NCBI RefSeq assembly: GCF_000260985.4
Contig: NC_017857.3
Location: forward strand, 1,426,001-1,490,000
DNA length: 64,000 bases
DNA from: Methylophaga nitratireducenticrescens
GTDB lineage: Bacteria; Pseudomonadota; Gammaproteobacteria; Nitrosococcales; Methylophagaceae
Direction: 5' to 3'
A program made the position numbers and the translations under genes. The notes beneath the pieces are model-generated. The model worked only from the letters and a program-made list of their open reading frames with translations. It searched no databases and was not told where the DNA came from. This document shows, in pieces, positions 1 through 64,000 of this stretch. Position 1 is the stretch's first letter. The number at the start of each line of letters is the position of its first letter.

Positions 1-1
1 G

Positions 2-442
2 CTTAAATCAATAAGAGACTATAACGCCCATAATCAAAGAAGAACATTGTTGTCAGCTATGCTTAAGCGTTTTGCTGTACTGAGATACCGTTTCTGGTCG
101 GTAATTACAAGTGCGGATATTCCATTGAACAGTCAGTTGGGTGGTGGCTTGTCAATCCCGCATCCCAATGGGATAGTCATCCATCCATCAAGCCTTATCG
201 GTGTCAACTGTCTGATTCATCAACAGGTGACAATAGGTGTGAAACGAGGCGACCCTGGAGCACCCATAATAGGTGGACATGTTGATATTGGCGCTGGGGC
301 AAAAATTATAGGCAATATTACCATTGGGGAGCATGCTCTTATCGGTGCTAATGCCGTGGTAATCAAGGATGTACCCGCATATGCTATCGTGGCGGGCATT
401 CCTGCAAAAGTTATCGGCTTTACACAAAAAGTTGAACCATGA
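2..442 (+). CDS. Serine acetyltransferase-like hexapeptide acyltransferase (5' end outside window)
   Basis: The reading frame is open to the left edge, so the true start is probably outside the window; a TTG at 47 and an ATG at 59 are the only internal candidates and would give a short protein. The visible part is a left-handed beta-helix acyltransferase of the CysE/EpsC type: repeated hexapeptide turns ([35 protein letters not shown]) and the closing segment [16 protein letters not shown], which in this family follows the acetyl-CoA site. It overlaps the next glycosyltransferase by 4 bases (ATGA), so the two are translated together. In a polysaccharide locus it more likely O-acetylates a sugar than makes O-acetylserine; this is inferred from context. 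Confidence 0.8.
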
Positions 443-1434
443 GCTCAAAACGATTTGTCTCAAACATCGGAGGGGTTGTCATTGGTCGAAATGAAGGGCA
501 AAGACTGATCCGATGTCTGCAATCCTTAGCTGATATAAACCGTATTGTCTACGTTGATTCAGGTTCGACAGATGGCAGTGTCAAATCAGCAAAAGAACTC
601 GGTATAGAAGTAGTTGAGCTGGATACCAATGTACCTTTCACGGCTGCTCGCGCCCGTAACACGGGTGTTAATTATTTATTGCAGAAATATCCAAATATTG
701 AGTTTATTCAGTTTGTTGATGGTGACTGTGAGGTAGCTGAGGACTGGATTGAGCTCTCAAGCCATTTTCTCGGCGAGAATCCCGACTATGCGGTTGTTTG
801 TGGACGTCGTCGTGAAAGGTTTCCACAAGCAAGCATTTATAATCAGCTTTGTGATATTGAGTGGAATACTCCAATTGGCGAAGCCTTGGCTTGTGGCGGC
901 GATGCACTTGTTCGAGTTTCCGCTTTCAATCAATTGAAAGGTTATCGAGATTCAATGATCGCTGGTGAAGAGCCGGAAATGTGTTACCGCCTGCGACAAG
1001 CTGGTTGGAAAATTTACCGTATTGATGCAGAAATGACACTGCATGATGCTGAGATGACCCATTTCGTGCAGTGGTGGAAGCGCAATGAACGAGCAGGACA
1101 TGCTTATGCTGAGAGTTATTCTTTGCATGGGAAAGAACCAGAAAATTTTCGAAAAAAAGAAACCCGAAGTATTGTTATCTGGGCGGCAGTCATCCCAATC
1201 ATTTTTCTTCTTTTGAACTGGGTTGAGAGTAGTTTTTTCTTTTTATGGTTGTTATATCCTCTCCAAATACTGCGATTAGGGCTTCAGTATAAAAATAAGT
1301 TGGGTTCGTTAAAGCATAGTTTCATTTACGCGACATCTAACGTTTTGGGTAAATGGCCCCAGTTTGTGGGCGTTATAGCTTTTTTAAAAAATTATGCTTA
1401 TGGAAAGCAGGGTGGTTTAATTGAATATAAGTAG
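439..1434 (+). CDS. Glycosyltransferase family 2 with C-terminal membrane segment
   Basis: A 331-residue family 2 (GT-A fold) glycosyltransferase. The nucleotide-binding start ([17 protein letters not shown]), the VDSGSTDGS loop and a DxD-type metal site in [11 protein letters not shown] are visible. Near the C-terminus (about residues 240-280) there is a hydrophobic stretch, IIFLLLNW then FFFLWLLY, that should anchor it to the inner membrane. It starts inside the stop of the preceding acyltransferase (ATGA), which points to one transcript. Its likely role is adding one sugar to a lipid-linked polysaccharide repeat unit on the cytoplasmic face. Donor and acceptor cannot be read from sequence. 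Confidence 0.88.
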
Positions 1435-1440
1435 CTCAAT

Positions 1441-2670
1441 TTAAGTTTCTATCCGACTCTTCATTCTGAATAAAGCATAAGCAGCTAATAAACCTACAAA
1501 AGGTATTATTGGAAAATGATACCGGTCTCCAGAGGCAATAATGGTATGTAATGCTGTATTGTATGAAATTAAAGCAATGATGGGTGTGGTAGTAATGGCA
1601 TTATAAAATCCATCTGACCGAATTATCCGTATTCCTCCATAGATAGCTAACAAGACTAAGAAAATCCAATAACCTGAGCTCATTAATTTAAGTGGTAGCA
1701 CTGTTTTATCCAGTCCTTGTTGTTTTATACCCTCGATGTTCCAGTTCACACCAATATTTTCAGAACGAAAATAGTCCACAAATCGTTTTGCTAATCTCTT
1801 TGCAAAAATACCTGGCTCTTCTTTGATATGTTTGATGGCCTCAGATTTAAAGTAATCAGCTCGCTCGGTTTCTGAATCAAATTCTAGATCTTTCGGCAGT
1901 GGCATGTATTCACCTGTGGAATCAGGATTGTTACCCATCCAGAAGACAGGACCGCCGTTGGTAGAGATCAGAACAAACTCATCAAATAAATCATAGTTTC
2001 GTGCTGCCCATGGCGCAATCAAAATAGTCATTGTGATCACGATAATTATGGACGAACTAAACAATTGTTTAAAATCAAAGCCACGTAGAAAGCTTAAGCC
2101 AATCAGGATAAAAGGAATTAATAAGGCTATTGGACGGACATATGTTGCAGCAACAAAAAAGATAGTGCCAATAATCCAATTAGAAAGCGTGTTCGATTGT
2201 GATCGATACCAGAAAAATAAACCTAGCAAAATAAACACATTGAATATGGTTTCACTTGCCAAAATCGTAGTGAACTGAATTTGAGAGGGCCATATTGCGT
2301 AGAGGATACCAACAATATAGGCTGTTTGTTCATTAAACCAGAGCCGAGCCAACGCCATCATTAAGACAAGTGTTAATAAGCCGACTATTAAATTGAACAC
2401 AGCTATGACGAAGAATGATTCACCAAACAGTGTGTAAAGGAAAGCATAAATAGCTGGGGTACCCACAGGCCAATAAGCCGTGAGGTTTCCTGCAGGAAAA
2501 GCATAGCCGTTACCACTACTAATACTCTTGGCAAATTCGTGATACATTACCGAATCAGATACTGGTATCACTGGGATTAGTAAAAGCCAAAGAAGGCGTA
2601 ATGCTAATGCAATCAGAACAATGTATAAGGTGTTTTTTGCATATGGTGTCATCAATGTATCTTTCATCAC
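1441..2670 (-). CDS. GT39/ArnT-like integral membrane glycosyltransferase
   Basis: A 409-residue polytopic membrane protein with the layout of the PMT_2 group (ArnT-like): a first membrane helix followed by an acidic periplasmic loop (VSDSVMYHEFAKS), where the family has its catalytic Asp, then many hydrophobic helices and a periplasmic segment around residues 230-320. Such enzymes take a sugar from a polyprenyl-phosphate carrier on the periplasmic side and pass it to lipid A, polysaccharide or protein. It lies convergent to the upstream GT2 gene (6 bases between stops) and divergent from the HAD-UbiA gene, with an 82-base shared promoter gap. The neighbouring HAD-UbiA protein and small flippase could supply its lipid-linked donor. 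Confidence 0.75.
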   Translation of the reverse strand: MMKDTLMTPYAKNTLYIVLIALALRLLWLLLIPVIPVSDSVMYHEFAKSISSGNGYAFPAGNLTAYWPVGTPAIYAFLYTLFGESFFVIAVFNLIVGLLTLVLMMALARLWFNEQTAYIVGILYAIWPSQIQFTTILASETIFNVFILLGLFFWYRSQSNTLSNWIIGTIFFVAATYVRPIALLIPFILIGLSFLRGFDFKQLFSSSIIIVITMTILIAPWAARNYDLFDEFVLISTNGGPVFWMGNNPDSTGEYMPLPKDLEFDSETERADYFKSEAIKHIKEEPGIFAKRLAKRFVDYFRSENIGVNWNIEGIKQQGLDKTVLPLKLMSSGYWIFLVLLAIYGGIRIIRSDGFYNAITTTPIIALISYNTALHTIIASGDRYHFPIIPFVGLLAAYALFRMKSRIET

Positions 2671-2752
2671 TCAGCTACGTCCCTGTCTAATAAATTCAGT
2701 AGTTTTATTGTAGACGTAAATTGATTAACGAGTAAAACAGAGAATCTTTTGT

Positions 2753-4183
2753 ATGATTGTCGATAAGGACATGCCCCCACTTTTTGTGGATCTGGATGGA
2801 ACACTAATTTATACGGACTTGTTGTTAGAAGTTAGTTTAAAGTTTTTAAAACAAAACCCATTAAACATTTTCTTACTAATCGGCTGGTTAACGAAAGGTA
2901 AGGCGAATTTAAAACACAAGCTTGCTGAGCGAGTAGAAGTTAATGCTGCCACACTTCCTTATAACCAGGACTTCTTGGTGTTCCTCAAAGAGCAGCGTGA
3001 ACAGGGTAGAAAGTTATACTTGGCAACGGCTAGTCATCAAAATCATGCGGATGCTATCGCTGAGCATCTGGGGATTTTTGATGGTGTGTTGGCCACTTCA
3101 GCCACATTTAACATGAAAGGCGAGAACAAATTAAAACACTGCCTGGAAGTTTCTCCAAGGTTTGCCTATGCAGGCAATGAGACATTTGATTTCTGCCTAT
3201 TTGATAAGGCTGATGAATCATTTTTAGTTAATCCCACTGCGTCAGCGTTACGATTATCAAAAAAAAGGCCAGTGACACGTGTATTTGACAGAAAAATCAA
3301 TAAACTGAAAATTGCATTAAAAGCCATGCGGGTACACCAGTGGCTGAAAAATACACTTATTTTTGTGCCAGTATTTGTATCATCGCTCTATCTCGAACCA
3401 GCGGTTTGGGGGAATGCGCTGATTGGGTTCCTTTTATTCTCTTTACTTGCCTCGGCAACCTATCTTTTAAATGATTTACTTGATATAGATGCCGACAGAG
3501 CACACCCTCGAAAATGCTTGCGACCTATTGCTTCAGGCATGTTACCTATTCAAGAAGCCATCCTATTAGCAACCGTTCTGATTATTGTCACCTTGATTGG
3601 GTCGATTGTTTTTACCAATACTGCATTTCAATTATCTATTCTGGCTTATCTGATCCTGACGCTTCTCTATACTTTTGTTCTTAAAAGCTATGTGATTGCG
3701 GATGTGATATCTCTGGCCAGTTTATTTACCATCCGTATTATCGCCGGAGCCATGGTGATTGATGTTGTACTGTCTTTCTGGTTGCTAGCATTTTCCATGT
3801 TTACGTTTTTCAGCTTGGCGCTGGTGAAACGGTGTGCTGAATTAAAGTTATTATCTAAAGTTAATAAAGATAAAGCCACTGGAAGAGATTATCAGGTTGA
3901 TGATTATTACTTGATGCAAAGCTTTGGTGTGACATCAGCTTTTATTTCATTGTTACTGATGGCCTTTTATGTTCAAGTCTCAATGGAAGGCCAAGATTAT
4001 TCAATGCCAATATTGTTATGGGCAACATTACCTGCTTTTGCTTATTGGTTTTTACGAATGTGGTTGAAAACCAATCGAGGCGAAATGCATGACGATCCAA
4101 TTGTTTTTTCAATTAAAAATAAAGGAAGTCTTGCTACCATTTGCTTCATATTAACTATTACTTTGTTGGCTAAACTTTTATGA
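2753..4183 (+). CDS. HAD phosphatase-UbiA prenyltransferase fusion
   Basis: A 476-residue two-domain protein. The N-terminal part (about 1-170) is a HAD-superfamily hydrolase with motif I DLDGTLIYTD at 13-22 and a later LATAS motif II. The C-terminal part (about 185-476) is a UbiA-family polytopic prenyltransferase with the Asp-rich motif NDLLDIDAD at 240-248 and many membrane helices. Related UbiA enzymes make polyprenyl-phosphoryl-5-phosphoribose, and a HAD phosphatase then removes the 5-phosphate; the fusion would do both steps. The next gene overlaps by 4 bases and encodes an EmrE/ArnE-like small transporter, as expected for flipping a lipid-linked sugar. No DprE1-like oxidase is in the window. 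Substrate is inferred. Confidence 0.8.
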   Translation: MIVDKDMPPLFVDLDGTLIYTDLLLEVSLKFLKQNPLNIFLLIGWLTKGKANLKHKLAERVEVNAATLPYNQDFLVFLKEQREQGRKLYLATASHQNHADAIAEHLGIFDGVLATSATFNMKGENKLKHCLEVSPRFAYAGNETFDFCLFDKADESFLVNPTASALRLSKKRPVTRVFDRKINKLKIALKAMRVHQWLKNTLIFVPVFVSSLYLEPAVWGNALIGFLLFSLLASATYLLNDLLDIDADRAHPRKCLRPIASGMLPIQEAILLATVLIIVTLIGSIVFTNTAFQLSILAYLILTLLYTFVLKSYVIADVISLASLFTIRIIAGAMVIDVVLSFWLLAFSMFTFFSLALVKRCAELKLLSKVNKDKATGRDYQVDDYYLMQSFGVTSAFISLLLMAFYVQVSMEGQDYSMPILLWATLPAFAYWFLRMWLKTNRGEMHDDPIVFSIKNKGSLATICFILTITLLAKLL

Positions 4184-4539
4184 GTTATCTTACGTTATTA
4201 ATGATTTTAGCCAGCGTAATGTTATCGGTTGCCGCTCAATTGTCTTTAAAAGCTGGGATGGGGAGACTAATCTTTCCTGAAACGTGGGTCTCATTTGAAA
4301 CTGCCGGGCTGGTTTTGAATCGGTTCGTGATATTGGGTTTATTTTGTTATGGCATGAGTATGGTGTTTTGGCTTTACGTTTTAACAAAAGTAGAAGTGAG
4401 CCGAGCCTATCCTTTTGTTGGACTTGGTTTCGTTGGCACAATGCTTTTTGCTCACTTTTTATTACATGAACCGATCACTATTCAAAAATTGATTGGCACA
4501 ATGCTTGTTGTTTCTGGTGTATTTCTGCTTGCCCGATAA
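4180..4539 (+). CDS. Small four-helix EamA/SMR-family transporter (ArnE-like)
   Basis: A 119-residue protein with four hydrophobic helices, the early motif AAQLSLKAGM (compare the AQLSLK motif of ArnE/ArnF) and a closing GTMLVVSGVFLL helix. Proteins of this size in the SMR/EamA group include the ArnE/ArnF subunits that flip undecaprenyl-phosphate aminoarabinose. It begins within the stop codon of the HAD-UbiA gene (ATGA), which suggests they act together: the UbiA enzyme loads a polyprenyl phosphate with a pentose and this protein moves it across the inner membrane. A general small multidrug transporter is the alternative; the context argues against it. Confidence 0.75.
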   Translation: MSYLTLLMILASVMLSVAAQLSLKAGMGRLIFPETWVSFETAGLVLNRFVILGLFCYGMSMVFWLYVLTKVEVSRAYPFVGLGFVGTMLFAHFLLHEPITIQKLIGTMLVVSGVFLLAR

Positions 4540-4579
4540 ACAATAATATTTTACCTATAGAAAATTGATAGGAAGTTTT

Positions 4580-5497
4580 ATGAGTTATTTACTAGTTTCT
4601 CCATGTAGGAACGAAGCCGCGTATATGCGCATTACTTTGGATAGCGTGGTGAATCAAACGGTGCAGCCAGACTCCTGGGTTATTGTGGATGATGGCTCTA
4701 CTGATCAAACGCCAAATATTCTGGCTGAATATACAGAAAAGTATCCATTTATAAAAGTTATTACTCGTGAAAACCGAGGTCATCGCAGTGTAGGGCCTGG
4801 TGTTATTGAGGCATTTTATCATGGCTATGATCAGGTGGATGTTTCTCAATTTGATTATGTTTGTAAGCTGGATTTGGATCTGGATTTACCACCCAGATAC
4901 TTTGAAACGTTGATCGAACGTATGCAGCAGAATCCCCGGATTGGCACATGTAGTGGCAAGGCCTATTTTCGTGATAAAAAAACCGGTGATTTGATAAGCG
5001 AAAAATGTGGTGATGAAATGTCGGTGGGGATGACCAAGTTTTATCGACGCACCTGTTTTGAAGCAATTGGTGGATTTGTTCGTCAGGTTATGTGGGATGG
5101 CATTGATTGTCATAAATGTCGTCAGCTAGGCTGGATTGCAGTAAGTTGGGATGAGCCTGATTTACGCTTTATTCATTTACGGCCAATGGGATCAAGCCAG
5201 CAAGGTATTGTTACTGGGCGCATGCGTCATGGATTTGGTCAATATTTTATGGGAACCGGCCTTACCTACATGACAGCATCATCGATCTTTCGAATGTTGC
5301 ATCCTCCCTATTTTCTTGGCGGTGCGGCCATGTGGTGGGGCTATATGAAAAGCCTGCTGCAACGTAAACCACGGTTTGAAGATAAAGAACTGGTCAAGTT
5401 CATTAATAAGTATCAATGGCAGTGTTTGTTGAAAGGGAAGGCAAGAGCTACTGAAGAATTAAATCAGCAACGCGCCACTGTCTGGAAAAACGTTTAA
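4580..5497 (+). CDS. Glycosyltransferase family 2
   Basis: A family 2 glycosyltransferase of 305 residues starting MSYLLVSPCRNEA. The ATG at 4580 is preferred over an upstream in-frame TTG at 4565 because an AGGAAG ribosome binding site lies at 4570-4575. Visible motifs are the VDDGSTDQT loop, an Asp-rich metal site KLDLDLDLPPRYF and a W-D acceptor-loop region (VMWDGIDCHKCRQLGW). There is a short hydrophobic region around residues 225-255 but no clear set of membrane helices. It follows the flippase gene by 40 bases and precedes a GT4 gene, so it belongs to the polysaccharide assembly cluster. Sugar specificity is unknown. Confidence 0.87.
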   Translation: MSYLLVSPCRNEAAYMRITLDSVVNQTVQPDSWVIVDDGSTDQTPNILAEYTEKYPFIKVITRENRGHRSVGPGVIEAFYHGYDQVDVSQFDYVCKLDLDLDLPPRYFETLIERMQQNPRIGTCSGKAYFRDKKTGDLISEKCGDEMSVGMTKFYRRTCFEAIGGFVRQVMWDGIDCHKCRQLGWIAVSWDEPDLRFIHLRPMGSSQQGIVTGRMRHGFGQYFMGTGLTYMTASSIFRMLHPPYFLGGAAMWWGYMKSLLQRKPRFEDKELVKFINKYQWQCLLKGKARATEELNQQRATVWKNV

Positions 5498-5544
5498 TCT
5501 GAGCATAATTTAGTGAACTTAACTTAATGGATGACTTTTAATTT

Positions 5545-6750
5545 ATGAACTTGGCCTATCTGACGACGGAGTACCCAGCAGTTAGTCATACTTTTATCAG
5601 GCGTGAGATTATCGAGCTTGAAAAGCGAGGTCATAATGTTCAACGGTTTTCTATAAGACAAGCATCAAAATGTATTGATGAGCAAGATATTATTGAGCAG
5701 CAAAAAACAATTTATCTACTAACGAGCAATAAGCTAAAAATGTTACTAACAACATTTTTTTTGTTTTTGAAATCCCCTGTTAGAAGTTTTAATACTTTAA
5801 AAAAACTGTTCTTGTTTAGTCGACGTAGTGAGCGAGGACATATTAGACATATTGCATACTTTGTTGAGGCTTGTGTACTCTTAAAGTATCTATTAGATAA
5901 TAATTTAAAACATATTCATGTTCATTTTGGAACTAACGCTACTGCCGTGGCGTATGCTGTCCGGCTTTTGAGTGGGAAAAAAATTACATATTCTTTTACT
6001 ATCCACGGCCCAGACGAGTTTGATGCTCCTATCGGTTTAAGTTTGAAAGAAAAAGCCATAGAAGCCTCTTTTGTGGTTGCGATATCAAATTATTGTGCAT
6101 CACAAGTGAAGCGTTGGATTCCAGTTTCCAGCTGGCCAAAAGTGCAGGTAGTTGGGTGCACTGTTGACTCGTACTTTATGGGGGATGAAAGTGTTGATTA
6201 CGCCGATACCAAGACTTTTATATGTGTTGGTAGGTTATCGGCACAAAAAGGCCATTTTATACTGATCGATGCGCTTGAAATACTTATAAATGAAGGAATA
6301 GAGTGCCAACTTGTGCTGGCTGGTGATGGTGAGTTGAGGGGAGAGATTGAAGCGTATATCACTCAAAAAAAACTTGATAAATATGTGACTATTACAGGCT
6401 GGGTGACGGGCAATGATGTTAGAAATTTGATTCTTTCAGCTAGAGCGATGGTGTTACCCAGTTTTGCAGAAGGGCTGCCTGTTGTGATTATGGAGTCATT
6501 TATTCTTAATCGACCCGTAATAACTACGCATATAGCTGGTATCCCTGAGCTGGTAAAGAATGGTGAGAATGGCTGGCTGATCACGCCAAATGATTCTGTG
6601 CAACTGGCTGAAGTAATGAGTAAATCACTTAATATGACCGCAGATGAGCTGTTAGAAATGGGTAAGCGCGGTTATTCTGCAGTAACATCAAATCATTTGG
6701 TAAGCACTGAAATTCCAAAGCTGGAGCGGGCGCTGGCTACCATTCATTAA
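5545..6750 (+). CDS. Glycosyltransferase family 4
   Basis: A 401-residue GT-B fold glycosyltransferase. The N-terminal half holds a Rossmann start (MNLAYLTTEYPAVSHTFIRRE), typical of exopolysaccharide glycosyltransferases of the colanic acid WcaL/AmsK type. The C-terminal donor-binding half has CVGRLSAQKGHF, the GDGELRGEIE segment and the EX7E region PSFAEGLPVVIMESF. Only 13 bases separate it from the downstream amidotransferase gene. This gene and the next are visibly richer in A and T than the housekeeping genes of the window, as is common in polysaccharide loci. The sugar added is not predictable. Confidence 0.88.
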   Translation: MNLAYLTTEYPAVSHTFIRREIIELEKRGHNVQRFSIRQASKCIDEQDIIEQQKTIYLLTSNKLKMLLTTFFLFLKSPVRSFNTLKKLFLFSRRSERGHIRHIAYFVEACVLLKYLLDNNLKHIHVHFGTNATAVAYAVRLLSGKKITYSFTIHGPDEFDAPIGLSLKEKAIEASFVVAISNYCASQVKRWIPVSSWPKVQVVGCTVDSYFMGDESVDYADTKTFICVGRLSAQKGHFILIDALEILINEGIECQLVLAGDGELRGEIEAYITQKKLDKYVTITGWVTGNDVRNLILSARAMVLPSFAEGLPVVIMESFILNRPVITTHIAGIPELVKNGENGWLITPNDSVQLAEVMSKSLNMTADELLEMGKRGYSAVTSNHLVSTEIPKLERALATIH

Positions 6751-6763
6751 TTAGGGAAATAAT

Positions 6764-8701
6764 ATGTGTGGAATTGTGGGTGCAATAGGCTTTGTAGATA
6801 ATTTTATCTCAGAAAAAATTCATTTAATGAATGAATTACAAAAGCACCGGGGACCAGATGGGGAAGGTGTTTGGGAGCATAAGCTTACCCAAAAAAATCA
6901 AGGCGTTATTTTTGGTCATCGGCGTTTAGCTATCATTGACTTGAGTCAAGACGGACATCAGCCAATGATTGATGTGGTTTCTGGAAACGCTATTACCTTT
7001 AATGGTGAAATTTATAATTATCGGTCTTTAAGAGATGAACTTGTTGCTCAAGGTGAGTCCTTTAAAACCAAAACGGATACTGAAGTTCTTTTGGTTGCAT
7101 ATCGACACTGGGGTGAAAGCTTTGTTGGAAAATTAAGGGGGATGTTTGCTTTTGCGCTATGGGATGCCAGTAAAGATGAAGTCATATTTTGTCGTGATAG
7201 GCTAGGTATAAAGCCTCTCTATTATTACGAGAAGCAAGATCAAAATAGAACGCTGTTATTTTCTTCTGAGTTGAGAACACTGTTAAAAAGTGGTCTTGTG
7301 CCTAGAAAATTAAATCCAGAAAGTATGCAAAGTTATCTTTGGAATGGGTTTGTTGCGTCTAAAGAGTCAACCATTATCAAGGATATAAAAACGCTGTCTC
7401 CCGGGTTCAGCATGAGGGTTTCTGCTTCTTCAGGTGAAATTATTTCTAAGTATAAATTTTGGAGTCTCCCAAAAAGTTCCTCTTCACCTCAGTCAACGGT
7501 TAGTCGTGTTTCAACGGTTTTTGAAGAAACCATGCAATTGCATATGCTGAGCGATGTTTCACTTGGAATTTTTTTATCTGGTGGGGTTGATTCAAGTGCG
7601 GTTGCAGCAGTTGCTAAGAGCCAGGCCGATACACAGGTTTCAACATATAACCTGTCTTTTGATGAAGCATTATTTGACGAAGCAAAGTATGCAAGGCAAG
7701 TTGCGCAGTCATTAGGCACCGACCATCACGAAATTAAATTAACCCAATCCGATTTTAATCAGAACTTTACAGCAGCATTTGAGAGTATTGATCAACCAAC
7801 ATTTGATGGAATCAATACTTTTTTTATTAGTAAGGCAATTAAAGACGCAGGAATCACGGTCGCTCTGGCAGGAACTGGAGGCGATGAATTATTCGGTGGT
7901 TATTCCAGTTTTAGAGAAGTCCCCAAGATTACACAAGTGGGGAACATCATTAATCATGTACCAGAATGTTTGGCTAATTTAACAGCAGGTGCGTGGAATA
8001 AAATTATGGAATTAAAGTATGGCTCAGTGCCGCCACAGACAAGGTGGGGAAAGTTGGCTGATTTGATTAGAGTTAAAGGCAATACGATAGGGGCTTATCA
8101 AACTTCTTATTCACTATTTACCAGTGAATTTCAAAATAAGCTTTCAGCTCAAAAATCAGAGAATATTAAGTTTGGGGTAGATAAGGCTCTATATGCGACT
8201 TTATCTGAAGACATCGTTAATTGTTCAACTTTAGAATCAATTTCTAATCTTGAGCTAAACATGTTTATTGAACAGCGATTGATGAGGGACACAGATGCTG
8301 CGAGTATGGCGACATCACTTGAAGTAAGAGTACCTCTACTAGACCACGTATTCATTGAGTCAGTTGCAGGTTTATCTCCAGAAACGAGATACCAACCTCT
8401 TGGAAAAAAACAAGTGTTAAGAGATCTTGCTGCTCGATATATAAATCCTGATATCTTTGAGCGACCCAAATCAGGCTTTGTATTACCTTTGGATGTTTGG
8501 TGTAAAAGCTCAATGGAAGAGAAAATTTCAGAATTATTTAATGATAAGGATTTGTGTTCATCAATAGGGTTAAATTCTTCATTGCTCTATGAGCTACTAG
8601 TAGCATTTAAAAGAAATCAAGCTGGTATATATTGGACTAGAATCTGGTCCATTTATATTTTGTTGGCATGGTGTAAAAAGAACCAAGTTTCTTTGTACTA
8701 A
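6764..8701 (+). CDS. asnB: Asparagine synthase-type glutamine amidotransferase
   Basis: A 645-residue class II amidotransferase. It starts with the catalytic Cys2 (MCGIVGAIG), followed by HRGPDGEG and FNGEIYNY from the glutaminase domain (about 1-215), and an ATP-pyrophosphatase domain with the SGGVDSSAVAA P-loop near residue 271 and an AGTGGDELFGGYSSF segment. Canonical AsnB makes asparagine from aspartate and glutamine. Many polysaccharide and exosortase loci carry an AsnB homologue of this length thought to amidate a sugar acid or another component, and the location here favours that role. It is the last gene before a 451-base gap, so it probably ends the left transcription unit. Confidence 0.88.
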   Translation: MCGIVGAIGFVDNFISEKIHLMNELQKHRGPDGEGVWEHKLTQKNQGVIFGHRRLAIIDLSQDGHQPMIDVVSGNAITFNGEIYNYRSLRDELVAQGESFKTKTDTEVLLVAYRHWGESFVGKLRGMFAFALWDASKDEVIFCRDRLGIKPLYYYEKQDQNRTLLFSSELRTLLKSGLVPRKLNPESMQSYLWNGFVASKESTIIKDIKTLSPGFSMRVSASSGEIISKYKFWSLPKSSSSPQSTVSRVSTVFEETMQLHMLSDVSLGIFLSGGVDSSAVAAVAKSQADTQVSTYNLSFDEALFDEAKYARQVAQSLGTDHHEIKLTQSDFNQNFTAAFESIDQPTFDGINTFFISKAIKDAGITVALAGTGGDELFGGYSSFREVPKITQVGNIINHVPECLANLTAGAWNKIMELKYGSVPPQTRWGKLADLIRVKGNTIGAYQTSYSLFTSEFQNKLSAQKSENIKFGVDKALYATLSEDIVNCSTLESISNLELNMFIEQRLMRDTDAASMATSLEVRVPLLDHVFIESVAGLSPETRYQPLGKKQVLRDLAARYINPDIFERPKSGFVLPLDVWCKSSMEEKISELFNDKDLCSSIGLNSSLLYELLVAFKRNQAGIYWTRIWSIYILLAWCKKNQVSLY

Positions 8702-9152
8702 TAATTAAGAAGTCAAACAAACTTAAACTTAAATGACAATTCCATCTTTCACATGCCATCCTCTGTATTGCTTCAAAGTAGTGTATGTGATGGTAGATAA
8801 AAACGCTGCCAAATTCTATGATGATCGATTAAAGAGTATCAAAGGAGTGTTCATTAAAAGATAACATCTAGATGAATTCAAAATATTGAAGCATCTTGGT
8901 AAGCAGACAATCTTTGTTAAGCTTTTAATCGAATCATCATCTTTAAGCTTTAATCTTTGCATTATTTGATGATAGGATTAATCAGGTAGTGTAACCACTG
9001 GATAACTATTATTTAATAGCACCTATTACTTGAACAGCTCAATTAAATACATCCTCAGACTGGGTATGTGCATGTAGTATTAATGTTTAGAGTGGGAAAA
9101 CTTTGTAAGTTTAACAAACACAATTTTAATTACTTACGCATGGAATAAACAC
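8702..9152. other. 451-bp intergenic region ahead of the export operon
   Basis: AT-rich non-coding region between asnB and the polysaccharide export gene. It contains a separated inverted repeat (8818-8833 with 8924-8940), two similar direct TAAGCTTT-AATC motifs around 8918-8955, and a 24-codon ORF at 8790-8864. I see no clear terminator after asnB and no convincing sigma-70 or sigma-54 promoter, although the operon promoter must lie here or further upstream. No RfaH ops element was recognised. Confidence 0.5.
8818..8940. repeat. Separated inverted repeat upstream of export operon
   Basis: ATGATGATCGATTAAA at 8818-8833 is matched in reverse complement by TTTAATCGAATCATCAT at 8924-8940, identical except for one extra base, with a 90-base spacer. 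It could be a pair of regulator binding sites, a long-range hairpin in the leader, or the remains of a small mobile element. Confidence 0.5.
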
Positions 9153-10277
9153 ATGGAGTTTCGTCAATTATTTCGAACCAGTCTTACACTTCTGGGGCTG
9201 GCTTTTATCATTACCGGATGTGCTCCTGGAAATATTTCCAACCGTGATATCGCTCTCAAACCACTCTCGCTTGAAAAAGACATGATCCTGGATGAGTCAT
9301 CTGAAGTATCTGTTTATAAAGCTCAATACCGAATCGCAACGGGTGATGTAATAGAAGTTAAGTATCCTTTCAGACCCGAGTTTAATGATGAATACACAGT
9401 AAGAACCGATGGAAGAATATCATTACCATTTATTGGTTCTATTCTTGCCGCAGGGAAAACTCCTGAAGAAGTACAACTCCTGATCAATGACTTGTATTCG
9501 GATTGGATGGCGGATGAACCGGATATTGAAAAGAATAAAGAATACCGCATTCAAGTATATGACCAGATAGAAATCAAGTTTCCCTATCACTCAGATTTTG
9601 ATGAACTTGTTATAGTCAGACCAGATGGCAAGATTTCATTGCCTCTGGTTGGCAGTTTATTTGTTGAAGATAAAACTCCTGAACAACTAAACAAGGAATT
9701 AAAGGAGGCTTACGAGGAGCATCTCCTGCAGCCTAATTTAGTCGTCATAATTCGCGAATTCAGTGAAAATAACTTTTATTTAAATGGTGTCAAAACCAGA
9801 GCAAAGGTTAAAGGCCTTGAAGACATCGTTGTGGTTGTAAGAGATGAAACACCCATGCAGGTTTTTGTCGGTGGTGAAGTGCAACTACCAGGCTTTTTTC
9901 CTTACACGGGGCCTGTAACAGCATTGCAGGCGATTATCATGGCTGGTGGCAACAGAGACACGGGTGAAATGCGCCAAGTTGCCATTATTCGCAAAGGCAG
10001 TAATGGCGAGAATCCAAAATTGATGTTACGTAACCTCAATCCTCAAATTTCTTCCAATGATGATAGTGATATGCCTGTTACTTTAGCCGCTTTGGGCGAT
10101 GTGACCTTACAGCCCAACGATATTGTTATAGTACCAAAATCGAATATTGCCAAGGTTAACAACTATCTGGATCAATATCTCTACACGTTAATTCCGGCAT
10201 TAAGGAACAGCTCATTTGGATTTATTTACAATCTTAATCCTGTAGATAAGTTCGAAAATGTGAATACAGGCCAATAA
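9153..10277 (+). CDS. Polysaccharide export outer-membrane lipoprotein with duplicated Poly_export domain
   Basis: A 374-residue Wza-like protein. The N-terminus is a lipoprotein signal (LLGLAFIITGC, acylated Cys at 23) with Ala next, compatible with outer-membrane sorting. Two successive copies of the Poly_export (PES) fold are seen: residues 59-118 (YRIATGDVIEVKYPF, RTDGRISLPFIGS) and 131-190 (YRIQVYDQIEIKFPY, RPDGKISLPLVGS). A single copy is usual. A SLBB-type segment follows (FVGGEVQLPGFFPYTGP at about 239-255). It would form the periplasm-to-outer-membrane channel. It opens the main operon, 18 bases before the Wzz-like gene. Confidence 0.9.
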   Translation: MEFRQLFRTSLTLLGLAFIITGCAPGNISNRDIALKPLSLEKDMILDESSEVSVYKAQYRIATGDVIEVKYPFRPEFNDEYTVRTDGRISLPFIGSILAAGKTPEEVQLLINDLYSDWMADEPDIEKNKEYRIQVYDQIEIKFPYHSDFDELVIVRPDGKISLPLVGSLFVEDKTPEQLNKELKEAYEEHLLQPNLVVIIREFSENNFYLNGVKTRAKVKGLEDIVVVVRDETPMQVFVGGEVQLPGFFPYTGPVTALQAIIMAGGNRDTGEMRQVAIIRKGSNGENPKLMLRNLNPQISSNDDSDMPVTLAALGDVTLQPNDIVIVPKSNIAKVNNYLDQYLYTLIPALRNSSFGFIYNLNPVDKFENVNTGQ

Positions 10278-10295
10278 TACACAAGGAATCCAGTC

Positions 10296-11651
10296 GTGGA
10301 ACCGATTTTCAGCAGTGCAGAAAAGGAACACCAGAGTTCTTTCAGTCGGCGTGATCTTTTCAATATTGTTTTCAAACATAAATATGTCATTCTGATTACT
10401 TTTTTGCTGGTCAGTATTTTAGTCTGGTGGGGTATTTTCTCTTTGCCACCTGTTTATACCTCTACCGGTAAAGTCCTGATTAAGACAGAGCAACAGGGTA
10501 ACCCGATGTTTTTTTCCGGAGTCGCCGCTTATCAGGAACAGCAGCAGTCGGATCCCGTTAACCGTAAAATGGAAACCGAAATGCAATTGGTTGAAGCGAG
10601 ACCGATTGCTGAACAAGTTGTAGAAGAATTGCAATTGGGATATTGGGACGTATATCACAAACCTTATGTGCATTTACTTCGTCCTGTTGCGGATTTTTAT
10701 GACGAAATCATGCTGGAAAAATTTGGTATTCCCACTGATCCAGAGAAACGAGGATTCAGTGATACGGTCACTGAGTTAATAAAAAGTATTTCAATTGCAC
10801 CTGTGAAAAGTAAAAGTTCAGAAACAACTTCTAATATCGTGCAGTTAGAGCTCAAAGCACCGAGTGCTGAATTATCAACCGTAGTTCTGCAAAAAATCAT
10901 GGAGGTTTATCGTGATCACGATATCCGTATTAAGCAGGAAGCCGCTGAACGCGCATACAGTATAGTCGAAGCTAAAACTACTGATGCTTACCTTGATTTG
11001 ATTGCTGCACAGGAAAATTTAGAAAAGCTACTGTCGAATCAGGCGAATAACTCGATTAAAAACACCATAACTACGCCAGGGGATACCGCTACAATCGCTT
11101 TGTTAAAGGAACAATTGATTGAGCGAGAAAAAGAACTGACTGATGCCAGCGTGATATACAAACCGGGCAGCGAGCGAATTGCGAACATTCAAAAAGCGAT
11201 CAGAGAACTTAAAGCTCGTATTAGTGCTGAGAGTAATCAATTTGCTGAGACGGATACACGATTAATTACCTTAGAGCGTGAAGTGACGTCGGCTGAAACG
11301 GTTTACCTGGAACTGAAAAAACGTATGTCGCAAATCGAACTCTATATGGAAATGAATGAGCGTCGACTGGGAAATCGCATTATTGTCGAGCCGGCAATTA
11401 AACCCCGGGAATCGAGCTGGAAAAAGGATATTGTTTTAGCTGTGTTAGGCTCTTTTGCCGGTTTGGTGTTGGGCTTAGGTATGGCAGGATTTCGTGAATA
11501 TATGGATCATACTGTTAACAGCAAGGATCAGGTCAACCGGTTATTCGGTATGGATGTTTTGGGAACGGTGGACTGGATCGATAAGCTGCCAGAAAAAAAT
11601 ATTCCCGACCTGACAGGATGGAGACTTCTGCATGAAACTTTCTCGCACTGA
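10296..11651 (+). CDS. Wzz-like polysaccharide chain-length determinant
   Basis: A 451-residue polysaccharide co-polymerase. A first membrane helix lies at about 31-52 (HKYVILITFLLVSILVWWGI), then a long periplasmic region with coiled-coil character (roughly 210-350), and a second helix at about 377-398 (VLAVLGSFAGLVLGLGMAGF) preceded by a Pro-containing segment (EPAIKPRES). A cytoplasmic tail of about 50 residues follows without a Walker motif; the ATPase is the next, separate gene, which overlaps it by 20 bases. The start at 10296 is a GTG in the track frame preceded by an AAGGA ribosome binding site at 10283-10287. It should control chain length and link polymerisation to the export lipoprotein. 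Confidence 0.87.
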   Translation: MEPIFSSAEKEHQSSFSRRDLFNIVFKHKYVILITFLLVSILVWWGIFSLPPVYTSTGKVLIKTEQQGNPMFFSGVAAYQEQQQSDPVNRKMETEMQLVEARPIAEQVVEELQLGYWDVYHKPYVHLLRPVADFYDEIMLEKFGIPTDPEKRGFSDTVTELIKSISIAPVKSKSSETTSNIVQLELKAPSAELSTVVLQKIMEVYRDHDIRIKQEAAERAYSIVEAKTTDAYLDLIAAQENLEKLLSNQANNSIKNTITTPGDTATIALLKEQLIEREKELTDASVIYKPGSERIANIQKAIRELKARISAESNQFAETDTRLITLEREVTSAETVYLELKKRMSQIELYMEMNERRLGNRIIVEPAIKPRESSWKKDIVLAVLGSFAGLVLGLGMAGFREYMDHTVNSKDQVNRLFGMDVLGTVDWIDKLPEKNIPDLTGWRLLHETFSH

Positions 11652-12276
11652 ATCCACGTTCCAGAAAATGACCATTCGTTTGTTGTCACGGTTGGAGAAA
11701 AGTGCTGTTCCATCACAACATGGAAAGGTGGTCTATGTCACCAGTGCTGGTGATCAGGAAGGTAAATCGTTTATCTCTGCTTCATTAGCAAGCCATGCAG
11801 CTTCGATCACGGATAATCGTGTATTGTTGATTGATGCCAATATGGAGTCTCCAACATTACATCATTTTTTTGATGCGAATGAAGAGGCTGGTTTATCAGA
11901 TGTCTTAATAGATAAAGAGTGGCAATCAATTCCTTATCAAACAACTGATCTGGATAATTTGTTCCTACTGTCTGGAGGAGGGCAAAGACGTCCCGGGTTG
12001 TTATTTAAACAGCATGTTATGGATGCGTTTTTAAACACCGTTAAAAGCCAGTATGACCTGATAATTGTCGACTCAGCAAGCATAATTCGAAGCGGTGCCA
12101 ATAGCCTTGCCAATCTTGCAGATGGGATTGTGATTGTGATTGATGCCAGTGCCACTCGAAAGCAGGTTTTGGATTTTGCATTAGGTGAATTAAACGTTTC
12201 CGAAGACAAAATTCTTGGTGCGGTGCTAAACAAGAAGCTTCGCTATATTCCTCGTTTTATATACGATAGGGCCTAG
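11632..12276 (+). CDS. CpsD/CapB-like tyrosine autokinase-type P-loop ATPase
   Basis: A 214-residue MinD/BY-kinase-like ATPase. The Walker A region is SAGDQEGKS at 38-46 (canonical BY-kinases have PGEGKS), Walker A' is VLLIDAN at 64-70 and Walker B is LIIVDSAS near 145. No C-terminal tyrosine cluster is present; the protein ends IPRFIYDRA, close to the IPRFLYRR-type ends of exosortase-locus kinases. It overlaps the Wzz gene by 20 bases, the usual arrangement for the partner of a chain-length protein. Its TAG stop is the first trinucleotide of a repeat element (12274-12516), so the last residue or two may have been altered by that insertion. Confidence 0.82.
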   Translation: MKLSRTESTFQKMTIRLLSRLEKSAVPSQHGKVVYVTSAGDQEGKSFISASLASHAASITDNRVLLIDANMESPTLHHFFDANEEAGLSDVLIDKEWQSIPYQTTDLDNLFLLSGGGQRRPGLLFKQHVMDAFLNTVKSQYDLIIVDSASIIRSGANSLANLADGIVIVIDASATRKQVLDFALGELNVSEDKILGAVLNKKLRYIPRFIYDRA

Positions 12277-12516
12277 GGCTTGTTTGTCTTTCTTCTTTGC
12301 CTCTGTTATGAGCTGAAAAAGCGTCAATCAAGGCACGAGAAGCGTCTTTTAGTTATTCTAAATAAGCAACGAGCAAAGCTTCCGCATCCTGCTCACGCCC
12401 CTGACCTACATCCAGGTAGGCCACGCAGTTCGGCGCTTTTTCAGTCACAGCCCGTAGGACTGGGACTATTTTTACGGCCGCCAGCGGTGGTGGATATGAA
12501 AGATAAACAAGCCTTA
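12274..12516 (-). repeat. Palindromic miniature element, copy A
   Basis: A 243-bp non-coding block inserted between the CpsD-like and Wzy-like genes. Its ends are inverted: TAGGGCTTGTTTGTCTTTC on the left and the reverse complement of TAAGGCTTGTTTATCTTTC on the right. Read on the minus strand it matches the element at 35548-35984 over a core with AAAATAGTCCCA, CGCGTGGC-like and GTAGGTCAGGGGCGTGAG segments, and it lacks the CAACAAGGCGGAAAT module of that copy. Both ends are flanked by TA. Short ORFs within it (for example 12280-12534) are not believed to be genes. Confidence 0.8.
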
Positions 12517-12526
12517 ATTTTAGCTC

Positions 12527-14035
12527 ATGGATAATCCAGCAAGTCGCATACAGCATTACCCTCTTTGGTATCTGCCTTTGGCAGGTATCTTTGCACTTAT
12601 ATATGTCAGTTTAAGTGCGCTCAGTTTTACCTGGATTGTGTTACTTTTTCTGGCGCTTTGTTTTGCGGCAGGGGCATTCTGGTTTAAAGATATTCAAAAC
12701 GTTCTTTTTTTTGGGTTTGTTTTTACCAGTTCGATTTCATTGACGAAAGCGTTGATTGTGGAAGGAGGGATTTATACTCCGGGTCTTTCAGTAACGTTGT
12801 CTGATATTTTCTTGATCCCACTATTATTTTTATGGCTTTTTGATAAAAAAATTGTACATGGAGAAAAAATTTATTGGAGTAAACTGCATTTTTTACCATT
12901 GATTTTTCTCTTGTGGTCATGGGCAACGATGGCGATATCAGAAGACAAACTTGCCGGTTTTTTTCTATGTATCAGCTTTACCAAGTATTTTGTTATTTTC
13001 GTTTTTTTTGCTGATTATGTAAAAACCCCACGTCAAATCCGGTTGATTTTCTATGCGTTTGGATTAGCTATGTGTGTCCATTTCATGATGATGTTTCTAG
13101 AACTTATGGTGGGTAATATTATTGATCTCCAGGGAGCAAAAACTACAACAACTGGTACCAGTTTGGTCTTTGCTGAGGCTGGAGGTGTGCATGCTTTTAG
13201 ACCTTCGGGTTTTATGGGACATCCAAATGCACTGGCTGATTTAATGGTTTTTTTATTGCCTCCCATGCTGATGATGCTGATACTGGGGCAAAGTAAGATT
13301 GGTAATGTTCGATGGATGGCTATATTAGGGCTCTTTGTTTTTGGCATTATCGCACTGTTATTGACACTCTCCCGAGCAGGCTGGATATCGTTTACTGCGG
13401 CTGTTTTGTTCATGCTATTTATCGGCTACAAACGCGGTGTTGTTATGCGTAAATACATTAATATGCTCTTTGTTATTGGTGGCATTTCAATAATCATAGC
13501 CGTTATGGTTTTTCCTACGATTTATTTACGTATCACAGAGAGTGACGAACGATCTTCTGAGTCCAGATTGGCAATGATGCATCAGGCGGCTTTGATTATT
13601 CAGCGAAATCCTGTTGTGGGGGTCGGTATTGGTGGTTATAACCGTGCAGCTCGTGCCAATATACCGGAATTTTTTGCTCACTTAAGTCCGTGGTTTCAGG
13701 ATGAGTTACTAAAAGGGGTAGTTCACAATAAATATTTGTTAGTCATGGCGGAAATGGGAGCTATCGGTTTGATCATTTTTGTGCTGATGCTCTGGCGCTT
13801 CATAATGATTGTACCGAACGATCGTCAGTGGTCAGACCCCGTACTTTTTGCTCTTGCTCTGGGCGTTACCGCGAGTATCTTTGGGCAAAGTATTTTTTAT
13901 CTTTTTGATCATTTTTATGCTGATCAACGCATTACGCTCAGTTATTTGTTTTTTGGTTTACTTACTGCGTTGTTAAAAATTAAAACAGTGCAAAACCGTG
14001 ATTTAATAACCACTTCAAAAAATGTGAGCCATTAG
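12527..14035 (+). CDS. O-antigen ligase/Wzy-like polymerase membrane protein
   Basis: A 502-residue polytopic membrane protein with about 12 hydrophobic helices and a large hydrophilic loop around residues 325-400 containing RNPVVGVGIGGYNRAAR, the signature region of the O-antigen ligase/polymerase (Wzy_C) superfamily. An LTLSRAGWISF segment, also typical of this family, lies at about 280-290. It would join lipid-linked repeat units in the periplasm. The ATG at 12527 follows the repeat element by only 10 bases and has no clear Shine-Dalgarno sequence, so the insertion may have changed its translation. The flippase gene follows after 3 bases. Confidence 0.85.
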   Translation: MDNPASRIQHYPLWYLPLAGIFALIYVSLSALSFTWIVLLFLALCFAAGAFWFKDIQNVLFFGFVFTSSISLTKALIVEGGIYTPGLSVTLSDIFLIPLLFLWLFDKKIVHGEKIYWSKLHFLPLIFLLWSWATMAISEDKLAGFFLCISFTKYFVIFVFFADYVKTPRQIRLIFYAFGLAMCVHFMMMFLELMVGNIIDLQGAKTTTTGTSLVFAEAGGVHAFRPSGFMGHPNALADLMVFLLPPMLMMLILGQSKIGNVRWMAILGLFVFGIIALLLTLSRAGWISFTAAVLFMLFIGYKRGVVMRKYINMLFVIGGISIIIAVMVFPTIYLRITESDERSSESRLAMMHQAALIIQRNPVVGVGIGGYNRAARANIPEFFAHLSPWFQDELLKGVVHNKYLLVMAEMGAIGLIIFVLMLWRFIMIVPNDRQWSDPVLFALALGVTASIFGQSIFYLFDHFYADQRITLSYLFFGLLTALLKIKTVQNRDLITTSKNVSH

Positions 14036-14038
14036 CGA

Positions 14039-15466
14039 ATGAGCATCAATCTGAAAAAAATTATTAAAAACTTTTTTTCAGTCTCAATGATGCGTCTGGC
14101 AACTGCAATGCTTTCATTCGTTTTGTTTACCATTTTGGCTCGGAATTGGGGGGCTGAAATGTTGGGTGAATTCAGTACCTTATTCACGTATTTTATGTTC
14201 ATTCTTCAGCTTCCACTTTTGGGGTTACATATTGTCCTTGCTAGGCGAGTGGCAACTGAACCGGACACAATAAGTTTGCAGTTTACCAATGCATTGGCAA
14301 TTGCCATGCCTGTTTCATTAGGGTTAATGCTATTGATCGGGGGGATTGGGTTAAATCTTTATCCTGAAAGTATGCATAACGCTTTTTGGCTTGTAGGGTT
14401 ATCCAGTTTGCCAATGGCTTTTGCTGTTGCTGCTGAAGCCGTGTTGACCGGAAAAGAGAATATGCATGTTATTGCCTGGGTCAATATTATCGAAACGGTT
14501 CTCAGGGTCGTTATCTGTTTAATACTGGTATGGATGGGGTATGGCGTCACTGCCTTATTTTTAGCTTTTTTGGGCGCGAAGCTTCTGGCTGTTTTCATTT
14601 ATTGGTTTAGAGGTGGTTTGAAAGATGAATTTGAGATAAATTTTTTTAATCTCACAGAGATCATTGCATATCTACGACAAAGCCCAATGTTTTTTGGGAT
14701 TTTGATTTTATCCGTCGGTATTGGTCGTTTTGATTTTATTTTTCTGTCATTGCTGGCGAGCATGCAGGATGTGGGGATGTATTCTCCTCCGTTTAAAATT
14801 TATGAGATGGGACTGATGGTTCCAAGTGTACTGACATTGGTGTTATTTCCAGTATTTTCTCGCATGTTTACGGATTCACAAAAGAACTTCGAACAGCTTT
14901 ACCAGACAATGTTTCAGGTCACGTTTATATTTGGACTTCCTTTAGTACTCATTTTAGCGTTGTCGGCAGATTGGATTGTACCGTTGATTTTTGGATCAGG
15001 ATATGTGGCTGGCTCTGGCGTGTTGCAAATTCTGGCTTTTGCAATCTTATTTATCGCGATGGATCAAGTTCTTACCGTAGTGGTGCTTGCGGCTCATCGT
15101 GAAAGCCTTGAGTTGAAAATTCTCTGCGTTAGTTTCGCTGTTTATCTCATAATGCTTTTGGTTCTCATTCATTTTATGAGTTTTTATGGGGCTGCACTTG
15201 CGACATTATTGACGACTCTTTTTAAATTCATATTACGTTACGTATGGCTTTACAGGGAAATGTCACTGCCCTCTGTACTGGGGGTGTTGTTCAAGCCGTT
15301 AATTGCCGGTGGTCTGATGCTTGGCTGTGTTGTGTTGTTGAAACCAATCAGTGGACTGTTTATTGCGTTATTTTGCTCGTTTATCTTTTATTGGTTGATC
15401 TTGTTTTTGACTAAGGCTGTTTCAGCGAAACAATTACAGTCCCTTAAGCAGTTAATGGTGAGGTGA
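14039..15466 (+). CDS. Wzx-like polysaccharide flippase
   Basis: A 475-residue protein of the MATE-like polysaccharide transporter superfamily (PST/RfbX type): an amphipathic N-terminus (ISLKKIIKNFF-like) followed by about 12-14 hydrophobic helices with few polar loops, and the recurring ARNWGAEMLGEFS segment near residue 35-47. Its role would be to flip the undecaprenyl-diphosphate repeat unit to the periplasm. It starts 3 bases after the Wzy-like gene and is followed 7 bases later by a GT4 gene, so it is translated within the same operon. Confidence 0.88.
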   Translation: MSINLKKIIKNFFSVSMMRLATAMLSFVLFTILARNWGAEMLGEFSTLFTYFMFILQLPLLGLHIVLARRVATEPDTISLQFTNALAIAMPVSLGLMLLIGGIGLNLYPESMHNAFWLVGLSSLPMAFAVAAEAVLTGKENMHVIAWVNIIETVLRVVICLILVWMGYGVTALFLAFLGAKLLAVFIYWFRGGLKDEFEINFFNLTEIIAYLRQSPMFFGILILSVGIGRFDFIFLSLLASMQDVGMYSPPFKIYEMGLMVPSVLTLVLFPVFSRMFTDSQKNFEQLYQTMFQVTFIFGLPLVLILALSADWIVPLIFGSGYVAGSGVLQILAFAILFIAMDQVLTVVVLAAHRESLELKILCVSFAVYLIMLLVLIHFMSFYGAALATLLTTLFKFILRYVWLYREMSLPSVLGVLFKPLIAGGLMLGCVVLLKPISGLFIALFCSFIFYWLILFLTKAVSAKQLQSLKQLMVR

Positions 15467-15473
15467 CTGAGTA

Positions 15474-16571
15474 ATGAAGATATTGCATATTGATCCAGAT
15501 GATATCGATAATCCGCTAAGTGGAGGGGGGCCAATCCGTAACCATGAGATATATAAGCGCTTAAGTCAACGTCATGAAATAACCGTTCTAACGCCAACGT
15601 TCGAAGGCTCTACACCTGAAAAAATTCGTGATGGTATTCGTTACATCCGATTGGGCCGAAAAGTGCGTAACCATGGTTCATCTCATCATATAACCTTCTT
15701 TTTCAGCCTGCCGGCTGCAGTTAGGAGATTGGAATATGATCTGTTGGTCGAAGATTTTATGCCGCCTTTTTCGGCTACGTTAAATCCTTTATTTGCTAAA
15801 GCTCCTGTTATTGCTTCGGTTCAATGGTTTTTTGCCAGACAACTGGCAAGTCAATACAAGTTGCCATTCCACTTTGGTGAAAGATATGGTGTTAGGCTGT
15901 ATAAAAATATGATTGTTTTAACTGAACAGATGAAAAAGTTGTTATTAGAACGCCATTCGAAAGCTAATATTGCTGTAATTCCCAATGGTGTTGATGAGTC
16001 TCTGTTCTCGGAGTCATTGGTTCATGGTGATTACATCCTTTATCTTGGTCGGCTGGATATTGAACAGAAAGGCATTGATTTATTGTTACAAGCCTATCTA
16101 AAAGTGCCTGAATCCATCCGGTTGCCCCTTTATCTTGTAGGGCATAGTTTTCAAAAGCCATTAATTGACAAGTTGATTGACGAGATGGGCTTACAGCCAT
16201 GGGTTTCTTTAGTTGGTAAGGTTGCCGGAGAAGAAAAGCGTCGCTTGATTAGCCAAAGTCGATTCGTTTGTGTTTCTTCAAGAGAAGAGACCTTTGGTAT
16301 GGTCATAACGGAAGCCTGTGCTAGTGGTAAACCGGTCATACTGTTTGATAAAGCTCCAATGAATGAAGTGGCTTCTCCGGCTTGTATTCGTGTTCCAGCT
16401 TTTGATGTTGACGCCTATAGCCGAGCTATTCAAACGTTTATTAATCTTTCTGCTCAGCAAATGCAACGGAAATCTCTAGTTGCAGCTAAATGGGCCCAAC
16501 AGTTTTGCTGGGATGATATCGCCAACCAGCAAGAGATGTTTTATCAGTCTGTGGTTGAGGAACAGTTATGA
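15474..16571 (+). CDS. Glycosyltransferase family 4
   Basis: A 365-residue GT-B glycosyltransferase. The acceptor domain begins MKILHIDPDDIDNPLSGGGP, with the Gly-rich loop common to GT4 enzymes. The donor domain has LYLGRLDIEQKGIDLLLQAY, then VSSREETFGMVITEACASG carrying the EX7E motif. It overlaps the following acyltransferase gene by 4 bases. Cytoplasmic enzyme of repeat-unit assembly; substrate unknown. Confidence 0.88.
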   Translation: MKILHIDPDDIDNPLSGGGPIRNHEIYKRLSQRHEITVLTPTFEGSTPEKIRDGIRYIRLGRKVRNHGSSHHITFFFSLPAAVRRLEYDLLVEDFMPPFSATLNPLFAKAPVIASVQWFFARQLASQYKLPFHFGERYGVRLYKNMIVLTEQMKKLLLERHSKANIAVIPNGVDESLFSESLVHGDYILYLGRLDIEQKGIDLLLQAYLKVPESIRLPLYLVGHSFQKPLIDKLIDEMGLQPWVSLVGKVAGEEKRRLISQSRFVCVSSREETFGMVITEACASGKPVILFDKAPMNEVASPACIRVPAFDVDAYSRAIQTFINLSAQQMQRKSLVAAKWAQQFCWDDIANQQEMFYQSVVEEQL

Positions 16572-17149
16572 GTATTTCTTGGAAAGAAACCCGTGCAAGG
16601 ATTAAAGCAGATAAAGCCCGTTTGAAAATTTTTTTTGAACGGGATGGGGCTGGAAAACCGCTTCTTTTGATAATGAACAATTCTTTTCTCTGTATTTATC
16701 TGCATAGACTCTCTCACTACTTTTTTGATAGAGGTAATCGAGTTTTAGCACGCTTTTTTTGGCATATAAACTTGATTCTTACAGGGGCGGATATAAGTCC
16801 GCTTTCTGACATAGGGGGCGGTTTTATTGTTCAATATCCATTATGCCTCGTGATTGTCGGCAAGTTTGGTGAAAACTGTACAGTAGAAGGGCATGGAGGC
16901 GTTGGAGGTGGTAGAGATGTTAAAGACATTGGTGCAGGACCCGGATTACCAGTGGTCGGTAACAATGTACATCTGGCAATGGGGTCTTTTATATTAGGAC
17001 CAGTTAGCGTCGGTGATGATGTACATGTGCAGCCTAAGTGCTTTATTACCAGAGATGTACCTGATGGGGCTGTAGTAGAAGTTCGTGAGCCAAGAAAGCG
17101 TGTTCAAAAAAGTGGTACTGGTGATGACCAGCAGGATGTCGGCCTATGA
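16568..17149 (+). CDS. CysE-like hexapeptide acyltransferase, first of a tandem pair
   Basis: A 193-residue serine acetyltransferase-like protein. The N-terminal part (about 1-70) is helical with a RLSHYFFDRGNRVLARF segment; the C-terminal part is a left-handed beta-helix with hexapeptide turns (ADISPLSDIGGGFIV, GPVSVGDDVHVQPK). Compared with true CysE it lacks the usual C-terminal tail. ATG overlaps both neighbours by 4 bases (with the GT4 gene before and the second acyltransferase after), so the three are translationally coupled. It likely O-acetylates a sugar residue. A Gly-rich loop at about 112-135 (GHGGVGGGRDVKDIGAG) is an unusual insert between coils. Confidence 0.8.
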   Translation: MSISWKETRARIKADKARLKIFFERDGAGKPLLLIMNNSFLCIYLHRLSHYFFDRGNRVLARFFWHINLILTGADISPLSDIGGGFIVQYPLCLVIVGKFGENCTVEGHGGVGGGRDVKDIGAGPGLPVVGNNVHLAMGSFILGPVSVGDDVHVQPKCFITRDVPDGAVVEVREPRKRVQKSGTGDDQQDVGL

Positions 17150-17724
17150 CGACCTCTTTACCTTTAAAAGCGTTGATTAAGCAGGATATTGTTCAATATA
17201 TTAAATTTTCAGCAGATTTTTCTGGAGAAAGTTACAGTAAGTTACGCATGCTCAGTGCTCTTTTGACTCCTTCTGTTATGTGCAGTTCTTTTTATCGTCT
17301 AGCGCACTGGTTTTATCGACGTAAACTTTTAATGATTGCCAGACTGATTTCGCGAATTAATTTTCTTATACATAAAGCAGATATCAGCCCGGCATCAGAG
17401 ATTGGCCCGGGGCTATATATTCCTCATACTCCTGGCGTTGCTTTTTATGGTCATGCAGGTAGACATCTGACCCTTTATGCGCGGGCTATTGTCGTAACAG
17501 AATCGATTCATATCGAGCGACATCATCAAGTGAATGATGCACCAGAAATCGGCAATAATGTAATTGTAGGAGCTTATGCCGTGGTTAAAGGAAAACTGAC
17601 GATCGGTGATAACTCGACGGTTGGTCCAAATTGTTATTTAAATGAGTCAATTCCTGCGAACACGACCCTTTACAACGCTGAAAAAATCAACATTATCCTT
17701 GCAGATGTTCAAAAGGATACTTAA
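17146..17724 (+). CDS. CysE-like hexapeptide acyltransferase, second of a tandem pair
   Basis: A 192-residue protein with the same plan as its upstream neighbour: a helical N-terminus with FYRLAHWFYRRKLLMIARL, then hexapeptide coils beginning at KADISPASEIGPGLYIPH and ending near NSTVGPNCYLN. The shared pattern (RL-H, ARL-R-N, ADISP-S-IG-G) shows the two are paralogues that have diverged. Overlaps of 4 bases before and 1 base after tie it to the same message. Two acetylation positions on one repeat unit would explain the pair; this is inference. Confidence 0.8.
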   Translation: MTTSLPLKALIKQDIVQYIKFSADFSGESYSKLRMLSALLTPSVMCSSFYRLAHWFYRRKLLMIARLISRINFLIHKADISPASEIGPGLYIPHTPGVAFYGHAGRHLTLYARAIVVTESIHIERHHQVNDAPEIGNNVIVGAYAVVKGKLTIGDNSTVGPNCYLNESIPANTTLYNAEKINIILADVQKDT

Positions 17725-18671
17725 TGCAGCTTTCAATAATAATTGTTAACTGGAATGTCTGTGAGTTGTTAAAAAACTGCTTGCTGTCGGTTTATCAGCA
17801 AACATTATTATCAGCCGATGAGTTTGAGGTGTTTGTTGTTGATAATGCTTCTTCGGATGGCAGCGTCGATATGGTCAAAGAGCTGTTTCCTCAGGTACAT
17901 TTGTTTGCAAATAAGACAAATGTTGGATTTGGCAAAGCAAATGATCAAGTGTTGGCATATTGCAAGTCAGATTATGTGCTATTGCTTAATCCTGATACGG
18001 TGGTGATAGATCATGCTATTGATAAACTACTTTCTCACGCACATTCTATGCCTGATGTTGGCGTTATGGGTTGTCGATTACTAAATCTTGACCATTCACT
18101 ACAACGTTGGACTGGAGGGGCATACCCTTCATTAACTAATGTTGCCCGACATTATTTGTTTCTAGATTTATTGATTCCTGAAAAATGGAGACCTCCTTCG
18201 TTGTATCTGGACAGAGATATTCCAACTGATGTGGAGGTAGACTGGATCTCCGGCGCAGTGATGTTACTGAAAAAGTCTGCTCTGGATGGTTTTATATTCA
18301 ATGAAACTTTTTTCATGTACGGCGAAGATATGGAGTGTTGTCACCGTTTGAAACAAAATGGTTGGCGTATCGTTTATTCTCCAGTTTGCTCGATTATCCA
18401 TATTCAGGGAGCGAGTATGAAAAAGCAGGAAGGTGAGATACTTTTAAGTTCATTAAAAGGGTTACGGTCTTTCTATAGTATGCTGAATAATGGAAAATTT
18501 GTCTGGCTATTGGATTGGATTACATTGACCGGCTTCTTCATTCGGTGGGGGTGTTACTCGGTATTGTCTTTGTTGCGAAGAGGTCGGGGATATAAAGAAA
18601 AAGCCATCTCAAGCTGGCAATATATTCAGATTACCCGAAAAATTATTAAGCAAGAAATGGATACGCAATAA
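17724..18671 (+). CDS. Rhamnosyltransferase-type glycosyltransferase family 2
   Basis: A 315-residue GT2 enzyme starting LSIIIVNWNVCELLKNCL, with the VDNASSDGS loop and the metal-binding segment LLNPDTVV in place of a canonical DxD, a pattern common to dTDP-rhamnosyltransferases (WbbL type). The acceptor region VDWISGAVMLLKKSALDG then FMYGEDMECCHRLKQNGW is well conserved. A C-terminal hydrophobic segment (WLLDWITLTGFFIRWG, about 260-275) may hold it at the membrane. It starts at the last base of the preceding stop codon (TAATG). Confidence 0.88.
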   Translation: MQLSIIIVNWNVCELLKNCLLSVYQQTLLSADEFEVFVVDNASSDGSVDMVKELFPQVHLFANKTNVGFGKANDQVLAYCKSDYVLLLNPDTVVIDHAIDKLLSHAHSMPDVGVMGCRLLNLDHSLQRWTGGAYPSLTNVARHYLFLDLLIPEKWRPPSLYLDRDIPTDVEVDWISGAVMLLKKSALDGFIFNETFFMYGEDMECCHRLKQNGWRIVYSPVCSIIHIQGASMKKQEGEILLSSLKGLRSFYSMLNNGKFVWLLDWITLTGFFIRWGCYSVLSLLRRGRGYKEKAISSWQYIQITRKIIKQEMDTQ

Positions 18672-18727
18672 CATCAGTAAATCATGATTCATTAATCAAA
18701 TGCATGCTAAACGTAGATTGAGGTTTT

Positions 18728-19831
18728 ATGCGGCTAGGGATTGACATACATACTGTTGGAGCAAGGCAAACGGGTAATGAAACATATATTCGTAACCTTA
18801 TAAAGGCAATGCTTGCTTCTGATGAAGGACAACACGAGTATTTTCTATATCAAACTAAAGAGGTTGCGTTGCCTGAGTGGATGTCAAAAGCAACTATCAG
18901 AAAAGTAACGCCACATAATCCTTTATTACGTATACCGTTTGGATTTCCATTGGCACTCAAAAAAGATCAAATTGATGTTGCTCTGTTTCAGTATGTTGTG
19001 CCACCAGTGATGCCGTGTCCTGTCGTGACAATGGTGCATGATATTTCTTTTGAATATTTTCCTGAGTTCTTTAATCCACTATCACGAAAACGAATGCAGC
19101 TTTTGATTCCATTTTCGGCAAGAAAAAGTGCTCATGTTCTCACCGTTTCAGAGTTCTCCAAGCGTCAGATAATAGAAAAATACCGTATACCCGAGGATAA
19201 AATATCGGTGACTTATAATGGGGTTTCTGACATCTTTCGACATGTAACTGATGCTCTCTGGCTGTCACATGTGTTGCAAAAGTTTGGATTGGACCAGCCC
19301 TTTATTCTTGCTGTTGGGAATTTACAACCGCGAAAGAATATTGAAAGATTGGTGCGTGTATACGCACAACTTCGTAAAAAAGACCTTATTCAACATGATT
19401 TGGTCCTCGTTGGACAAATGCACTGGCAAGGGCATGCCATCCTTAATGAAATTCAGAAACATGGTATTGAAAAACATGTAAAAACAACGGGGTATGTCAA
19501 TGATACAGAGCTAGTGGCTCTCTATAATCGAGCAGACGTTTTTGTTTATCCATCTCTTTATGAGGGATTTGGCTTACCGATAATAGAATCAATGGCCTGC
19601 GGTACTCCGGTCATTACCTCCAATGTGAGTTCAATTCCAGAAGTTGCTGGTGAAGCGGCTTTGTTGATTGATCCTGCTAGTGATCAAGAGCTGTCAGATA
19701 GTTTAGTTCGGTTGGTGACAGAAACTAAATTGCAGGATGAATTGATTCAACTCGGCTTTTTACAAGCCAAACGTTTTGACTGGAAAATTACCTCCGAACA
19801 AACAGTATCAATACTTCAAAAGGCAGGATGA
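18728..19831 (+). CDS. Glycosyltransferase family 4 (mannosyltransferase-like)
   Basis: A 367-residue GT-B enzyme. Acceptor domain start [20 protein letters not shown], then [13 protein letters not shown] and a VSEFSKRQI segment; donor domain with [18 protein letters not shown] and [20 protein letters not shown], carrying the EX7E motif. This is the pattern of WbaZ/MtfB-like mannosyltransferases, but the donor cannot be fixed from sequence. A 56-base gap before it is longer than most in this run. The methyltransferase gene follows 3 bases after its stop. Confidence 0.88.
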
Positions 19832-19834
19832 ACG

Positions 19835-20674
19835 ATGGTAGCTTTGAAAACGCTTGAACAGAAGGTGAATGGCTTTGGCACCTTGATTCAAGGTGAAATA
19901 ACCGAGTTGTTTAATTCAACGACCGATGAGTATGCTTTCGAACAAATGGCCGGGAATATTGATAAAACCCGATCTTATATTTTGCCGTTGATCAAACAAT
20001 GCCAAGCGAAAAGTGTACTGGATGTTGGGTGCGGTGTTGGCACTATGGTCAATGAGCTTTTTAAAGAAGGGCTTGATGCATATGGCGTTGATTTAATTAC
20101 GCTTGGTAAATATTGGCAAGAACAAGGTTTTGATCCTGAGCGTTATTTTTTTGTGGATCCATACAACCTGCAATTACCTTTTCAGGATAATACGTTGGAT
20201 TTTGCCTTTACATTAGGTGTGATTGAACACATAGGAACTTCTGATGGTCATGCTGACAGGCTTCCGAATTACCATGAAATTCGTGCAACTTGGCTGAAAG
20301 AAATATACAGAGTGATTAAACCGGGTGGTTATATGCTTATCGGAGGTCCTAATCGTAAATTTCCTGTTGACACAGCCCACGGGCCAGATTCAAAAGCATC
20401 TAAGCTGGAGTTAAAACTCACGAAGTTAAGTGGTGCAACTATACACAAAACCTGGGGAGAAAATTTTTTGTGGGCGTATTCAGATATTGATAACTACCTT
20501 TCTGGATTACCTTATGAAATGCGTGCTCAGAGTGTAAAAGGCTATGTTTATTTTTCAAGGGTTCCAAAACCCTTCCGACTTTTGTCAAAGTGGTATATTG
20601 ATTTTATGCCAAAGTTTATGTTGAAAACCGGCTTCAATCCATGGGTGATGGCGTTAATACAAAAAAATAATTAA
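19835..20674 (+). CDS. Class I SAM-dependent methyltransferase
   Basis: A 279-residue protein with a class I SAM-binding core: motif I VLDVGCGVGTM at about 61-71, an acidic DAYGVDLI end of strand 2, and post-I NTLDFAFTLGVIEHIG, matching the methyltransferase 11 family. There is no membrane segment. Set between a GT4 and a glycosidase gene in the polysaccharide operon, it may methylate a sugar or the chain end, which can act as a termination signal for polymerisation in some O-antigen systems. Target unknown. Confidence 0.83.
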   Translation: MVALKTLEQKVNGFGTLIQGEITELFNSTTDEYAFEQMAGNIDKTRSYILPLIKQCQAKSVLDVGCGVGTMVNELFKEGLDAYGVDLITLGKYWQEQGFDPERYFFVDPYNLQLPFQDNTLDFAFTLGVIEHIGTSDGHADRLPNYHEIRATWLKEIYRVIKPGGYMLIGGPNRKFPVDTAHGPDSKASKLELKLTKLSGATIHKTWGENFLWAYSDIDNYLSGLPYEMRAQSVKGYVYFSRVPKPFRLLSKWYIDFMPKFMLKTGFNPWVMALIQKNN

Positions 20675-20702
20675 ATTAAGCCAGCGATTCCAATTATGAG
20701 GT

Positions 20703-22274
20703 ATGGATATGCTCAATATTATAACCAAATATAGTGCACTACCGAGTCAGACTACTAAGCGTGTGGTGAGTTTTGTTTCAGTCATATTCATTGTGTTGGT
20801 TCACTCAGCGTGCTCTGCAAACGAGACAGCGATACCAGTGACTGTTGAGATTGACGCCTCACAAACGTATCAGATTAACCCTTATTTACTAGGCAGTAAT
20901 TTGCAATGGGTGGATAGAGGTGACGGTATTCTCTTATCTGATGGGGTTACCCCAGATTCTGACGTTATTGATAAAGCAAAAAAAATGGGGGTGAGTGTAC
21001 TTCGCTATCCTGGAGGCTCGTTGGCTGATCTTTATCACTGGAAGGATGGAATGGGTGAGATACAAAACCGAGGCACTAATAAACGCTTTCATGGTGATGG
21101 AGACGACAAGATATTACTGGGGACTGCAGAGTTTTTAAACATAAGTAAAAAGCTTGGCGCCACTCCAATTATCACAGTGAATTTGATTACTGGAACACCG
21201 GAGGAGGCTGCTGATTGGGTAAGAATGACCAATATAGAAAGAGTACGCTATCAAGACGAAATTTTACCAAAAGTGGTTTACTGGGAAATTGGTAATGAAC
21301 CGTATTTGATTGATGATAATCAAAAGCAACTGGCGATTTCACCTAAAGATTTTGCCTCTCGAGCAGATACTTTTATTAGTGCTATGAAGGCTGTTGATCC
21401 GACCATAAAAGTTGGTATTCCTTTGCGCAGTGACAAGTTAGTGGGGGTGCCAGCAACTCCTTTACCTGGCTATAATAAAACGGTACTGGAAGGCGTTACT
21501 GAGCGTATTGATTTTGTCAGCGTCCATAATGCCTACTATCCTTATATCCATGCTGAAGTACCTGAATATAGCCAGATTTATCTGGCCTCAATGGCCGCTG
21601 CCGGGTTGGTTGAAAAAAATTTCCAACAGACTCGACAGGAGGTGAACCAATACCGTTCAGAAGATAATATAAAAATTGCTCTGACTGAATATAACGCCAT
21701 GTTTACATTAAACGGTGGTGAATCTGATGGCTTCATTGCTAGTTGGATGGGGGCGATGTATTTGTCAGATTTATTAATGAATTTGAGTCGAATGCCCGAC
21801 CTTCTAATGGCAAACCATTGGTCACTGATAGGAAATTGGTATTTTGGTGCTATTGGGCTTCAAGGAGAAAAGCGGCCAGCTTTTTATGTGCTAGAAGCTT
21901 TCAATCAAATTATGCGGGGTAAGTTTTTGCAAACAGTGACTTCTTCTCCCGGGTTTAACTCACCTAATGTGGGATTTGCTCCAGCCCAACAAAATGTTTC
22001 GTTTCTAAACAGTGTCAGCACTCTTGATGATAACGTTTTAAGAATACTGATACTGAATAAGCATCCCATGGAAAAAGCGAACGTAAAAATCAATATCCAA
22101 GGTTATACAGGTATAAACACTGTGAAAGCGGATTCATTAACAGTCGATAGTATTTTTCATTACGATACTGCTGAATCGAAGGTCAGGTCGAAAACCATAG
22201 ACACCAGACATTTAAATAACCAAGTTGAATTATCGTTACCACCACATACCTTGAATATAATAACAATAGAGTAG
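20703..22274 (+). CDS. Secreted clan GH-A glycoside hydrolase, arabinofuranosidase-like
   Basis: A 523-residue exported protein. The N-terminus has a signal sequence ending near VLVHSACSAN; the HSAC would be a weak lipobox, so lipoprotein and signal peptidase I products are both possible. The catalytic domain is a clan GH-A barrel: the acid/base motif WEIGNEPYL (Glu near residue 199) and the nucleophile segment ALTEYNAMF (Glu near residue 329) are about 130 residues apart, and a C-terminal beta-sandwich follows, as in GH51-type alpha-L-arabinofuranosidases. It likely trims or cuts the polymer in the periplasm. Family assignment is tentative (GH39 and GH79 are alternatives). Confidence 0.72.
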   Translation: MDMLNIITKYSALPSQTTKRVVSFVSVIFIVLVHSACSANETAIPVTVEIDASQTYQINPYLLGSNLQWVDRGDGILLSDGVTPDSDVIDKAKKMGVSVLRYPGGSLADLYHWKDGMGEIQNRGTNKRFHGDGDDKILLGTAEFLNISKKLGATPIITVNLITGTPEEAADWVRMTNIERVRYQDEILPKVVYWEIGNEPYLIDDNQKQLAISPKDFASRADTFISAMKAVDPTIKVGIPLRSDKLVGVPATPLPGYNKTVLEGVTERIDFVSVHNAYYPYIHAEVPEYSQIYLASMAAAGLVEKNFQQTRQEVNQYRSEDNIKIALTEYNAMFTLNGGESDGFIASWMGAMYLSDLLMNLSRMPDLLMANHWSLIGNWYFGAIGLQGEKRPAFYVLEAFNQIMRGKFLQTVTSSPGFNSPNVGFAPAQQNVSFLNSVSTLDDNVLRILILNKHPMEKANVKINIQGYTGINTVKADSLTVDSIFHYDTAESKVRSKTIDTRHLNNQVELSLPPHTLNIITIE

Positions 22275-22324
22275 GATCGAGCTCTTCTAAAAGAAACCAT
22301 GTTGTCATAATTTAAGGAATAATC

Positions 22325-23491
22325 ATGGCAGAGGATCGAATAAAAAGTGTTGCTATTCTGGGGATACGGGGCCTACCGGCTGCACATGGTGGTTTCGAAA
22401 CCTTTGTAGAATACCTGGTACCTGTACTGGTCAAAAATGGTTGGAAAGTAACGGTTTATTGCCAACATATTGGGACCGGACCTATTTTTACCAGCAAATA
22501 CAAAGGTGTTGAGTTAGTACACATTCCTGTTAAAAACGATACGCCATGGAGCACTATCATTTTTGACTGGAAAGCCACTAGACATGCATGCCGATCTCAA
22601 TCTTTATTGTTGACGTTAGGATACAACACCGGCTTTTTGGCTATTTATTGTCGAATAAAGAAAGTTTATAACGTAATTAATATGGATGGAATCGAATGGA
22701 AGCGCGGTAAATGGTCTTTGCCTATCCGTATTTGGTTTTATCTCAATGAGCGTATTGCTTGTCTCATGGGGGATCATTTAATTGCTGACCATCCTGAAAT
22801 CAAAAAGCATCTTCAAACGCGTGTTAGTGTGGATAAAATTACCATGATTCCTTATGGTGCTGAAAGTGTTGAAACGGCTAAACCGGAAAAATTAAAGCCT
22901 TTTGGTCTGCAAACAAATAACTATGCAGTGGTTATTGCCCGGCTGGAACCGGAAAACTCAATACTGGAAATAGTCCAGGCCTTTTCACAAAAGCCACGAG
23001 ACTATGATCTGGTGATTTTGGGTAATATCTTTCCAGAACAAAATGATTACCACGGTAGAATCAAGCGTGCGTCAAATGACAGAGTCAAATTTCTGGGAGC
23101 AATATATGACCCAGAGGTTGTCCAGTCTTTAAGATACTATTCTCGTGTTTATATTCATGGACATACGGTTGGCGGAACAAATCCATCCCTTGTTGAAGCT
23201 TTGGGTGCAGGATGCTGTATTCTGGCTCACGAAAATGCTTTCAATCGTTGGGTAACTCAAGAGCAGGTGCTTTATTTCAACAATATCAAAGATTGCAGTG
23301 ATAAGTTGGATTTAATCTTTAGAGATGATGAATTAAATACAATGTTGAAATTATCCAGCAGACAGGTTTTTCATAAAATGTTTGAGTGGTTACCGATTTT
23401 GAAACAATATGAAAAGCTATTAGAGATCAAACTAAAATATGCGCTAAATAAATCACTGCTTATAGAAAACTCATCATCAAGCTTGAAGTGA
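22325..23491 (+). CDS. Glycosyltransferase with DUF1972/GT4 architecture
   Basis: A 388-residue GT-B protein whose N-terminus, SVAILGIRGLPAAHGGFETF, is the signature of the DUF1972 family seen in beta-1,4-rhamnosyltransferases such as Cps2T/WchF. The donor half has VVIARLEPENSILEIVQAF and HGHTVGGTNPSLVEALGAG. Members usually transfer rhamnose as the second sugar of a repeat unit. It is the last glycosyltransferase before a 459-base gap and follows the glycosidase gene by 50 bases. Confidence 0.85.
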   Translation: MAEDRIKSVAILGIRGLPAAHGGFETFVEYLVPVLVKNGWKVTVYCQHIGTGPIFTSKYKGVELVHIPVKNDTPWSTIIFDWKATRHACRSQSLLLTLGYNTGFLAIYCRIKKVYNVINMDGIEWKRGKWSLPIRIWFYLNERIACLMGDHLIADHPEIKKHLQTRVSVDKITMIPYGAESVETAKPEKLKPFGLQTNNYAVVIARLEPENSILEIVQAFSQKPRDYDLVILGNIFPEQNDYHGRIKRASNDRVKFLGAIYDPEVVQSLRYYSRVYIHGHTVGGTNPSLVEALGAGCCILAHENAFNRWVTQEQVLYFNNIKDCSDKLDLIFRDDELNTMLKLSSRQVFHKMFEWLPILKQYEKLLEIKLKYALNKSLLIENSSSSLK

Positions 23492-23950
23492 ATAATAAAT
23501 GACGATTATTGATAAATTAAGCACTACCCGCTTGAATACTATCACTAATGTCTTAAACCAAACATGCAACTGTTTACTTAGCGATTTTCGTTACGAAGCT
23601 TTTGAAATTTCATGATAAGTAAACAAATGATAGTTATTTTGTTGCATTGGGCAAATTAATGCGACTTGGATATCTTGTTCTGAAGGTTTTAATTTATCAG
23701 GTAGTTTTATATCCAACGAAATCCTTCAACGACCCAAAAACAGGGCAGAAAAAACACATTTAAGTACATAAACCATTAACCCCAAAAAGATCTGGCTAAA
23801 GGAGCCTCAGAAAGATTTATGCTAAGCCACAATTTTACAGAAATCATGGTTTTTTCTATGGGCCAATCACATTGATTACGACTTAACTATGATAGTACTT
23901 AAGACTATTTGTCGATTGAATTGTATTCTTAATGGAGTCGCAAGCTTTAG
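23492..23950. other. 459-bp intergenic region before the wecG-exosortase-prsT unit
   Basis: AT-rich non-coding region. It holds a perfect 10-base inverted repeat, TGTTTACTTA at 23571-23580 and TAAGTAAACA at 23616-23625, 35 bases apart. No terminator with a U-tract and no convincing promoter hexamers were found. The length and the separate character of the next three genes suggest that a new transcription unit begins here. Confidence 0.5.
23571..23625. repeat. 10-bp perfect inverted repeat, possible operator
   Basis: TGTTTACTTA (23571-23580) and TAAGTAAACA (23616-23625) are perfect reverse complements with a 35-base spacer. They could be two half-sites of a looping regulator or a hairpin in the 3' region of the glycosyltransferase transcript. 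They are not followed by a T-run, so an intrinsic terminator is unlikely. Confidence 0.4.
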
Positions 23951-25054
23951 ATGAAAAAATTTCATTCACCGGTCTGGTGTGTGGCGGGTTTGCCGTTTCA
24001 CCAAATGACAATCGAACAAGCTGTAAATTATTTATATTGGTCAATAGAACATAAACACCGTTGTTTCTTATCGACGCCCAACCTCAATTTTGCTGCCACT
24101 TCGCAGTTTGATCCTGATTTTTATAAGTCGGTAATTCAAAGTGATCTAGTGGTTGTGGACGGTATTTCATTACTCCTAACAGCTAAGCTACTCAATATTC
24201 CCATACCAGAAAGAGTTGCTGGCTCAGATATTTTTGCCCGATTATCTGAACAAGTATTATCCCCAAAAATTAAAGTGTTTTTTTTGGGTGGTGAGCCTGG
24301 TATTGCTGAAAAGGCCCATCAGCAGCTAAATAAAAGCAGCCAAGGAATGATAAGCTGCGGCTTTTATGATCCTGGATTTGTTTCGGTGGAAGAAATGTCC
24401 AATGATTCAATTATCGAGAAAATCAATAATAGTGATCCAGACTTTCTAGTGGTGGCGCTTGGTGCCAAAAAAGGACAACAATGGATCTTGCGTAATCAGA
24501 CGAAGCTAAATGCAACAGTTATTTCTCATCTTGGCGCGGTAATAAATTTTGTTGCGGGACATGTAAAGCGTGCCCCCGAAAAATGGCAACGTTATGGATT
24601 AGAGTGGTTATGGCGAATCAGACAGGAGCCAAAACTTCTAAAGCGATATTTTTTTGATGCGATCACTTACTCCAGACTATTACTGACTCAAATTATTCCC
24701 CTTTACTGGTATTCACGTTATTTAACCCAAAAGGTTACCTCTCATGATTATCAGACAGAAGTCAGATTTAGCCAGGGTGAGCAGTTGATTGTCTATCTGT
24801 CTGGTTGTGTCGAAGGCGAGTATTTGGATCAATTAGACGAGATTTTTGATGATGTATTGGATAAGCAAGTTCCTGATGTAATTATAAATGTTACTGATCT
24901 TAAGTTAATTGGTGCTGATATAGTGGGACGGCTTTTATTCTTGCAAGGGTATCTGGAACGTCAAGGTCGAGGTTTGAGTTTACAAGGGATTTCTGAAAAA
25001 TTGCAGCGTATATTGCGCTTTAGTGGTGTTTTAAATCGATTCAAGTTAATCTGA
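23951..25054 (+). CDS. WecG/TagA/CpsF glycosyltransferase fused to a C-terminal STAS domain
   Basis: A 367-residue two-domain protein. Residues about 1-240 are a GT26 (WecG/TagA) enzyme: the TPNLNFA region, VVDGISLLLTAKL, RVAGSDIFARL and FFLGGEPGIAEKA, then PDFLVVALGAKKGQQWI. These enzymes add N-acetylmannosamine-type sugars to undecaprenyl-diphosphate-linked acceptors. After a basic amphipathic link (about 240-265) residues 268-367 look like a STAS domain (LIVYLSG, DVIINVTDLKLIGADIVGRLL, LSLQGISEKLQRILRFSG). The usual phosphoacceptor Ser position reads GAD. Wild-type GT26 proteins end near 245 residues, so the extension is a real addition, not a frameshift. Confidence 0.82.
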   Translation: MKKFHSPVWCVAGLPFHQMTIEQAVNYLYWSIEHKHRCFLSTPNLNFAATSQFDPDFYKSVIQSDLVVVDGISLLLTAKLLNIPIPERVAGSDIFARLSEQVLSPKIKVFFLGGEPGIAEKAHQQLNKSSQGMISCGFYDPGFVSVEEMSNDSIIEKINNSDPDFLVVALGAKKGQQWILRNQTKLNATVISHLGAVINFVAGHVKRAPEKWQRYGLEWLWRIRQEPKLLKRYFFDAITYSRLLLTQIIPLYWYSRYLTQKVTSHDYQTEVRFSQGEQLIVYLSGCVEGEYLDQLDEIFDDVLDKQVPDVIINVTDLKLIGADIVGRLLFLQGYLERQGRGLSLQGISEKLQRILRFSGVLNRFKLI

Positions 25055-25093
25055 CATTATAAGTAATGAATCGCATATGAATGGAGGCCAAGG

Positions 25094-26620
25094 TTGTTAA
25101 ACATTAAAATGGTAGGGATGTTTATCCTTGCACTCGCGATAGCGATAATTGCTTATTGGGCAGGGCTTGCCGAGGCTGTTTCAAGATGGAGCAACCAGGA
25201 AGAATACAGTCATGGCTTTTTAATCCCTCTGGTCACGCTTTTTATTCTATGGGAAAAACGTAATTTAATTAATGCTGCAAAAGGCCCCCCACTGTGGTCT
25301 GGGGTCTTCGTGATACTCATTGCCATAATTATTTTTATTGTGGGCGAAATCAGCGCGCTGTTTTTACTTATTCAATACTCCTTTGTAATGATTCTGCTTG
25401 GGCTTTCGATGGTCACCGTTGGCAAAGCGACTAAATATACCTTTGCTCCAATATTGTTACTTTTATTTGCGATTCCCTTACCCTACGTTATAGAAGTCGT
25501 TCTTACCGCCAAGCTTCAGTTATTTTCTTCGTGGTTAGGTGTTCAGGTCATTCGGTTATTCCAAATCCCGGTGTTTCTGGAAGGCAATATTATCGATCTT
25601 GGCGTTTATCAGCTTCAGGTCGTGGAAGCCTGTAGTGGACTACGTTATCTCTTCCCGTTAATGAGTCTGGGTTTTATTGCTGCGTATTTTTATCAAGCAG
25701 CATTCTGGAAGCGTGCAACCATTTTTCTGATGACGATTCCAATTACCATTTTGATGAATAGTTTCCGGATCGGTGCTATAGGCGTGATGGTTGATAATTG
25801 GGGCATCTCAATGGCAGAAGGTTTTCTGCATGACTTTGAGGGCTGGATTATCTTTATGGCCTGCGCCGCTTTGCTTTTCTTACTGGTGGTCTTTCTAGAG
25901 AAAATTGCACCCAGTCGAAAAACGCTGTCGCAGCTTTTTGGTGTAGTGGATCATGCACCAGCCAATAAAATGTTCAGTGGGGATTCGCTGGTGTATTCCT
26001 ACAAACCATTTATTGTTGTTCTGATTCTTCTGATTGCGGCTTTATTTTCTACTAAATTCTTTGATAATCGTGTTGAAGAAATTCCAGAACATCAGGAATT
26101 CATTAGTTTCCCATTGCAATTTACGGGTTGGATTGGACAGCATGAAAAATTAGATGAGCGTGTGGTGGATAAGCTGGGCATGACAGATTATCTGTTTGTA
26201 AACTTCACCGGTATGGATAGTAGTATTGTTAACCTTTATGTGGCTTATTACGAAACTCAGCGCAAAGGGCAATCTCCACATTCACCACGAGTATGTATTC
26301 CAGGGGGCGGCTGGGAGATTGCAGATTTTCGTCGAACTGAAGTCATGGGGGAGCCAATTAACCGCGTTATTATTAAAAATGGCGATCAGGAACAGTTGGT
26401 TTATTACTGGTTCCAGGGCCGTGGTCGACAGATTGCCAATGAATATTTGAATAAGTGGTTTTTATTCAAAGATGCATTATTAGAAAACAGAACAGATGGC
26501 GCATTGGTTCGTTATGTCACGCCTGTGCATCCGGGCGAGAGTCATCAGGAGGCTGATGCCAGAATCCAATTGCTTATGCAGAGTACCTCACCCGAAATCA
26601 AACGTTATCTTGCAGAATAA
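25094..26620 (+). CDS. Exosortase fused to EpsI domain
   Basis: A 508-residue protein. Residues about 1-280 form a polytopic exosortase with the expected triad: Cys180 in VVEACSGLRYLFPLMSLG, Arg225 in MNSFRIGAIG and His246 in GFLHDFEGW. After a further membrane helix (about 305-318) a periplasmic EpsI domain (DUF3485) runs to the end, with CIPGGGWEI and YYWFQGRGR segments. Exosortases process C-terminal PEP-CTERM-type sorting signals on exported proteins. The start is a TTG at 25094 with a strong GGAGG at 25083-25087; the next in-frame ATG (25109) has no such site. No substrate with a sorting signal is in the window. XrtA and XrtD types both carry this fusion. Confidence 0.88.
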   Translation: MLNIKMVGMFILALAIAIIAYWAGLAEAVSRWSNQEEYSHGFLIPLVTLFILWEKRNLINAAKGPPLWSGVFVILIAIIIFIVGEISALFLLIQYSFVMILLGLSMVTVGKATKYTFAPILLLLFAIPLPYVIEVVLTAKLQLFSSWLGVQVIRLFQIPVFLEGNIIDLGVYQLQVVEACSGLRYLFPLMSLGFIAAYFYQAAFWKRATIFLMTIPITILMNSFRIGAIGVMVDNWGISMAEGFLHDFEGWIIFMACAALLFLLVVFLEKIAPSRKTLSQLFGVVDHAPANKMFSGDSLVYSYKPFIVVLILLIAALFSTKFFDNRVEEIPEHQEFISFPLQFTGWIGQHEKLDERVVDKLGMTDYLFVNFTGMDSSIVNLYVAYYETQRKGQSPHSPRVCIPGGGWEIADFRRTEVMGEPINRVIIKNGDQEQLVYYWFQGRGRQIANEYLNKWFLFKDALLENRTDGALVRYVTPVHPGESHQEADARIQLLMQSTSPEIKRYLAE

Positions 26621-26636
26621 GTTTAGGAATATGGAT

Positions 26637-29018
26637 ATGAAAATTTTAAAACGTACCGTTCTTGCCGCCTTATTGATTGGCGTCATTTCAGGCTGTGGCT
26701 CTGCCGAGGAGTCTTCTGCAAAGTTTATTGAAAGCGGTAAAGAACTGATGGAACAGGGTGATTTTGAGAAGGCCCGGTTGGAGTTTCGAAACGCCTTACA
26801 GATTAATCCATTAGAAGCCGAAGGCTATTATCAACTGGCACTGATTGATGAAAAGAACCAGAACTGGAAGGGTATGTATGCCAATTTATCCACGGTGGAG
26901 TCGCTGGATCCGAATAACGTTAATGCTATCGTTAAATTGGGACAAATCCAGCTGTTGTCTGGTCGCCTGGACGAGGCAATGGAACGGTCTGAAAAAGCAC
27001 TTACTCTGGAGCCGGAAAATATCGAAGCCATATTGCTTCAGGCAACGATTTATATCAAACAGGAAAATTTTGCTGAAGCTGAAAAGCAAATTAATCAGGC
27101 TTTATCAATTGATAACACGTCGATGGAGGCATTATCAGCTCAGATAATGTTATACAAAGAAACTGAAAAATACGATTTAGCACTTTCAGCCGCAGATGAA
27201 GCATTAGCGGTTCATCCTGAATCGTTACCGGTAAAAATGATCAAGTTGAGTATTTACGAAGCGCAGAAAGACTTTAAGGCGATGGAATCTATGCTCAGAT
27301 CATTAGCAGAAGAAATGCCAGATGAAAGCTGGATAGCTATTTCATTGACGAAAATACTTAACGATGTTCTGAATCGTCCGGATGAAGCCAAAAAGGTAAT
27401 GGAAAATTATATAGCGGGTAATCCTGATGATATCGATACAAAATTGGCCTATGTCGGATTTTTGAATAATTTTGATAATGAAGCTGCCGTTGCCTTGCTG
27501 AATCAATATGTTGCCGAGCATCCGGATAATCAGGAATTACGGTTTGCCAAGTTGGAAATGTTGCAGAGACAGGGTAAAACCGAAGATATGGTAGCGGAAT
27601 TGGAGACTATTATTGCGTCGGAGCCTGATACCGAAAGCGGTTTAAGAGCAAAGTCGACATTAGCGAGTCTCGAAGCCAGCAAAGGAAACTTTGACCAGGC
27701 TGAAAAAATGGCCGATGAAGTGCTTGTGATTGATGCACAAAATGAACAGGCGTTATTGATTAAATCAAAGCTACAAATTCGTAATGAGGACTTTGATTCT
27801 GCGATAAGTAATCTTAGGACGATTATTCGTAATAATCCTGAAGCGGATGAGGCGATGGTTTTGCTGGCACAGGTTTATATGAAAACCGGTTCAGCACAAT
27901 TAGCGGAGAATAGTTTCAGACAGGCGCTGTCCGTGAATCCTAAAAACCCTCAGGCGGCTATCTCTGTGGCGAGCAGTTTGATGCGGAATAACGACTTGGA
28001 TCGGACAGAAGGTGTATTGATTGGTGCTTTGGAAGGAAGCCCGAACTCTGAAGAATTATTGCAGGCACTGGCGCAAGTTCGGATTTTGAAACGTGACTGG
28101 TCAGGTACCAAAACAATATTGGATTCATTGCGTGATTCGGAGTCTGCTTTAACACACCTTTTGACTGCTCAGATGTATCAGGGCCTCGAAGATTACACGC
28201 TGGCCATAACGGAATATGATCGGGCCCTGCAGATTGATCCTGGTCTTACCCGTGCATTGCAGGAGCTGGCTCAAAGCTATCTGCGTCTTGAACAGCAAGA
28301 TGAAATGATCGAATACCTTAATCAACATATCGTTGAATATCCCGAGCTATTAAATGGTTATTCTGTATTAAGCAATTATTATGTGTCTCAGAACGACTGG
28401 GACGCAGCGATAAGTGTCACTGAAAAAGGCATTAAGTCGAATCCTGAATGGGGTGGTGGCTATGGCATGATGGCAGGGCTTTATCAGCAAAAAGGTGATA
28501 TGGAGCAGGCCGTTTCAACTTATCAAAAAGGTCTCGAAAAGTTACCTGACGATAATGTTCTCACTTTACAACTGGCCTCAACCTATGAAGCGATGAGAGA
28601 CTATCCAAAAGCCAGGGAATTATATGAAGAAGTCCTTTCCCGCGATCCTTCCATAGACGTGGCGGCAAATAATTTGGCCAGTTTGCTGACCGATCAATTT
28701 GAATCACCAGAAAATCTGCAGCGGGCATTAACTTTGTCCAGTCGTTTTCGTGATTCTGAACAACCTTATTTTGCCGATACCTTTGGTTGGGTAAATTACA
28801 AAATGGGGAATTATGAAGATGCCAGACCGGCATTGGAAACAGCTGCTTCAAGTGAGCAATCCATTGCTTTATTCCATTATCATCTTGGTCGGGTATATGT
28901 TGCGTTGAATATGCCTGAAGAAGCACAACAGTCATTTGAGCGTGCTCAGCGCATGGCGACTGAAGGCAATGATGAAGCGTTACTTGGTAAGGTTACGGAA
29001 CAATTAAATCAGCTGTAG
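26637..29018 (+). CDS. prsT: PrsT-like TPR-repeat lipoprotein of the exosortase system
   Basis: A 793-residue lipoprotein made almost wholly of tetratricopeptide repeats. The start at 26637 (MKILKRTV) is chosen because AGGA lies at 26625-26628, 8 bases before; an ATG at 26631 is too close and the longer open frame overlaps the exosortase. The signal ends at a lipobox ISGC (Cys20). Around 20 TPR units follow, with typical sequences such as YYQLALIDEKNQNWKGM and FHYHLGRVYVALNMPEEA. PrsT homologues sit beside exosortase genes in exopolysaccharide loci and are thought to scaffold secretion or polymerisation. It ends at a strong terminator. Confidence 0.87.
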   Translation: MKILKRTVLAALLIGVISGCGSAEESSAKFIESGKELMEQGDFEKARLEFRNALQINPLEAEGYYQLALIDEKNQNWKGMYANLSTVESLDPNNVNAIVKLGQIQLLSGRLDEAMERSEKALTLEPENIEAILLQATIYIKQENFAEAEKQINQALSIDNTSMEALSAQIMLYKETEKYDLALSAADEALAVHPESLPVKMIKLSIYEAQKDFKAMESMLRSLAEEMPDESWIAISLTKILNDVLNRPDEAKKVMENYIAGNPDDIDTKLAYVGFLNNFDNEAAVALLNQYVAEHPDNQELRFAKLEMLQRQGKTEDMVAELETIIASEPDTESGLRAKSTLASLEASKGNFDQAEKMADEVLVIDAQNEQALLIKSKLQIRNEDFDSAISNLRTIIRNNPEADEAMVLLAQVYMKTGSAQLAENSFRQALSVNPKNPQAAISVASSLMRNNDLDRTEGVLIGALEGSPNSEELLQALAQVRILKRDWSGTKTILDSLRDSESALTHLLTAQMYQGLEDYTLAITEYDRALQIDPGLTRALQELAQSYLRLEQQDEMIEYLNQHIVEYPELLNGYSVLSNYYVSQNDWDAAISVTEKGIKSNPEWGGGYGMMAGLYQQKGDMEQAVSTYQKGLEKLPDDNVLTLQLASTYEAMRDYPKARELYEEVLSRDPSIDVAANNLASLLTDQFESPENLQRALTLSSRFRDSEQPYFADTFGWVNYKMGNYEDARPALETAASSEQSIALFHYHLGRVYVALNMPEEAQQSFERAQRMATEGNDEALLGKVTEQLNQL

Positions 29019-29036
29019 TCCGCTACAACATCAGAT

Positions 29037-29077
29037 AAAAAGCCTTGCAGGACTGACTTAACCTGCAAGGCTTTTTT
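29037..29077. terminator. Bidirectional intrinsic terminator
   Basis: AAAAGCCTTGCAGG and CCTGCAAGGCTTTT pair perfectly around a 10-base loop, with A-rich and T-rich flanks on both sides. It lies between the convergent prsT-like gene and the cytochrome b561 gene and should end both. Confidence 0.93.
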
Positions 29078-29090
29078 GTGTCAATGGTTT

Positions 29091-29618
29091 TTAACCTGCC
29101 ATGCGTTTTAAAACATCGTCTTTTTGAATGATGTGATGATAAAGTGCACCGGCAATATGGGCGATGACCAGAAAGACCAATAAAAAAGCAAAAGGAGAGT
29201 GCCACTCACCGAGCGAAAGTGCCCAGGGAACTTCATCGGCTGGTTTAGCAATCAGTTCAACACCAAACACTTTGACTGGATAGCCTTTACCGTAAATATA
29301 TAATGCGCCAAGGAAAGGCATAACCAGTAATGATAGATACATCAGCCGATGTGCCAGTTTAGCGATGACACCATCCATTCCCGGATTAGTTGGACGCTGA
29401 GGTTTTTGTTTCATCGTCCATAATAGACGCGCTATTGTGAGAACTAAAATGGTAGCCCCCATGGTTACATGCCATGGACCAAAGGTATCGCCCAGCCAGT
29501 GTTCGCCTTCATTAATACGATCCGCAAATTTGAAAAACTGCTGCAGCACTAACACAGCGATTACCCAATGAAAAAAACGCGTGATGGATCCATAGCGTTC
29601 GTTATTGTCATGTAACAT
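29091..29618 (-). CDS. Cytochrome b561 (CybB family)
   Basis: A 175-residue four-helix membrane cytochrome. Conserved histidines that would bind two b hemes are visible: ITRFFHWVIAV near the N-terminus, FGPWHVTMGATI, AKLAHRLMYLSLL and IAHIAGALYHHII near the end. The family shuttles electrons from the quinone pool, and one E. coli member oxidises superoxide. It is a single gene with a GGAGAG ribosome binding site on its own strand just upstream and ends at the shared terminator. Confidence 0.87.
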   Translation of the reverse strand: MLHDNNERYGSITRFFHWVIAVLVLQQFFKFADRINEGEHWLGDTFGPWHVTMGATILVLTIARLLWTMKQKPQRPTNPGMDGVIAKLAHRLMYLSLLVMPFLGALYIYGKGYPVKVFGVELIAKPADEVPWALSLGEWHSPFAFLLVFLVIAHIAGALYHHIIQKDDVLKRMAG

Positions 29619-29749
29619 TTCTCTCTCCTTTGTTTGCCATTATTTCTTATATTCACGAGAACGTTATCTCGCCTTTTTAGTATATGAGCACCAAGTTTAA
29701 GTGTTTATTAAGAGCATAGAATTACACTATTATTGATGAACTACTTTGA

Positions 29750-30691
29750 TCAGACGTCTTGAAAATAGGTGTGGATCTGTTCCAGTCGCTCATACACATG
29801 ATCAATAAACGCCAAGGCAACTCGTGACGGATGTTTGCCCATTGGGTGAACCAGACACCATGAGCGGCGAATTGGAAAGTCCTGAATCTCCAACATTTTC
29901 AATTGTCCGGTTCGTAACTCAGCGATCACACTTAACCTTGGCAGGATGGCTACACCAAGACCAGCAATTACAGCGTGCTTAATGCTTTCATTGGAACTTA
30001 ATTCCATGGTCGGTTTAATTTGCAGACGATGCTGCTGACAGTGATGTTCAACGGCAAACCGGGTTCCTGAACCATTTTCCCGAATCAACATGGGCTCGGC
30101 AAAAAACTGCTTTGCTGATACCTGAGTTTGGCTTTTCAAAGGATGTTGGTTGCTGATTACAGGAATGAGTTCATTATCCAGGAAAGGTAATGTGCTTAAT
30201 GAACGTCCTTCAGGGACCATCGCCATAATCACCAGATCATCAATATTCAGTTTTAGTCTATCCAAGGCCTGGGTGCGGTTTACAACGTCGACATGAACAT
30301 TTACCGCCGGAAATTCTTTCAGAAAGCTGCTCAGCAAATAGGGCACGACAGTTTGCGATGAACTGACAATACTTAATCGTAAATCCCCTGAAAGCGCTTC
30401 CCGTAATAAATTCAATTCACTTTGCAGTTCGCTCATTTGTCCAAACAGTCGTTCTATAAAAGCAGCCACCCGTTCACCCGCTTCGGTGCAATACAGTTGG
30501 CGACCGATATATTCAAACAGTGGCTGTTCAAGGGCATTCTCCAGATGCCGCATTTGTGAGCTGACTGCGGGTTGGGTGAGGCCCAGATATTCCGCTGCTT
30601 TGCGATAACCTTTATATTGGTAGACCGCCTGAAAAACCTGCATTTGCCTGAACGACAGACGGGAAACTAATTGTTGGAGACTGAGCGCCAT
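29750..30691 (-). CDS. LysR-family regulator divergent from pyruvate carboxylase (PycR-like)
   Basis: A 313-residue LysR-type regulator. Residues about 10-70 are the winged helix-turn-helix (RQMQVFQAVYQYKGYRKAAE, LTQPAVSSQMRHLENAL), then a substrate-binding fold from about 95 (LRLSIVSSSQTVVPYLLSSF). It is divergent from the pycA-pycB genes with a 118-base gap carrying a palindromic operator-like site, the same layout as pycR-pycA-pycB in Pseudomonas aeruginosa. Its inducer is unknown. CbbR-like function was considered but no Calvin-cycle genes are near. Confidence 0.87.
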   Translation of the reverse strand: MALSLQQLVSRLSFRQMQVFQAVYQYKGYRKAAEYLGLTQPAVSSQMRHLENALEQPLFEYIGRQLYCTEAGERVAAFIERLFGQMSELQSELNLLREALSGDLRLSIVSSSQTVVPYLLSSFLKEFPAVNVHVDVVNRTQALDRLKLNIDDLVIMAMVPEGRSLSTLPFLDNELIPVISNQHPLKSQTQVSAKQFFAEPMLIRENGSGTRFAVEHHCQQHRLQIKPTMELSSNESIKHAVIAGLGVAILPRLSVIAELRTGQLKMLEIQDFPIRRSWCLVHPMGKHPSRVALAFIDHVYERLEQIHTYFQDV

Positions 30692-30712
30692 TACTGCACC
30701 TGTATATTGAGT

Positions 30713-30730
30713 GATAAGTTTTTACTTATC
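30713..30730. promoter_or_regulatory. LysR-type operator palindrome
   Basis: GATAAGTTTTTACTTATC is a 6+6 palindrome with a 6-base spacer, extended in its core to ATAAGT-TTTT-ACTTAT. It lies 22 bases before the regulator start on the minus strand and 80 bases before pycA, as expected for an autorepressing and activating LysR recognition site. Confidence 0.65.
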
Positions 30731-30809
30731 GATGAATTATATTTAATTGATTTTTGTTTATCAGTAATTTGTTTTACGCTTTGCCAACAAATCTGGCCGA
30801 GGCTGAGCT

Positions 30810-32225
30810 ATGTTGAAAAAAATTCTGATCGCCAATCGCGGCGAAATTGCTGTTCGAATCGTCCGGGCCTGCTCGGAAATGGGGATTCGTTCAGTGGCAA
30901 TTTATACTGAACCGGATCGTTATGCCTTACATGTTAAACGCGCTGATGAGTCATATTCATTAGGCGAAGACCCGCTTGAAGGTTATCTGGATCCGGTACG
31001 GCTGGTAAATCTGGCTGTTGAAACCGGCTGTGATGCGATTCATCCCGGTTATGGTTTCCTGTCTGAAAATGCCCGGTTTGCCCGTTTGTGTGAACAAAAC
31101 GGCATCATCTTTATTGGACCTAAAGCATCAGTTATTGAAAAGATGGGGGATAAAACGGCTGCTCGCGATAGCATGCGTGAAGCGGGCGTACCAATCACTC
31201 CGGGCTCTGATGGCAACCTTGCAGATATTAATGAAGCATTAACGGTTGCCGAAGATATAGGTTACCCCATCATGATCAAGGCAACTTCTGGCGGTGGTGG
31301 ACGAGGTATTCGCCGTTGTGACACGCCAGCTGAACTGAAACAACAGTTTCCCCGGGTTATTTCCGAAGCGACCAAAGCCTTTGGCTCAGCTGAAGTGTTT
31401 ATGGAAAAGTGTATTGTTAACCCACGACATATCGAAGTACAGGTGTTGGCTGACAGTCATGGCAATGTGGTGCATTTATATGAACGCGATTGTTCTATTC
31501 AACGACGTAATCAAAAGCTGATTGAAATTGCTCCAAGTCCACAGTTAACGCCTGAACAACGTAACTATATCGGTGGTTTGGCGGTAAAAGCCACTGAAGC
31601 CGTTGGTTATGAAAATGCCGGAACCGTTGAATTTCTGCTGACCGGAAATCAGGTGTATTTCATGGAGATGAATACCCGGATTCAGGTCGAGCACACCATT
31701 ACCGAACAGATTACCGGTATTGATATTGTTCGCGAACAATTACGCATCGCCGCCGGTGAAACCTTGCGATACCGTCAGGAAGATATTCATTATCGCGGCT
31801 TTGCCCTGCAGTTTCGGATCAATGCTGAAGATCCGAAAAATGATTTCTTGCCCAGCTTTGGACGTATCACGCATTACTATGCTCCGGGTGGCCCAGGTGT
31901 TCGGGTCGATACCGCAATTTATACCGGATATGAAATCCCGCCTTATTTTGACTCGATGTGTTTGAAACTGGTGGTCTGGGCACTGGACTGGGAAGATGCA
32001 GTCGATCGTGGCCGTCGTGCTCTGGATGATATGCGTTTACATGGCATCAAAACCACGGCCAGTTATTATCAGCAGATCCTCAAACATCCCGATTTCAGAG
32101 CAGGAAAATTTGATACCAGCTTTGTTGCTGCTCATCCCGAATTACTGACCTATTCAGATAAACGTCATCCCACCGCATTGGCACTGGTTTTGGCTACGGC
32201 CATCGCCGCGCATGCAGGCTGGTAA
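30810..32225 (+). CDS. pycA: Pyruvate carboxylase subunit A (biotin carboxylase)
   Basis: A 471-residue ATP-grasp biotin carboxylase: LKKILIANRGEIAVRIVRAC at the start, the HPGYGFLSEN motif, the Gly-rich ATP loop ATSGGGGRGIRR, and EMNTRIQVEHTITE in the catalytic region. It carboxylates biotin with bicarbonate and ATP. Acetyl-CoA carboxylase subunits (AccC) look alike; the PycB gene 23 bases downstream and the divergent LysR gene identify this as the two-subunit pyruvate carboxylase that makes oxaloacetate. That is an anaplerotic need for a methylotroph using C1 units. The C-terminus ends TALALVLATAIAAHAGW, a short hydrophobic tail. Confidence 0.88.
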   Translation: MLKKILIANRGEIAVRIVRACSEMGIRSVAIYTEPDRYALHVKRADESYSLGEDPLEGYLDPVRLVNLAVETGCDAIHPGYGFLSENARFARLCEQNGIIFIGPKASVIEKMGDKTAARDSMREAGVPITPGSDGNLADINEALTVAEDIGYPIMIKATSGGGGRGIRRCDTPAELKQQFPRVISEATKAFGSAEVFMEKCIVNPRHIEVQVLADSHGNVVHLYERDCSIQRRNQKLIEIAPSPQLTPEQRNYIGGLAVKATEAVGYENAGTVEFLLTGNQVYFMEMNTRIQVEHTITEQITGIDIVREQLRIAAGETLRYRQEDIHYRGFALQFRINAEDPKNDFLPSFGRITHYYAPGGPGVRVDTAIYTGYEIPPYFDSMCLKLVVWALDWEDAVDRGRRALDDMRLHGIKTTASYYQQILKHPDFRAGKFDTSFVAAHPELLTYSDKRHPTALALVLATAIAAHAGW

Positions 32226-32248
32226 AACAAGTTAGCCGGAGAATTGTA

Positions 32249-34039
32249 ATGAAACAAATTCAAGTTACTGATGTGACGCTGCGTGATGCGCATCAATCAT
32301 TGATTGCCACTCGTATGCGAACCGATGACATGTTACCGATCTGCGAGAAGCTGGATCGGGTGGGCTACTGGTCATTGGAAGTCTGGGGCGGGGCGACTTT
32401 TGATGCCTGCGTTCGTTATCTGAAAGAAGACCCATGGCAACGTTTGCGGATGTTACGCGGCATGCTACCCAACACACGACTACAAATGTTGTTACGTGGA
32501 CAGAATCTGTTGGGATATCGTCATTATGCTGATGATGTGGTGCAGGCTTTTGTTACCAAAGCCGCTGAGAATGGCATTGATGTGTTCCGGGTATTTGATG
32601 CGTTGAACGATATGCGTAATCTGGAAACAGCATTAAAAGCGGTGAAAGATGCTGGTAAACATGCTCAGGGCACTATCGCCTATACCACTAGCCCGGTGCA
32701 TACACCCGAATTATTTGTTGAACAGGCCAAAACCCTCCGTGATATGGGTGCTGATTCCATTGCGATAAAAGATATGGCCGGTCTGCTGGCACCGTATCCC
32801 ACTTATGAGCTGGTGAAAGCCATTAAATCCGCTGTGGATTTGCCGTTAGTGATTCATAGTCATTCTACCTCTGGTTTGGCACCATTGTGTCAGTTAAAAG
32901 CCATTGAAGCGGGCGTTGACCGGATTGATACGGCGATTTCAGCGTTTGCCGGTGGCACCAGTCATCCGGCTACTGAAAGCCAGGTAGCAGCATTAAAAGG
33001 CACCGAATGGGATACTGGACTGGATTTGAATTTACTGTCGGAAATTGCCGATTATTTCCGTGAAGTGCGTAAAAAGTATCACCAGTTCGAAAGCGAATTC
33101 ACCCGTGAAGATGTATCGGTTCAAATCAATCAGGTGCCCGGTGGCATGATGTCCAATCTGGCCAATCAGCTGAAAGAGCAGAATGCTTTGGATCGTATCC
33201 GTGAAGTATTTGCCGAGATTCCAAGAGTCCGTGAAGATCTGGGCTTCCCACCATTAGTCACGCCAACCTCACAAATCGTCGGTACCCAGGCGGTTTATAA
33301 CGTATTAAGTGGCGAGCGTTATAAAACCATCACTAATGAAGTGAAACGTTATTTACTGGGTGGTTATGGCCAGCCACCTGCACCGATTAATGCCGAATTG
33401 CAACGCAAAGCCATTGGCAATGAAACCGTGATGGAATCACGTCCAGCCGACTCGATTGCCCCTGAAATGGACAAATTACGCGCCAAGGTGGGTGATTTGG
33501 CAACCTGCGAAGAAGATGTATTAACCTTTGCCATGTTCCCTGATATCGGACGTGAATTCCTCCAGCAACGGTTGGATGGAACGTTACAACCTGAACCTTT
33601 GATTCCAGAGAGTAAAGGTAAAGCGCCAGGCACGGTATCAACCGAATTTAAAGTCGATGTGCATGGTGAAACCTATGATGTCGCGATTACCGGTGTCGGC
33701 GATGTCGGTGGCGGCAAACGCAAAATGTATATATCAGTCGATGGAATGCCTGAAGAAGTCGTCTTTGAAACCATCAGCGAATTTGTTTCCGATGGTGCTC
33801 AGCAAGGTCGCAAAAAAGCCAGCGATCCCGGTCATGTCACTACGCCGTTACCAGGTAATGTGGTTGAAGTGCTGGTCAATGTGGGCGACAAAGTGAACTC
33901 AGGACAATCGACGATGATTATCGAAGCCATGAAAATGGAATCCGAGTTGCTGGCGAATATCGAAGGAGAAGTCAAAGCGATCCATGTCACTAAAGGGGAT
34001 CGGGTGACACCTGGAGAGGTGTTGATCGAAATTGGTTAA
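32249..34039 (+). CDS. pycB: Pyruvate carboxylase subunit B (carboxyltransferase and biotin carrier)
   Basis: A 596-residue protein. The N-terminal HMGL-like TIM barrel (about 1-290) begins VTDVTLRDAHQSLIATRMRT with the metal-binding DxxxR-type residues, and has DSIAIKDMAGLLAPY. A conserved PYC/OADA domain follows (about 300-460), and a biotinyl domain ends the protein with the biotinylated Lys in IIEAMKMES. The same architecture is found in oxaloacetate decarboxylase alpha (OadA), but OadA needs membrane OadB, which is absent here. It accepts CO2 from carboxybiotin and makes oxaloacetate from pyruvate. A terminator follows. Confidence 0.88.
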   Translation: MKQIQVTDVTLRDAHQSLIATRMRTDDMLPICEKLDRVGYWSLEVWGGATFDACVRYLKEDPWQRLRMLRGMLPNTRLQMLLRGQNLLGYRHYADDVVQAFVTKAAENGIDVFRVFDALNDMRNLETALKAVKDAGKHAQGTIAYTTSPVHTPELFVEQAKTLRDMGADSIAIKDMAGLLAPYPTYELVKAIKSAVDLPLVIHSHSTSGLAPLCQLKAIEAGVDRIDTAISAFAGGTSHPATESQVAALKGTEWDTGLDLNLLSEIADYFREVRKKYHQFESEFTREDVSVQINQVPGGMMSNLANQLKEQNALDRIREVFAEIPRVREDLGFPPLVTPTSQIVGTQAVYNVLSGERYKTITNEVKRYLLGGYGQPPAPINAELQRKAIGNETVMESRPADSIAPEMDKLRAKVGDLATCEEDVLTFAMFPDIGREFLQQRLDGTLQPEPLIPESKGKAPGTVSTEFKVDVHGETYDVAITGVGDVGGGKRKMYISVDGMPEEVVFETISEFVSDGAQQGRKKASDPGHVTTPLPGNVVEVLVNVGDKVNSGQSTMIIEAMKMESELLANIEGEVKAIHVTKGDRVTPGEVLIEIG

Positions 34040-34057
34040 CTGCTAAATACCTCATCA

Positions 34058-34086
34058 AAAACCGGGCTTTCCCCGGTTTATTTTTA
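34058..34086 (+). terminator. Intrinsic terminator after pycB
   Basis: AAACCGGG and CCCGGTTT form an 8-bp stem around a 5-base loop, followed by TATTTTTATT. It ends the pycAB message 19 bases after the stop. Confidence 0.85.
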
Positions 34087-34150
34087 TTACCTAATTAAGT
34101 TGTATAGATATTACTGCATCAATTATTGATATCTTTTTTTTAGAAAATAT

Positions 34151-35242
34151 TCATGGAGCTGAAGTTTGTTTCTTTAATGATAAAGCCGATTTTAACTTTT
34201 TCATTGATAATGTGCTCAGCCATGCGCGCACTGGATCTTCAATAAACTTGACCAGCAATAGACTCAATATGACAAGAAAAATGGTAAGCGCAATACCAGT
34301 AAAAGGTGCATGTTCTGAAATTAGGTGTTTATAACCAATCATATCGAGTGATGTAGTGATAAATTTACTAATGGGATAATGTATTACATATAAAGGGTAA
34401 CTCGCTGCTCCAAGCATGAGTAGACTTGAATTAAAACGTGACTCTTTAAATTGTGATGCTATTAAGATAGAAACAGGAAAGAGTAAAGTTATAATTAAAA
34501 AATCGATTAAAAAGTCATAACTTTGAGTTTTCGGAATCAAAAGAGCCGAAATTACTACGAAAATTGGAATCCAAGGCGAAATATATGAAACTTTTTCTAT
34601 CAATCGATCTCGGATTCTGTAGAGTAAAACACCCATCATTATGCCAAAAACTGATCTGGCCATACCGGCTATATAATGGTGAATACCATTACCAAATCCA
34701 ATATTTAAATGCCCATTATTAAACGCTGAAAAAAATAAAACTGAAGCAGAGGTAACTAAGATTATGATAAGAGTTTTAGTAGTTAAGAAAGGTGCGATAG
34801 CTGCATACAAGAAATTAACTATCAATTCATAAAATAATGACCAATATGGCGGATTAAGTGTAAAAAGCATATCGCTAGAAAATCGAGTTATAAACAAGCT
34901 GGTCAGTAACGCTGTATATCCTGTCCATAGCAAAATGTTATTACCTTGTATGAATCCGCCAATTAAAATGAGAACAGAGGCTAATGCAAGAGACAATAAG
35001 TACATTGGGTAGAGTCGAATAATTCTTTTACGAAAGAATCCGCCGAAGGATAGTAAGCCATCAGTAAGTTTTTGCTCGTATGCATGAGCGATAACGAAAC
35101 CACTTAATATAAAAAAAACATCTACTGCTAGATAACTTCTGTTGCCCCACACACCAAAATAATCATTAGTATGAGCAACCATTACCAGAAGCGCAGCTAA
35201 CCCCCTTAATCCGTCCAGGAAAACGAAAGTATGTTTTTTCAT
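34151..35242 (-). CDS. Acyltransferase 3 (OafA/YrhL-like) membrane protein
   Basis: A 363-residue protein with about ten membrane helices. The family start is clear: FVFLDGLRGLAALLVMVAHT, followed by VDVFFILSGFVIAHAYEQKL and RKRIIRLYPMYLLSLAL, with the conserved R-x10-H pattern. Such enzymes O-acylate surface sugars. It is alone on its strand, flanked by the pycB terminator and a repeat element, and is much richer in A and T than its neighbours, which suggests horizontal acquisition. Its target could be the exopolysaccharide or lipopolysaccharide. Confidence 0.85.
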   Translation of the reverse strand: MKKHTFVFLDGLRGLAALLVMVAHTNDYFGVWGNRSYLAVDVFFILSGFVIAHAYEQKLTDGLLSFGGFFRKRIIRLYPMYLLSLALASVLILIGGFIQGNNILLWTGYTALLTSLFITRFSSDMLFTLNPPYWSLFYELIVNFLYAAIAPFLTTKTLIIILVTSASVLFFSAFNNGHLNIGFGNGIHHYIAGMARSVFGIMMGVLLYRIRDRLIEKVSYISPWIPIFVVISALLIPKTQSYDFLIDFLIITLLFPVSILIASQFKESRFNSSLLMLGAASYPLYVIHYPISKFITTSLDMIGYKHLISEHAPFTGIALTIFLVILSLLLVKFIEDPVRAWLSTLSMKKLKSALSLKKQTSAP

Positions 35243-35547
35243 TATTAACTATCCCTGTCGCTTTGTTGGCATTAAAAAATGAGATTAAAAGAATTTTTAA
35301 TCATATATCGCTTAGAAAAAATACAGCTTATGTTGCTGAATAATACAGGTCAATTGATGTAATAAATAATAGTTGAACCTGTAAGTTGTTTAAAGGTTTG
35401 AGATAAATTAAGTTAATTTATAATTCAAGTTAATAAAGGGAGACTGTAAAAATCATTTGTGTTTGCCATGTTCACCGAGTGTAAATTGTAACCTTGATCA
35501 ATTTGTGTTTTTTCAGTGCTTCTATTTTATAGATAATTGGGTAGTGT
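35243..35547. other. AT-rich intergenic region without a recognised gene
   Basis: About 300 bases upstream of the acyltransferase gene and before repeat copy B. It is strongly AT-rich and presumably holds the acyltransferase promoter on the minus strand. I see no RNA gene, terminator or credible ORF. Confidence 0.4.
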
Positions 35548-35984
35548 TAGGACTTGTTCATCATTCATTGCCACCTCTGCTAGAGGCTCATTTCGTCCAA
35601 CAAGGCGGAAATGATTCGGTTTAGTTGTTCTATATAAGTCATTTCCATCGCTCTGGGGCAGAAAAATAGTCCCAACCCTTTGGGTTGTGGCTGAACTCCG
35701 CGTGGCATGCATGGAAGTAGGTCAGGGGCGTGAGAGGACACTGTTTGTTTAGAATGACTATAAAAAACGCCGAGACTAGCCATATTCCAGACATAACTTT
35801 TGCATATGATGAGCAAGTACAAATGTCGCGGGCGCAAGACGCACATGGAGATAAGCACTTTGAGCGCAAGCCCTGACGGGGGTGAGATATATGGAGGTGT
35901 CTCACAAACTGCGCTCCTCTTCGCGCCTTAATAGGTGAAATTTTCAGTCACAACAGAGGTGGCTTCAAAAGACCAACAGCCCTA
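35548..35984 (+). repeat. Palindromic miniature element, copy B (longest copy)
   Basis: A 437-bp element with long imperfect inverted ends: the left starts TAGGACTTGTTCATCATTC then GCCACCTCTGCTAGAGGC, and the reverse complement of the right starts TAGGGCTGTTGGTCTTTTG then GCCACCTCTGTTGTGAC. Both sides continue to a related AAGGCG motif. It contains the 40-base GGAAATGA-TCATTTCC hairpin module (35607-35646), an AAAATAGTCCCAA-CCCTTTGGGTTGTGG block and GTAGGTCAGGGGCGTGAG, all shared with copy A. ORFs of 61-92 codons inside it are not counted as genes. Confidence 0.82.
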
Positions 35985-36030
35985 GCAGATACTTATTGGT
36001 ATTCAATGTTCTTAACAGGAGACAGCCGCT

Positions 36031-37206
36031 ATGAAATCAAAGCTTACGATGACTCAGTGCATACATAATGATACGTATCGCAATGCTCAAGGTTCGCCTC
36101 AACCACCGTTATATGACACGAGTCTGTTTGCTTTTGAGAGTACACAAGCGATGCGTGATGTTATTGATGGTAAAACACCAGGAGCTTTTTACAGTCGCTA
36201 TGGCCTGAATCCAACCATCATGGCGCTGGAAGGTAAACTGGCTCAACTCGATCATGCCGAGGCCAGTTTGGCCTTTTCTTCTGGCATGGCGGCAATCTCT
36301 GCCTTGTTCATGCGGTTTGCTGCTCAGGGTATTTTATGTCTGGGAGATGTCTATGGCGGTACTAAACAGCTTTTAACCAGACAGCTTCCGGAACTTGGTA
36401 TAAAGACGTTTTCGCTGAGCCAGACTGATCTGGACTCGGTGGAAACAGCCATAAAAACGCATCAACCTCGTTTGGTTTATCTCGAATCGCCAAGTAACCC
36501 GACATTGCAGCTACAAAACATCAGTGGGCTGGCTGAGCTAGCTCATGCGAATGGTGCTTTATTAGCTGTGGACAATACGTTTGCTACGCCTATTAATCAG
36601 TGCCCGATTGACCTGGGGGCTGATTTTACTGTGCAAAGTGCCACCAAATACCTGGGAGGTCATAGCGATTTAACCGCAGGGGTATTGTCTGGGTGTCGTT
36701 TGGAGTTGGATTATATCAATGCGTGGCGTAAAAACCTTGGTCAGACGATTGCGACCGAAGTTGCACATAAGCTGTCTCGTAGTCTGCTCACTTTGGCGCT
36801 TAGGGTAGAACGGCATAATGATAATGCCCAGCTTATCGCTGATTATCTGGATGCGCATTCCAAGGTGCGTAAAACCTGTTATCCCGGGTTGGCTTCACAT
36901 TCACAACATATGCTTGCTAAACAGCAAATGTCCGGTTTTGGCGGGATGGCCAGTTTTTATATCGCTGGTGATGGCTCCATGGCTGAGCGTTTTATCGATT
37001 TGTTGAAAGTCTTTTCCATTGCACCGAGTCTGGGTGGTGTTGAGAGTCTGGCGACTCAACCGATATATACGTCGCATTATGGCTTGTCTGAAGAGATATT
37101 GAGACAAGCCGATGTTGACGGCAGTTTGATTCGGCTCTCAATTGGCTTGGAAGATATAAACGATTTAATTGACGATCTGGAACAGGCTTTTAGTCTTTGT
37201 CAGTGA
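36031..37206 (+). CDS. Cys/Met-metabolism PLP-dependent lyase/synthase
   Basis: A 391-residue fold-type I PLP enzyme of the trans-sulfuration family. It has SRYGLNPTIMALEGKLAQLD, the SSGMAAISALF cofactor loop, VYLESPSNPTLQL, AVDNTFATP and the Schiff-base lysine in QSATKYLGGHSDLTAG. The closing SLGGVESLATQP and RLSIGLED are typical too. Members include cystathionine gamma-synthase, methionine gamma-lyase and homocysteine-forming sulfhydrylases; sequence alone does not separate them here. The ATG at 36031 has AGGAGA at 36017-36022. It is a lone gene between two repeat elements. Confidence 0.85.
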   Translation: MKSKLTMTQCIHNDTYRNAQGSPQPPLYDTSLFAFESTQAMRDVIDGKTPGAFYSRYGLNPTIMALEGKLAQLDHAEASLAFSSGMAAISALFMRFAAQGILCLGDVYGGTKQLLTRQLPELGIKTFSLSQTDLDSVETAIKTHQPRLVYLESPSNPTLQLQNISGLAELAHANGALLAVDNTFATPINQCPIDLGADFTVQSATKYLGGHSDLTAGVLSGCRLELDYINAWRKNLGQTIATEVAHKLSRSLLTLALRVERHNDNAQLIADYLDAHSKVRKTCYPGLASHSQHMLAKQQMSGFGGMASFYIAGDGSMAERFIDLLKVFSIAPSLGGVESLATQPIYTSHYGLSEEILRQADVDGSLIRLSIGLEDINDLIDDLEQAFSLCQ

Positions 37207-37270
37207 ATGTTTCAGCTATCGACTCTGATTTGTGGGTAGCCTTTATCTCATCCGAAGAGAAGGAGCGGAG

Positions 37271-37420
37271 GATTATCAGCTACAATTCCCGCTGCTGAAA
37301 CTCATTTCGCCCTACTGCACTGGAAATAACTTATGTAGAATTATTGCATCGCATTATTTCCGCCTTGTTGAACGAAATGCCCCCCAGCAAAGGGGGGGCA
37401 ATGAAAAACCAACAGAGCCT
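37271..37420 (-). repeat. Palindromic miniature element, copy C (short)
   Basis: Read on the minus strand it begins AGGCTCTGTTGGTTTTTC, ATTGCC, a C/G-rich hairpin, then ATTTCGTTCAACAAGGCGG, matching the left half of copy B almost base for base. It carries the same 40-base module (GGAAATAA at 37322-37329 and TTATTTCC at 37354-37361). The other end is a diverged inverted copy (CTGCTGAAACTCATTTCG). The AAAATAGTCCC core of copies A and B is missing. Confidence 0.75.
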
Positions 37421-37444
37421 GATCCATCCCTTTTGAGAATCACG

Positions 37445-37744
37445 ATGAGTAATAAAGAGCAACAGGATATGGTGGTTGAGTTTACCCCGTTAGAAAAAAT
37501 CGAAGCACTCTATAGTGAGTTAACGGACTGGTATGGTGAAGCAGATAAAAAAGAACTCAGAGTGGCTGCCAAATTACTCATGGTGTCACTGGAAAAGTTT
37601 TCGCTTTATGGCGGATCCGACTGGCATGATTTAGTAAATGAATATGTTGATATTCTCAAAAACGATCCCGAACAATTTCAAAAAATCCTGCGCTCCAATC
37701 GTGGTGAATTAAAAGATAAAAAATCTACCGGAAATTATCACTAG
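37445..37744 (+). CDS. Hypothetical 99-residue protein
   Basis: Not recognised. The open frame extends upstream through repeat copy C, but the ATG at 37445 (MSNKEQQDMVVEF) is the sensible start because the upstream part is element-derived. The product is soluble, charged and mostly helical, with EKIEALYSELTDWYGEADKK and ELKDKKSTGNYH at the end; there is no signal peptide or membrane helix. Its stop overlaps the stop of the convergent Fic gene by 4 bases. Coding quality (regular codon use, no odd residues) supports a real gene. Confidence 0.6.
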   Translation: MSNKEQQDMVVEFTPLEKIEALYSELTDWYGEADKKELRVAAKLLMVSLEKFSLYGGSDWHDLVNEYVDILKNDPEQFQKILRSNRGELKDKKSTGNYH

Positions 37745-38409
37745 GTAATTAAAAACCGGCGTTTTTCCTGCTCGCTTCGGAGTAGCTTGGCAAACTTTCG
37801 TGTTTGCTTTGGCAGGTAAATGAAATCATCTACCAATGATTTTTTCCGACGCTTTTTGCTTAACTCTGCGGGCTCAAAAAAATGCTTGGCATTTTCACAA
37901 GATAAGACAAAAGGAGAATAACCTTCCCGCATCAACACATAGCTCATAATCAAGGAGCCAGTGCGGTGATTTCCTTCTAAAAAGAGCTGTGGCTGACTGA
38001 GAATGTTGGTGAAGATGCCTGCACTACGTTTCCAGACATCAGTGTTTTCATTTAATGCCAGCCAGTCCATTAACTGACCAATCCCGCCATCTCTAACGTC
38101 ATAAAAGTGGGATTGGGTGGCTTCAAACTGTGAGTGTTTCTCTATTGATGAATTGGTTGAATGTTGATAGAGAACAATATAGTTCAGTTCGAGCAGTAAC
38201 CCTGAATTCCCATAGGCAAATAAATCGATGCCATTGACCAGATACTCGTCAATTTTTGCATAACCCGCGATCAGGTTTTCGATCACCGTATCGCTGGGTG
38301 GTGTTCGTTTGACCTTGAGCGAGGCGTTAATCTTTTTAAAATTATTTTGCGTATCTATCAGGCACGATCTGATGGCAGCAATATCAAGTCTTGCAATATT
38401 GTCCATCAA
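37741..38409 (-). CDS. Fic-domain protein with degenerate active site
   Basis: A 222-residue protein with a Fic core. The motif that is normally HPFxxGNGRxxR reads QLFLEGNHRTGS at 141-152: the catalytic His is Gln141, the Pro is Leu142, GNG is GNH and the last Arg is Ser152. The anion-binding GN and the first Arg remain. True Fic enzymes transfer AMP or other phosphate groups to protein hydroxyls and need the His, so this protein is probably inactive as an AMPylator or has changed chemistry. It is convergent with the 99-residue ORF and 64 bases downstream of pstB on the same strand, so read-through from pst is possible. Confidence 0.75.
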   Translation of the reverse strand: MMDNIARLDIAAIRSCLIDTQNNFKKINASLKVKRTPPSDTVIENLIAGYAKIDEYLVNGIDLFAYGNSGLLLELNYIVLYQHSTNSSIEKHSQFEATQSHFYDVRDGGIGQLMDWLALNENTDVWKRSAGIFTNILSQPQLFLEGNHRTGSLIMSYVLMREGYSPFVLSCENAKHFFEPAELSKKRRKKSLVDDFIYLPKQTRKFAKLLRSEQEKRRFLIT

Positions 38410-38473
38410 ATCAAACCCGATAGTTCATCATGTCGTTCAGTCGTTATCCGTAAAAAATGATAAAAAGTCTGGA

Positions 38474-39301
38474 TTAACTAAACTCACCCCTGACATATTG
38501 TTTGGTGAGTAATTGTTGTGGATCTTCAAAAATCTTCTTTGTGTCATCCATTTCCACCAGATAGCCGGTGCGGCCACCATTCGAAATATCCACCCCCAGA
38601 AATGCAGTGACATCAGCAACACGCATCGCCTGCTGCATATTGTGGGTTACCAGCGCCACGCTGTAATGCTGTTTTAACTCAACCATCAGCTCTTCAATCT
38701 GACGTGTAGCAATGGGATCCAGAGCAGAGCAGGGCTCATCCATTAACAGTACATCGGGCTCAGTTGCAATCGCTCGTGCAATACACAAACGCTGCTGCTG
38801 ACCACCGGATAGTGAAAGCCCACTGTTTTTAAGTTTATCTTTAACATCATTCCAGATGGCCGCTCTTTTCAGCGCTTTGACCACCATCTCTTCTTCATCG
38901 CCCTTATAACCATTGAGTCGTAAACCAAATGCAACATTGTCATAAATGCTCATTGAGAAGGGATTAGGAAGCTGGAAAACCATACCGATATAACGGCGGA
39001 CAATGACTGCATCCACTTTTTTACTGTAGATATCATGATCATGATATTGAATGTGACCTTCAAATCTGAACGAGTCAATCAAATCATTCATCCGATTCAT
39101 ACTTCTCAGTACAGTACTTTTGCCACAACCAGATGGGCCAATAAAACCAGTCACTTTATTTTTTTCAACCGGGATAGTGGTATCTCTAACTGCTCGGAAA
39201 TCACCGTAGTAAATGTTTTTGACATAGCAGTCTAAAACGACAGGGCCTTTTGGCTCATATTTTTTGGCGATGAACTCACCTGTTTCGGTTTGCATATTCA
39301 T
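38474..39301 (-). CDS. pstB: Phosphate ABC transporter ATPase PstB
   Basis: A 275-residue ABC ATPase. Walker A is GPSGCGKST, the signature LSGGQQQRL, Walker [14 protein letters not shown], and the switch His follows in [11 protein letters not shown]; the MNRMNDLI segment after Walker A is typical of PstB. It powers high-affinity phosphate import with PstA, PstC and PstS. Last gene of the pstSCAB order, 14 bases after pstA. phoU, which often follows, is not present in this window. Confidence 0.95.
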
Positions 39302-39315
39302 AGTTATTTCCTTGG

Positions 39316-40215
39316 TTATTCTCTAAATTTTGTTCTGCCAACGACACGGGCAACGATATTGAAAAACAATACGAGTAAGACCAGTGCCAGCGAAGCAGTC
39401 CATGCCAGTTCAATTTGATTCTCAAACGGCATACCGGAAAAGTTGTAAATCAGAATGGATAGCGAGGCAGTTGGTTCTGCCAGCTCGGACATGTAGTAAT
39501 TGCTGAACAAGGCTGTGAACAGTAATGGAGCAGATTCACCCGCCGCACCGGCAACTGCCAGAATGACCCCAGTCATAATCCCGGGTAGGGCGGTCGGCAA
39601 GACCACTTTAAAAATGACCTGGGTACGGGTACAACCCATGCCAAAGGCTGCATCTTTCATTCTTTGTGGCACCTGCTTCATGGCTTCCTCAGCAGCTAGA
39701 GTAACGGTTGGCAGCATTAATACCGCCAAAGCCACACCACCAGCCCAGGCCGAGTAGGTGCCTGTGGTGATAACGATGACAGCATAGACAAACACACCAG
39801 CCAGAATAGAGGGGAAGCCGGTCAGCACTTTGGATAAAAATCTGGAGACAGTCGCGGTTTTACTGTTGGGGTTAAGTATGGCCAGATAGAGTGCCGCCAT
39901 GGTTCCAATGGGAATACTCAGTGCGGAGGCAATACCTACCATGGTCAGTGTTCCCACGATAGCATTACCAAAACCACCGCCGGTTTCGAAGCCGGCTGGT
40001 GGCAATGCTGTAATAGCCTCAAAATCAAGTCTTGCACCACCTTCCATGATGAGCATGTAAATAACCGATATCAGAGGAATACTGGCTAATATGGCTAATC
40101 CCCAAACCAATCCTGTCAGGAAGAAATCTTTCAAGGCTCTCAGTTCGAGCACATTTTTCTCAAGACTCGGTAAATTGATCCTGGGTGGCAGAATCTGTTC
40201 GTTAATCTGACTCAT
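39316..40215 (-). CDS. pstA: Phosphate ABC transporter permease PstA
   Basis: A 299-residue inner-membrane permease with about six helices and the cytoplasmic EAA-type loop [20 protein letters not shown] with a distal Gly, which contacts PstB. N-terminal residues 1-30 form an extra hydrophilic extension. It overlaps pstC by 4 bases (ATGA), so the two subunits are made together. Confidence 0.94.
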
Positions 40216-41204
40216 TTTTTACCCTCAAATTTACGCATGGTGTATTGCTGAACGGCCAGACCGGCAACATTGACCACAAAGGTGATAAGCAGCAGGACCA
40301 GAGACGCATACATTAGTGCCTGAATTTCAATTTGGCCTGCTTCAGGGAAGGTTGAAGCCAGCAGTGATGCCAATGTATTGGCAGGGGCAAACAGTGAGAC
40401 ACTGATGTCATTCACGTTACCGATTAACATGGCCAGTGCCATGGTTTCGCCCAACGCGCGACCAAATCCCAATACCAAACCTGCCAGAATCCCAGAGGAG
40501 GCTGTTGGTAGCATGACTTTAAGAATCACTTCCCATTTTGTCGCCCCCATACCATAGGCTGCTTCTTTTACTTTGTAAGGAATACGACGGAAGGCATCGG
40601 CTGAAATGGCTGCTACAGTCGGAAGAATCATAATGGCGAGCACCAACGCCGCGGGAGCCAAGCCTGGACCACTTAAATCGGTACTGAACAAGGGAAACCA
40701 GCCAAACGTTTCATGCAGCCAATGGGCAGCCGGCCTGATTAACGGGATAAGCACATAAATACCCCATAAACCATAAACTACTGAAGGAATAGCCGCTAAA
40801 AGCTCAATGATGGTTCTGAACATCACTTCGACTTTGGCATGCATGAAGCCCTGAGTCAGGAAGATGGCAATAGCTACTCCTAATCCACCACCAATCAGCA
40901 ATGCGAGTAATGAACTGTACAGCGTTCCCCAAATCTCAGGTAACACGCCAAACTCATTCTGGTTGGTATCCCAGGTAGTACCGGTGATAAAACCTAAACC
41001 ATGATCCTTAATTGCAGGTAATGCCTGAGAACCGAGTTCAAAAACGATATAAGCGACTAAAAGAATGATTGATAAAGCACAGAAGTAAGCAAAAGATCTG
41101 AAGATGGAATCTTTCATGTAATCAGTTGGAGAAGGCGGCGCGGACAGTGTATTGCCACTCGCGGAATCTTTAAAAGGATCGTGAACCATTTGTGTTCCTA
41201 TCAA
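40212..41204 (-). CDS. pstC: Phosphate ABC transporter permease PstC
   Basis: A 330-residue permease with about six helices. The EAA loop is DAFRRIPYKVKEAAYGMGAT, and GFGRALGETMALAMLIGNVN is the conserved helix after it. The N-terminus (about 1-28) is a hydrophilic tail ending in SPTDYMKDSIFR. The 116-base gap to pstS carries a long perfect hairpin, which may set a lower level of permease than of binding protein. Confidence 0.94.
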   Translation of the reverse strand: MIGTQMVHDPFKDSASGNTLSAPPSPTDYMKDSIFRSFAYFCALSIILLVAYIVFELGSQALPAIKDHGLGFITGTTWDTNQNEFGVLPEIWGTLYSSLLALLIGGGLGVAIAIFLTQGFMHAKVEVMFRTIIELLAAIPSVVYGLWGIYVLIPLIRPAAHWLHETFGWFPLFSTDLSGPGLAPAALVLAIMILPTVAAISADAFRRIPYKVKEAAYGMGATKWEVILKVMLPTASSGILAGLVLGFGRALGETMALAMLIGNVNDISVSLFAPANTLASLLASTFPEAGQIEIQALMYASLVLLLITFVVNVAGLAVQQYTMRKFEGKK

Positions 41205-41262
41205 TCGTGAATATTTATAGTAAATATTGCTAACATCTTATTTTCAGGCGCTTGAACAGATA

Positions 41263-41295
41263 AATGCTGCAAGTGTTTAAAACACTTGCAGCATT
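41263..41295 (-). other. Long perfect palindrome between pstS and pstC
   Basis: AATGCTGCAAGTGTTT (41263-41278) and AAACACTTGCAGCATT (41280-41295) are perfect reverse complements with one base between them. There is no T-run after it in the pst direction, so it is likelier an mRNA-stabilising or processing hairpin after pstS than a full terminator. Confidence 0.75.
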
Positions 41296-41320
41296 ACATT
41301 TATCAGACAACCAAGCGTGA

Positions 41321-42379
41321 TTACTGAATCATGCTGGCCGCGTTGCGAACTTTCTCAACAACATTTTCTGGCAGCGGGATATAACCCATTGCTTCAGAAG
41401 ATTCCTGACCAGTAGTGATCATGTATTCAATAAGGTCTTTTAATGCTTTGGCTTTCTCTTCACCTTGATTTTTGTAAACAAGTAACCAGGTGAACGTTGC
41501 GATAGGGTAAGCATCATCGCCCGATGGATCAGTTGCCCATGCACGTAAATCCGGTACATCACTATTTGGCAGATTACCTTCCGGGAAAGTGGTCGTTGCT
41601 AAGGCTGAAGCACCGGTTTCGCCACCGGCTTCAATAAAGTTACCTTTTTGATTTTCCAGCAGGGCAGTAGGCATTTTGGTCAATTTGGCAAAACCATATT
41701 CAACATAACCAATTGCGCCAGGCGTTTGTTTGATAGTCGCTGTTACACCATCGTTTTTAGGTGCTTTGACGATGGTGCCAGCACTTGGCCAGTTGGGTGC
41801 TTTTGCACCACCAACTTGTTCTTTGAAATTATCGCTGATTGCTGCCAGATGATTAGTGAATACATAGCTGGTACCACTTGAATCAGAACGAACAACAACA
41901 GTTATGTTTTGGTCAGGAAGTTTTACATCAGGATTAGCTGCCTGGATTTTCGGGTCGTTCCAGTTAGTAATGTTGCCCAGGAAGATTTCCGGATAAACAT
42001 CACGTGGAAGTTTTAATTCTGTAACACCATCAAGGTTGTATGAAATGACCACTTCACCCGCCGTTACAGGTAACAGGATAGTGCCTTTTTTGACCTGGGC
42101 AATTTCACTGTCTTTCATCGCAGCATCACTGCCCGCAAAATCTACTGTTTCGTTAATGAAATCCTGAATACCTGCGCCACTACCTTTTGATTGGTAGTCA
42201 ACACGAACACCATCAGTTTGCTTGCTGTAGTCCTTAAACCACTTGTTATAAAGTGGTGCTGGAAAACTTGCACCAGAACCATTCAATTTGAGATCAGCAT
42301 ATGCCGCTGTTGAACTCATGGCACCAATAAGCGCGCCAATGACAAAAACTGACTTTGCGCTCTTCGCAAATAGTTTCAT
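41321..42379 (-). CDS. pstS: Periplasmic phosphate-binding protein PstS
   Basis: A 352-residue exported binding protein. A signal peptide (VFVIGALIGAMSSTAAYA) is followed by LKLNGSGASFPAPLYNKWF, the phosphate-loop residues GSGAGIQDFINETVDFAGSD, and VVRSDSSGTSYVF, all PstS hallmarks. It delivers phosphate to PstCA. Mapped upstream is a Pho-box-like site on the same strand (42446-42464), so PhoB control under phosphate starvation is expected. Confidence 0.95.
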   Translation of the reverse strand: MKLFAKSAKSVFVIGALIGAMSSTAAYADLKLNGSGASFPAPLYNKWFKDYSKQTDGVRVDYQSKGSGAGIQDFINETVDFAGSDAAMKDSEIAQVKKGTILLPVTAGEVVISYNLDGVTELKLPRDVYPEIFLGNITNWNDPKIQAANPDVKLPDQNITVVVRSDSSGTSYVFTNHLAAISDNFKEQVGGAKAPNWPSAGTIVKAPKNDGVTATIKQTPGAIGYVEYGFAKLTKMPTALLENQKGNFIEAGGETGASALATTTFPEGNLPNSDVPDLRAWATDPSGDDAYPIATFTWLLVYKNQGEEKAKALKDLIEYMITTGQESSEAMGYIPLPENVVEKVRNAASMIQ

Positions 42380-42445
42380 AAAAACTCCTGACTAATGAAA
42401 AAAGTAAAACACTCGATTTACAATTTGCTCAGTCTAGAGGCCGTT

Positions 42446-42464
42446 TGTTAAATATTTATGACAG
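42446..42464 (-). promoter_or_regulatory. Pho-box-like site upstream of pstS
   Basis: On the minus strand the sequence reads CTGTCATAAATATTTAACA. The first half (CTGTCAT, then AAAT) matches the PhoB consensus exactly; the second half is weaker. It lies 67-85 bases before the pstS start, a typical position. Confidence 0.65.
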
Positions 42465-42630
42465 AGGTTTAAAGTTGAGTATTGTGGTTTTTTTATAGTG
42501 GAAGTTTTAGTTTAATATCGCTGGCGAAAAGCCTAACGAGTAATAATTTGATAATCGGGTTATAAATCACTGAGATCTCAAAGAAAAGCGGTCTAGCCAT
42601 CAAGTGGACAGTTACGATATTAGCTTTGAA

Positions 42631-42662
42631 TAAAAAACCCGGCACTAATTAATCGTGCCGGG
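42631..42662 (-). terminator. Intrinsic terminator after xoxF
   Basis: On the minus strand CCCGGCAC, a 9-base loop and GTGCCGGG are followed by TTTTTTA. It lies 30 bases after the xoxF stop. It would also separate xoxF from the pst control region. Confidence 0.9.
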
Positions 42663-42691
42663 CCAAATTAAGAAGCTGATGGTACCTTTCG

Positions 42692-44464
42692 TTACAAACT
42701 AAACACGCTTAACACGCCTCCCAAGGAAGTCCAGTTGGACAGTGATTTGTAGGCTCCCACAGCGCCAAGACCATCGGTATCATTTTCCAGATTATTGGTC
42801 ATACCGATACCGGCCCAGCCACCAATGCCTGACAAGATTGAGATGTATTGTTTACCATCATGTTTGTAGGAATTAACGTTGCCGATAATGCCCGATGGGG
42901 TTTTAAAGCGCCAAAGTTCACGTCCGGTTTTGGCATCCAGGGCTTTCAGATAGCCCTCCAGCGTGCCATAGAACACCACGTCACCAGCGGTAACCATTGC
43001 GCCGGACCAAACTGAGAACCGTTCAGGATTTGTCCAGATGATTTTGCCTTCACGAGCATCCCAGGCAATAAAGTTACCCATATTGTCTTTGGTGGCTGCA
43101 AACATATTTACTTCAGCACCGACATACGGTTGGCCTGCCAGATATTCAACTTCGAAGGGTTCCAGATCCATACAGATATGGTTGGTCGGTACATAGAACA
43201 ACCCCGTTCTTGGCGAATATGCCGCAGGTTGTTGATCTTTGGCACCATGAGCTGCAGGACAGATACCGGTTGTCTGAGTATCTTCACCATTGGCTTCTGG
43301 TGAGTAGGTAGCAACGCGATCCGGTAGTCCCGTTTTTATGTTGATGCTTTTAGCCCAGTTAACACTGGGGTCAAATTTTTCAGCCACCAATAATTCCCCG
43401 GTTCCGCGATCCATGGTGTAGCCAAAGCCGTTACGGTCAAAATGCACTAGCATCTTACGCATTTTGCCTTTCACTTTCTGGTCGACCAGAATGTTTTCGT
43501 TGACGCCGTCATAATCCCATTCATCGTGCGGGGTCATCTGATAAATCCATTTGGCCACACCGCTATCCAGATCTCGAGCAAACAAGGCCATGGTCCATTT
43601 GTTATCACCGGGACGTTGTAGTGGGTTCCAAGTTGATGGATTACCGGTTCCATAGTAATAAAGATTCATTTCCGGATCATAAGAGAACCAGCCCCAAGTG
43701 GTGCCGCCACCGATTTTCCATTGCTCACCTTGCCAGGACTTCAATGAGGAATCTTTGCCAACGGGGCGCAGCATGGAGGTGGTGTTTTGCGGATCGATTA
43801 TCATTTCGTCATCAGGTCCGGTGCTGTAGGCTTTGTAGAGTGTTTTGCCATCCATATCATAGGCCTGAACGTAGCCACGGACGCCGAATTCGCCACCTGA
43901 AATACCGACAATTATTTTGTCTTTGAAGACATTGGCATTAGCGGTATTGGTCGCACCAACGGTTGGATCGTCACGTTTATCTGACCAAAGTAATTTACCA
44001 GTATTGATATCCAAAGCAGCCAATGTGGTGTCTGCCTGATTGAGGAAAATTTTACCATCGCCATAAGCCAAACCACGATTTACCACATCACAACACATAA
44101 CAGGAACCGTTTCGTCGTAATTTTGTTTTGGTTCGTACTTCCACTTGATGGCACCGTCATTATTCAAATCCAGCGCGTAGACGATGTTTGGATAAGGTGT
44201 ATGAACATACATCACATCATCAATGATCAGCGAGTTACCCTCGTGACCACGTAACACACCGGTAGAAAATGACCAGGCCATATTCAGATCCTGAACGTTA
44301 TCCCGGTTGATTTCATCTAATTGACTGTAACGGGTATTCGCATAGTTACCTGCTGACATCACCCATGTCTCTGGATTCTCCTGCATGCCGAGTAACTCAT
44401 CTGCAACAGTGAGACCTGGAAGCGCCAATGACATCATTGCGATAGATAATTTAGTTTTATTCAT
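42692..44464 (-). CDS. xoxF: Lanthanide-dependent PQQ methanol dehydrogenase XoxF
   Basis: A 590-residue periplasmic quinoprotein with an eight-bladed propeller. A signal peptide ([14 protein letters not shown]) is followed by the vicinal disulfide Cys124-Cys125 (PVMCCDVV) and the PQQ-site motif WDYDGVN: Asp317 would be the catalytic base, and Asp319 is the extra Asp that coordinates lanthanide and marks XoxF; calcium-type MxaF has Ala there. It oxidises methanol (possibly to formate) and passes electrons to a cytochrome c. No xoxG, xoxJ or mxa genes are adjacent. It ends at a strong terminator and is monocistronic. Confidence 0.93.
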
Positions 44465-44741
44465 ATTGTTTCCTCTATGTTAGCCGCCTCAAAAGCCGTT
44501 AATTAACCGTCATGTGAAATTAGCTTTTGAACGGAGTGAGGATGTTAGCAACGAGGTAATAGGAATAATTGCCCGTGTGTCCGAATCTTTTTTAACGTTC
44601 TGGAACCACAGTCAAGTCAGTGAGGAAAAGGGTAGAGAGGGAAATTCAGTAAACAACTTAATAAATAAGGTTGATTCTACAAAGGGGCAGCAATTTGAGA
44701 GGATCAGGGTTTAAGCAGATTGATTAACAAATTTCAGACAT

Positions 44742-44778
44742 AAAAAAACCTCAGAAGAGAAACTTGCTGAGGTTTTTT
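44742..44778. terminator. Bidirectional terminator downstream of tRNA-Asn
   Basis: AAAAAACCTCAG and CTGAGGTTTTTT form a perfect stem around a 12-base loop with A and T runs on both sides. It ends the minus-strand tRNA-Asn transcript. Confidence 0.88.
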
Positions 44779-44787
44779 AATAATCAT

Positions 44788-44863
44788 TGGCTCCCCGAGC
44801 TGGACTCGAACCAGCGACCCAATGATTAACAGTCATTTGCTCTACCAACTGAGCTATCGGGGA
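44788..44863 (-). tRNA. tRNA-Asn (anticodon GTT)
   Basis: A 76-base tRNA on the minus strand. The acceptor TCCCCGA pairs with the 3' TCGGGGA, the D-arm reads TAGCTCAGTTGGTAGAGCA, the anticodon stem encloses CTGTTAA with anticodon GTT, and the T-arm has GGTTCGAGTCC. The CCA end is encoded. Confidence 0.96.
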
Positions 44864-45028
44864 ACAGAAAGATGGCTATGATAGTGATTTGAGCCCGGAG
44901 GGTCAAGGATTAGTACTAATTTTTTTAAGTGTCTAGGCATGACTTTATATATGTTATTGATTGTAATATTTTTTCAACTGTATCGTGTTGACTGCCTTAA
45001 AACACTTTTTAGACAGAAGGAGGATTCA

Positions 45029-45673
45029 GTGGAATATATTGCTCCCATTAGCTCTGCGGTTATGGCTCTTATCTGGGTGATTTATTTACAACTATTATTT
45101 GTTCAATATCGTCGCAGTAATCGACCTTATCTGATTTTTCACCACGCTCAGAATGAAAATCCCGATGCATTGTGCCTATTGGTCAATATGGGCGAGAGAG
45201 CAATTCATATTCAATGTGTCCAGGCCGTTGTAACGATGCAATCTGGAGAAATATATGAACTTGGTGTTACCCAGTTCAAACGGGTGAATGTGATGGAGCA
45301 AAATGTCCAGCAAACTCTGCGTCAGGGGCCATTGTTAAATGGAGGCTATCTGGTACTTGGAACTTTCAGGGATATTATTGAGAATGCTGAAGCAGCAAAA
45401 GGAGAGTCAATTGCGCTTGAACAGGTTGAAACGCTTGAATTAAGAGCAGCTGCTATACATGCGCCCAGTAAACACCCAGTGGGAGCCCGTCGCGATTTTA
45501 AGCTGAAGCATGACGGAGGCTTATGCATTTTTCCAAAACAGATCTCCACTGAGCAGATGGTGAATCGTAGACAACAGAAAGAGGTGATTAAATGGCTTGA
45601 AACAGAACTGAACCCAGTTAATCACCCCAAAGACAAAGATGATCAGGAAAAGCGAAAAGAGCCTCATCCCTAA
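45029..45673 (+). CDS. Hypothetical membrane-anchored protein
   Basis: Not recognised. The frame also opens at an ATG at 44939, but the GTG at 45029 (MEYIAPISSAVM) is preceded by AAGGAGG at 45018-45024, by far the best ribosome binding site, so 214 residues are annotated instead of 244. A single membrane helix (about 6-28, ISSAVMALIWVIYLQLLFV) precedes a soluble domain starting YRRSNRPYLIFHH, with CLLVNMGERAIHI and a charged C-terminus. The domain looks beta-rich, but no family is claimed. A repeat element hairpin (copy D) follows the stop and may end its transcript. Confidence 0.65.
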   Translation: MEYIAPISSAVMALIWVIYLQLLFVQYRRSNRPYLIFHHAQNENPDALCLLVNMGERAIHIQCVQAVVTMQSGEIYELGVTQFKRVNVMEQNVQQTLRQGPLLNGGYLVLGTFRDIIENAEAAKGESIALEQVETLELRAAAIHAPSKHPVGARRDFKLKHDGGLCIFPKQISTEQMVNRRQQKEVIKWLETELNPVNHPKDKDDQEKRKEPHP

Positions 45674-45677
45674 TCAT

Positions 45678-45735
45678 TAGGGTCTGTGATCTTTCAGTCA
45701 AAACAGTGACGACGATGAAAGATCAGCAGACCTTA
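45678..45735. repeat. Palindromic miniature element, copy D (minimal)
   Basis: A 58-bp block, TAGGGTCTGTGATCTTTCA at the left and TGAAAGATCAGCAGACCTTA at the right, that pair almost perfectly around about 20 bases of AACAG-type core. Its core TTTCAGTCAAAACAG matches the ends of copies A and B (TTTCAGTCACAACAG). It lies between convergent genes and could act as a terminator for both. Confidence 0.75.
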
Positions 45736-45759
45736 GGATCAAATGCAATTAGGAGTAGC

Positions 45760-46947
45760 TTATTGCTCAATAAATTCAGCAATGCGCTGTAAAGCATTTT
45801 GTAAATTACTTTCGCTGGTGGCAATTGATAAACGGATATGGTTTTTCAGACCGAACGCTGTTCCGGGAACCACAGCAACACCTTTTTCAATCAATAAGGC
45901 TTCGGCAAAGTCCATGTCATCGTTTAAATCTGGTTTGTTGGCCAACACACCGCTGATATCAGGAAATACGTAGAAAGTACCGTCTGTTTCCAAAGCAGTG
46001 ATGCCTTGCATCTTGTTAAGTGTTTCAACAACAAAGTCGTGGCGTTTTTTGAATTCAACCAGCATGGTTTGCACACAACCTTGAGCACCGTTTAATGCTT
46101 CGACTGAAGCAGCTTGCGAAATAGAGGTCGGATTTGAAGTGCTTTGCGATTGAATCTTTTTCATCGCGCCGATCAATTGAGCAGGGCCACCGGCATAACC
46201 AATACGCCAGCCAGTCATTGAATAGGCTTTGGATACACCATTCATAACGATTGTGCGGTCATATAAATCAGGGCAAGCCATCACGATGTTGTAAAACGGT
46301 TCATCGGCCCAATATATAAGTTCATACATGTCATCTGTAGCGATGAGAATGTCAGGATACTTACGCAACACTTCACCCAATGCTTCAAGTTCAGCTTTGG
46401 TGTAAGTCATGCCGGTCGGGTTGGAAGGGCTGTTGATGACAAATAACCGGGTTTTGTCGGTAATTGCATCTTCAAGTTGTTGCGGGGTAATTTTGTAACG
46501 TTGATCCCGGTCGCCAATAATAATGACGGGTTTGGCATCAGCGAGTAAAACCATATCAGGATAAGATACCCAGTAAGGGGCCGGGATAATTACTTCATCG
46601 CCAGACTCTAATAAAGCCTGTGCCAGATTAAAGAAGCTTTGTTTACCGCCACATGAAACCAGAATTTGATTGGCTTCATAAGTTAAACCGTTATCACGGG
46701 AAAACTTTTTGATGATGGCATTTTTCAGTTCAGCTGTACCATCAACTGCGGTGTACTTGGTTTGGCCCTTATCAAGCGCTTCGACTGCTGCTTGTTTAAT
46801 ATGATCCGGCGTATCGAAATCCGGTTCGCCGGCACCAAGACCGATAATATCTTTACCTTCGGCTCTCAAGGCCGCGGCGCGTGCGGTAATGGCTAAAGTA
46901 GGTGAGGGTTTGATGCTTTGAACGCGCTGTGAGAGTTTGATAGTCAA
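45760..46947 (-). CDS. aspC: Aspartate aminotransferase
   Basis: A 395-residue class I PLP aminotransferase. Motifs include GEPDFDTPDHI, CGGKQSFFNLAQALL, INSPSNPTGMTY, and the Schiff-base Lys in NGVSKAYSMTGWRIGYAGG, matching the subgroup Ib bacterial aspartate aminotransferases. It interconverts aspartate and oxaloacetate with glutamate and 2-oxoglutarate. This makes aspartate available for the ectoine pathway at the other end of the window. It is divergent from uvrB with a 72-base gap. Confidence 0.9.
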   Translation of the reverse strand: MTIKLSQRVQSIKPSPTLAITARAAALRAEGKDIIGLGAGEPDFDTPDHIKQAAVEALDKGQTKYTAVDGTAELKNAIIKKFSRDNGLTYEANQILVSCGGKQSFFNLAQALLESGDEVIIPAPYWVSYPDMVLLADAKPVIIIGDRDQRYKITPQQLEDAITDKTRLFVINSPSNPTGMTYTKAELEALGEVLRKYPDILIATDDMYELIYWADEPFYNIVMACPDLYDRTIVMNGVSKAYSMTGWRIGYAGGPAQLIGAMKKIQSQSTSNPTSISQAASVEALNGAQGCVQTMLVEFKKRHDFVVETLNKMQGITALETDGTFYVFPDISGVLANKPDLNDDMDFAEALLIEKGVAVVPGTAFGLKNHIRLSIATSESNLQNALQRIAEFIEQ

Positions 46948-47019
46948 AATCTGTCCTTCGAGAAACGATAGTGATTAGAAAACCGTAATATACGATAAAC
47001 ACGGACATTGCTAAAGAGT

Positions 47020-49032
47020 ATGAAAAAACAATTTGAATTAGTCTGCGAGTTTGAACCGGCGGGGGATCAACCAACTGCGATTGCGTCGCTGGTTGAGGGA
47101 TTAAACAACGGTGAAATGTGGCAGACCCTGTTGGGGGTCACCGGCTCGGGAAAAACCTTTACGATTGCCAATGTTGCGCAAGCTGTGCAGCGTCCGGTGA
47201 TGGTTCTGGCACCCAATAAAACGCTGGCTGCACAACTGTATAGTGAGATGAAAGAGTTCTTTCCCAATAATGCGGTGGAATATTTCGTGTCCTACTACGA
47301 TTATTATCAGCCGGAAGCCTATGTGCCGTCATCCGATACCTTTATAGATAAAGATGCCTCGGTGAACGAGCAGATTGAGCAAATGCGTTTATCGGCAACC
47401 AAAGCCATGCTGGAACGGCGCGATGCGATTATCGTCTCCAGTGTCTCCTGTATTTATGGCTTGGGTGATAAAGATGCCTATCTGGCAATGGTCATGCATC
47501 TGGTTCAGGGCGATATCATTAATCAACGCGAAATTTTACGGCGGCTCGCTGAATTGCAGTATTCGCGAAATGATATTGAATTGTCTCGCGGCACCTACCG
47601 GGTGCGTGGCGAAGTGATTGATATTTTCCCGGCAGAATCCGAACGTGATGCGGTGCGGGTTGAACTGTTTGATGATGAAGTTGAACAAATCAGCTATTTC
47701 GATCCGTTGACCGGGGAAATATTACAACGGATGAACCGCATTACCATTTATCCTAAAACTCACTATGCCACGCCGCGCGAGACCATTCTTGGTGCTGTGG
47801 ATTCGATCAAAGATGAATTACGTGAAAGATTGGCTGAACTAAATGAACAGAATAAATTAGTCGAAGCTCAGCGCTTAGAGCAGCGCACCCGTTTTGATAT
47901 CGAAATGTTATTAGAGCTTGGTTATTGCAACGGTATTGAAAACTATTCTCGACATTTATCGACTCGACAAGCAGGAGAGGCACCGCCCACTTTATTTGAT
48001 TACCTGCCTGATGATGCCATTTTGGTCATTGATGAAAGCCACGTGATGATTCCGCAGATTGGCGCGATGTATAAAGGTGATCGTTCACGTAAGGAAACGC
48101 TGGTGAATTATGGTTTCCGTTTGCCTTCTGCATTGGATAATCGTCCGTTGATGTTTGATGAATGGGAAAAGCTGGCACCACAGACCATTTTTGTTTCGGC
48201 TACACCAGGGAAATATGAAGCGGAACATGCTGGCAATATTGTCGAACAGGTAGTGCGTCCAACCGGGTTAATCGATCCTGAGGTGGAAATTCGTCCGGTT
48301 GGCACCCAGGTCGATGATTTGCTTTCCGAGATTACTAAACGCACTGCTGTTAACGAGCGTGTTCTGGTCACCACATTGACCAAACGCATGTCAGAAGATC
48401 TCACTGATTATCTGCGCGAGCACAACGTCAAGGTGCGATATCTGCATTCGGATATCGATACGGTCGAACGGATGGAGATTCTGCGTGATCTTCGGCTGGG
48501 GGAATTTGACGTGCTGGTGGGTATCAACTTACTCAGGGAAGGACTGGATTTACCTGAAGTCTCGCTGGTAGCGATTCTGGATGCCGATAAAGAAGGGTTC
48601 CTGCGCAGTGACCGTTCACTGATTCAGACCATCGGGCGTGCAGCGCGAAACCTCAATGGTAAAGCGATTTTATATGCAGACAAGATTACCGGTTCAATGC
48701 AACGGGCAATTGATGAAACCGATCGGCGGCGTGAAAAACAGATTGCTCATAATCTGGAGCATGGCATTACCCCGATTGGAATTATCAAATCGATTCGTGG
48801 TGGCATGGATGATTCGAAAAGCAAAAAAGAGGAAAAACTGCGCTTTGCCGAAGTGGCTGAAGAACATGCCAAATATGCTTCTTTATCACCTCAGCAATTG
48901 GCTAAACGAATTCAACAGATTGAAAATGCGATGTATAAACACGCACAGAACCTGGAGTTTGAAGAAGCGGCTAAATTAAGAGATGAACTTGATAAAGTAA
49001 GAAAGATGGCGCTAGGGCCGGTTGCTTTGTAA
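47020..49032 (+). CDS. uvrB: Excinuclease ABC subunit B
   Basis: A 670-residue UvrB. The ATG at 47020 ([18 protein letters not shown]) is used rather than a TTG at 47008, since family members begin there. Helicase motif I is [10 protein letters not shown], motif II is IDESH, the beta-hairpin region is [15 protein letters not shown], and the UVR motif closes the protein ([13 protein letters not shown]). It loads on damaged DNA with UvrA and recruits UvrC in nucleotide excision repair. Complete and typical in length. Confidence 0.96.
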
Positions 49033-49088
49033 TAGACACCTACTTAGTATGTATGGAAATACTTAGTTCTATTGGCGGTATAAAGCGC

Positions 49089-49116
49089 TTGCAAAATATG
49101 CCTGACTGCGTATAAT
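49089..49116 (+). promoter_or_regulatory. Sigma-70 promoter for tRNA-Val
   Basis: TTGCAA (49089-49094) and TATAAT (49111-49116) are 16 bases apart, placing the start near 49123, 10 bases before the tRNA. The discriminator is GC-rich (TTCGCGC), as in stringently controlled stable-RNA promoters. Confidence 0.75.
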
Positions 49117-49132
49117 TTCGCGCTTCACAGCA

Positions 49133-49208
49133 GGCACGTAGCTCAGTTGGTTAGAGCACCACCTTGACATGGTGGGGGTCGTTGGTTCGAATCCAATCGT
49201 GCCTACCA
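49133..49208 (+). tRNA. tRNA-Val (anticodon GAC)
   Basis: A 76-base tRNA. The D-arm reads TAGCTCAGTTGGTTAGAGCA, the anticodon stem CCACC/GGTGG encloses TTGACAT with anticodon GAC, the T-arm has GGTTCGAATCC, and CCA is encoded. The seventh acceptor pair is a T-T mismatch. Confidence 0.95.
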
Positions 49209-49221
49209 GATATATACATCA

Positions 49222-49250
49222 AGCACCTCTTGCAGGTGCTTTTTGGTTTT
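49222..49250 (+). terminator. Terminator or attenuator between tRNA-Val and thrS
   Basis: AGCACCT, a 5-base loop and AGGTGCT are followed by TTTTGGTTTTT. It ends the tRNA transcript and leaves 37 bases before the thrS start, so it might also attenuate thrS if transcription reads through. Confidence 0.8.
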
Positions 49251-49287
49251 TAAGGCCTCTCGTATTGGCCACAACCAAGGATATAGT

Positions 49288-51213
49288 ATGATTTCAATTA
49301 CCCTTCCTGATGGCAGTCAACGCCAGTTCGATCATCCCGTTTCCATTCATGATGTTGCTGCCGATATCGGTACCGGTTTAGCCCGTGCTGCTCTGGCAGG
49401 CAAAGTGAATGGCAAACTTGTCGATACCAATTACGTTATAGAAGATGATGCTGAACTTGCCATCATCACCGAACGTGATGCAGAAGGGCTCGATATCATC
49501 CGACATTCGACCTCACATCTGTTAGCTCAAGCTGTAAAACAACTTTATCCCGATGCACAGGTCACTATTGGCCCGGTTATCGAAGATGGCTTTTACTACG
49601 ATTTTTCCTATCCAAAAGGTTTTACACCGGAAGATTTGCAGAAAATCGAAAAACGCATGGAAGAGCTGGTCAAGCAAGATCTGCAAGTGGTTCGTGAAGA
49701 AGTCACCCGCGATGCAGCAGTGCAGATTTTTCGTGAAATGGGTGAAGAATATAAAGCTCAGATCATCGAAGACATTCCAAAGGATGAAATCCTGTCTGTA
49801 TACCGCCAGGGCGAATTCATGGATTTATGCCGTGGTCCGCACGTACCGAATACCGGAAAACTTAAAGCATTCAAACTGATGAAACTGGCCGGTGCTTACT
49901 GGCGTGGTAAATCTGAAAACGAAATGCTGCAGCGTATTTACGGTACTGCCTGGTCAGATAAAAAAGACCTGAAAGCCTACCTACATCGTTTGGAAGAAGC
50001 CGAAAAGCGTGACCATCGGAAGTTGGCGAAAAGTCTGGATCTGTTCCATCTGCAGGATGAAGCGGCTGGTATGATCTTCTGGCATGACAATGGCTGGCGA
50101 ATTTATCGCGAAGTTGAAAAATATATTCGCGACGTACTGGCTCAAAATGACTATCAGGAAGTGCGCACCCCTCAGGTTGTGGATCGCAGTTTGTGGGAAA
50201 AGTCCGGTCACTGGGATAAATTTGGTGACATGATTTTCAGCACCCATTCGGAAAACCGTGATTACGCGGTTAAACCGATGAACTGCCCTTGTCATATCCA
50301 GATATTTAATCAGGGTCTGAAAAGCTACCGTGATTTACCTTTACGTATGGCCGAGTTTGGTTCATGCCATCGTAATGAACCATCCGGTACCTTGCATGGT
50401 TTGATGCGTCTGCGTGGATTCACTCAGGATGATGCGCATATCTTCTGTACTGAAGATCAAATTCAGACCGAGGTTTCTACCTTTATAGATCTATTGTTTA
50501 ACGTTTATGCCGATTTTGGTTTTAACGAGATTATTATCAAATTGTCGACTCGTCCGGAAAATCGTGTCGGTAGTGATGCCGTCTGGGATAAAGCGGAACA
50601 TGCGCTTGAACAGGCATTAAATGCCAAAGATCTGGACTGGGAACTGCAACCCGGCGAGGGTGCCTTCTACGGACCGAAGATCGAATTCTCTTTAAAAGAT
50701 TGTCTGGGACGGGTCTGGCAGTGCGGCACCATTCAGGTGGATTTCTCAATGCCCGGAAGATTAGATGCAACTTATGTGGCTGATGATGGTTCCAAACAGG
50801 TACCGGTAATGCTGCATCGTGCGATTCTTGGATCACTCGAGCGATTTATCGGTATACTCATTGAAGAATATGCTGGCGCGTTTCCGGCATGGCTTGCACC
50901 TCGTCAGGTTATGGTCATGGGAATTACCGATAAACAGTCAGATTATGTTCAAAAAATTGCCCAACAATTGAAAAATCAGGGATTTAGAGCTGATACGGAC
51001 TTGAGAAATGAGAAGATTGGCTTTAAAATACGCGAGCACACATTGCGTCGCGTACCTTATCTAATCGTTGTTGGGGATCGCGAAGCACAAGAAAATGCCG
51101 TGGCAGTACGTACTCGCAAAGGCGAAGATTTAGGCGCTATGTCGCTTGAGAGCTTCGTTTCCTTGCTTCAAGAAGACGTCGCTCGCCGCGGTCGAATTAT
51201 TTTAGAGGATTAA
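49288..51213 (+). CDS. thrS: Threonyl-tRNA synthetase
   Basis: A 641-residue class II synthetase. The ATG at 49288 ([14 protein letters not shown]) is preceded by AAGGA (49276-49280). Domains in order are TGS (about 1-62), the editing domain with [16 protein letters not shown] (HxxxH near residue 73), the class II core with NCPCHIQIF and [15 protein letters not shown] (motif 2), and motif 3 [15 protein letters not shown], then an anticodon-binding domain. First gene of the thrS-infC-rpmI-rplT cluster. Confidence 0.96.
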
Positions 51214-51217
51214 AAAC

Positions 51218-51736
51218 ATCGCTACAGATCAAAAAAGGCTGAATTCTGAAATCACAGCCAGAGAAATTCGTGTAACCGATGCAAACGGTGAACAATTAGG
51301 TATTATTCCGTTGGCGAAAGCCTTGGAATTAGCTGAAGAAGCCGAGCTGGATTTGGTGGAGATTGCCCCACAGGCAGAACCACCTGTCTGCCGTATTATG
51401 GATTACGGTAAGTATGTGTTTGAGGCTAATAAACAAAAAGCCATTGCTAAGAAAAAGCAAAAACAGATACAGGTTAAGGAAATAAAATTCCGACCAGGGA
51501 CGGAAGAGGGTGACTATCAGGTAAAACTACGCAACCTGACACGTTTCCTCGAAGAAGGTAATAAAACCAAAGTCAGCCTCCGCTTTCGTGGACGTGAAAT
51601 GGCCCATCAGGAATTAGGACTGAAACTGCTCGAACGAGTAGCCGAAGATCTGAAAGATCTGTCAGTCATTGAGCAACATCCGAAGAAAGAGGGTCGGCAA
51701 ATGATTATGGTTTTGGCGCCAAGTAATAAAAAATAA
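51218..51736 (+). CDS. infC: Translation initiation factor IF-3 with non-canonical start
   Basis: IF-3 of 172 residues with both domains: [13 protein letters not shown] at the end of the N-domain, the basic linker [17 protein letters not shown], and [13 protein letters not shown] and [10 protein letters not shown] in the C-domain. There is no ATG, GTG or TTG at the homologous N-terminus; the first in-frame candidates are ATT at 51209 and ATC at 51218. AGAGG at 51204-51208 is 9 bases before the ATC, so ATC is annotated. Rare AUU-type starts in infC let IF-3 repress its own synthesis. It starts 4 bases after the thrS stop. Confidence 0.88.
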
Positions 51737-51768
51737 CTATTAATTAAATTAACAATGCGGAGTTCCAA

Positions 51769-51966
51769 ATGCCAAAATTGAAAAATCATAGCGGTGCAGC
51801 GAAGCGTTTCAAACGCACCGGTAGCGGAAAGTTCAAACGTGCTCAAGCGTTTACTAGCCATATCCTGACCAAGAAAAGCACTAAGCGGAAACGCCAACTG
51901 CGTTCCACGCTGACAATCTGTAAAGCAGATCATTTGTCAGTCCGCAAATTATTGCCTCTTCTATAA
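51769..51966 (+). CDS. rpmI: 50S ribosomal protein L35
   Basis: A 65-residue basic protein with [20 protein letters not shown] at the start and [13 protein letters not shown], the standard L35 pattern. It is preceded by GGAG at 51759-51762 and sits between infC and rplT as in most bacteria. Confidence 0.96.
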
Positions 51967-51981
51967 TTAAGGAGTATTCCA

Positions 51982-52341
51982 ATGGCTAGAGTAAAACGTG
52001 GTGTAACAGCCAGAGCCCGTCACAAAAAAGTTATCGCGCAGGCCAAAGGCTATTATGGTCGTCGCAAGAATGTCTATCGTGTTGCTGTCCAGGCAGTTAC
52101 CAAAGCCGGTCAATATGCATACCGTGATCGTCGTCAGAAAAAACGTGTATTTCGTACATTGTGGATTGCGCGTATTAACGCTGCTGCCCGTGAATGTGGA
52201 ATTTCGTACAGTCGTTTGATCGATGGTCTGAAAAAATCATCTATTGAAATCGATCGTAAAGTACTGGCCGATATTGCTTATCACGATTCTGCTGCATTTG
52301 CTGCTATTGCTGCAAAAGCAAAGGCGGCTTTGGCTAACTAA
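51982..52341 (+). CDS. rplT: 50S ribosomal protein L20
   Basis: A 119-residue protein: [20 protein letters not shown], then [12 protein letters not shown] and [21 protein letters not shown]-type segments of L20. It binds 23S rRNA early in 50S assembly and represses its own operon in E. coli. It begins 15 bases after rpmI and ends before a terminator. Confidence 0.96.
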
Positions 52342-52386
52342 TCAGTCGGTTCGCTTTAGCGCGGATCTTATTATTAGTTACACAGG

Positions 52387-52414
52387 AAAGGGCCGTTGAT
52401 GACGGCCCTTTTTT
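52387..52414 (+). terminator. Terminator or attenuator ahead of pheS
   Basis: AAAGGGCCGT, a 5-base loop and ACGGCCCTTT are followed by a T-run. In E. coli an attenuator with the pheM leader peptide sits here. A short ORF (ATG at 52399) overlaps the 3' arm and does not precede the hairpin, so a pheM-like control is not supported. Confidence 0.85.
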
Positions 52415-52426
52415 ATTTCTGATTGA

Positions 52427-53482
<1,056 letters not shown>

Positions 53483-53497
53483 GATAGGAAGTTCGCC

Positions 53498-55873
53498 ATG
53501 AAATTAAGCGAAAATTGGCTACGTGAATGGGTAAATCCTGATTTTGATGTGCAGGTTATTGCCGAGAAACTGACTCAGGCGGGTCTGGAAGTTGATTCGG
53601 TTTCGCCTGTGGCCGGGGATTTCTCAGGCGTATTGGTCGGGCAGGTGAAATCAGTTGTAGCGCACCCGGATGCTGACAAATTGCGTGTCTGTGAAGTGGA
53701 TGTTGCCGGTGATGCGTTATTACATATTGTCTGCGGTGCCAGCAACGTTCGTGAAGGTTTGAAAATTCCGGTTGCCGTCGTTGGTGCAGTCTTGCCAGGT
53801 GATTTTAAAATTAAAAAAGCCAAACTGCGTGGTGAACCCTCTTTCGGTATGTTGTGTTCTGCTAAAGAACTCGGCTTGGCTGAATCCTCTGATGGACTGA
53901 TGGAATTACCGGCTGATGCACCTGTTGGCAGTGATATTCGCGATTATCTGGCATTAAATGATTTCACGATTGAAGTCGATTTAACCCCAAACCGTAGTGA
54001 TTGCCTGGGGGTTGCCGGTATTGCACGCGAATTGGGCGTGATTAGTCGAACCAATCTGACACCGGTAACTATTGATGAAATAGCGGCAACTGTTCAGACA
54101 ACATTTCCAGTTTCAGTAGAAGCCAAACAAGCCTGCCCGAATTATATTGGTCGGGTGATTGAAAATATCAATCCTGATGCGAAAACGCCGTTATGGATGC
54201 AGGAAAAACTGCGTCGCAGTGGATTACGGAGTCTGAGCGCCGTGGTGGATATTACGAACTATGTGATGTTGGAGCTGGGTCAACCGATGCATGCATTTGA
54301 TCTGCAGAAGTTACAGCAGAGCATTATTGTAAGGTTTGCCAAGACAGATGAAAAACTGGCTTTATTAGATGGTCAGCAAGTTGAGATTGCTGAACAGACA
54401 TTGGTGATTGCCGATGCCTCTGGTCCGCTGGCTCTTGCGGGTGTAATGGGCGGAGAAGCTTCCGCGGTTGATGATAAAACAACCTCACTGTTTCTCGAGG
54501 CGGCTTTTTTCACACCTGATGCGATTGCAGGGCAGGCCAGAAGTTATGGATTACATACTGATTCATCTCATCGCTTTGAGCGTGGTGTTGATCCTCAATT
54601 GGCTCAACAGGCAATGCAACGCGCCACTCAGTTGATTCTGGAAATTGCCGGTGGTCAGGCAGGCCCGCTTACTGTAGTCCGTGAAGAAAGTGCATTACCT
54701 GAAACACCGCAAATCCTGCTACGTGCAAATCGAATTAAACGCGTATTGGGAATTGAGATAGAAGCTGCTGAAGTAGAAGAACAGCTGACACGGTTGGGTC
54801 TGGAAGTTACGCAAGTTAGAGAGGGCTGGCTGGTGATTGTGCCAAGTTTCCGTTTTGATATTACTATCGAAGTCGATTTGATTGAAGAATTGGGTCGTCT
54901 TTACGGCTATGATCGCTTACCTCAAACCCGTCCTAAAATCAGTGTATTGCCAGGTGCAATATCTGAACAACAGCTTGCAGCAGAACGACTACAAAACCTA
55001 TTGGTAGATCGTGGTTATTTTGAAGCGATCACCTACAGTTTTGTTGATCCGGCTATGCAACAGCATTTTGCTGATAGTGAAGCCGAACCTATCAAGTTAG
55101 CCAATCCGATTTCTGCTGATTTGTCAGTGATGCGTCATTCACTTTGGCCGGGTCTGGTGCAAGCAATGGTTTATAACCTGAATCGTCAACATGACCGGAT
55201 TAGATTGTTTGAAGTGGGTCGTGTATTCCGAGGTGAATTGGCTGATATCGATCAGTATCTGTGTATTGGCGGACTGGTCTATGGTGATGTTAATCCTGAA
55301 CAATGGTCGGAAAAAAATCGTAAAGTTGATTTTTATGATGTTAAAGCTGATGTCGAGGCGTTATTGGCGCTGGGAAATGGCAAGGTCGAATTTCGCGCTG
55401 AAACACATCCTGCATTGCATCCTGGACAATCTGCACGTATCTATCAAAATGATAAACCGGTGGGTTGGATGGGAGCACTGCATCCCAAACTCAATAAGCC
55501 ATTAGGTTTTACTGGGAAAGCGTATGTTTTCGAATTGGCATTAACGGTTTGTCTGCAATCTGCCATTCCAACATTTACTGCTTTATCGCGTTATCCTGCT
55601 ATTCGCAGAGATCTCGCATTAGTTGTCGACAATTCCATTGTAGCCGTTGAAATTGAGCATTGCCTGAAAGGTATCGAGTCTGATATTCTTAAGTCAATTC
55701 AATTGTTTGACGTTTATTCTGGAGATGGTGTCGAGCTTGGCAAAAAGAGTATTGCGGTCGCTTTCCATCTTCAACATGGTGAGCGAACCATGACCGACGA
55801 TGAAGTCGATGCATTAATGCTGCAAATCACCAACAAGCTGCAAAGTGAGTTGGGTGCAGTTGTTAGAACCTAA
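53498..55873 (+). CDS. pheT: Phenylalanyl-tRNA synthetase beta subunit
   Basis: A 791-residue protein with the usual beta-subunit domains: a tRNA-binding EMAP-like domain (about 40-150, ADKLRVCEVDVAG), B3/B4 editing domains (LRSLSAVVDITNYVM), B5 and a C-terminal anticodon-binding domain (RRDLALVVDNSI). It forms the heterotetramer with PheS and hydrolyses tyrosyl-tRNA-Phe. Length is typical. Confidence 0.96.
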   Translation: MKLSENWLREWVNPDFDVQVIAEKLTQAGLEVDSVSPVAGDFSGVLVGQVKSVVAHPDADKLRVCEVDVAGDALLHIVCGASNVREGLKIPVAVVGAVLPGDFKIKKAKLRGEPSFGMLCSAKELGLAESSDGLMELPADAPVGSDIRDYLALNDFTIEVDLTPNRSDCLGVAGIARELGVISRTNLTPVTIDEIAATVQTTFPVSVEAKQACPNYIGRVIENINPDAKTPLWMQEKLRRSGLRSLSAVVDITNYVMLELGQPMHAFDLQKLQQSIIVRFAKTDEKLALLDGQQVEIAEQTLVIADASGPLALAGVMGGEASAVDDKTTSLFLEAAFFTPDAIAGQARSYGLHTDSSHRFERGVDPQLAQQAMQRATQLILEIAGGQAGPLTVVREESALPETPQILLRANRIKRVLGIEIEAAEVEEQLTRLGLEVTQVREGWLVIVPSFRFDITIEVDLIEELGRLYGYDRLPQTRPKISVLPGAISEQQLAAERLQNLLVDRGYFEAITYSFVDPAMQQHFADSEAEPIKLANPISADLSVMRHSLWPGLVQAMVYNLNRQHDRIRLFEVGRVFRGELADIDQYLCIGGLVYGDVNPEQWSEKNRKVDFYDVKADVEALLALGNGKVEFRAETHPALHPGQSARIYQNDKPVGWMGALHPKLNKPLGFTGKAYVFELALTVCLQSAIPTFTALSRYPAIRRDLALVVDNSIVAVEIEHCLKGIESDILKSIQLFDVYSGDGVELGKKSIAVAFHLQHGERTMTDDEVDALMLQITNKLQSELGAVVRT

Positions 55874-55905
55874 CGTCGGTTCAATAATAAGAATAGAGGT
55901 AAAGA

Positions 55906-56202
55906 ATGGCACTCACAAAAGCCGATATGACTGAACAACTTTATGAAGAGTTGGGATTTAATAAACGTGAAGCAAAAGAACTGGTCGAAATGTTCTTTGA
56001 AGAAATCCGTGGAGCACTTGAGGAAGGTGATCAAGTGAAACTTTCAGGATTTGGTAATTTTGAACTGCGCGATAAAAATGAACGGCCTGGCCGTAACCCG
56101 AAAACGGGTGAAGAAATTCCAATCACCGCCCGTCGTGTTGTTACTTTTCGTCCTGGCCAAAAACTGAAAGCAAGGGTGGACAGTTATGCTAGAGGCGAGT
56201 AA
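55906..56202 (+). CDS. ihfA: Integration host factor alpha subunit
   Basis: A 98-residue HU/IHF-family protein: [40 protein letters not shown] with the DNA-intercalating arm [21 protein letters not shown] bends DNA at specific sites together with IhfB, which is not in the window. Place after pheT is conserved in gammaproteobacteria. The next gene starts inside its 3' end. Confidence 0.96.
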
Positions 56203-56548
56203 TAACAACGAACTACCTGCAATTCCGGGTAAACGTTACTTTACCATTGGTGAAGTCAGTGAGTTATGTGGTGTGAAACCACATGTACTGCGCTATTGGG
56301 AACAGGAGTTTACCCAACTCAAACCCGTTAAACGCCGTGGTAATCGCCGTTACTACCAACGCCATGATGTGGTGCTGATTCGTGAAATTCGTGGCTTGCT
56401 TTATGAACAGGGGTTTACCATTGGCGGTGCCCGCCAGCAATTGGAAACAGAACACAAACCGGAAGCTGCCCCCAGTAATGAAAATCGCAAACAACTGATT
56501 GATGAAATGCTGAAAGAGCTGGAACAAATTCGTACGATACTGGCTTAA
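56186..56548 (+). CDS. MerR-family regulator downstream of ihfA
   Basis: A 120-residue MerR-type protein. The winged helix-turn-helix (about 18-80) reads [25 protein letters not shown] then [19 protein letters not shown], and a short coiled-coil tail follows. It lacks metal-binding Cys residues and a long effector domain. The ATG at 56186 overlaps ihfA by 17 bases. The pheT-ihfA-merR order is widespread in gammaproteobacteria, but the protein's targets are not established. Confidence 0.88.
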
Positions 56549-56553
56549 TACGT

Positions 56554-56559
56554 TATAAT
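56554..56559 (+). promoter_or_regulatory. Probable -10 box of the tRNA-Pro promoter
   Basis: TATAAT lies 21 bases before the tRNA 5' end, a normal distance for a stable-RNA promoter. No good -35 hexamer is visible at the correct spacing. Confidence 0.5.
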
Positions 56560-56579
56560 TTCACTGTTTTGTTGCTTGT

Positions 56580-56656
56580 CGGGGCATGGCGCAGCCTGGT
56601 AGCGCACTTGCATGGGGTGCAAGGGGTCGAAGGTTCAAATCCTTCTGTCCCGACCA
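56580..56656 (+). tRNA. tRNA-Pro (anticodon GGG)
   Basis: A 77-base tRNA starting CGGGGCA, with D-arm TGGCGCAGCCTGGTAGCGCA, anticodon stem CTTGC/GCAAG around ATGGGGT (anticodon GGG), T-arm GGTTCAAATCC and encoded CCA. The acceptor has one G-T wobble pair. Confidence 0.96.
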
Positions 56657-56676
56657 TTAGCAACTTTAATATCATC

Positions 56677-56704
56677 ACAACGCTCTTAACGGGCGTTGTT
56701 TTGT
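56677..56704 (+). terminator. Terminator after tRNA-Pro
   Basis: ACAACGC and GCGTTGT pair around a 9-base loop, followed by TTTTG. It ends the tRNA transcript 20 bases after its 3' end. Confidence 0.8.
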
Positions 56705-56734
56705 TTCTACCGTCTGAAAACCACAGGATCCACT

Positions 56735-57781
56735 ATGCAATTTAATACTCTGGGCAATAGTAATCTAAAAGTCAGCCAGATCTGTCTTGGCACAATGACT
56801 TATGGTGAACAGAACACTCAACAGGAAGCATTTGAACAGCTTGATTACGCTGTATCGCAGGGTATTAATTTCATTGATACAGCCGAGCTTTACGCAATTC
56901 CTCCCAAGGCAGAAACCTATGGCGCAACTGAAACGATTATCGGTAATTGGTTGGCGAAACGCGGTCGTCGGGATGATTTGGTTCTTGCCAGTAAAATCGC
57001 CGGGCCCGGTGCTGATTGGGTAGGGCATATTCGCCAAGGGAAATCGCGATTTGATGATAAAAATATCAGTGAAGCGTTAGACAACAGTTTGCAACGCCTG
57101 CAAACCGATTATCTGGATTTGTATCAATTACATTGGCCTGAACGACAAACCAATTATTTTGGCAAATTGGGCTATCAACATGATTCTGCTGAAGAAGGCA
57201 TGACGCCTGTGATTGAAACTTTGCAAGCCCTTGAAAAGCAGATAAAAGCCGGCAAAATCCGCTACATCGGATTATCCAATGAAACACCTTGGGGGCTGAT
57301 GCAGTTTATTTCAGTGGCACAGGCTATGAATTTACCGGTGATAGCTTCTGTACAAAACCCCTACAGTTTACTTAATCGTACTTATGAGATCGGCTGTGCC
57401 GAAATCAGCTATCGGGAGAATGTTCCATTATTGGCCTACTCACCATTGGGCTTTGGTGTGCTAACTGGAAAATATCTACAGAACAATGCACCCGCCACGG
57501 CTAGAATGAGTTTATGGCCACATTATGCCCGCTATAGCAATCCTCAAGCTGTTCAGGCGACTCAGGCTTATGTTGATTTAACAAAGCAATATCAATTAGA
57601 TCCTGCGCAAATGGCACTGGCCTATGTGAATAGTCGTCCCTTTGTGGCGGCTACTATTATTGGGGCGACCACTATGCTGCAATTACAATCCAATATAGCG
57701 AGTGAGCAATTAATACTTAGCAATGAAGTTGTTAGCGCCATTGAAGACATTCATAAAACGATTCCTAATCCCGCGCCCTAA
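56735..57781 (+). CDS. Aldo/keto reductase (Tas-like)
   Basis: A 348-residue NADPH-dependent aldo/keto reductase of the Tas group. The ATG at 56735 (MQFNTLGNSNLKVSQICLG) follows AGGAT (56725-56729); the longer open frame has no such site. The catalytic residues are FIDTAELY (Asp, Tyr) and the Lys in LASKIAGPG with LHWPERQTN, and the NADP pocket has YSPLGFGVLTGKY. Physiological substrate unknown; such enzymes reduce sugar aldehydes and other carbonyls. Confidence 0.88.
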   Translation: MQFNTLGNSNLKVSQICLGTMTYGEQNTQQEAFEQLDYAVSQGINFIDTAELYAIPPKAETYGATETIIGNWLAKRGRRDDLVLASKIAGPGADWVGHIRQGKSRFDDKNISEALDNSLQRLQTDYLDLYQLHWPERQTNYFGKLGYQHDSAEEGMTPVIETLQALEKQIKAGKIRYIGLSNETPWGLMQFISVAQAMNLPVIASVQNPYSLLNRTYEIGCAEISYRENVPLLAYSPLGFGVLTGKYLQNNAPATARMSLWPHYARYSNPQAVQATQAYVDLTKQYQLDPAQMALAYVNSRPFVAATIIGATTMLQLQSNIASEQLILSNEVVSAIEDIHKTIPNPAP

Positions 57782-57938
57782 CTCACCTTTTCATAAATGT
57801 GCGCTAGCGCAGGTTAAAGTTATAAAGACTATGGTAGTTTATATTCTTCTTTAATATTGCTGATATAAACTGCCGTTGATCTGTTTGGTCATTCTTATAT
57901 CAGTGTTTCTTTGCTTAGAAATTCAGGTATCTGGCAAC

Positions 57939-60053
57939 ATGGATAGTCCACCCTTATATACCGTGCTTATTGTTGATGACGATCCGGTGACTCGCCTGCT
58001 GATGAAGCAATCACTTCAGGATCCGAACTTAACCATTATTGAAGCTCAAAATGGTGAGCAGGCAATCGATTTATTTGCCGAGCATTTACCTGATATAACT
58101 TTACTGGATGTCTCCATGCCTGGCATGGACGGATTTACCTGCTGTCGAAAGTTACGTTCACTCCCCAAGGGACAGCAGTCAGCGATTGTTATGGTGACAA
58201 TACATGACAAAGTTGATGAAATTGAAAAAGCATTTGAGGCTGGCGCTACAGATTTTATTACCAAACCATTCAAATGGCCGTTATTTTCGCACCGAATCCA
58301 TTATATTCTTAATGCCAACAATACCTTACGAGAACTTAGTCAAAGTCGATCTAAACTAGCCAAGGCTCAAGCTATTGCTCATCTTGTGTATTGGGAATGG
58401 GATTTTAAACAGAATAGAATTGATTGTAGTGGTGATCTGTATCGATTATTAGGTATAGAAAATACTTCTCAAGGTGTTTCGTTTAAACATATTATCCGTC
58501 ATATCTTTCCTGAAGACAGAGCATTGTTTAAACAAGTTTTGCGTCGGGCGATAAATCAAAAACATTCATACGACATTGAATATCGTGTTCAGTCAGAGAG
58601 TGGCCAGTTATTTTATCTTCATGAACGTACGGAAATAATAGAAGATTACGATGGTTGGAAAATTATAGGTACTCTGCAAGACATTACATTACTTAAACAG
58701 TCTGAGCAGGAAATCGCTTATTTCACTTACTACGATACCTTAACCGATTTACCCAATAGACGTTTGTTTCTCGAACAGCTCGAAACAGCTATTGCTCGAG
58801 CCCGACATAAACAACAATCCTTAACCTTGATGTTTATCGATCTGGATCACTTTAAACATATTAATGATAAATTTGGACACTTGGTTGGTGATGTATTGCT
58901 GTGTGAAGCTGCAGCAAGAATTAAAGATTGCCTGCGTGATGCAGATTTGATTGCGGTAAGTAAGGATAAGGATGACCGCGTTGCCCGGTTTGCTGGCGAT
59001 GAATTTACAGTAATGCTGACCAATATTGATAATGTGGATGTACTGGCAAATATAGCGCAACGCATTGTCGCCAAGTTTGAAAAATCATTTGATATAAAAG
59101 GTTATAACGTTTTCAGTACGGTCAGTATTGGTATTGCCCTTTTCCCTGAGGATGGGGATAACGTACAAAGCCTGATGCAACACGCTGATGTAGCGATGAA
59201 CCATGCGAAAGAGCTGGGCCGTAATAATTATCAGTTTTTTTCAACAGAAATGAATGATTACCTTTATGAGCGCTTGCAAATTGAACAGGATCTGCGCCAA
59301 GCTCTGGAACGAAATGAATTTCTGCTGTTTTACCAACCACAGATTGAAGTAGAAACTAACAAAATTATCGGATTCGAAGCCTTGCTGCGGTGGCTACATC
59401 CAACAAAAGGTCTGTTAGGGCCATTGACATTTATTGATGTAGCCGAAAGCACTGGTTTGATTATTACGATCGGTGAGTGGGTATTGAATCAAGCCTGTCT
59501 GCAAACTCATAAATGGCAGCAGCGATTTGGGGGGCAATGGCGGGTTTCGGTAAATTTATCAGCGATGCAGTTTAATCAGCAATTATTGCTTGAGCAGGTT
59601 GGACATTGCCTCAATGCCTCGAGGCTACCAGCTTCTTCTCTGGAATTAGAGATAACTGAGACAGCGATGCTTACAGATGTCATGGAAACTATTCCACTAT
59701 TAAATGCATTAAAAGAAATGGGAGTAGGGCTGGCTATTGATGATTTTGGAACTGGTTATTCTTCACTGAGTTATTTAAAGAATTTCCCGATAAATACCCT
59801 GAAAATTGATAAAACCTTTGTGGATGAAATTGTTGGTAACCCTAAAGACGCGGCTATTGCAAGAACGATCGTTCAACTCGCGGATAACCTGGGATTGCGA
59901 ACGATTGCTGAAGGTGTTGAAAGTGTTGAGCAGGTCAATATGCTTACCACCATGGGGTGTAAGGAGTTACAGGGGTACTATTACAGTAAACCGCTACCGG
60001 CGAGTGAAATTGAACGCTTATTGGTGAATGCTTATGGCATGCAAAATCATTAA
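57939..60053 (+). CDS. Response regulator-PAS-GGDEF-EAL cyclic-di-GMP protein
   Basis: A 704-residue protein starting at ATG 57939 (MDSPPLYTVLIVDDDPVTR); an upstream TTG would add an unlikely hydrophobic leader. REC domain (about 1-115) has the DDD pocket, phospho-Asp in ITLLDVSMPGMDG and Lys in FITKPFKWP. A PAS domain follows (about 130-245), then GGDEF (about 260-430) whose signature is AGDEF near 352-356 and which lacks an RxxD inhibitory site, and EAL (about 450-700) with an intact FEALLRWLHP and IDDFGTGYSSLSYLK. Phosphodiesterase activity looks likely; cyclase activity is uncertain. It ends 4 bases inside the convergent ectR gene. Confidence 0.9.
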   Translation: MDSPPLYTVLIVDDDPVTRLLMKQSLQDPNLTIIEAQNGEQAIDLFAEHLPDITLLDVSMPGMDGFTCCRKLRSLPKGQQSAIVMVTIHDKVDEIEKAFEAGATDFITKPFKWPLFSHRIHYILNANNTLRELSQSRSKLAKAQAIAHLVYWEWDFKQNRIDCSGDLYRLLGIENTSQGVSFKHIIRHIFPEDRALFKQVLRRAINQKHSYDIEYRVQSESGQLFYLHERTEIIEDYDGWKIIGTLQDITLLKQSEQEIAYFTYYDTLTDLPNRRLFLEQLETAIARARHKQQSLTLMFIDLDHFKHINDKFGHLVGDVLLCEAAARIKDCLRDADLIAVSKDKDDRVARFAGDEFTVMLTNIDNVDVLANIAQRIVAKFEKSFDIKGYNVFSTVSIGIALFPEDGDNVQSLMQHADVAMNHAKELGRNNYQFFSTEMNDYLYERLQIEQDLRQALERNEFLLFYQPQIEVETNKIIGFEALLRWLHPTKGLLGPLTFIDVAESTGLIITIGEWVLNQACLQTHKWQQRFGGQWRVSVNLSAMQFNQQLLLEQVGHCLNASRLPASSLELEITETAMLTDVMETIPLLNALKEMGVGLAIDDFGTGYSSLSYLKNFPINTLKIDKTFVDEIVGNPKDAAIARTIVQLADNLGLRTIAEGVESVEQVNMLTTMGCKELQGYYYSKPLPASEIERLLVNAYGMQNH

Positions 60054-60640
60054 CGACGTTTGGTAGGCATTTTCACAACATCCTGTTCATCTTCATAACG
60101 GTCCAGTAAACCAATATCCAATACCGGTGAAGCATCTATATGTTGTGCATCCATCATTTGAGCAACCCGCTTCAATGCCGACATAATCATCGCCTGTTCC
60201 CATTCATCTAATTTACTGAATTCACGTGTAAAACGATCCTGTAAAGGGATTGGCGCACTTTTAAGTGTTTCTGTAGCAGCCTCGGTCAAATAAGCATGTA
60301 CTTTACGTTTATCTGTTTTAGAACGTTGGCGATAGACCAAAGCACGTTTTTCCAAACGGTCCAAAATGGTAGTTACCGTAGCTTGACTTAAACTCATTTC
60401 CTGAGCCAACTCACCAATAGTCACTTGTCCTTTATCACGCAATGTTTGTAATAACAGAATCTGTGGTGCGGTCAGTCCTGTAGTTTTAGCAAGATACTTT
60501 GAATGTAGGTCGGTGGCACGGATAACTCGGCGTAATGCAATAAGCACTTCTTCAATATGATTCAACAGGTGTTCCCTTTGCTCTTTATCTAAGCCAAGCG
60601 CATCGATAGTTTCGGTATTAATTTGAATTGAATTCAACAT
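60050..60640 (-). CDS. ectR: MarR-family repressor of ectoine genes (EctR)
   Basis: A 196-residue MarR-type winged-helix protein: LTAPQILLLQTLRDKGQVTI, LAQEMSLSQATVTTILDRL and the wing around QRSKTDKRKVHAYLTEAA. It is divergent from ectABC-ask, the position of EctR in halophilic methylotrophs, where it represses the ect operon at lower salt. A near-exact copy of the EctR binding site lies between the two genes, which confirms the assignment. Longer than classic MarR by an N- and C-terminal extension, as in EctR. Confidence 0.93.
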   Translation of the reverse strand: MLNSIQINTETIDALGLDKEQREHLLNHIEEVLIALRRVIRATDLHSKYLAKTTGLTAPQILLLQTLRDKGQVTIGELAQEMSLSQATVTTILDRLEKRALVYRQRSKTDKRKVHAYLTEAATETLKSAPIPLQDRFTREFSKLDEWEQAMIMSALKRVAQMMDAQHIDASPVLDIGLLDRYEDEQDVVKMPTKRR

Positions 60641-60784
60641 ATTTTCCCACGTTTTTTCATAAATTTTTCAACTTGGGGCAGATCACATAGCTATGTTTTA
60701 CCAGCTTATCAGCCTGCTTTTTTTAGACAAAACCTAATGATCTCGAACTAAATGTCAGAAGGAAAGTGGTCTGGACATTTAACT

Positions 60785-60802
60785 TGTTTAGTGTACTATA
60801 TA
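60785..60802. promoter_or_regulatory. EctR operator in the ectR-ectA gap
   Basis: TGTTTAGT-GT-ACTATATA is a pseudopalindrome that differs by one base from the site TATTTAGT-GT-ACTATATA reported for EctR in Methylomicrobium alcaliphilum. It overlaps a TATA-rich block that could serve as a -10 region, so binding would block initiation. Confidence 0.8.
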
Positions 60803-60930
60803 TTTAGATTCTGTCATCTGCAAGTCATAAATATATGATTGGATTTAATAAATTAAGATCAGCTGACAATTTCTATTTTTTATATCCCACTAATTACTTA
60901 GTGTCATAAACATTAGAGTTGATTATAAAC

Positions 60931-61452
60931 ATGAGCCAAAACAAGACTGCATCTTTATCAATAAAATTAATACAACCAACTGCAGAGATCGGTGCAGCTG
61001 TACATAAACTTATTTCTGAATGCCCGCCACTGGATACCAATTCAATGTACTGCAATTTGCTGCAAAGCAGTCATTTTGCAGAAACAGCTGTTGCGGCTGT
61101 TCTCGATCATGACTTGGTGGGTTTTGTTTCCGGGTATCGCATACCCAAACGTCCCGAAACACTCTTTGTATGGCAGGTAGCAGTCGGAGAAAAAGCTAGA
61201 GGACAAGGACTTGCCGGACGAATGCTTAAAGAGATTTTGTCGCGTGAACAAAACCGCGATATTAAACGTATTGAAACCACTATAACCCCTGAAAACCAAG
61301 CTTCCTGGGCTTTATTTGAAAGTTTGGCCCGCAAGCTGGATACCGAAATAAGCAGTACGGTCATGTTTGATCGCCATCAACATTTTGCTGATCAACACGA
61401 TACCGAAATGTTAGTCAAAGTTGGCCCATTCAAGCCAATAAGCAACCATTAA
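60931..61452 (+). CDS. ectA: Diaminobutyrate acetyltransferase
   Basis: A 173-residue GNAT-family enzyme starting MSQNKTASLSIKL. The ATG at 60931 is preferred over an upstream TTG at 60919. The acetyl-CoA motif reads VAVGEKARGQGLAGRMLKEI and the substrate region LDTNSMYCNLLQSSHFAET is the EctA hallmark. It makes N-gamma-acetyl-2,4-diaminobutyrate, the second step of ectoine synthesis. EctB follows after 44 bases. Confidence 0.95.
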   Translation: MSQNKTASLSIKLIQPTAEIGAAVHKLISECPPLDTNSMYCNLLQSSHFAETAVAAVLDHDLVGFVSGYRIPKRPETLFVWQVAVGEKARGQGLAGRMLKEILSREQNRDIKRIETTITPENQASWALFESLARKLDTEISSTVMFDRHQHFADQHDTEMLVKVGPFKPISNH

Positions 61453-61496
61453 TACAGATCAGCAATGAAACCAATTTCCACAGGAGAGAAAAGCGA

Positions 61497-62858
61497 ATGA
61501 AAATTTTTGAAGAGATCGAATCAGAAGTGCGTTCATATGCCCGTGCATTTCCTCGCTTGTTTGACAAGGCACAAGGCGAGTTGATTTACGATGAAGACGG
61601 TAACGAATATATTGATTTTCTGGCTGGTGCCGGATCACTTAATTACGGTCATAATCACCCCGTTTTTAAAGAAAAACTGATTGATTACATTCAACGTGAT
61701 GGTATTACGCAGGGATTGGATTTACACACTCGAGCTAAAGGTGAGTTTTTAGAAAGTTTTAATGAAAATATTCTTAAGCCGCGAAATCTTGATTACATTG
61801 TCATGTTTACTGGTCCTACCGGAACCAATGCTGTTGAAGCGGCTTTAAAAATTGCCCGTAAAAAAACAGGTCGTGAAAACATTATTTCATTCACTAACGG
61901 CTGGCATGGTCAGACCCTTGGTGCCTTATCGGTAACAGGCAACTCAACCCACCGAGGCGGTGCAGGTATCGCCTTACATGGTTCAACGCGCATTCCTTAT
62001 GATGGTTATCTGGGAGATGATTTTGATACGACCAACTTGCTTGACAAGATGTTGTCTGATTCAAGCAGCGGTGTTGATAAACCTGCGGCAGTCATTGTCG
62101 AAACCGTACAGGGTGAAGGCGGCATCAATGCTGCTTCGATGACTTGGTTACAAAGCCTTTCAGAAATCTGCAAACGTCATGATGTTTTGTTAATTGTTGA
62201 TGATATTCAGGCTGGTTGTGGCCGTACCGGTACCTTTTTTAGTTTTGAGGAAGCAGGTATTTATCCTGATATTGTGACTTTATCCAAATCACTGAGTGGT
62301 TATGGCCTGCCATTTGCCGTGGTGCTGATGAAACCGGAAGTGGATCAATGGTCTCCGGGTGAGCATAACGGAACCTTTCGGGGAAATAACCATGCCTTTA
62401 TTACGGCAAAAGCAGCGCTGGATCACTTCTGGAAAGACGATAAATTTGCCAAGGAAGTACAGCGTAAAGGTCAGTATATTGCAGATCGTGTTGATGCCAT
62501 TGTGGCCAAATACGGTGAAGGCAATTTCAACTCACACGGCCGGGGTATGTTCCGCGGTATTAACTGTGTCAGTGGTGATTTAGCTGGTCAAATTACACGT
62601 AAATGCTTCCAGAAAGGTTTGATTATTGAAACCAGTGGTGCCGATGATCATGTTGTGAAATTCCTCTGTCCACTTACGATAAGAGATGAAAATCTGAAAA
62701 AAGGTATTGATATTCTGGAGCAGGCGATTAAAGAAGTTTGCGCTAAAGCAGACAGCATTCCGGAAGAAAAAGACTTTTTCGAAGGTGATTATTCAGTAAG
62801 CGATGAAGCCAGTAAATCTGATGTGATTGAGCCAGAGAACAAAAAAGCGGCAAGTTAA
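61497..62858 (+). CDS. ectB: Diaminobutyrate-2-oxoglutarate transaminase
   Basis: A 453-residue class III PLP aminotransferase: NYGHNHPVFKEKLIDYIQRD, GPTGTNAVEAALKIARK, VDDIQAGCGRTGTFFSFEEA and the Schiff-base Lys in TLSKSLSGYGLPFAVVLMKP. It converts aspartate semialdehyde plus glutamate to 2,4-diaminobutyrate, the first step of the pathway. About 30 extra residues at the C-terminus are acidic and lysine-rich. The ribosome binding site is AGGAGAG (61482-61488). Confidence 0.96.
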   Translation: MKIFEEIESEVRSYARAFPRLFDKAQGELIYDEDGNEYIDFLAGAGSLNYGHNHPVFKEKLIDYIQRDGITQGLDLHTRAKGEFLESFNENILKPRNLDYIVMFTGPTGTNAVEAALKIARKKTGRENIISFTNGWHGQTLGALSVTGNSTHRGGAGIALHGSTRIPYDGYLGDDFDTTNLLDKMLSDSSSGVDKPAAVIVETVQGEGGINAASMTWLQSLSEICKRHDVLLIVDDIQAGCGRTGTFFSFEEAGIYPDIVTLSKSLSGYGLPFAVVLMKPEVDQWSPGEHNGTFRGNNHAFITAKAALDHFWKDDKFAKEVQRKGQYIADRVDAIVAKYGEGNFNSHGRGMFRGINCVSGDLAGQITRKCFQKGLIIETSGADDHVVKFLCPLTIRDENLKKGIDILEQAIKEVCAKADSIPEEKDFFEGDYSVSDEASKSDVIEPENKKAAS

Positions 62859-62881
62859 TCAGAACTAATTAGCCATCTGAA

Positions 62882-62909
62882 TTCGGTGATCGGTGCCCCG
62901 GTCACCGAA
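62882..62909 (+). other. Stable intercistronic hairpin between ectB and ectC
   Basis: TTCGGTGA and TCACCGAA pair, with an inner CGG/CCG extension in the loop. Only AAAAAG follows, not a T-run, so it is not an intrinsic terminator in this direction and may instead protect or process the mRNA to raise one product over another. Confidence 0.65.
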
Positions 62910-62938
62910 AAAGCCAACTAGCAATTGAGGATTAAATA

Positions 62939-63343
62939 ATGATCGTTAGACAATTACAGGAAGCTCAAAAAACATCTCGCCGTATTGTTTCTCCTGATGG
63001 CAATTGGGAAAGCACCCGTATGTTATTAAAAGACGACAAGATGGGGTATTCCTTTCATATCACCACGATTTATGCCGGTGCTGATTTCCGGATGCATTAC
63101 CAGAATCACCTGGAATCTGTTTATTGCATAAGTGGAGAAGGAGAGGTCGAAACGCTGGATGATGGGAAGGTATACAAAATCACTCCAGGTACGTTATACA
63201 ACCTGGACCAACACGATCGCCATATCCTGCGTGCATTCAAGGAACTCCATCTCGCCTGTGTCTTTAACCCGCCACTGAATGGTAAAGAAGTTCATAACGC
63301 CGAAGGTGCCTATGAATTAGATGCTGAGGCAGTTACTGAATAA
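62939..63343 (+). CDS. ectC: Ectoine synthase
   Basis: A 134-residue cupin: [24 protein letters not shown]-type metal cupin segment [21 protein letters not shown], then [32 protein letters not shown]. It closes N-gamma-acetyldiaminobutyrate to ectoine. GAGGA at 62927-62931 is the ribosome binding site. No ectD hydroxylase gene is next to it within the window. Confidence 0.96.
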
Positions 63344-63400
63344 GAGTCAACATAACATTCCGGTTGGGTCCGGTATACAACGAATTAACAGAGAGTAGAT

Positions 63401-64000
63401 ATGAATTTTCATACGGTAGAAAAAATAGGCGGCACATCGATGAGCGACTATGTCGCCGTGCGCGACAATATTATTCTAAAACCGGTTCATAACGAGTCAA
63501 TTTACAATCGAGTGTTTGTTGTTTCAGCATATGGTGGTATTACCGATTTGTTGCTTGAGCACAAGAAAAATGGTCAGGCCGGGGTTTATGCCGAATTTGC
63601 CAATAGCTTAAACGATGATAGCTGGAAAGAAGCGATGGAAAAACTTAAACAAGAGATTTTTTCCATAAACCAGCAATTATTCAATGATAAAAAAATGTTG
63701 AAATTGGCCAATAATTTCATTGGAGAACGTTTGGAAGACGCTGAACGCGTTTTGGCTGATTTACAACGTCTTTGCCAGCATGGTCATTTTGCATTGGACA
63801 TGCATCTGGCGACAGTACGGGAAATGTTGGCCAGCATTGGTGAGGCGCATAGTGCATGGAACACAGCCGCATTATTGAAAAAAGACAAGATCAATGCTCA
63901 TTATGTTGATTTAACTGGTTGGCAGACTGACAAACACATGAAACTGGATGAGCGAATTGATAAGGCTTTTGCCAAAATTGATTTGAGCAAAGAGTTACCC
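63401..64000 (+). CDS. ask: Ectoine-operon aspartokinase (3' end outside window)
   Basis: The first 200 residues of an aspartokinase, open at the right edge. It begins MNFHTVEKIGGTSMSDYVAV, carrying the family KxGGTS motif, and VVSAYGGITDLLLEHKK. This divergent Ask is typically the last gene of ectABC-ask and is insensitive to feedback in other bacteria, ensuring aspartyl phosphate for ectoine. It follows ectC by 57 bases and an AGAGAG ribosome binding site precedes the ATG. Confidence 0.9.
   Translation, partial: MNFHTVEKIGGTSMSDYVAVRDNIILKPVHNESIYNRVFVVSAYGGITDLLLEHKKNGQAGVYAEFANSLNDDSWKEAMEKLKQEIFSINQQLFNDKKMLKLANNFIGERLEDAERVLADLQRLCQHGHFALDMHLATVREMLASIGEAHSAWNTAALLKKDKINAHYVDLTGWQTDKHMKLDERIDKAFAKIDLSKELP

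Follow-up and report, generated by a model that had tools for sequence, protein, structure and literature searches.

Why should a glycosyltransferase carry a STAS domain? The domain is familiar from stress-switch proteins, the tails of transporters and subunits of lipid transport, and the question is raised by one gene of Methylophaga nitratireducenticrescens, which lies in a window of 64,000 nucleotides (the whole stretch of DNA analysed; contig NC_017857.3, positions 1,426,001 to 1,490,000 of the forward strand). From the sequence alone, the initial annotation read its product as a WecG-type (GT26) glycosyltransferase fused to a STAS domain, which could place a polysaccharide-initiating enzyme under the control of a partner-switch signal. 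We found no report of a GT26-STAS protein among the open-licence papers listed, and no paper there that combines STAS with an exosortase or PEP-CTERM, and the architecture may well stand in domain databases.

A GT26 domain and a STAS domain in one protein

The positions of the domains and of the neighbouring genes are given in Table 1. In the N-terminal part, Pfam Glyco_tran_WecG (PF03808) matched residues 64-232 with 173.2 bits against a gathering score of 27.4, and TagA of the solved structure aligned with residues 11-233 (E 6e-37). In the C-terminal part, this protein scored under the gathering scores of both STAS families (STAS_2, PF13466, 23.0 bits against 29.2; STAS, PF01740, 20.6 bits against 22.6). 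At the level of the family, 37 members of the clade described below were matched at E <= 0.01 by WecG in 37/37, by STAS_2 in 36/37 and by STAS in 33/37 cases, and the top members scored E 7.4e-11 and 3.5e-13 (PF01740 and PF13466, respectively). In addition, a profile built on 73 STAS parts matched solved anti-sigma-antagonist structures with E 6e-18 to 5e-12; MlaB was matched by the STAS profile with E about 6e-8, and the anti-sigma antagonists are closer in sequence than MlaB.

The AlphaFold2 model of the full protein, for which 24 family members served as input, had a mean pLDDT of 89 and a pTM of 0.88, and a 33-residue helix (residues 229-261) separates the two domains in it. Foldseek with the whole model returned TagA first (7n41, E 1.6e-15, TMt 0.91) and then SpoIIAA/RsbV (1til, E 1.4e-5; 6m36, TMt 0.88-0.91). 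Modelled alone from 73 sequences, the STAS part reached a pLDDT of 88, and it matched RsbV (6m36_B) with Z 15.9 and an rmsd of 1.7 over 100 residues, SpoIIAA with Z 15.4 and MlaB with Z 12.4. The linker helix starts within the equivalent of the TagA C-terminal appendage, and the hydrophobic moments along it, calculated as a check of amphipathicity, were 0.17-0.42. The uninterrupted reading frame, the model, the Foldseek results and the match to the RsbV fold ruled out a chance match or a misread frame. The fusion proposed in the initial annotation was thus borne out, with a C-terminal part predicted to be STAS-like, and the presence of a GT26 domain, a long helix and a C-terminal STAS domain in one protein is confirmed at the level of the predicted structure.

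Table 1. Features of the GT26-STAS locus (positions in the window) and of a second fusion (positions in its own locus)
Feature	Position	Strand	Evidence or remark
GT26-STAS fusion ORF, 367 aa	23951..25054	+	no internal stop; Pfam, AlphaFold
GT26 (WecG/TagA/CpsF) domain, residues 1-240	23951..24670	+	Pfam, TagA alignment, Foldseek
Catalytic base D70 (= TagA Asp65)	24158-24160	+	alignment with TagA
A-K-K-G-Q-Q-W, residues 172-178; clade signature xKGQ in place of PKQE	24464..24484	+	
Long predicted helix, residues 229-261, GT26-STAS joint	24635..24733	+	AlphaFold
STAS domain, residues about 267-367	24749..25051	+	fold and profile matches
G321-A322-D323, phosphoacceptor loop	24911..24919	+	profile alignment to SpoIIAA
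XrtD, VPLPA-CTERM exosortase with EpsI domain	25094..26620	+	TIGR04152, TIGR02914
PrsT-like TPR lipoprotein ORF, start uncertain (26631 or 26637 by reading)	26496..29018	+	TIGR02917
G278 GT26 with two STAS, 523-aa frame	L195 258-1826	+	on a 3,997-base contig

Distribution and phylogeny of GT26-STAS proteins

Among 369 genomes, a spread sample of the class, 56 had a GT26 match at E <= 1e-20 (at most 5 candidates were scored per genome), and only the host and genome G278 had GT26 matches beyond model position 300 of 362. With only 2 of these 56 genomes reaching past that position, and with a TagA chain of 244 amino acids, the idea that the C-terminal part is common to all GT26 proteins was rejected. 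A match at E <= 1e-10 was present in 30 of the 63 genomes of the host's order, host counted: 24 were full-length, with an alignment extending through the STAS part, 3 were truncated at contig ends with STAS still seen by HMM, and 3 were plain GT26 proteins that had no STAS and were 26-30% identical.

A scan of genome contigs yielded 179 relatives, the best 80 of which by whole-length score were retained. The scan used two peptide patterns of the GT domain, one of which includes the KGQ signature itself; it is blind to STAS fusions that do not have these patterns, and shorter or more divergent plain members may be missed. STAS was detected by HMM in 79 of these best 80 loci. The exception, in Nitrincola (L108, 9941-11008), is a clade member with a 104-residue C-terminal tail that has no Pfam STAS match and looks like a diverged STAS. 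The carriers include Methylophaga, Cycloclasticus, Methylococcaceae, Porticoccaceae/SAR92, Teredinibacter, Herbaspirillum, Herminiimonas, Thiobacillus and others, Burkholderiales-type bacteria among them. As a check of the pattern scan, profile searches were run on sets of 151 and 392 genomes, some of them in common with the 80 loci. The smaller set held 17 clade members, 15 of them contiguous, one split by an insertion with its STAS part just downstream and one truncated at a contig end; the larger held 43, of which 41 were contiguous, one had STAS in another frame and one was truncated at a contig end. In L204 (8900-9600, genome G538), the GT26 part of a clade member is separated from its STAS part by an insertion with an ORF that reads as transposase-like, and XrtD-like and PrsT-like ORFs come after the split gene.

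In a GT26 tree of 108 rows, the 74 relatives formed a single clade with support of 100/100, composed of 73 proteins with HMM-detected STAS and the Nitrincola member. Rows at least 90% identical had been removed from the tree, and rows at least 85% identical from the STAS set; the order-level loci L007-L032, most of which duplicate named loci, were omitted from the tree. The stem of the clade carries 1.46 changes per column, and the program warned of long branches; the tree contains six long rows, and the stem may join L134 falsely, which leaves the nearest sister uncertain. The other GT26 fusion, that of G278, in which STAS occurs in two stretches, was placed among the plain GT26 proteins outside the main clade, so that the tree asks for two gains of STAS, a placement that depends on one long-branch row. 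The survey of such fusions that had been proposed at the outset revealed one widespread subfamily and, apart from it, the G278 fusion.

The two domains have not evolved at the same pace: among 37 sequences, the mean pairwise identity was 0.235 in the STAS part versus 0.567 in the GT domain. This fast drift would fit the main rival to the role that we propose below, namely a passive role of STAS as a C-terminal cap or dimerisation element, which would stabilise the membrane helix and have neither a signal nor an outside partner. The tail of the Nitrincola protein that is unrecognised as STAS and the lack of a universal neighbour gene point the same way, but the retention of STAS across the clade and the conserved positions of its loop argue for a constrained surface, and most other GT26 proteins manage without such a cap. 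On these grounds we regard a passive cap as rather unlikely.

Active site of the clade enzymes

TagA/TarA of Thermoanaerobacter italicus (7mpk, 7n41, 5wb4) has the GT26 fold in common with the host protein (TMt 0.91), without a STAS domain. The equivalents of its catalytic Asp and of Thr37, Asn39, Arg83, Arg214 and Arg224 are kept in the clade: D70, T42, N44, R88, R207, R222 and R232 were each found in 74/74 clade rows, R222 and R232 being the equivalents of Arg214 and Arg224 in the appendage. However, TagA has a PKQE motif and Asp191, whereas the clade has xKGQ and Asn. We took PKQE and the ribose-contacting Asp191 as typical GT26 features, a choice that is not a curated criterion. Opposite PKQE, the K, G and Q of the clade motif were each present in 74/74 rows, while its first position was K in 53, R in 12, Q in 5 and another residue in four; in 34 plain rows (G278 included) the counts were P 34, K 26, Q 29 and E 34. 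The column of Asp191, which contacts the ribose of UDP (PMC6493773), held Asn in 74/74 clade rows and Asp in 31/34 plain rows. The host protein reads KKGQ (G175, Q176) and N199. With the PKQE motif and the ribose-contacting Asp replaced, the earlier statement that residues 1-240 have all GT26 landmarks does not hold.

A further difference concerns the position before the Leu/Met of the 'EPRRLW' segment, which is Arg or Lys in 34/34 plain rows and, in the clade, Lys in 12/74 and Arg in 0/74. TagA Arg221, described as important for activity (PMC6493773), aligns without gaps with Leu229, where plain rows also have Leu or Met, and the difference is therefore alignment-dependent. From the aligned residues, we infer that the clade enzyme is probably active with another donor or acceptor. 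A bolder reading would make it a 'KGQ type' subfamily of GT26, in which the donor pocket was rebuilt on the same branch as the gain of STAS, the donor and acceptor are not UDP-ManNAc and Und-PP-GlcNAc, and STAS is an obligatory dock for a partner that links the synthesis of lipid-linked repeat units to the exosortase/exopolysaccharide machinery; we offer this tentatively, as a possibility with the balance somewhat against it.

The phosphoacceptor loop and partner-switch control

The acceptor register was taken from the profile alignment to SpoIIAA, in which serine 58 lies in a conserved loop (PMC8256260). The initial annotation had noted GAD at this place, with no Ser or Thr; this reading was confirmed, D323 lying opposite the second Ser of SpoIIAA D-S-S. 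Among 73 sequences, the phosphoserine column held Ala in 51, Ser in 6, Gly in 6, Asp in 3, Arg in 2, Glu in 2 and Pro, Phe and Thr in 1 each, so a phosphorylatable Ser/Thr is present in 7/73. The commonest form of the loop is D-S-A (37/73). Two positions before the acceptor, position 321 is Asp in 61/73 and Gly in the host protein, and G285 is Gly in 73/73; the conservation of these two positions indicates that the acceptor loop is still constrained.

A kinase was also sought near the fusion. Neither HATPase_c_2 nor SpoIIE had a match within the window, those of the host sitting elsewhere in the genome, and the expectation of a nearby RsbW/SpoIIAB-like kinase or PP2C gene was not upheld there; the PP2C search covered the host genome. 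HATPase_c_2 was matched at E <= 1e-8 in 17 of the 40 carrier genomes and at E <= 1e-10 in 8 of these; a comparison of contigs and coordinates placed all matches of the 17 genomes outside the fusion locus. Some were on the locus contig but distant (about 78 kb in G466, about 43 kb in G458 and over 140 kb in G445), and in G467 there was no open frame of the HATPase_c_2 kind at the fusion locus. Since a Ser/Thr acceptor is rare and no kinase was found at the locus, partner-switch control as first suggested is unlikely.

The alternative of a phospho-switch deserves to be weighed against known systems. In it, the activity of the enzyme would be set through STAS, on which an RsbW-type kinase and a PP2C phosphatase would work as SypE does on SypA, and the fold is indeed nearest to RsbV/SpoIIAA. 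In Vibrio fischeri, the STAS protein SypA is likewise connected with a polysaccharide locus; it regulates polysaccharide-dependent biofilm and is phosphorylated at Ser56 by SypE, so that STAS-kinase control of polysaccharide exists, but it is a single STAS domain with no glycosyltransferase fusion (PMC4517449). The 8 carrier genomes with stronger HATPase_c_2 matches and a D-S-T-G acceptor motif, read by eye in the second STAS stretch of the separate G278 fusion, would also favour such a switch. However, RsbV and SpoIIAA are free-standing, with a Ser phosphoacceptor and a kinase partner (PMC8256260), whereas the domain of this family is fused, has mostly Ala at the acceptor and had no kinase match at its locus. 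The scarcity of Ser/Thr acceptors, the window without HATPase_c_2 or SpoIIE matches and the 23 of 40 carrier genomes without any HATPase_c_2 match at E <= 1e-8, the other 17 having none at the locus, make a phospho-switch very improbable.

The exosortase neighbourhood

The XrtD ORF begins 39 bases past the stop codon of the GT26-STAS gene, and TIGR04152 matched it with 545.8 bits against a cut-off of 400; at the PrsT-like ORF, TIGR02917 scored 280 bits, under the cut-off of 312. Upstream of the fusion are genes for glycosyltransferases, a methyltransferase, a polymerase-like protein and chain-length and export proteins, together with acetyltransferases and a flippase identified by reading of ORFs. 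The 459 bases directly upstream of the fusion (23492-23950) hold no listed ORF of at least 100 aa, and scanning 23400-25200 for promoters gave 7 sites where 5.6 were expected, which is no excess. Three tRNA genes of the window (Rfam; 44791-44863, 49132-49205 and 56580-56653) are unrelated to the fusion. The VPLPA-CTERM cut-off was passed by one protein of the host genome, with five weaker matches at E <= 1, a weak class also seen in 5/14 control genomes.

The initial annotation had called the enzyme polysaccharide-initiating. This is doubtful, because the genome encodes another sugar transferase, of the initiating type (PF02397, 476-aa frame), at position 1404378, which is about 45 kb upstream of the fusion, and TagA extends a lipid that bears GlcNAc: its step is called the first committed one, with ManNAc added to lipid already carrying GlcNAc (PMC6493773). 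Outside the window, at G000:C1:1404378-1407633, three VPLPA-CTERM-like ends with very weak matches (E 0.4-0.7) come after the initiating-type transferase and may be chance.

The order GT26-STAS, XrtD, PrsT is recurrent. At the fusion loci of the best 80 of 179 relatives, an XrtD-type gene was found in 52/80 and a PrsT-type gene in 46/80, with many loci ending at contig ends. No exosortase match at E <= 1e-8 was found in 8/40 carrier genomes, some of them draft or metagenome assemblies, which weakens the case for XrtD as an obligatory partner. Seen from the other side, XrtD was above its cut-off in 42 of the 369 genomes of the class-wide sample, and XrtD regions were taken from 39 of these 42 (the host, G305 and G129 were left out, and one of three XrtD places in G281 entered the set). 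An unbroken plain GT26 gene was near XrtD in 7/39 regions, once on the opposite strand, and one more region had GT26 fragments; no STAS HMM match was found in the 39 regions. Plain GT26 beside XrtD without STAS indicates that a GT26 next to XrtD does not need STAS. A split form, with a stand-alone STAS gene beside a plain GT26, was likewise rejected for these 39 XrtD loci of other families, and a free STAS ORF in L080, lying behind Mla-like genes by reading, looks unrelated. Two individual loci may be mentioned. In L185 (13620-14321, G410), two adjoining GT26 fragments close to XrtD are apparently a broken plain GT26. In L205 (8378-9169, G475), a gene downstream of a divergent GT26-STAS gene encodes a short protein that looks secreted and has a C-terminus resembling a sorting signal.

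Proposed role of the STAS domain

We propose that this GT26-type glycosyltransferase is associated with the membrane and belongs to an exopolysaccharide locus linked to an exosortase. By analogy with TagA, it would work on the cytoplasmic side of the inner membrane, transferring a sugar to an acceptor carried on polyprenyl diphosphate, and the STAS domain would hang on the long helix off the end of the membrane-binding appendage. There it may act as a constitutive, non-phosphorylated protein-docking module, which keeps the enzyme complexed with some other part of the polysaccharide machinery, in the manner of MlaB rather than of RsbV. The Mla ABC transporter has a free-standing STAS protein, MlaB, that docks on the ATPase of the transporter, outside sigma-factor control. 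What the analysis establishes is the domain composition, the predicted fold, a single main clade that retains STAS, the divergence of the active site and the scarcity of phosphorylatable residues; the docking, its partner and the catalytic reaction are what we infer for the clade.

Several findings favour docking: the fusion proteins form one clade with 100/100 support, STAS is kept in nearly all assessable members, the catalytic D70 and T42, N44, R222 and R232 are conserved throughout, the STAS loop is constrained, phosphorylatable residues are few, the STAS model resembles MlaB (Z 12.4), and the XrtD/PrsT gene order recurs. The reading is weakened because no neighbour is universal, because the fast drift of STAS also fits a passive stabiliser, and because the family is nearer in sequence to anti-sigma antagonists than to MlaB; moreover, Ser/Thr is kept in 7/73, and the loop Asp is replaced by Gly321 here. 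Taken together, we give a non-phosphorylated STAS docking module, holding the enzyme in a membrane exopolysaccharide assembly complex, an even chance of being right.

Another alternative is a sensor role, in which STAS would detect a small molecule (a nucleotide, nucleotide sugar or lipid) and exert allosteric control over the enzyme by way of the long helix. The appendage at the C-terminus of TagA is proposed to close over the active site on meeting the membrane and so to complete it (PMC6493773), and STAS follows directly after this appendage; SpoIIAA is described as binding GTP (PMC8256260). However, the fast drift of the STAS sequence speaks against a ligand sensor, which we judge improbable and, like the phospho-switch, less likely than the passive cap.

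A published glycosyltransferase with STAS offers a comparison. This is all4160 of Anabaena PCC 7120, likened to our protein by description, which carries its STAS N-terminally, whereas here it is C-terminal (PMC8256260); all4160 is named among the genes needed for heterocyst envelope polysaccharide (PMC4390870).

In conclusion, one lineage of glycosyltransferases has retained a STAS domain in many genera, along with an altered active site, and the GT26-STAS clade is a clean test case for phosphorylation-independent STAS function. A caution follows for annotation, in that the GT26 label alone is insufficient to name the clade enzymes ManNAc transferases. The frequent XrtD/PrsT gene order provides a handle on a possible physical link between exosortase loci and polysaccharide synthesis. 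If the 'KGQ type' reading were true, STAS would tie the synthesis of lipid-linked repeat units to the exosortase/exopolysaccharide machinery.
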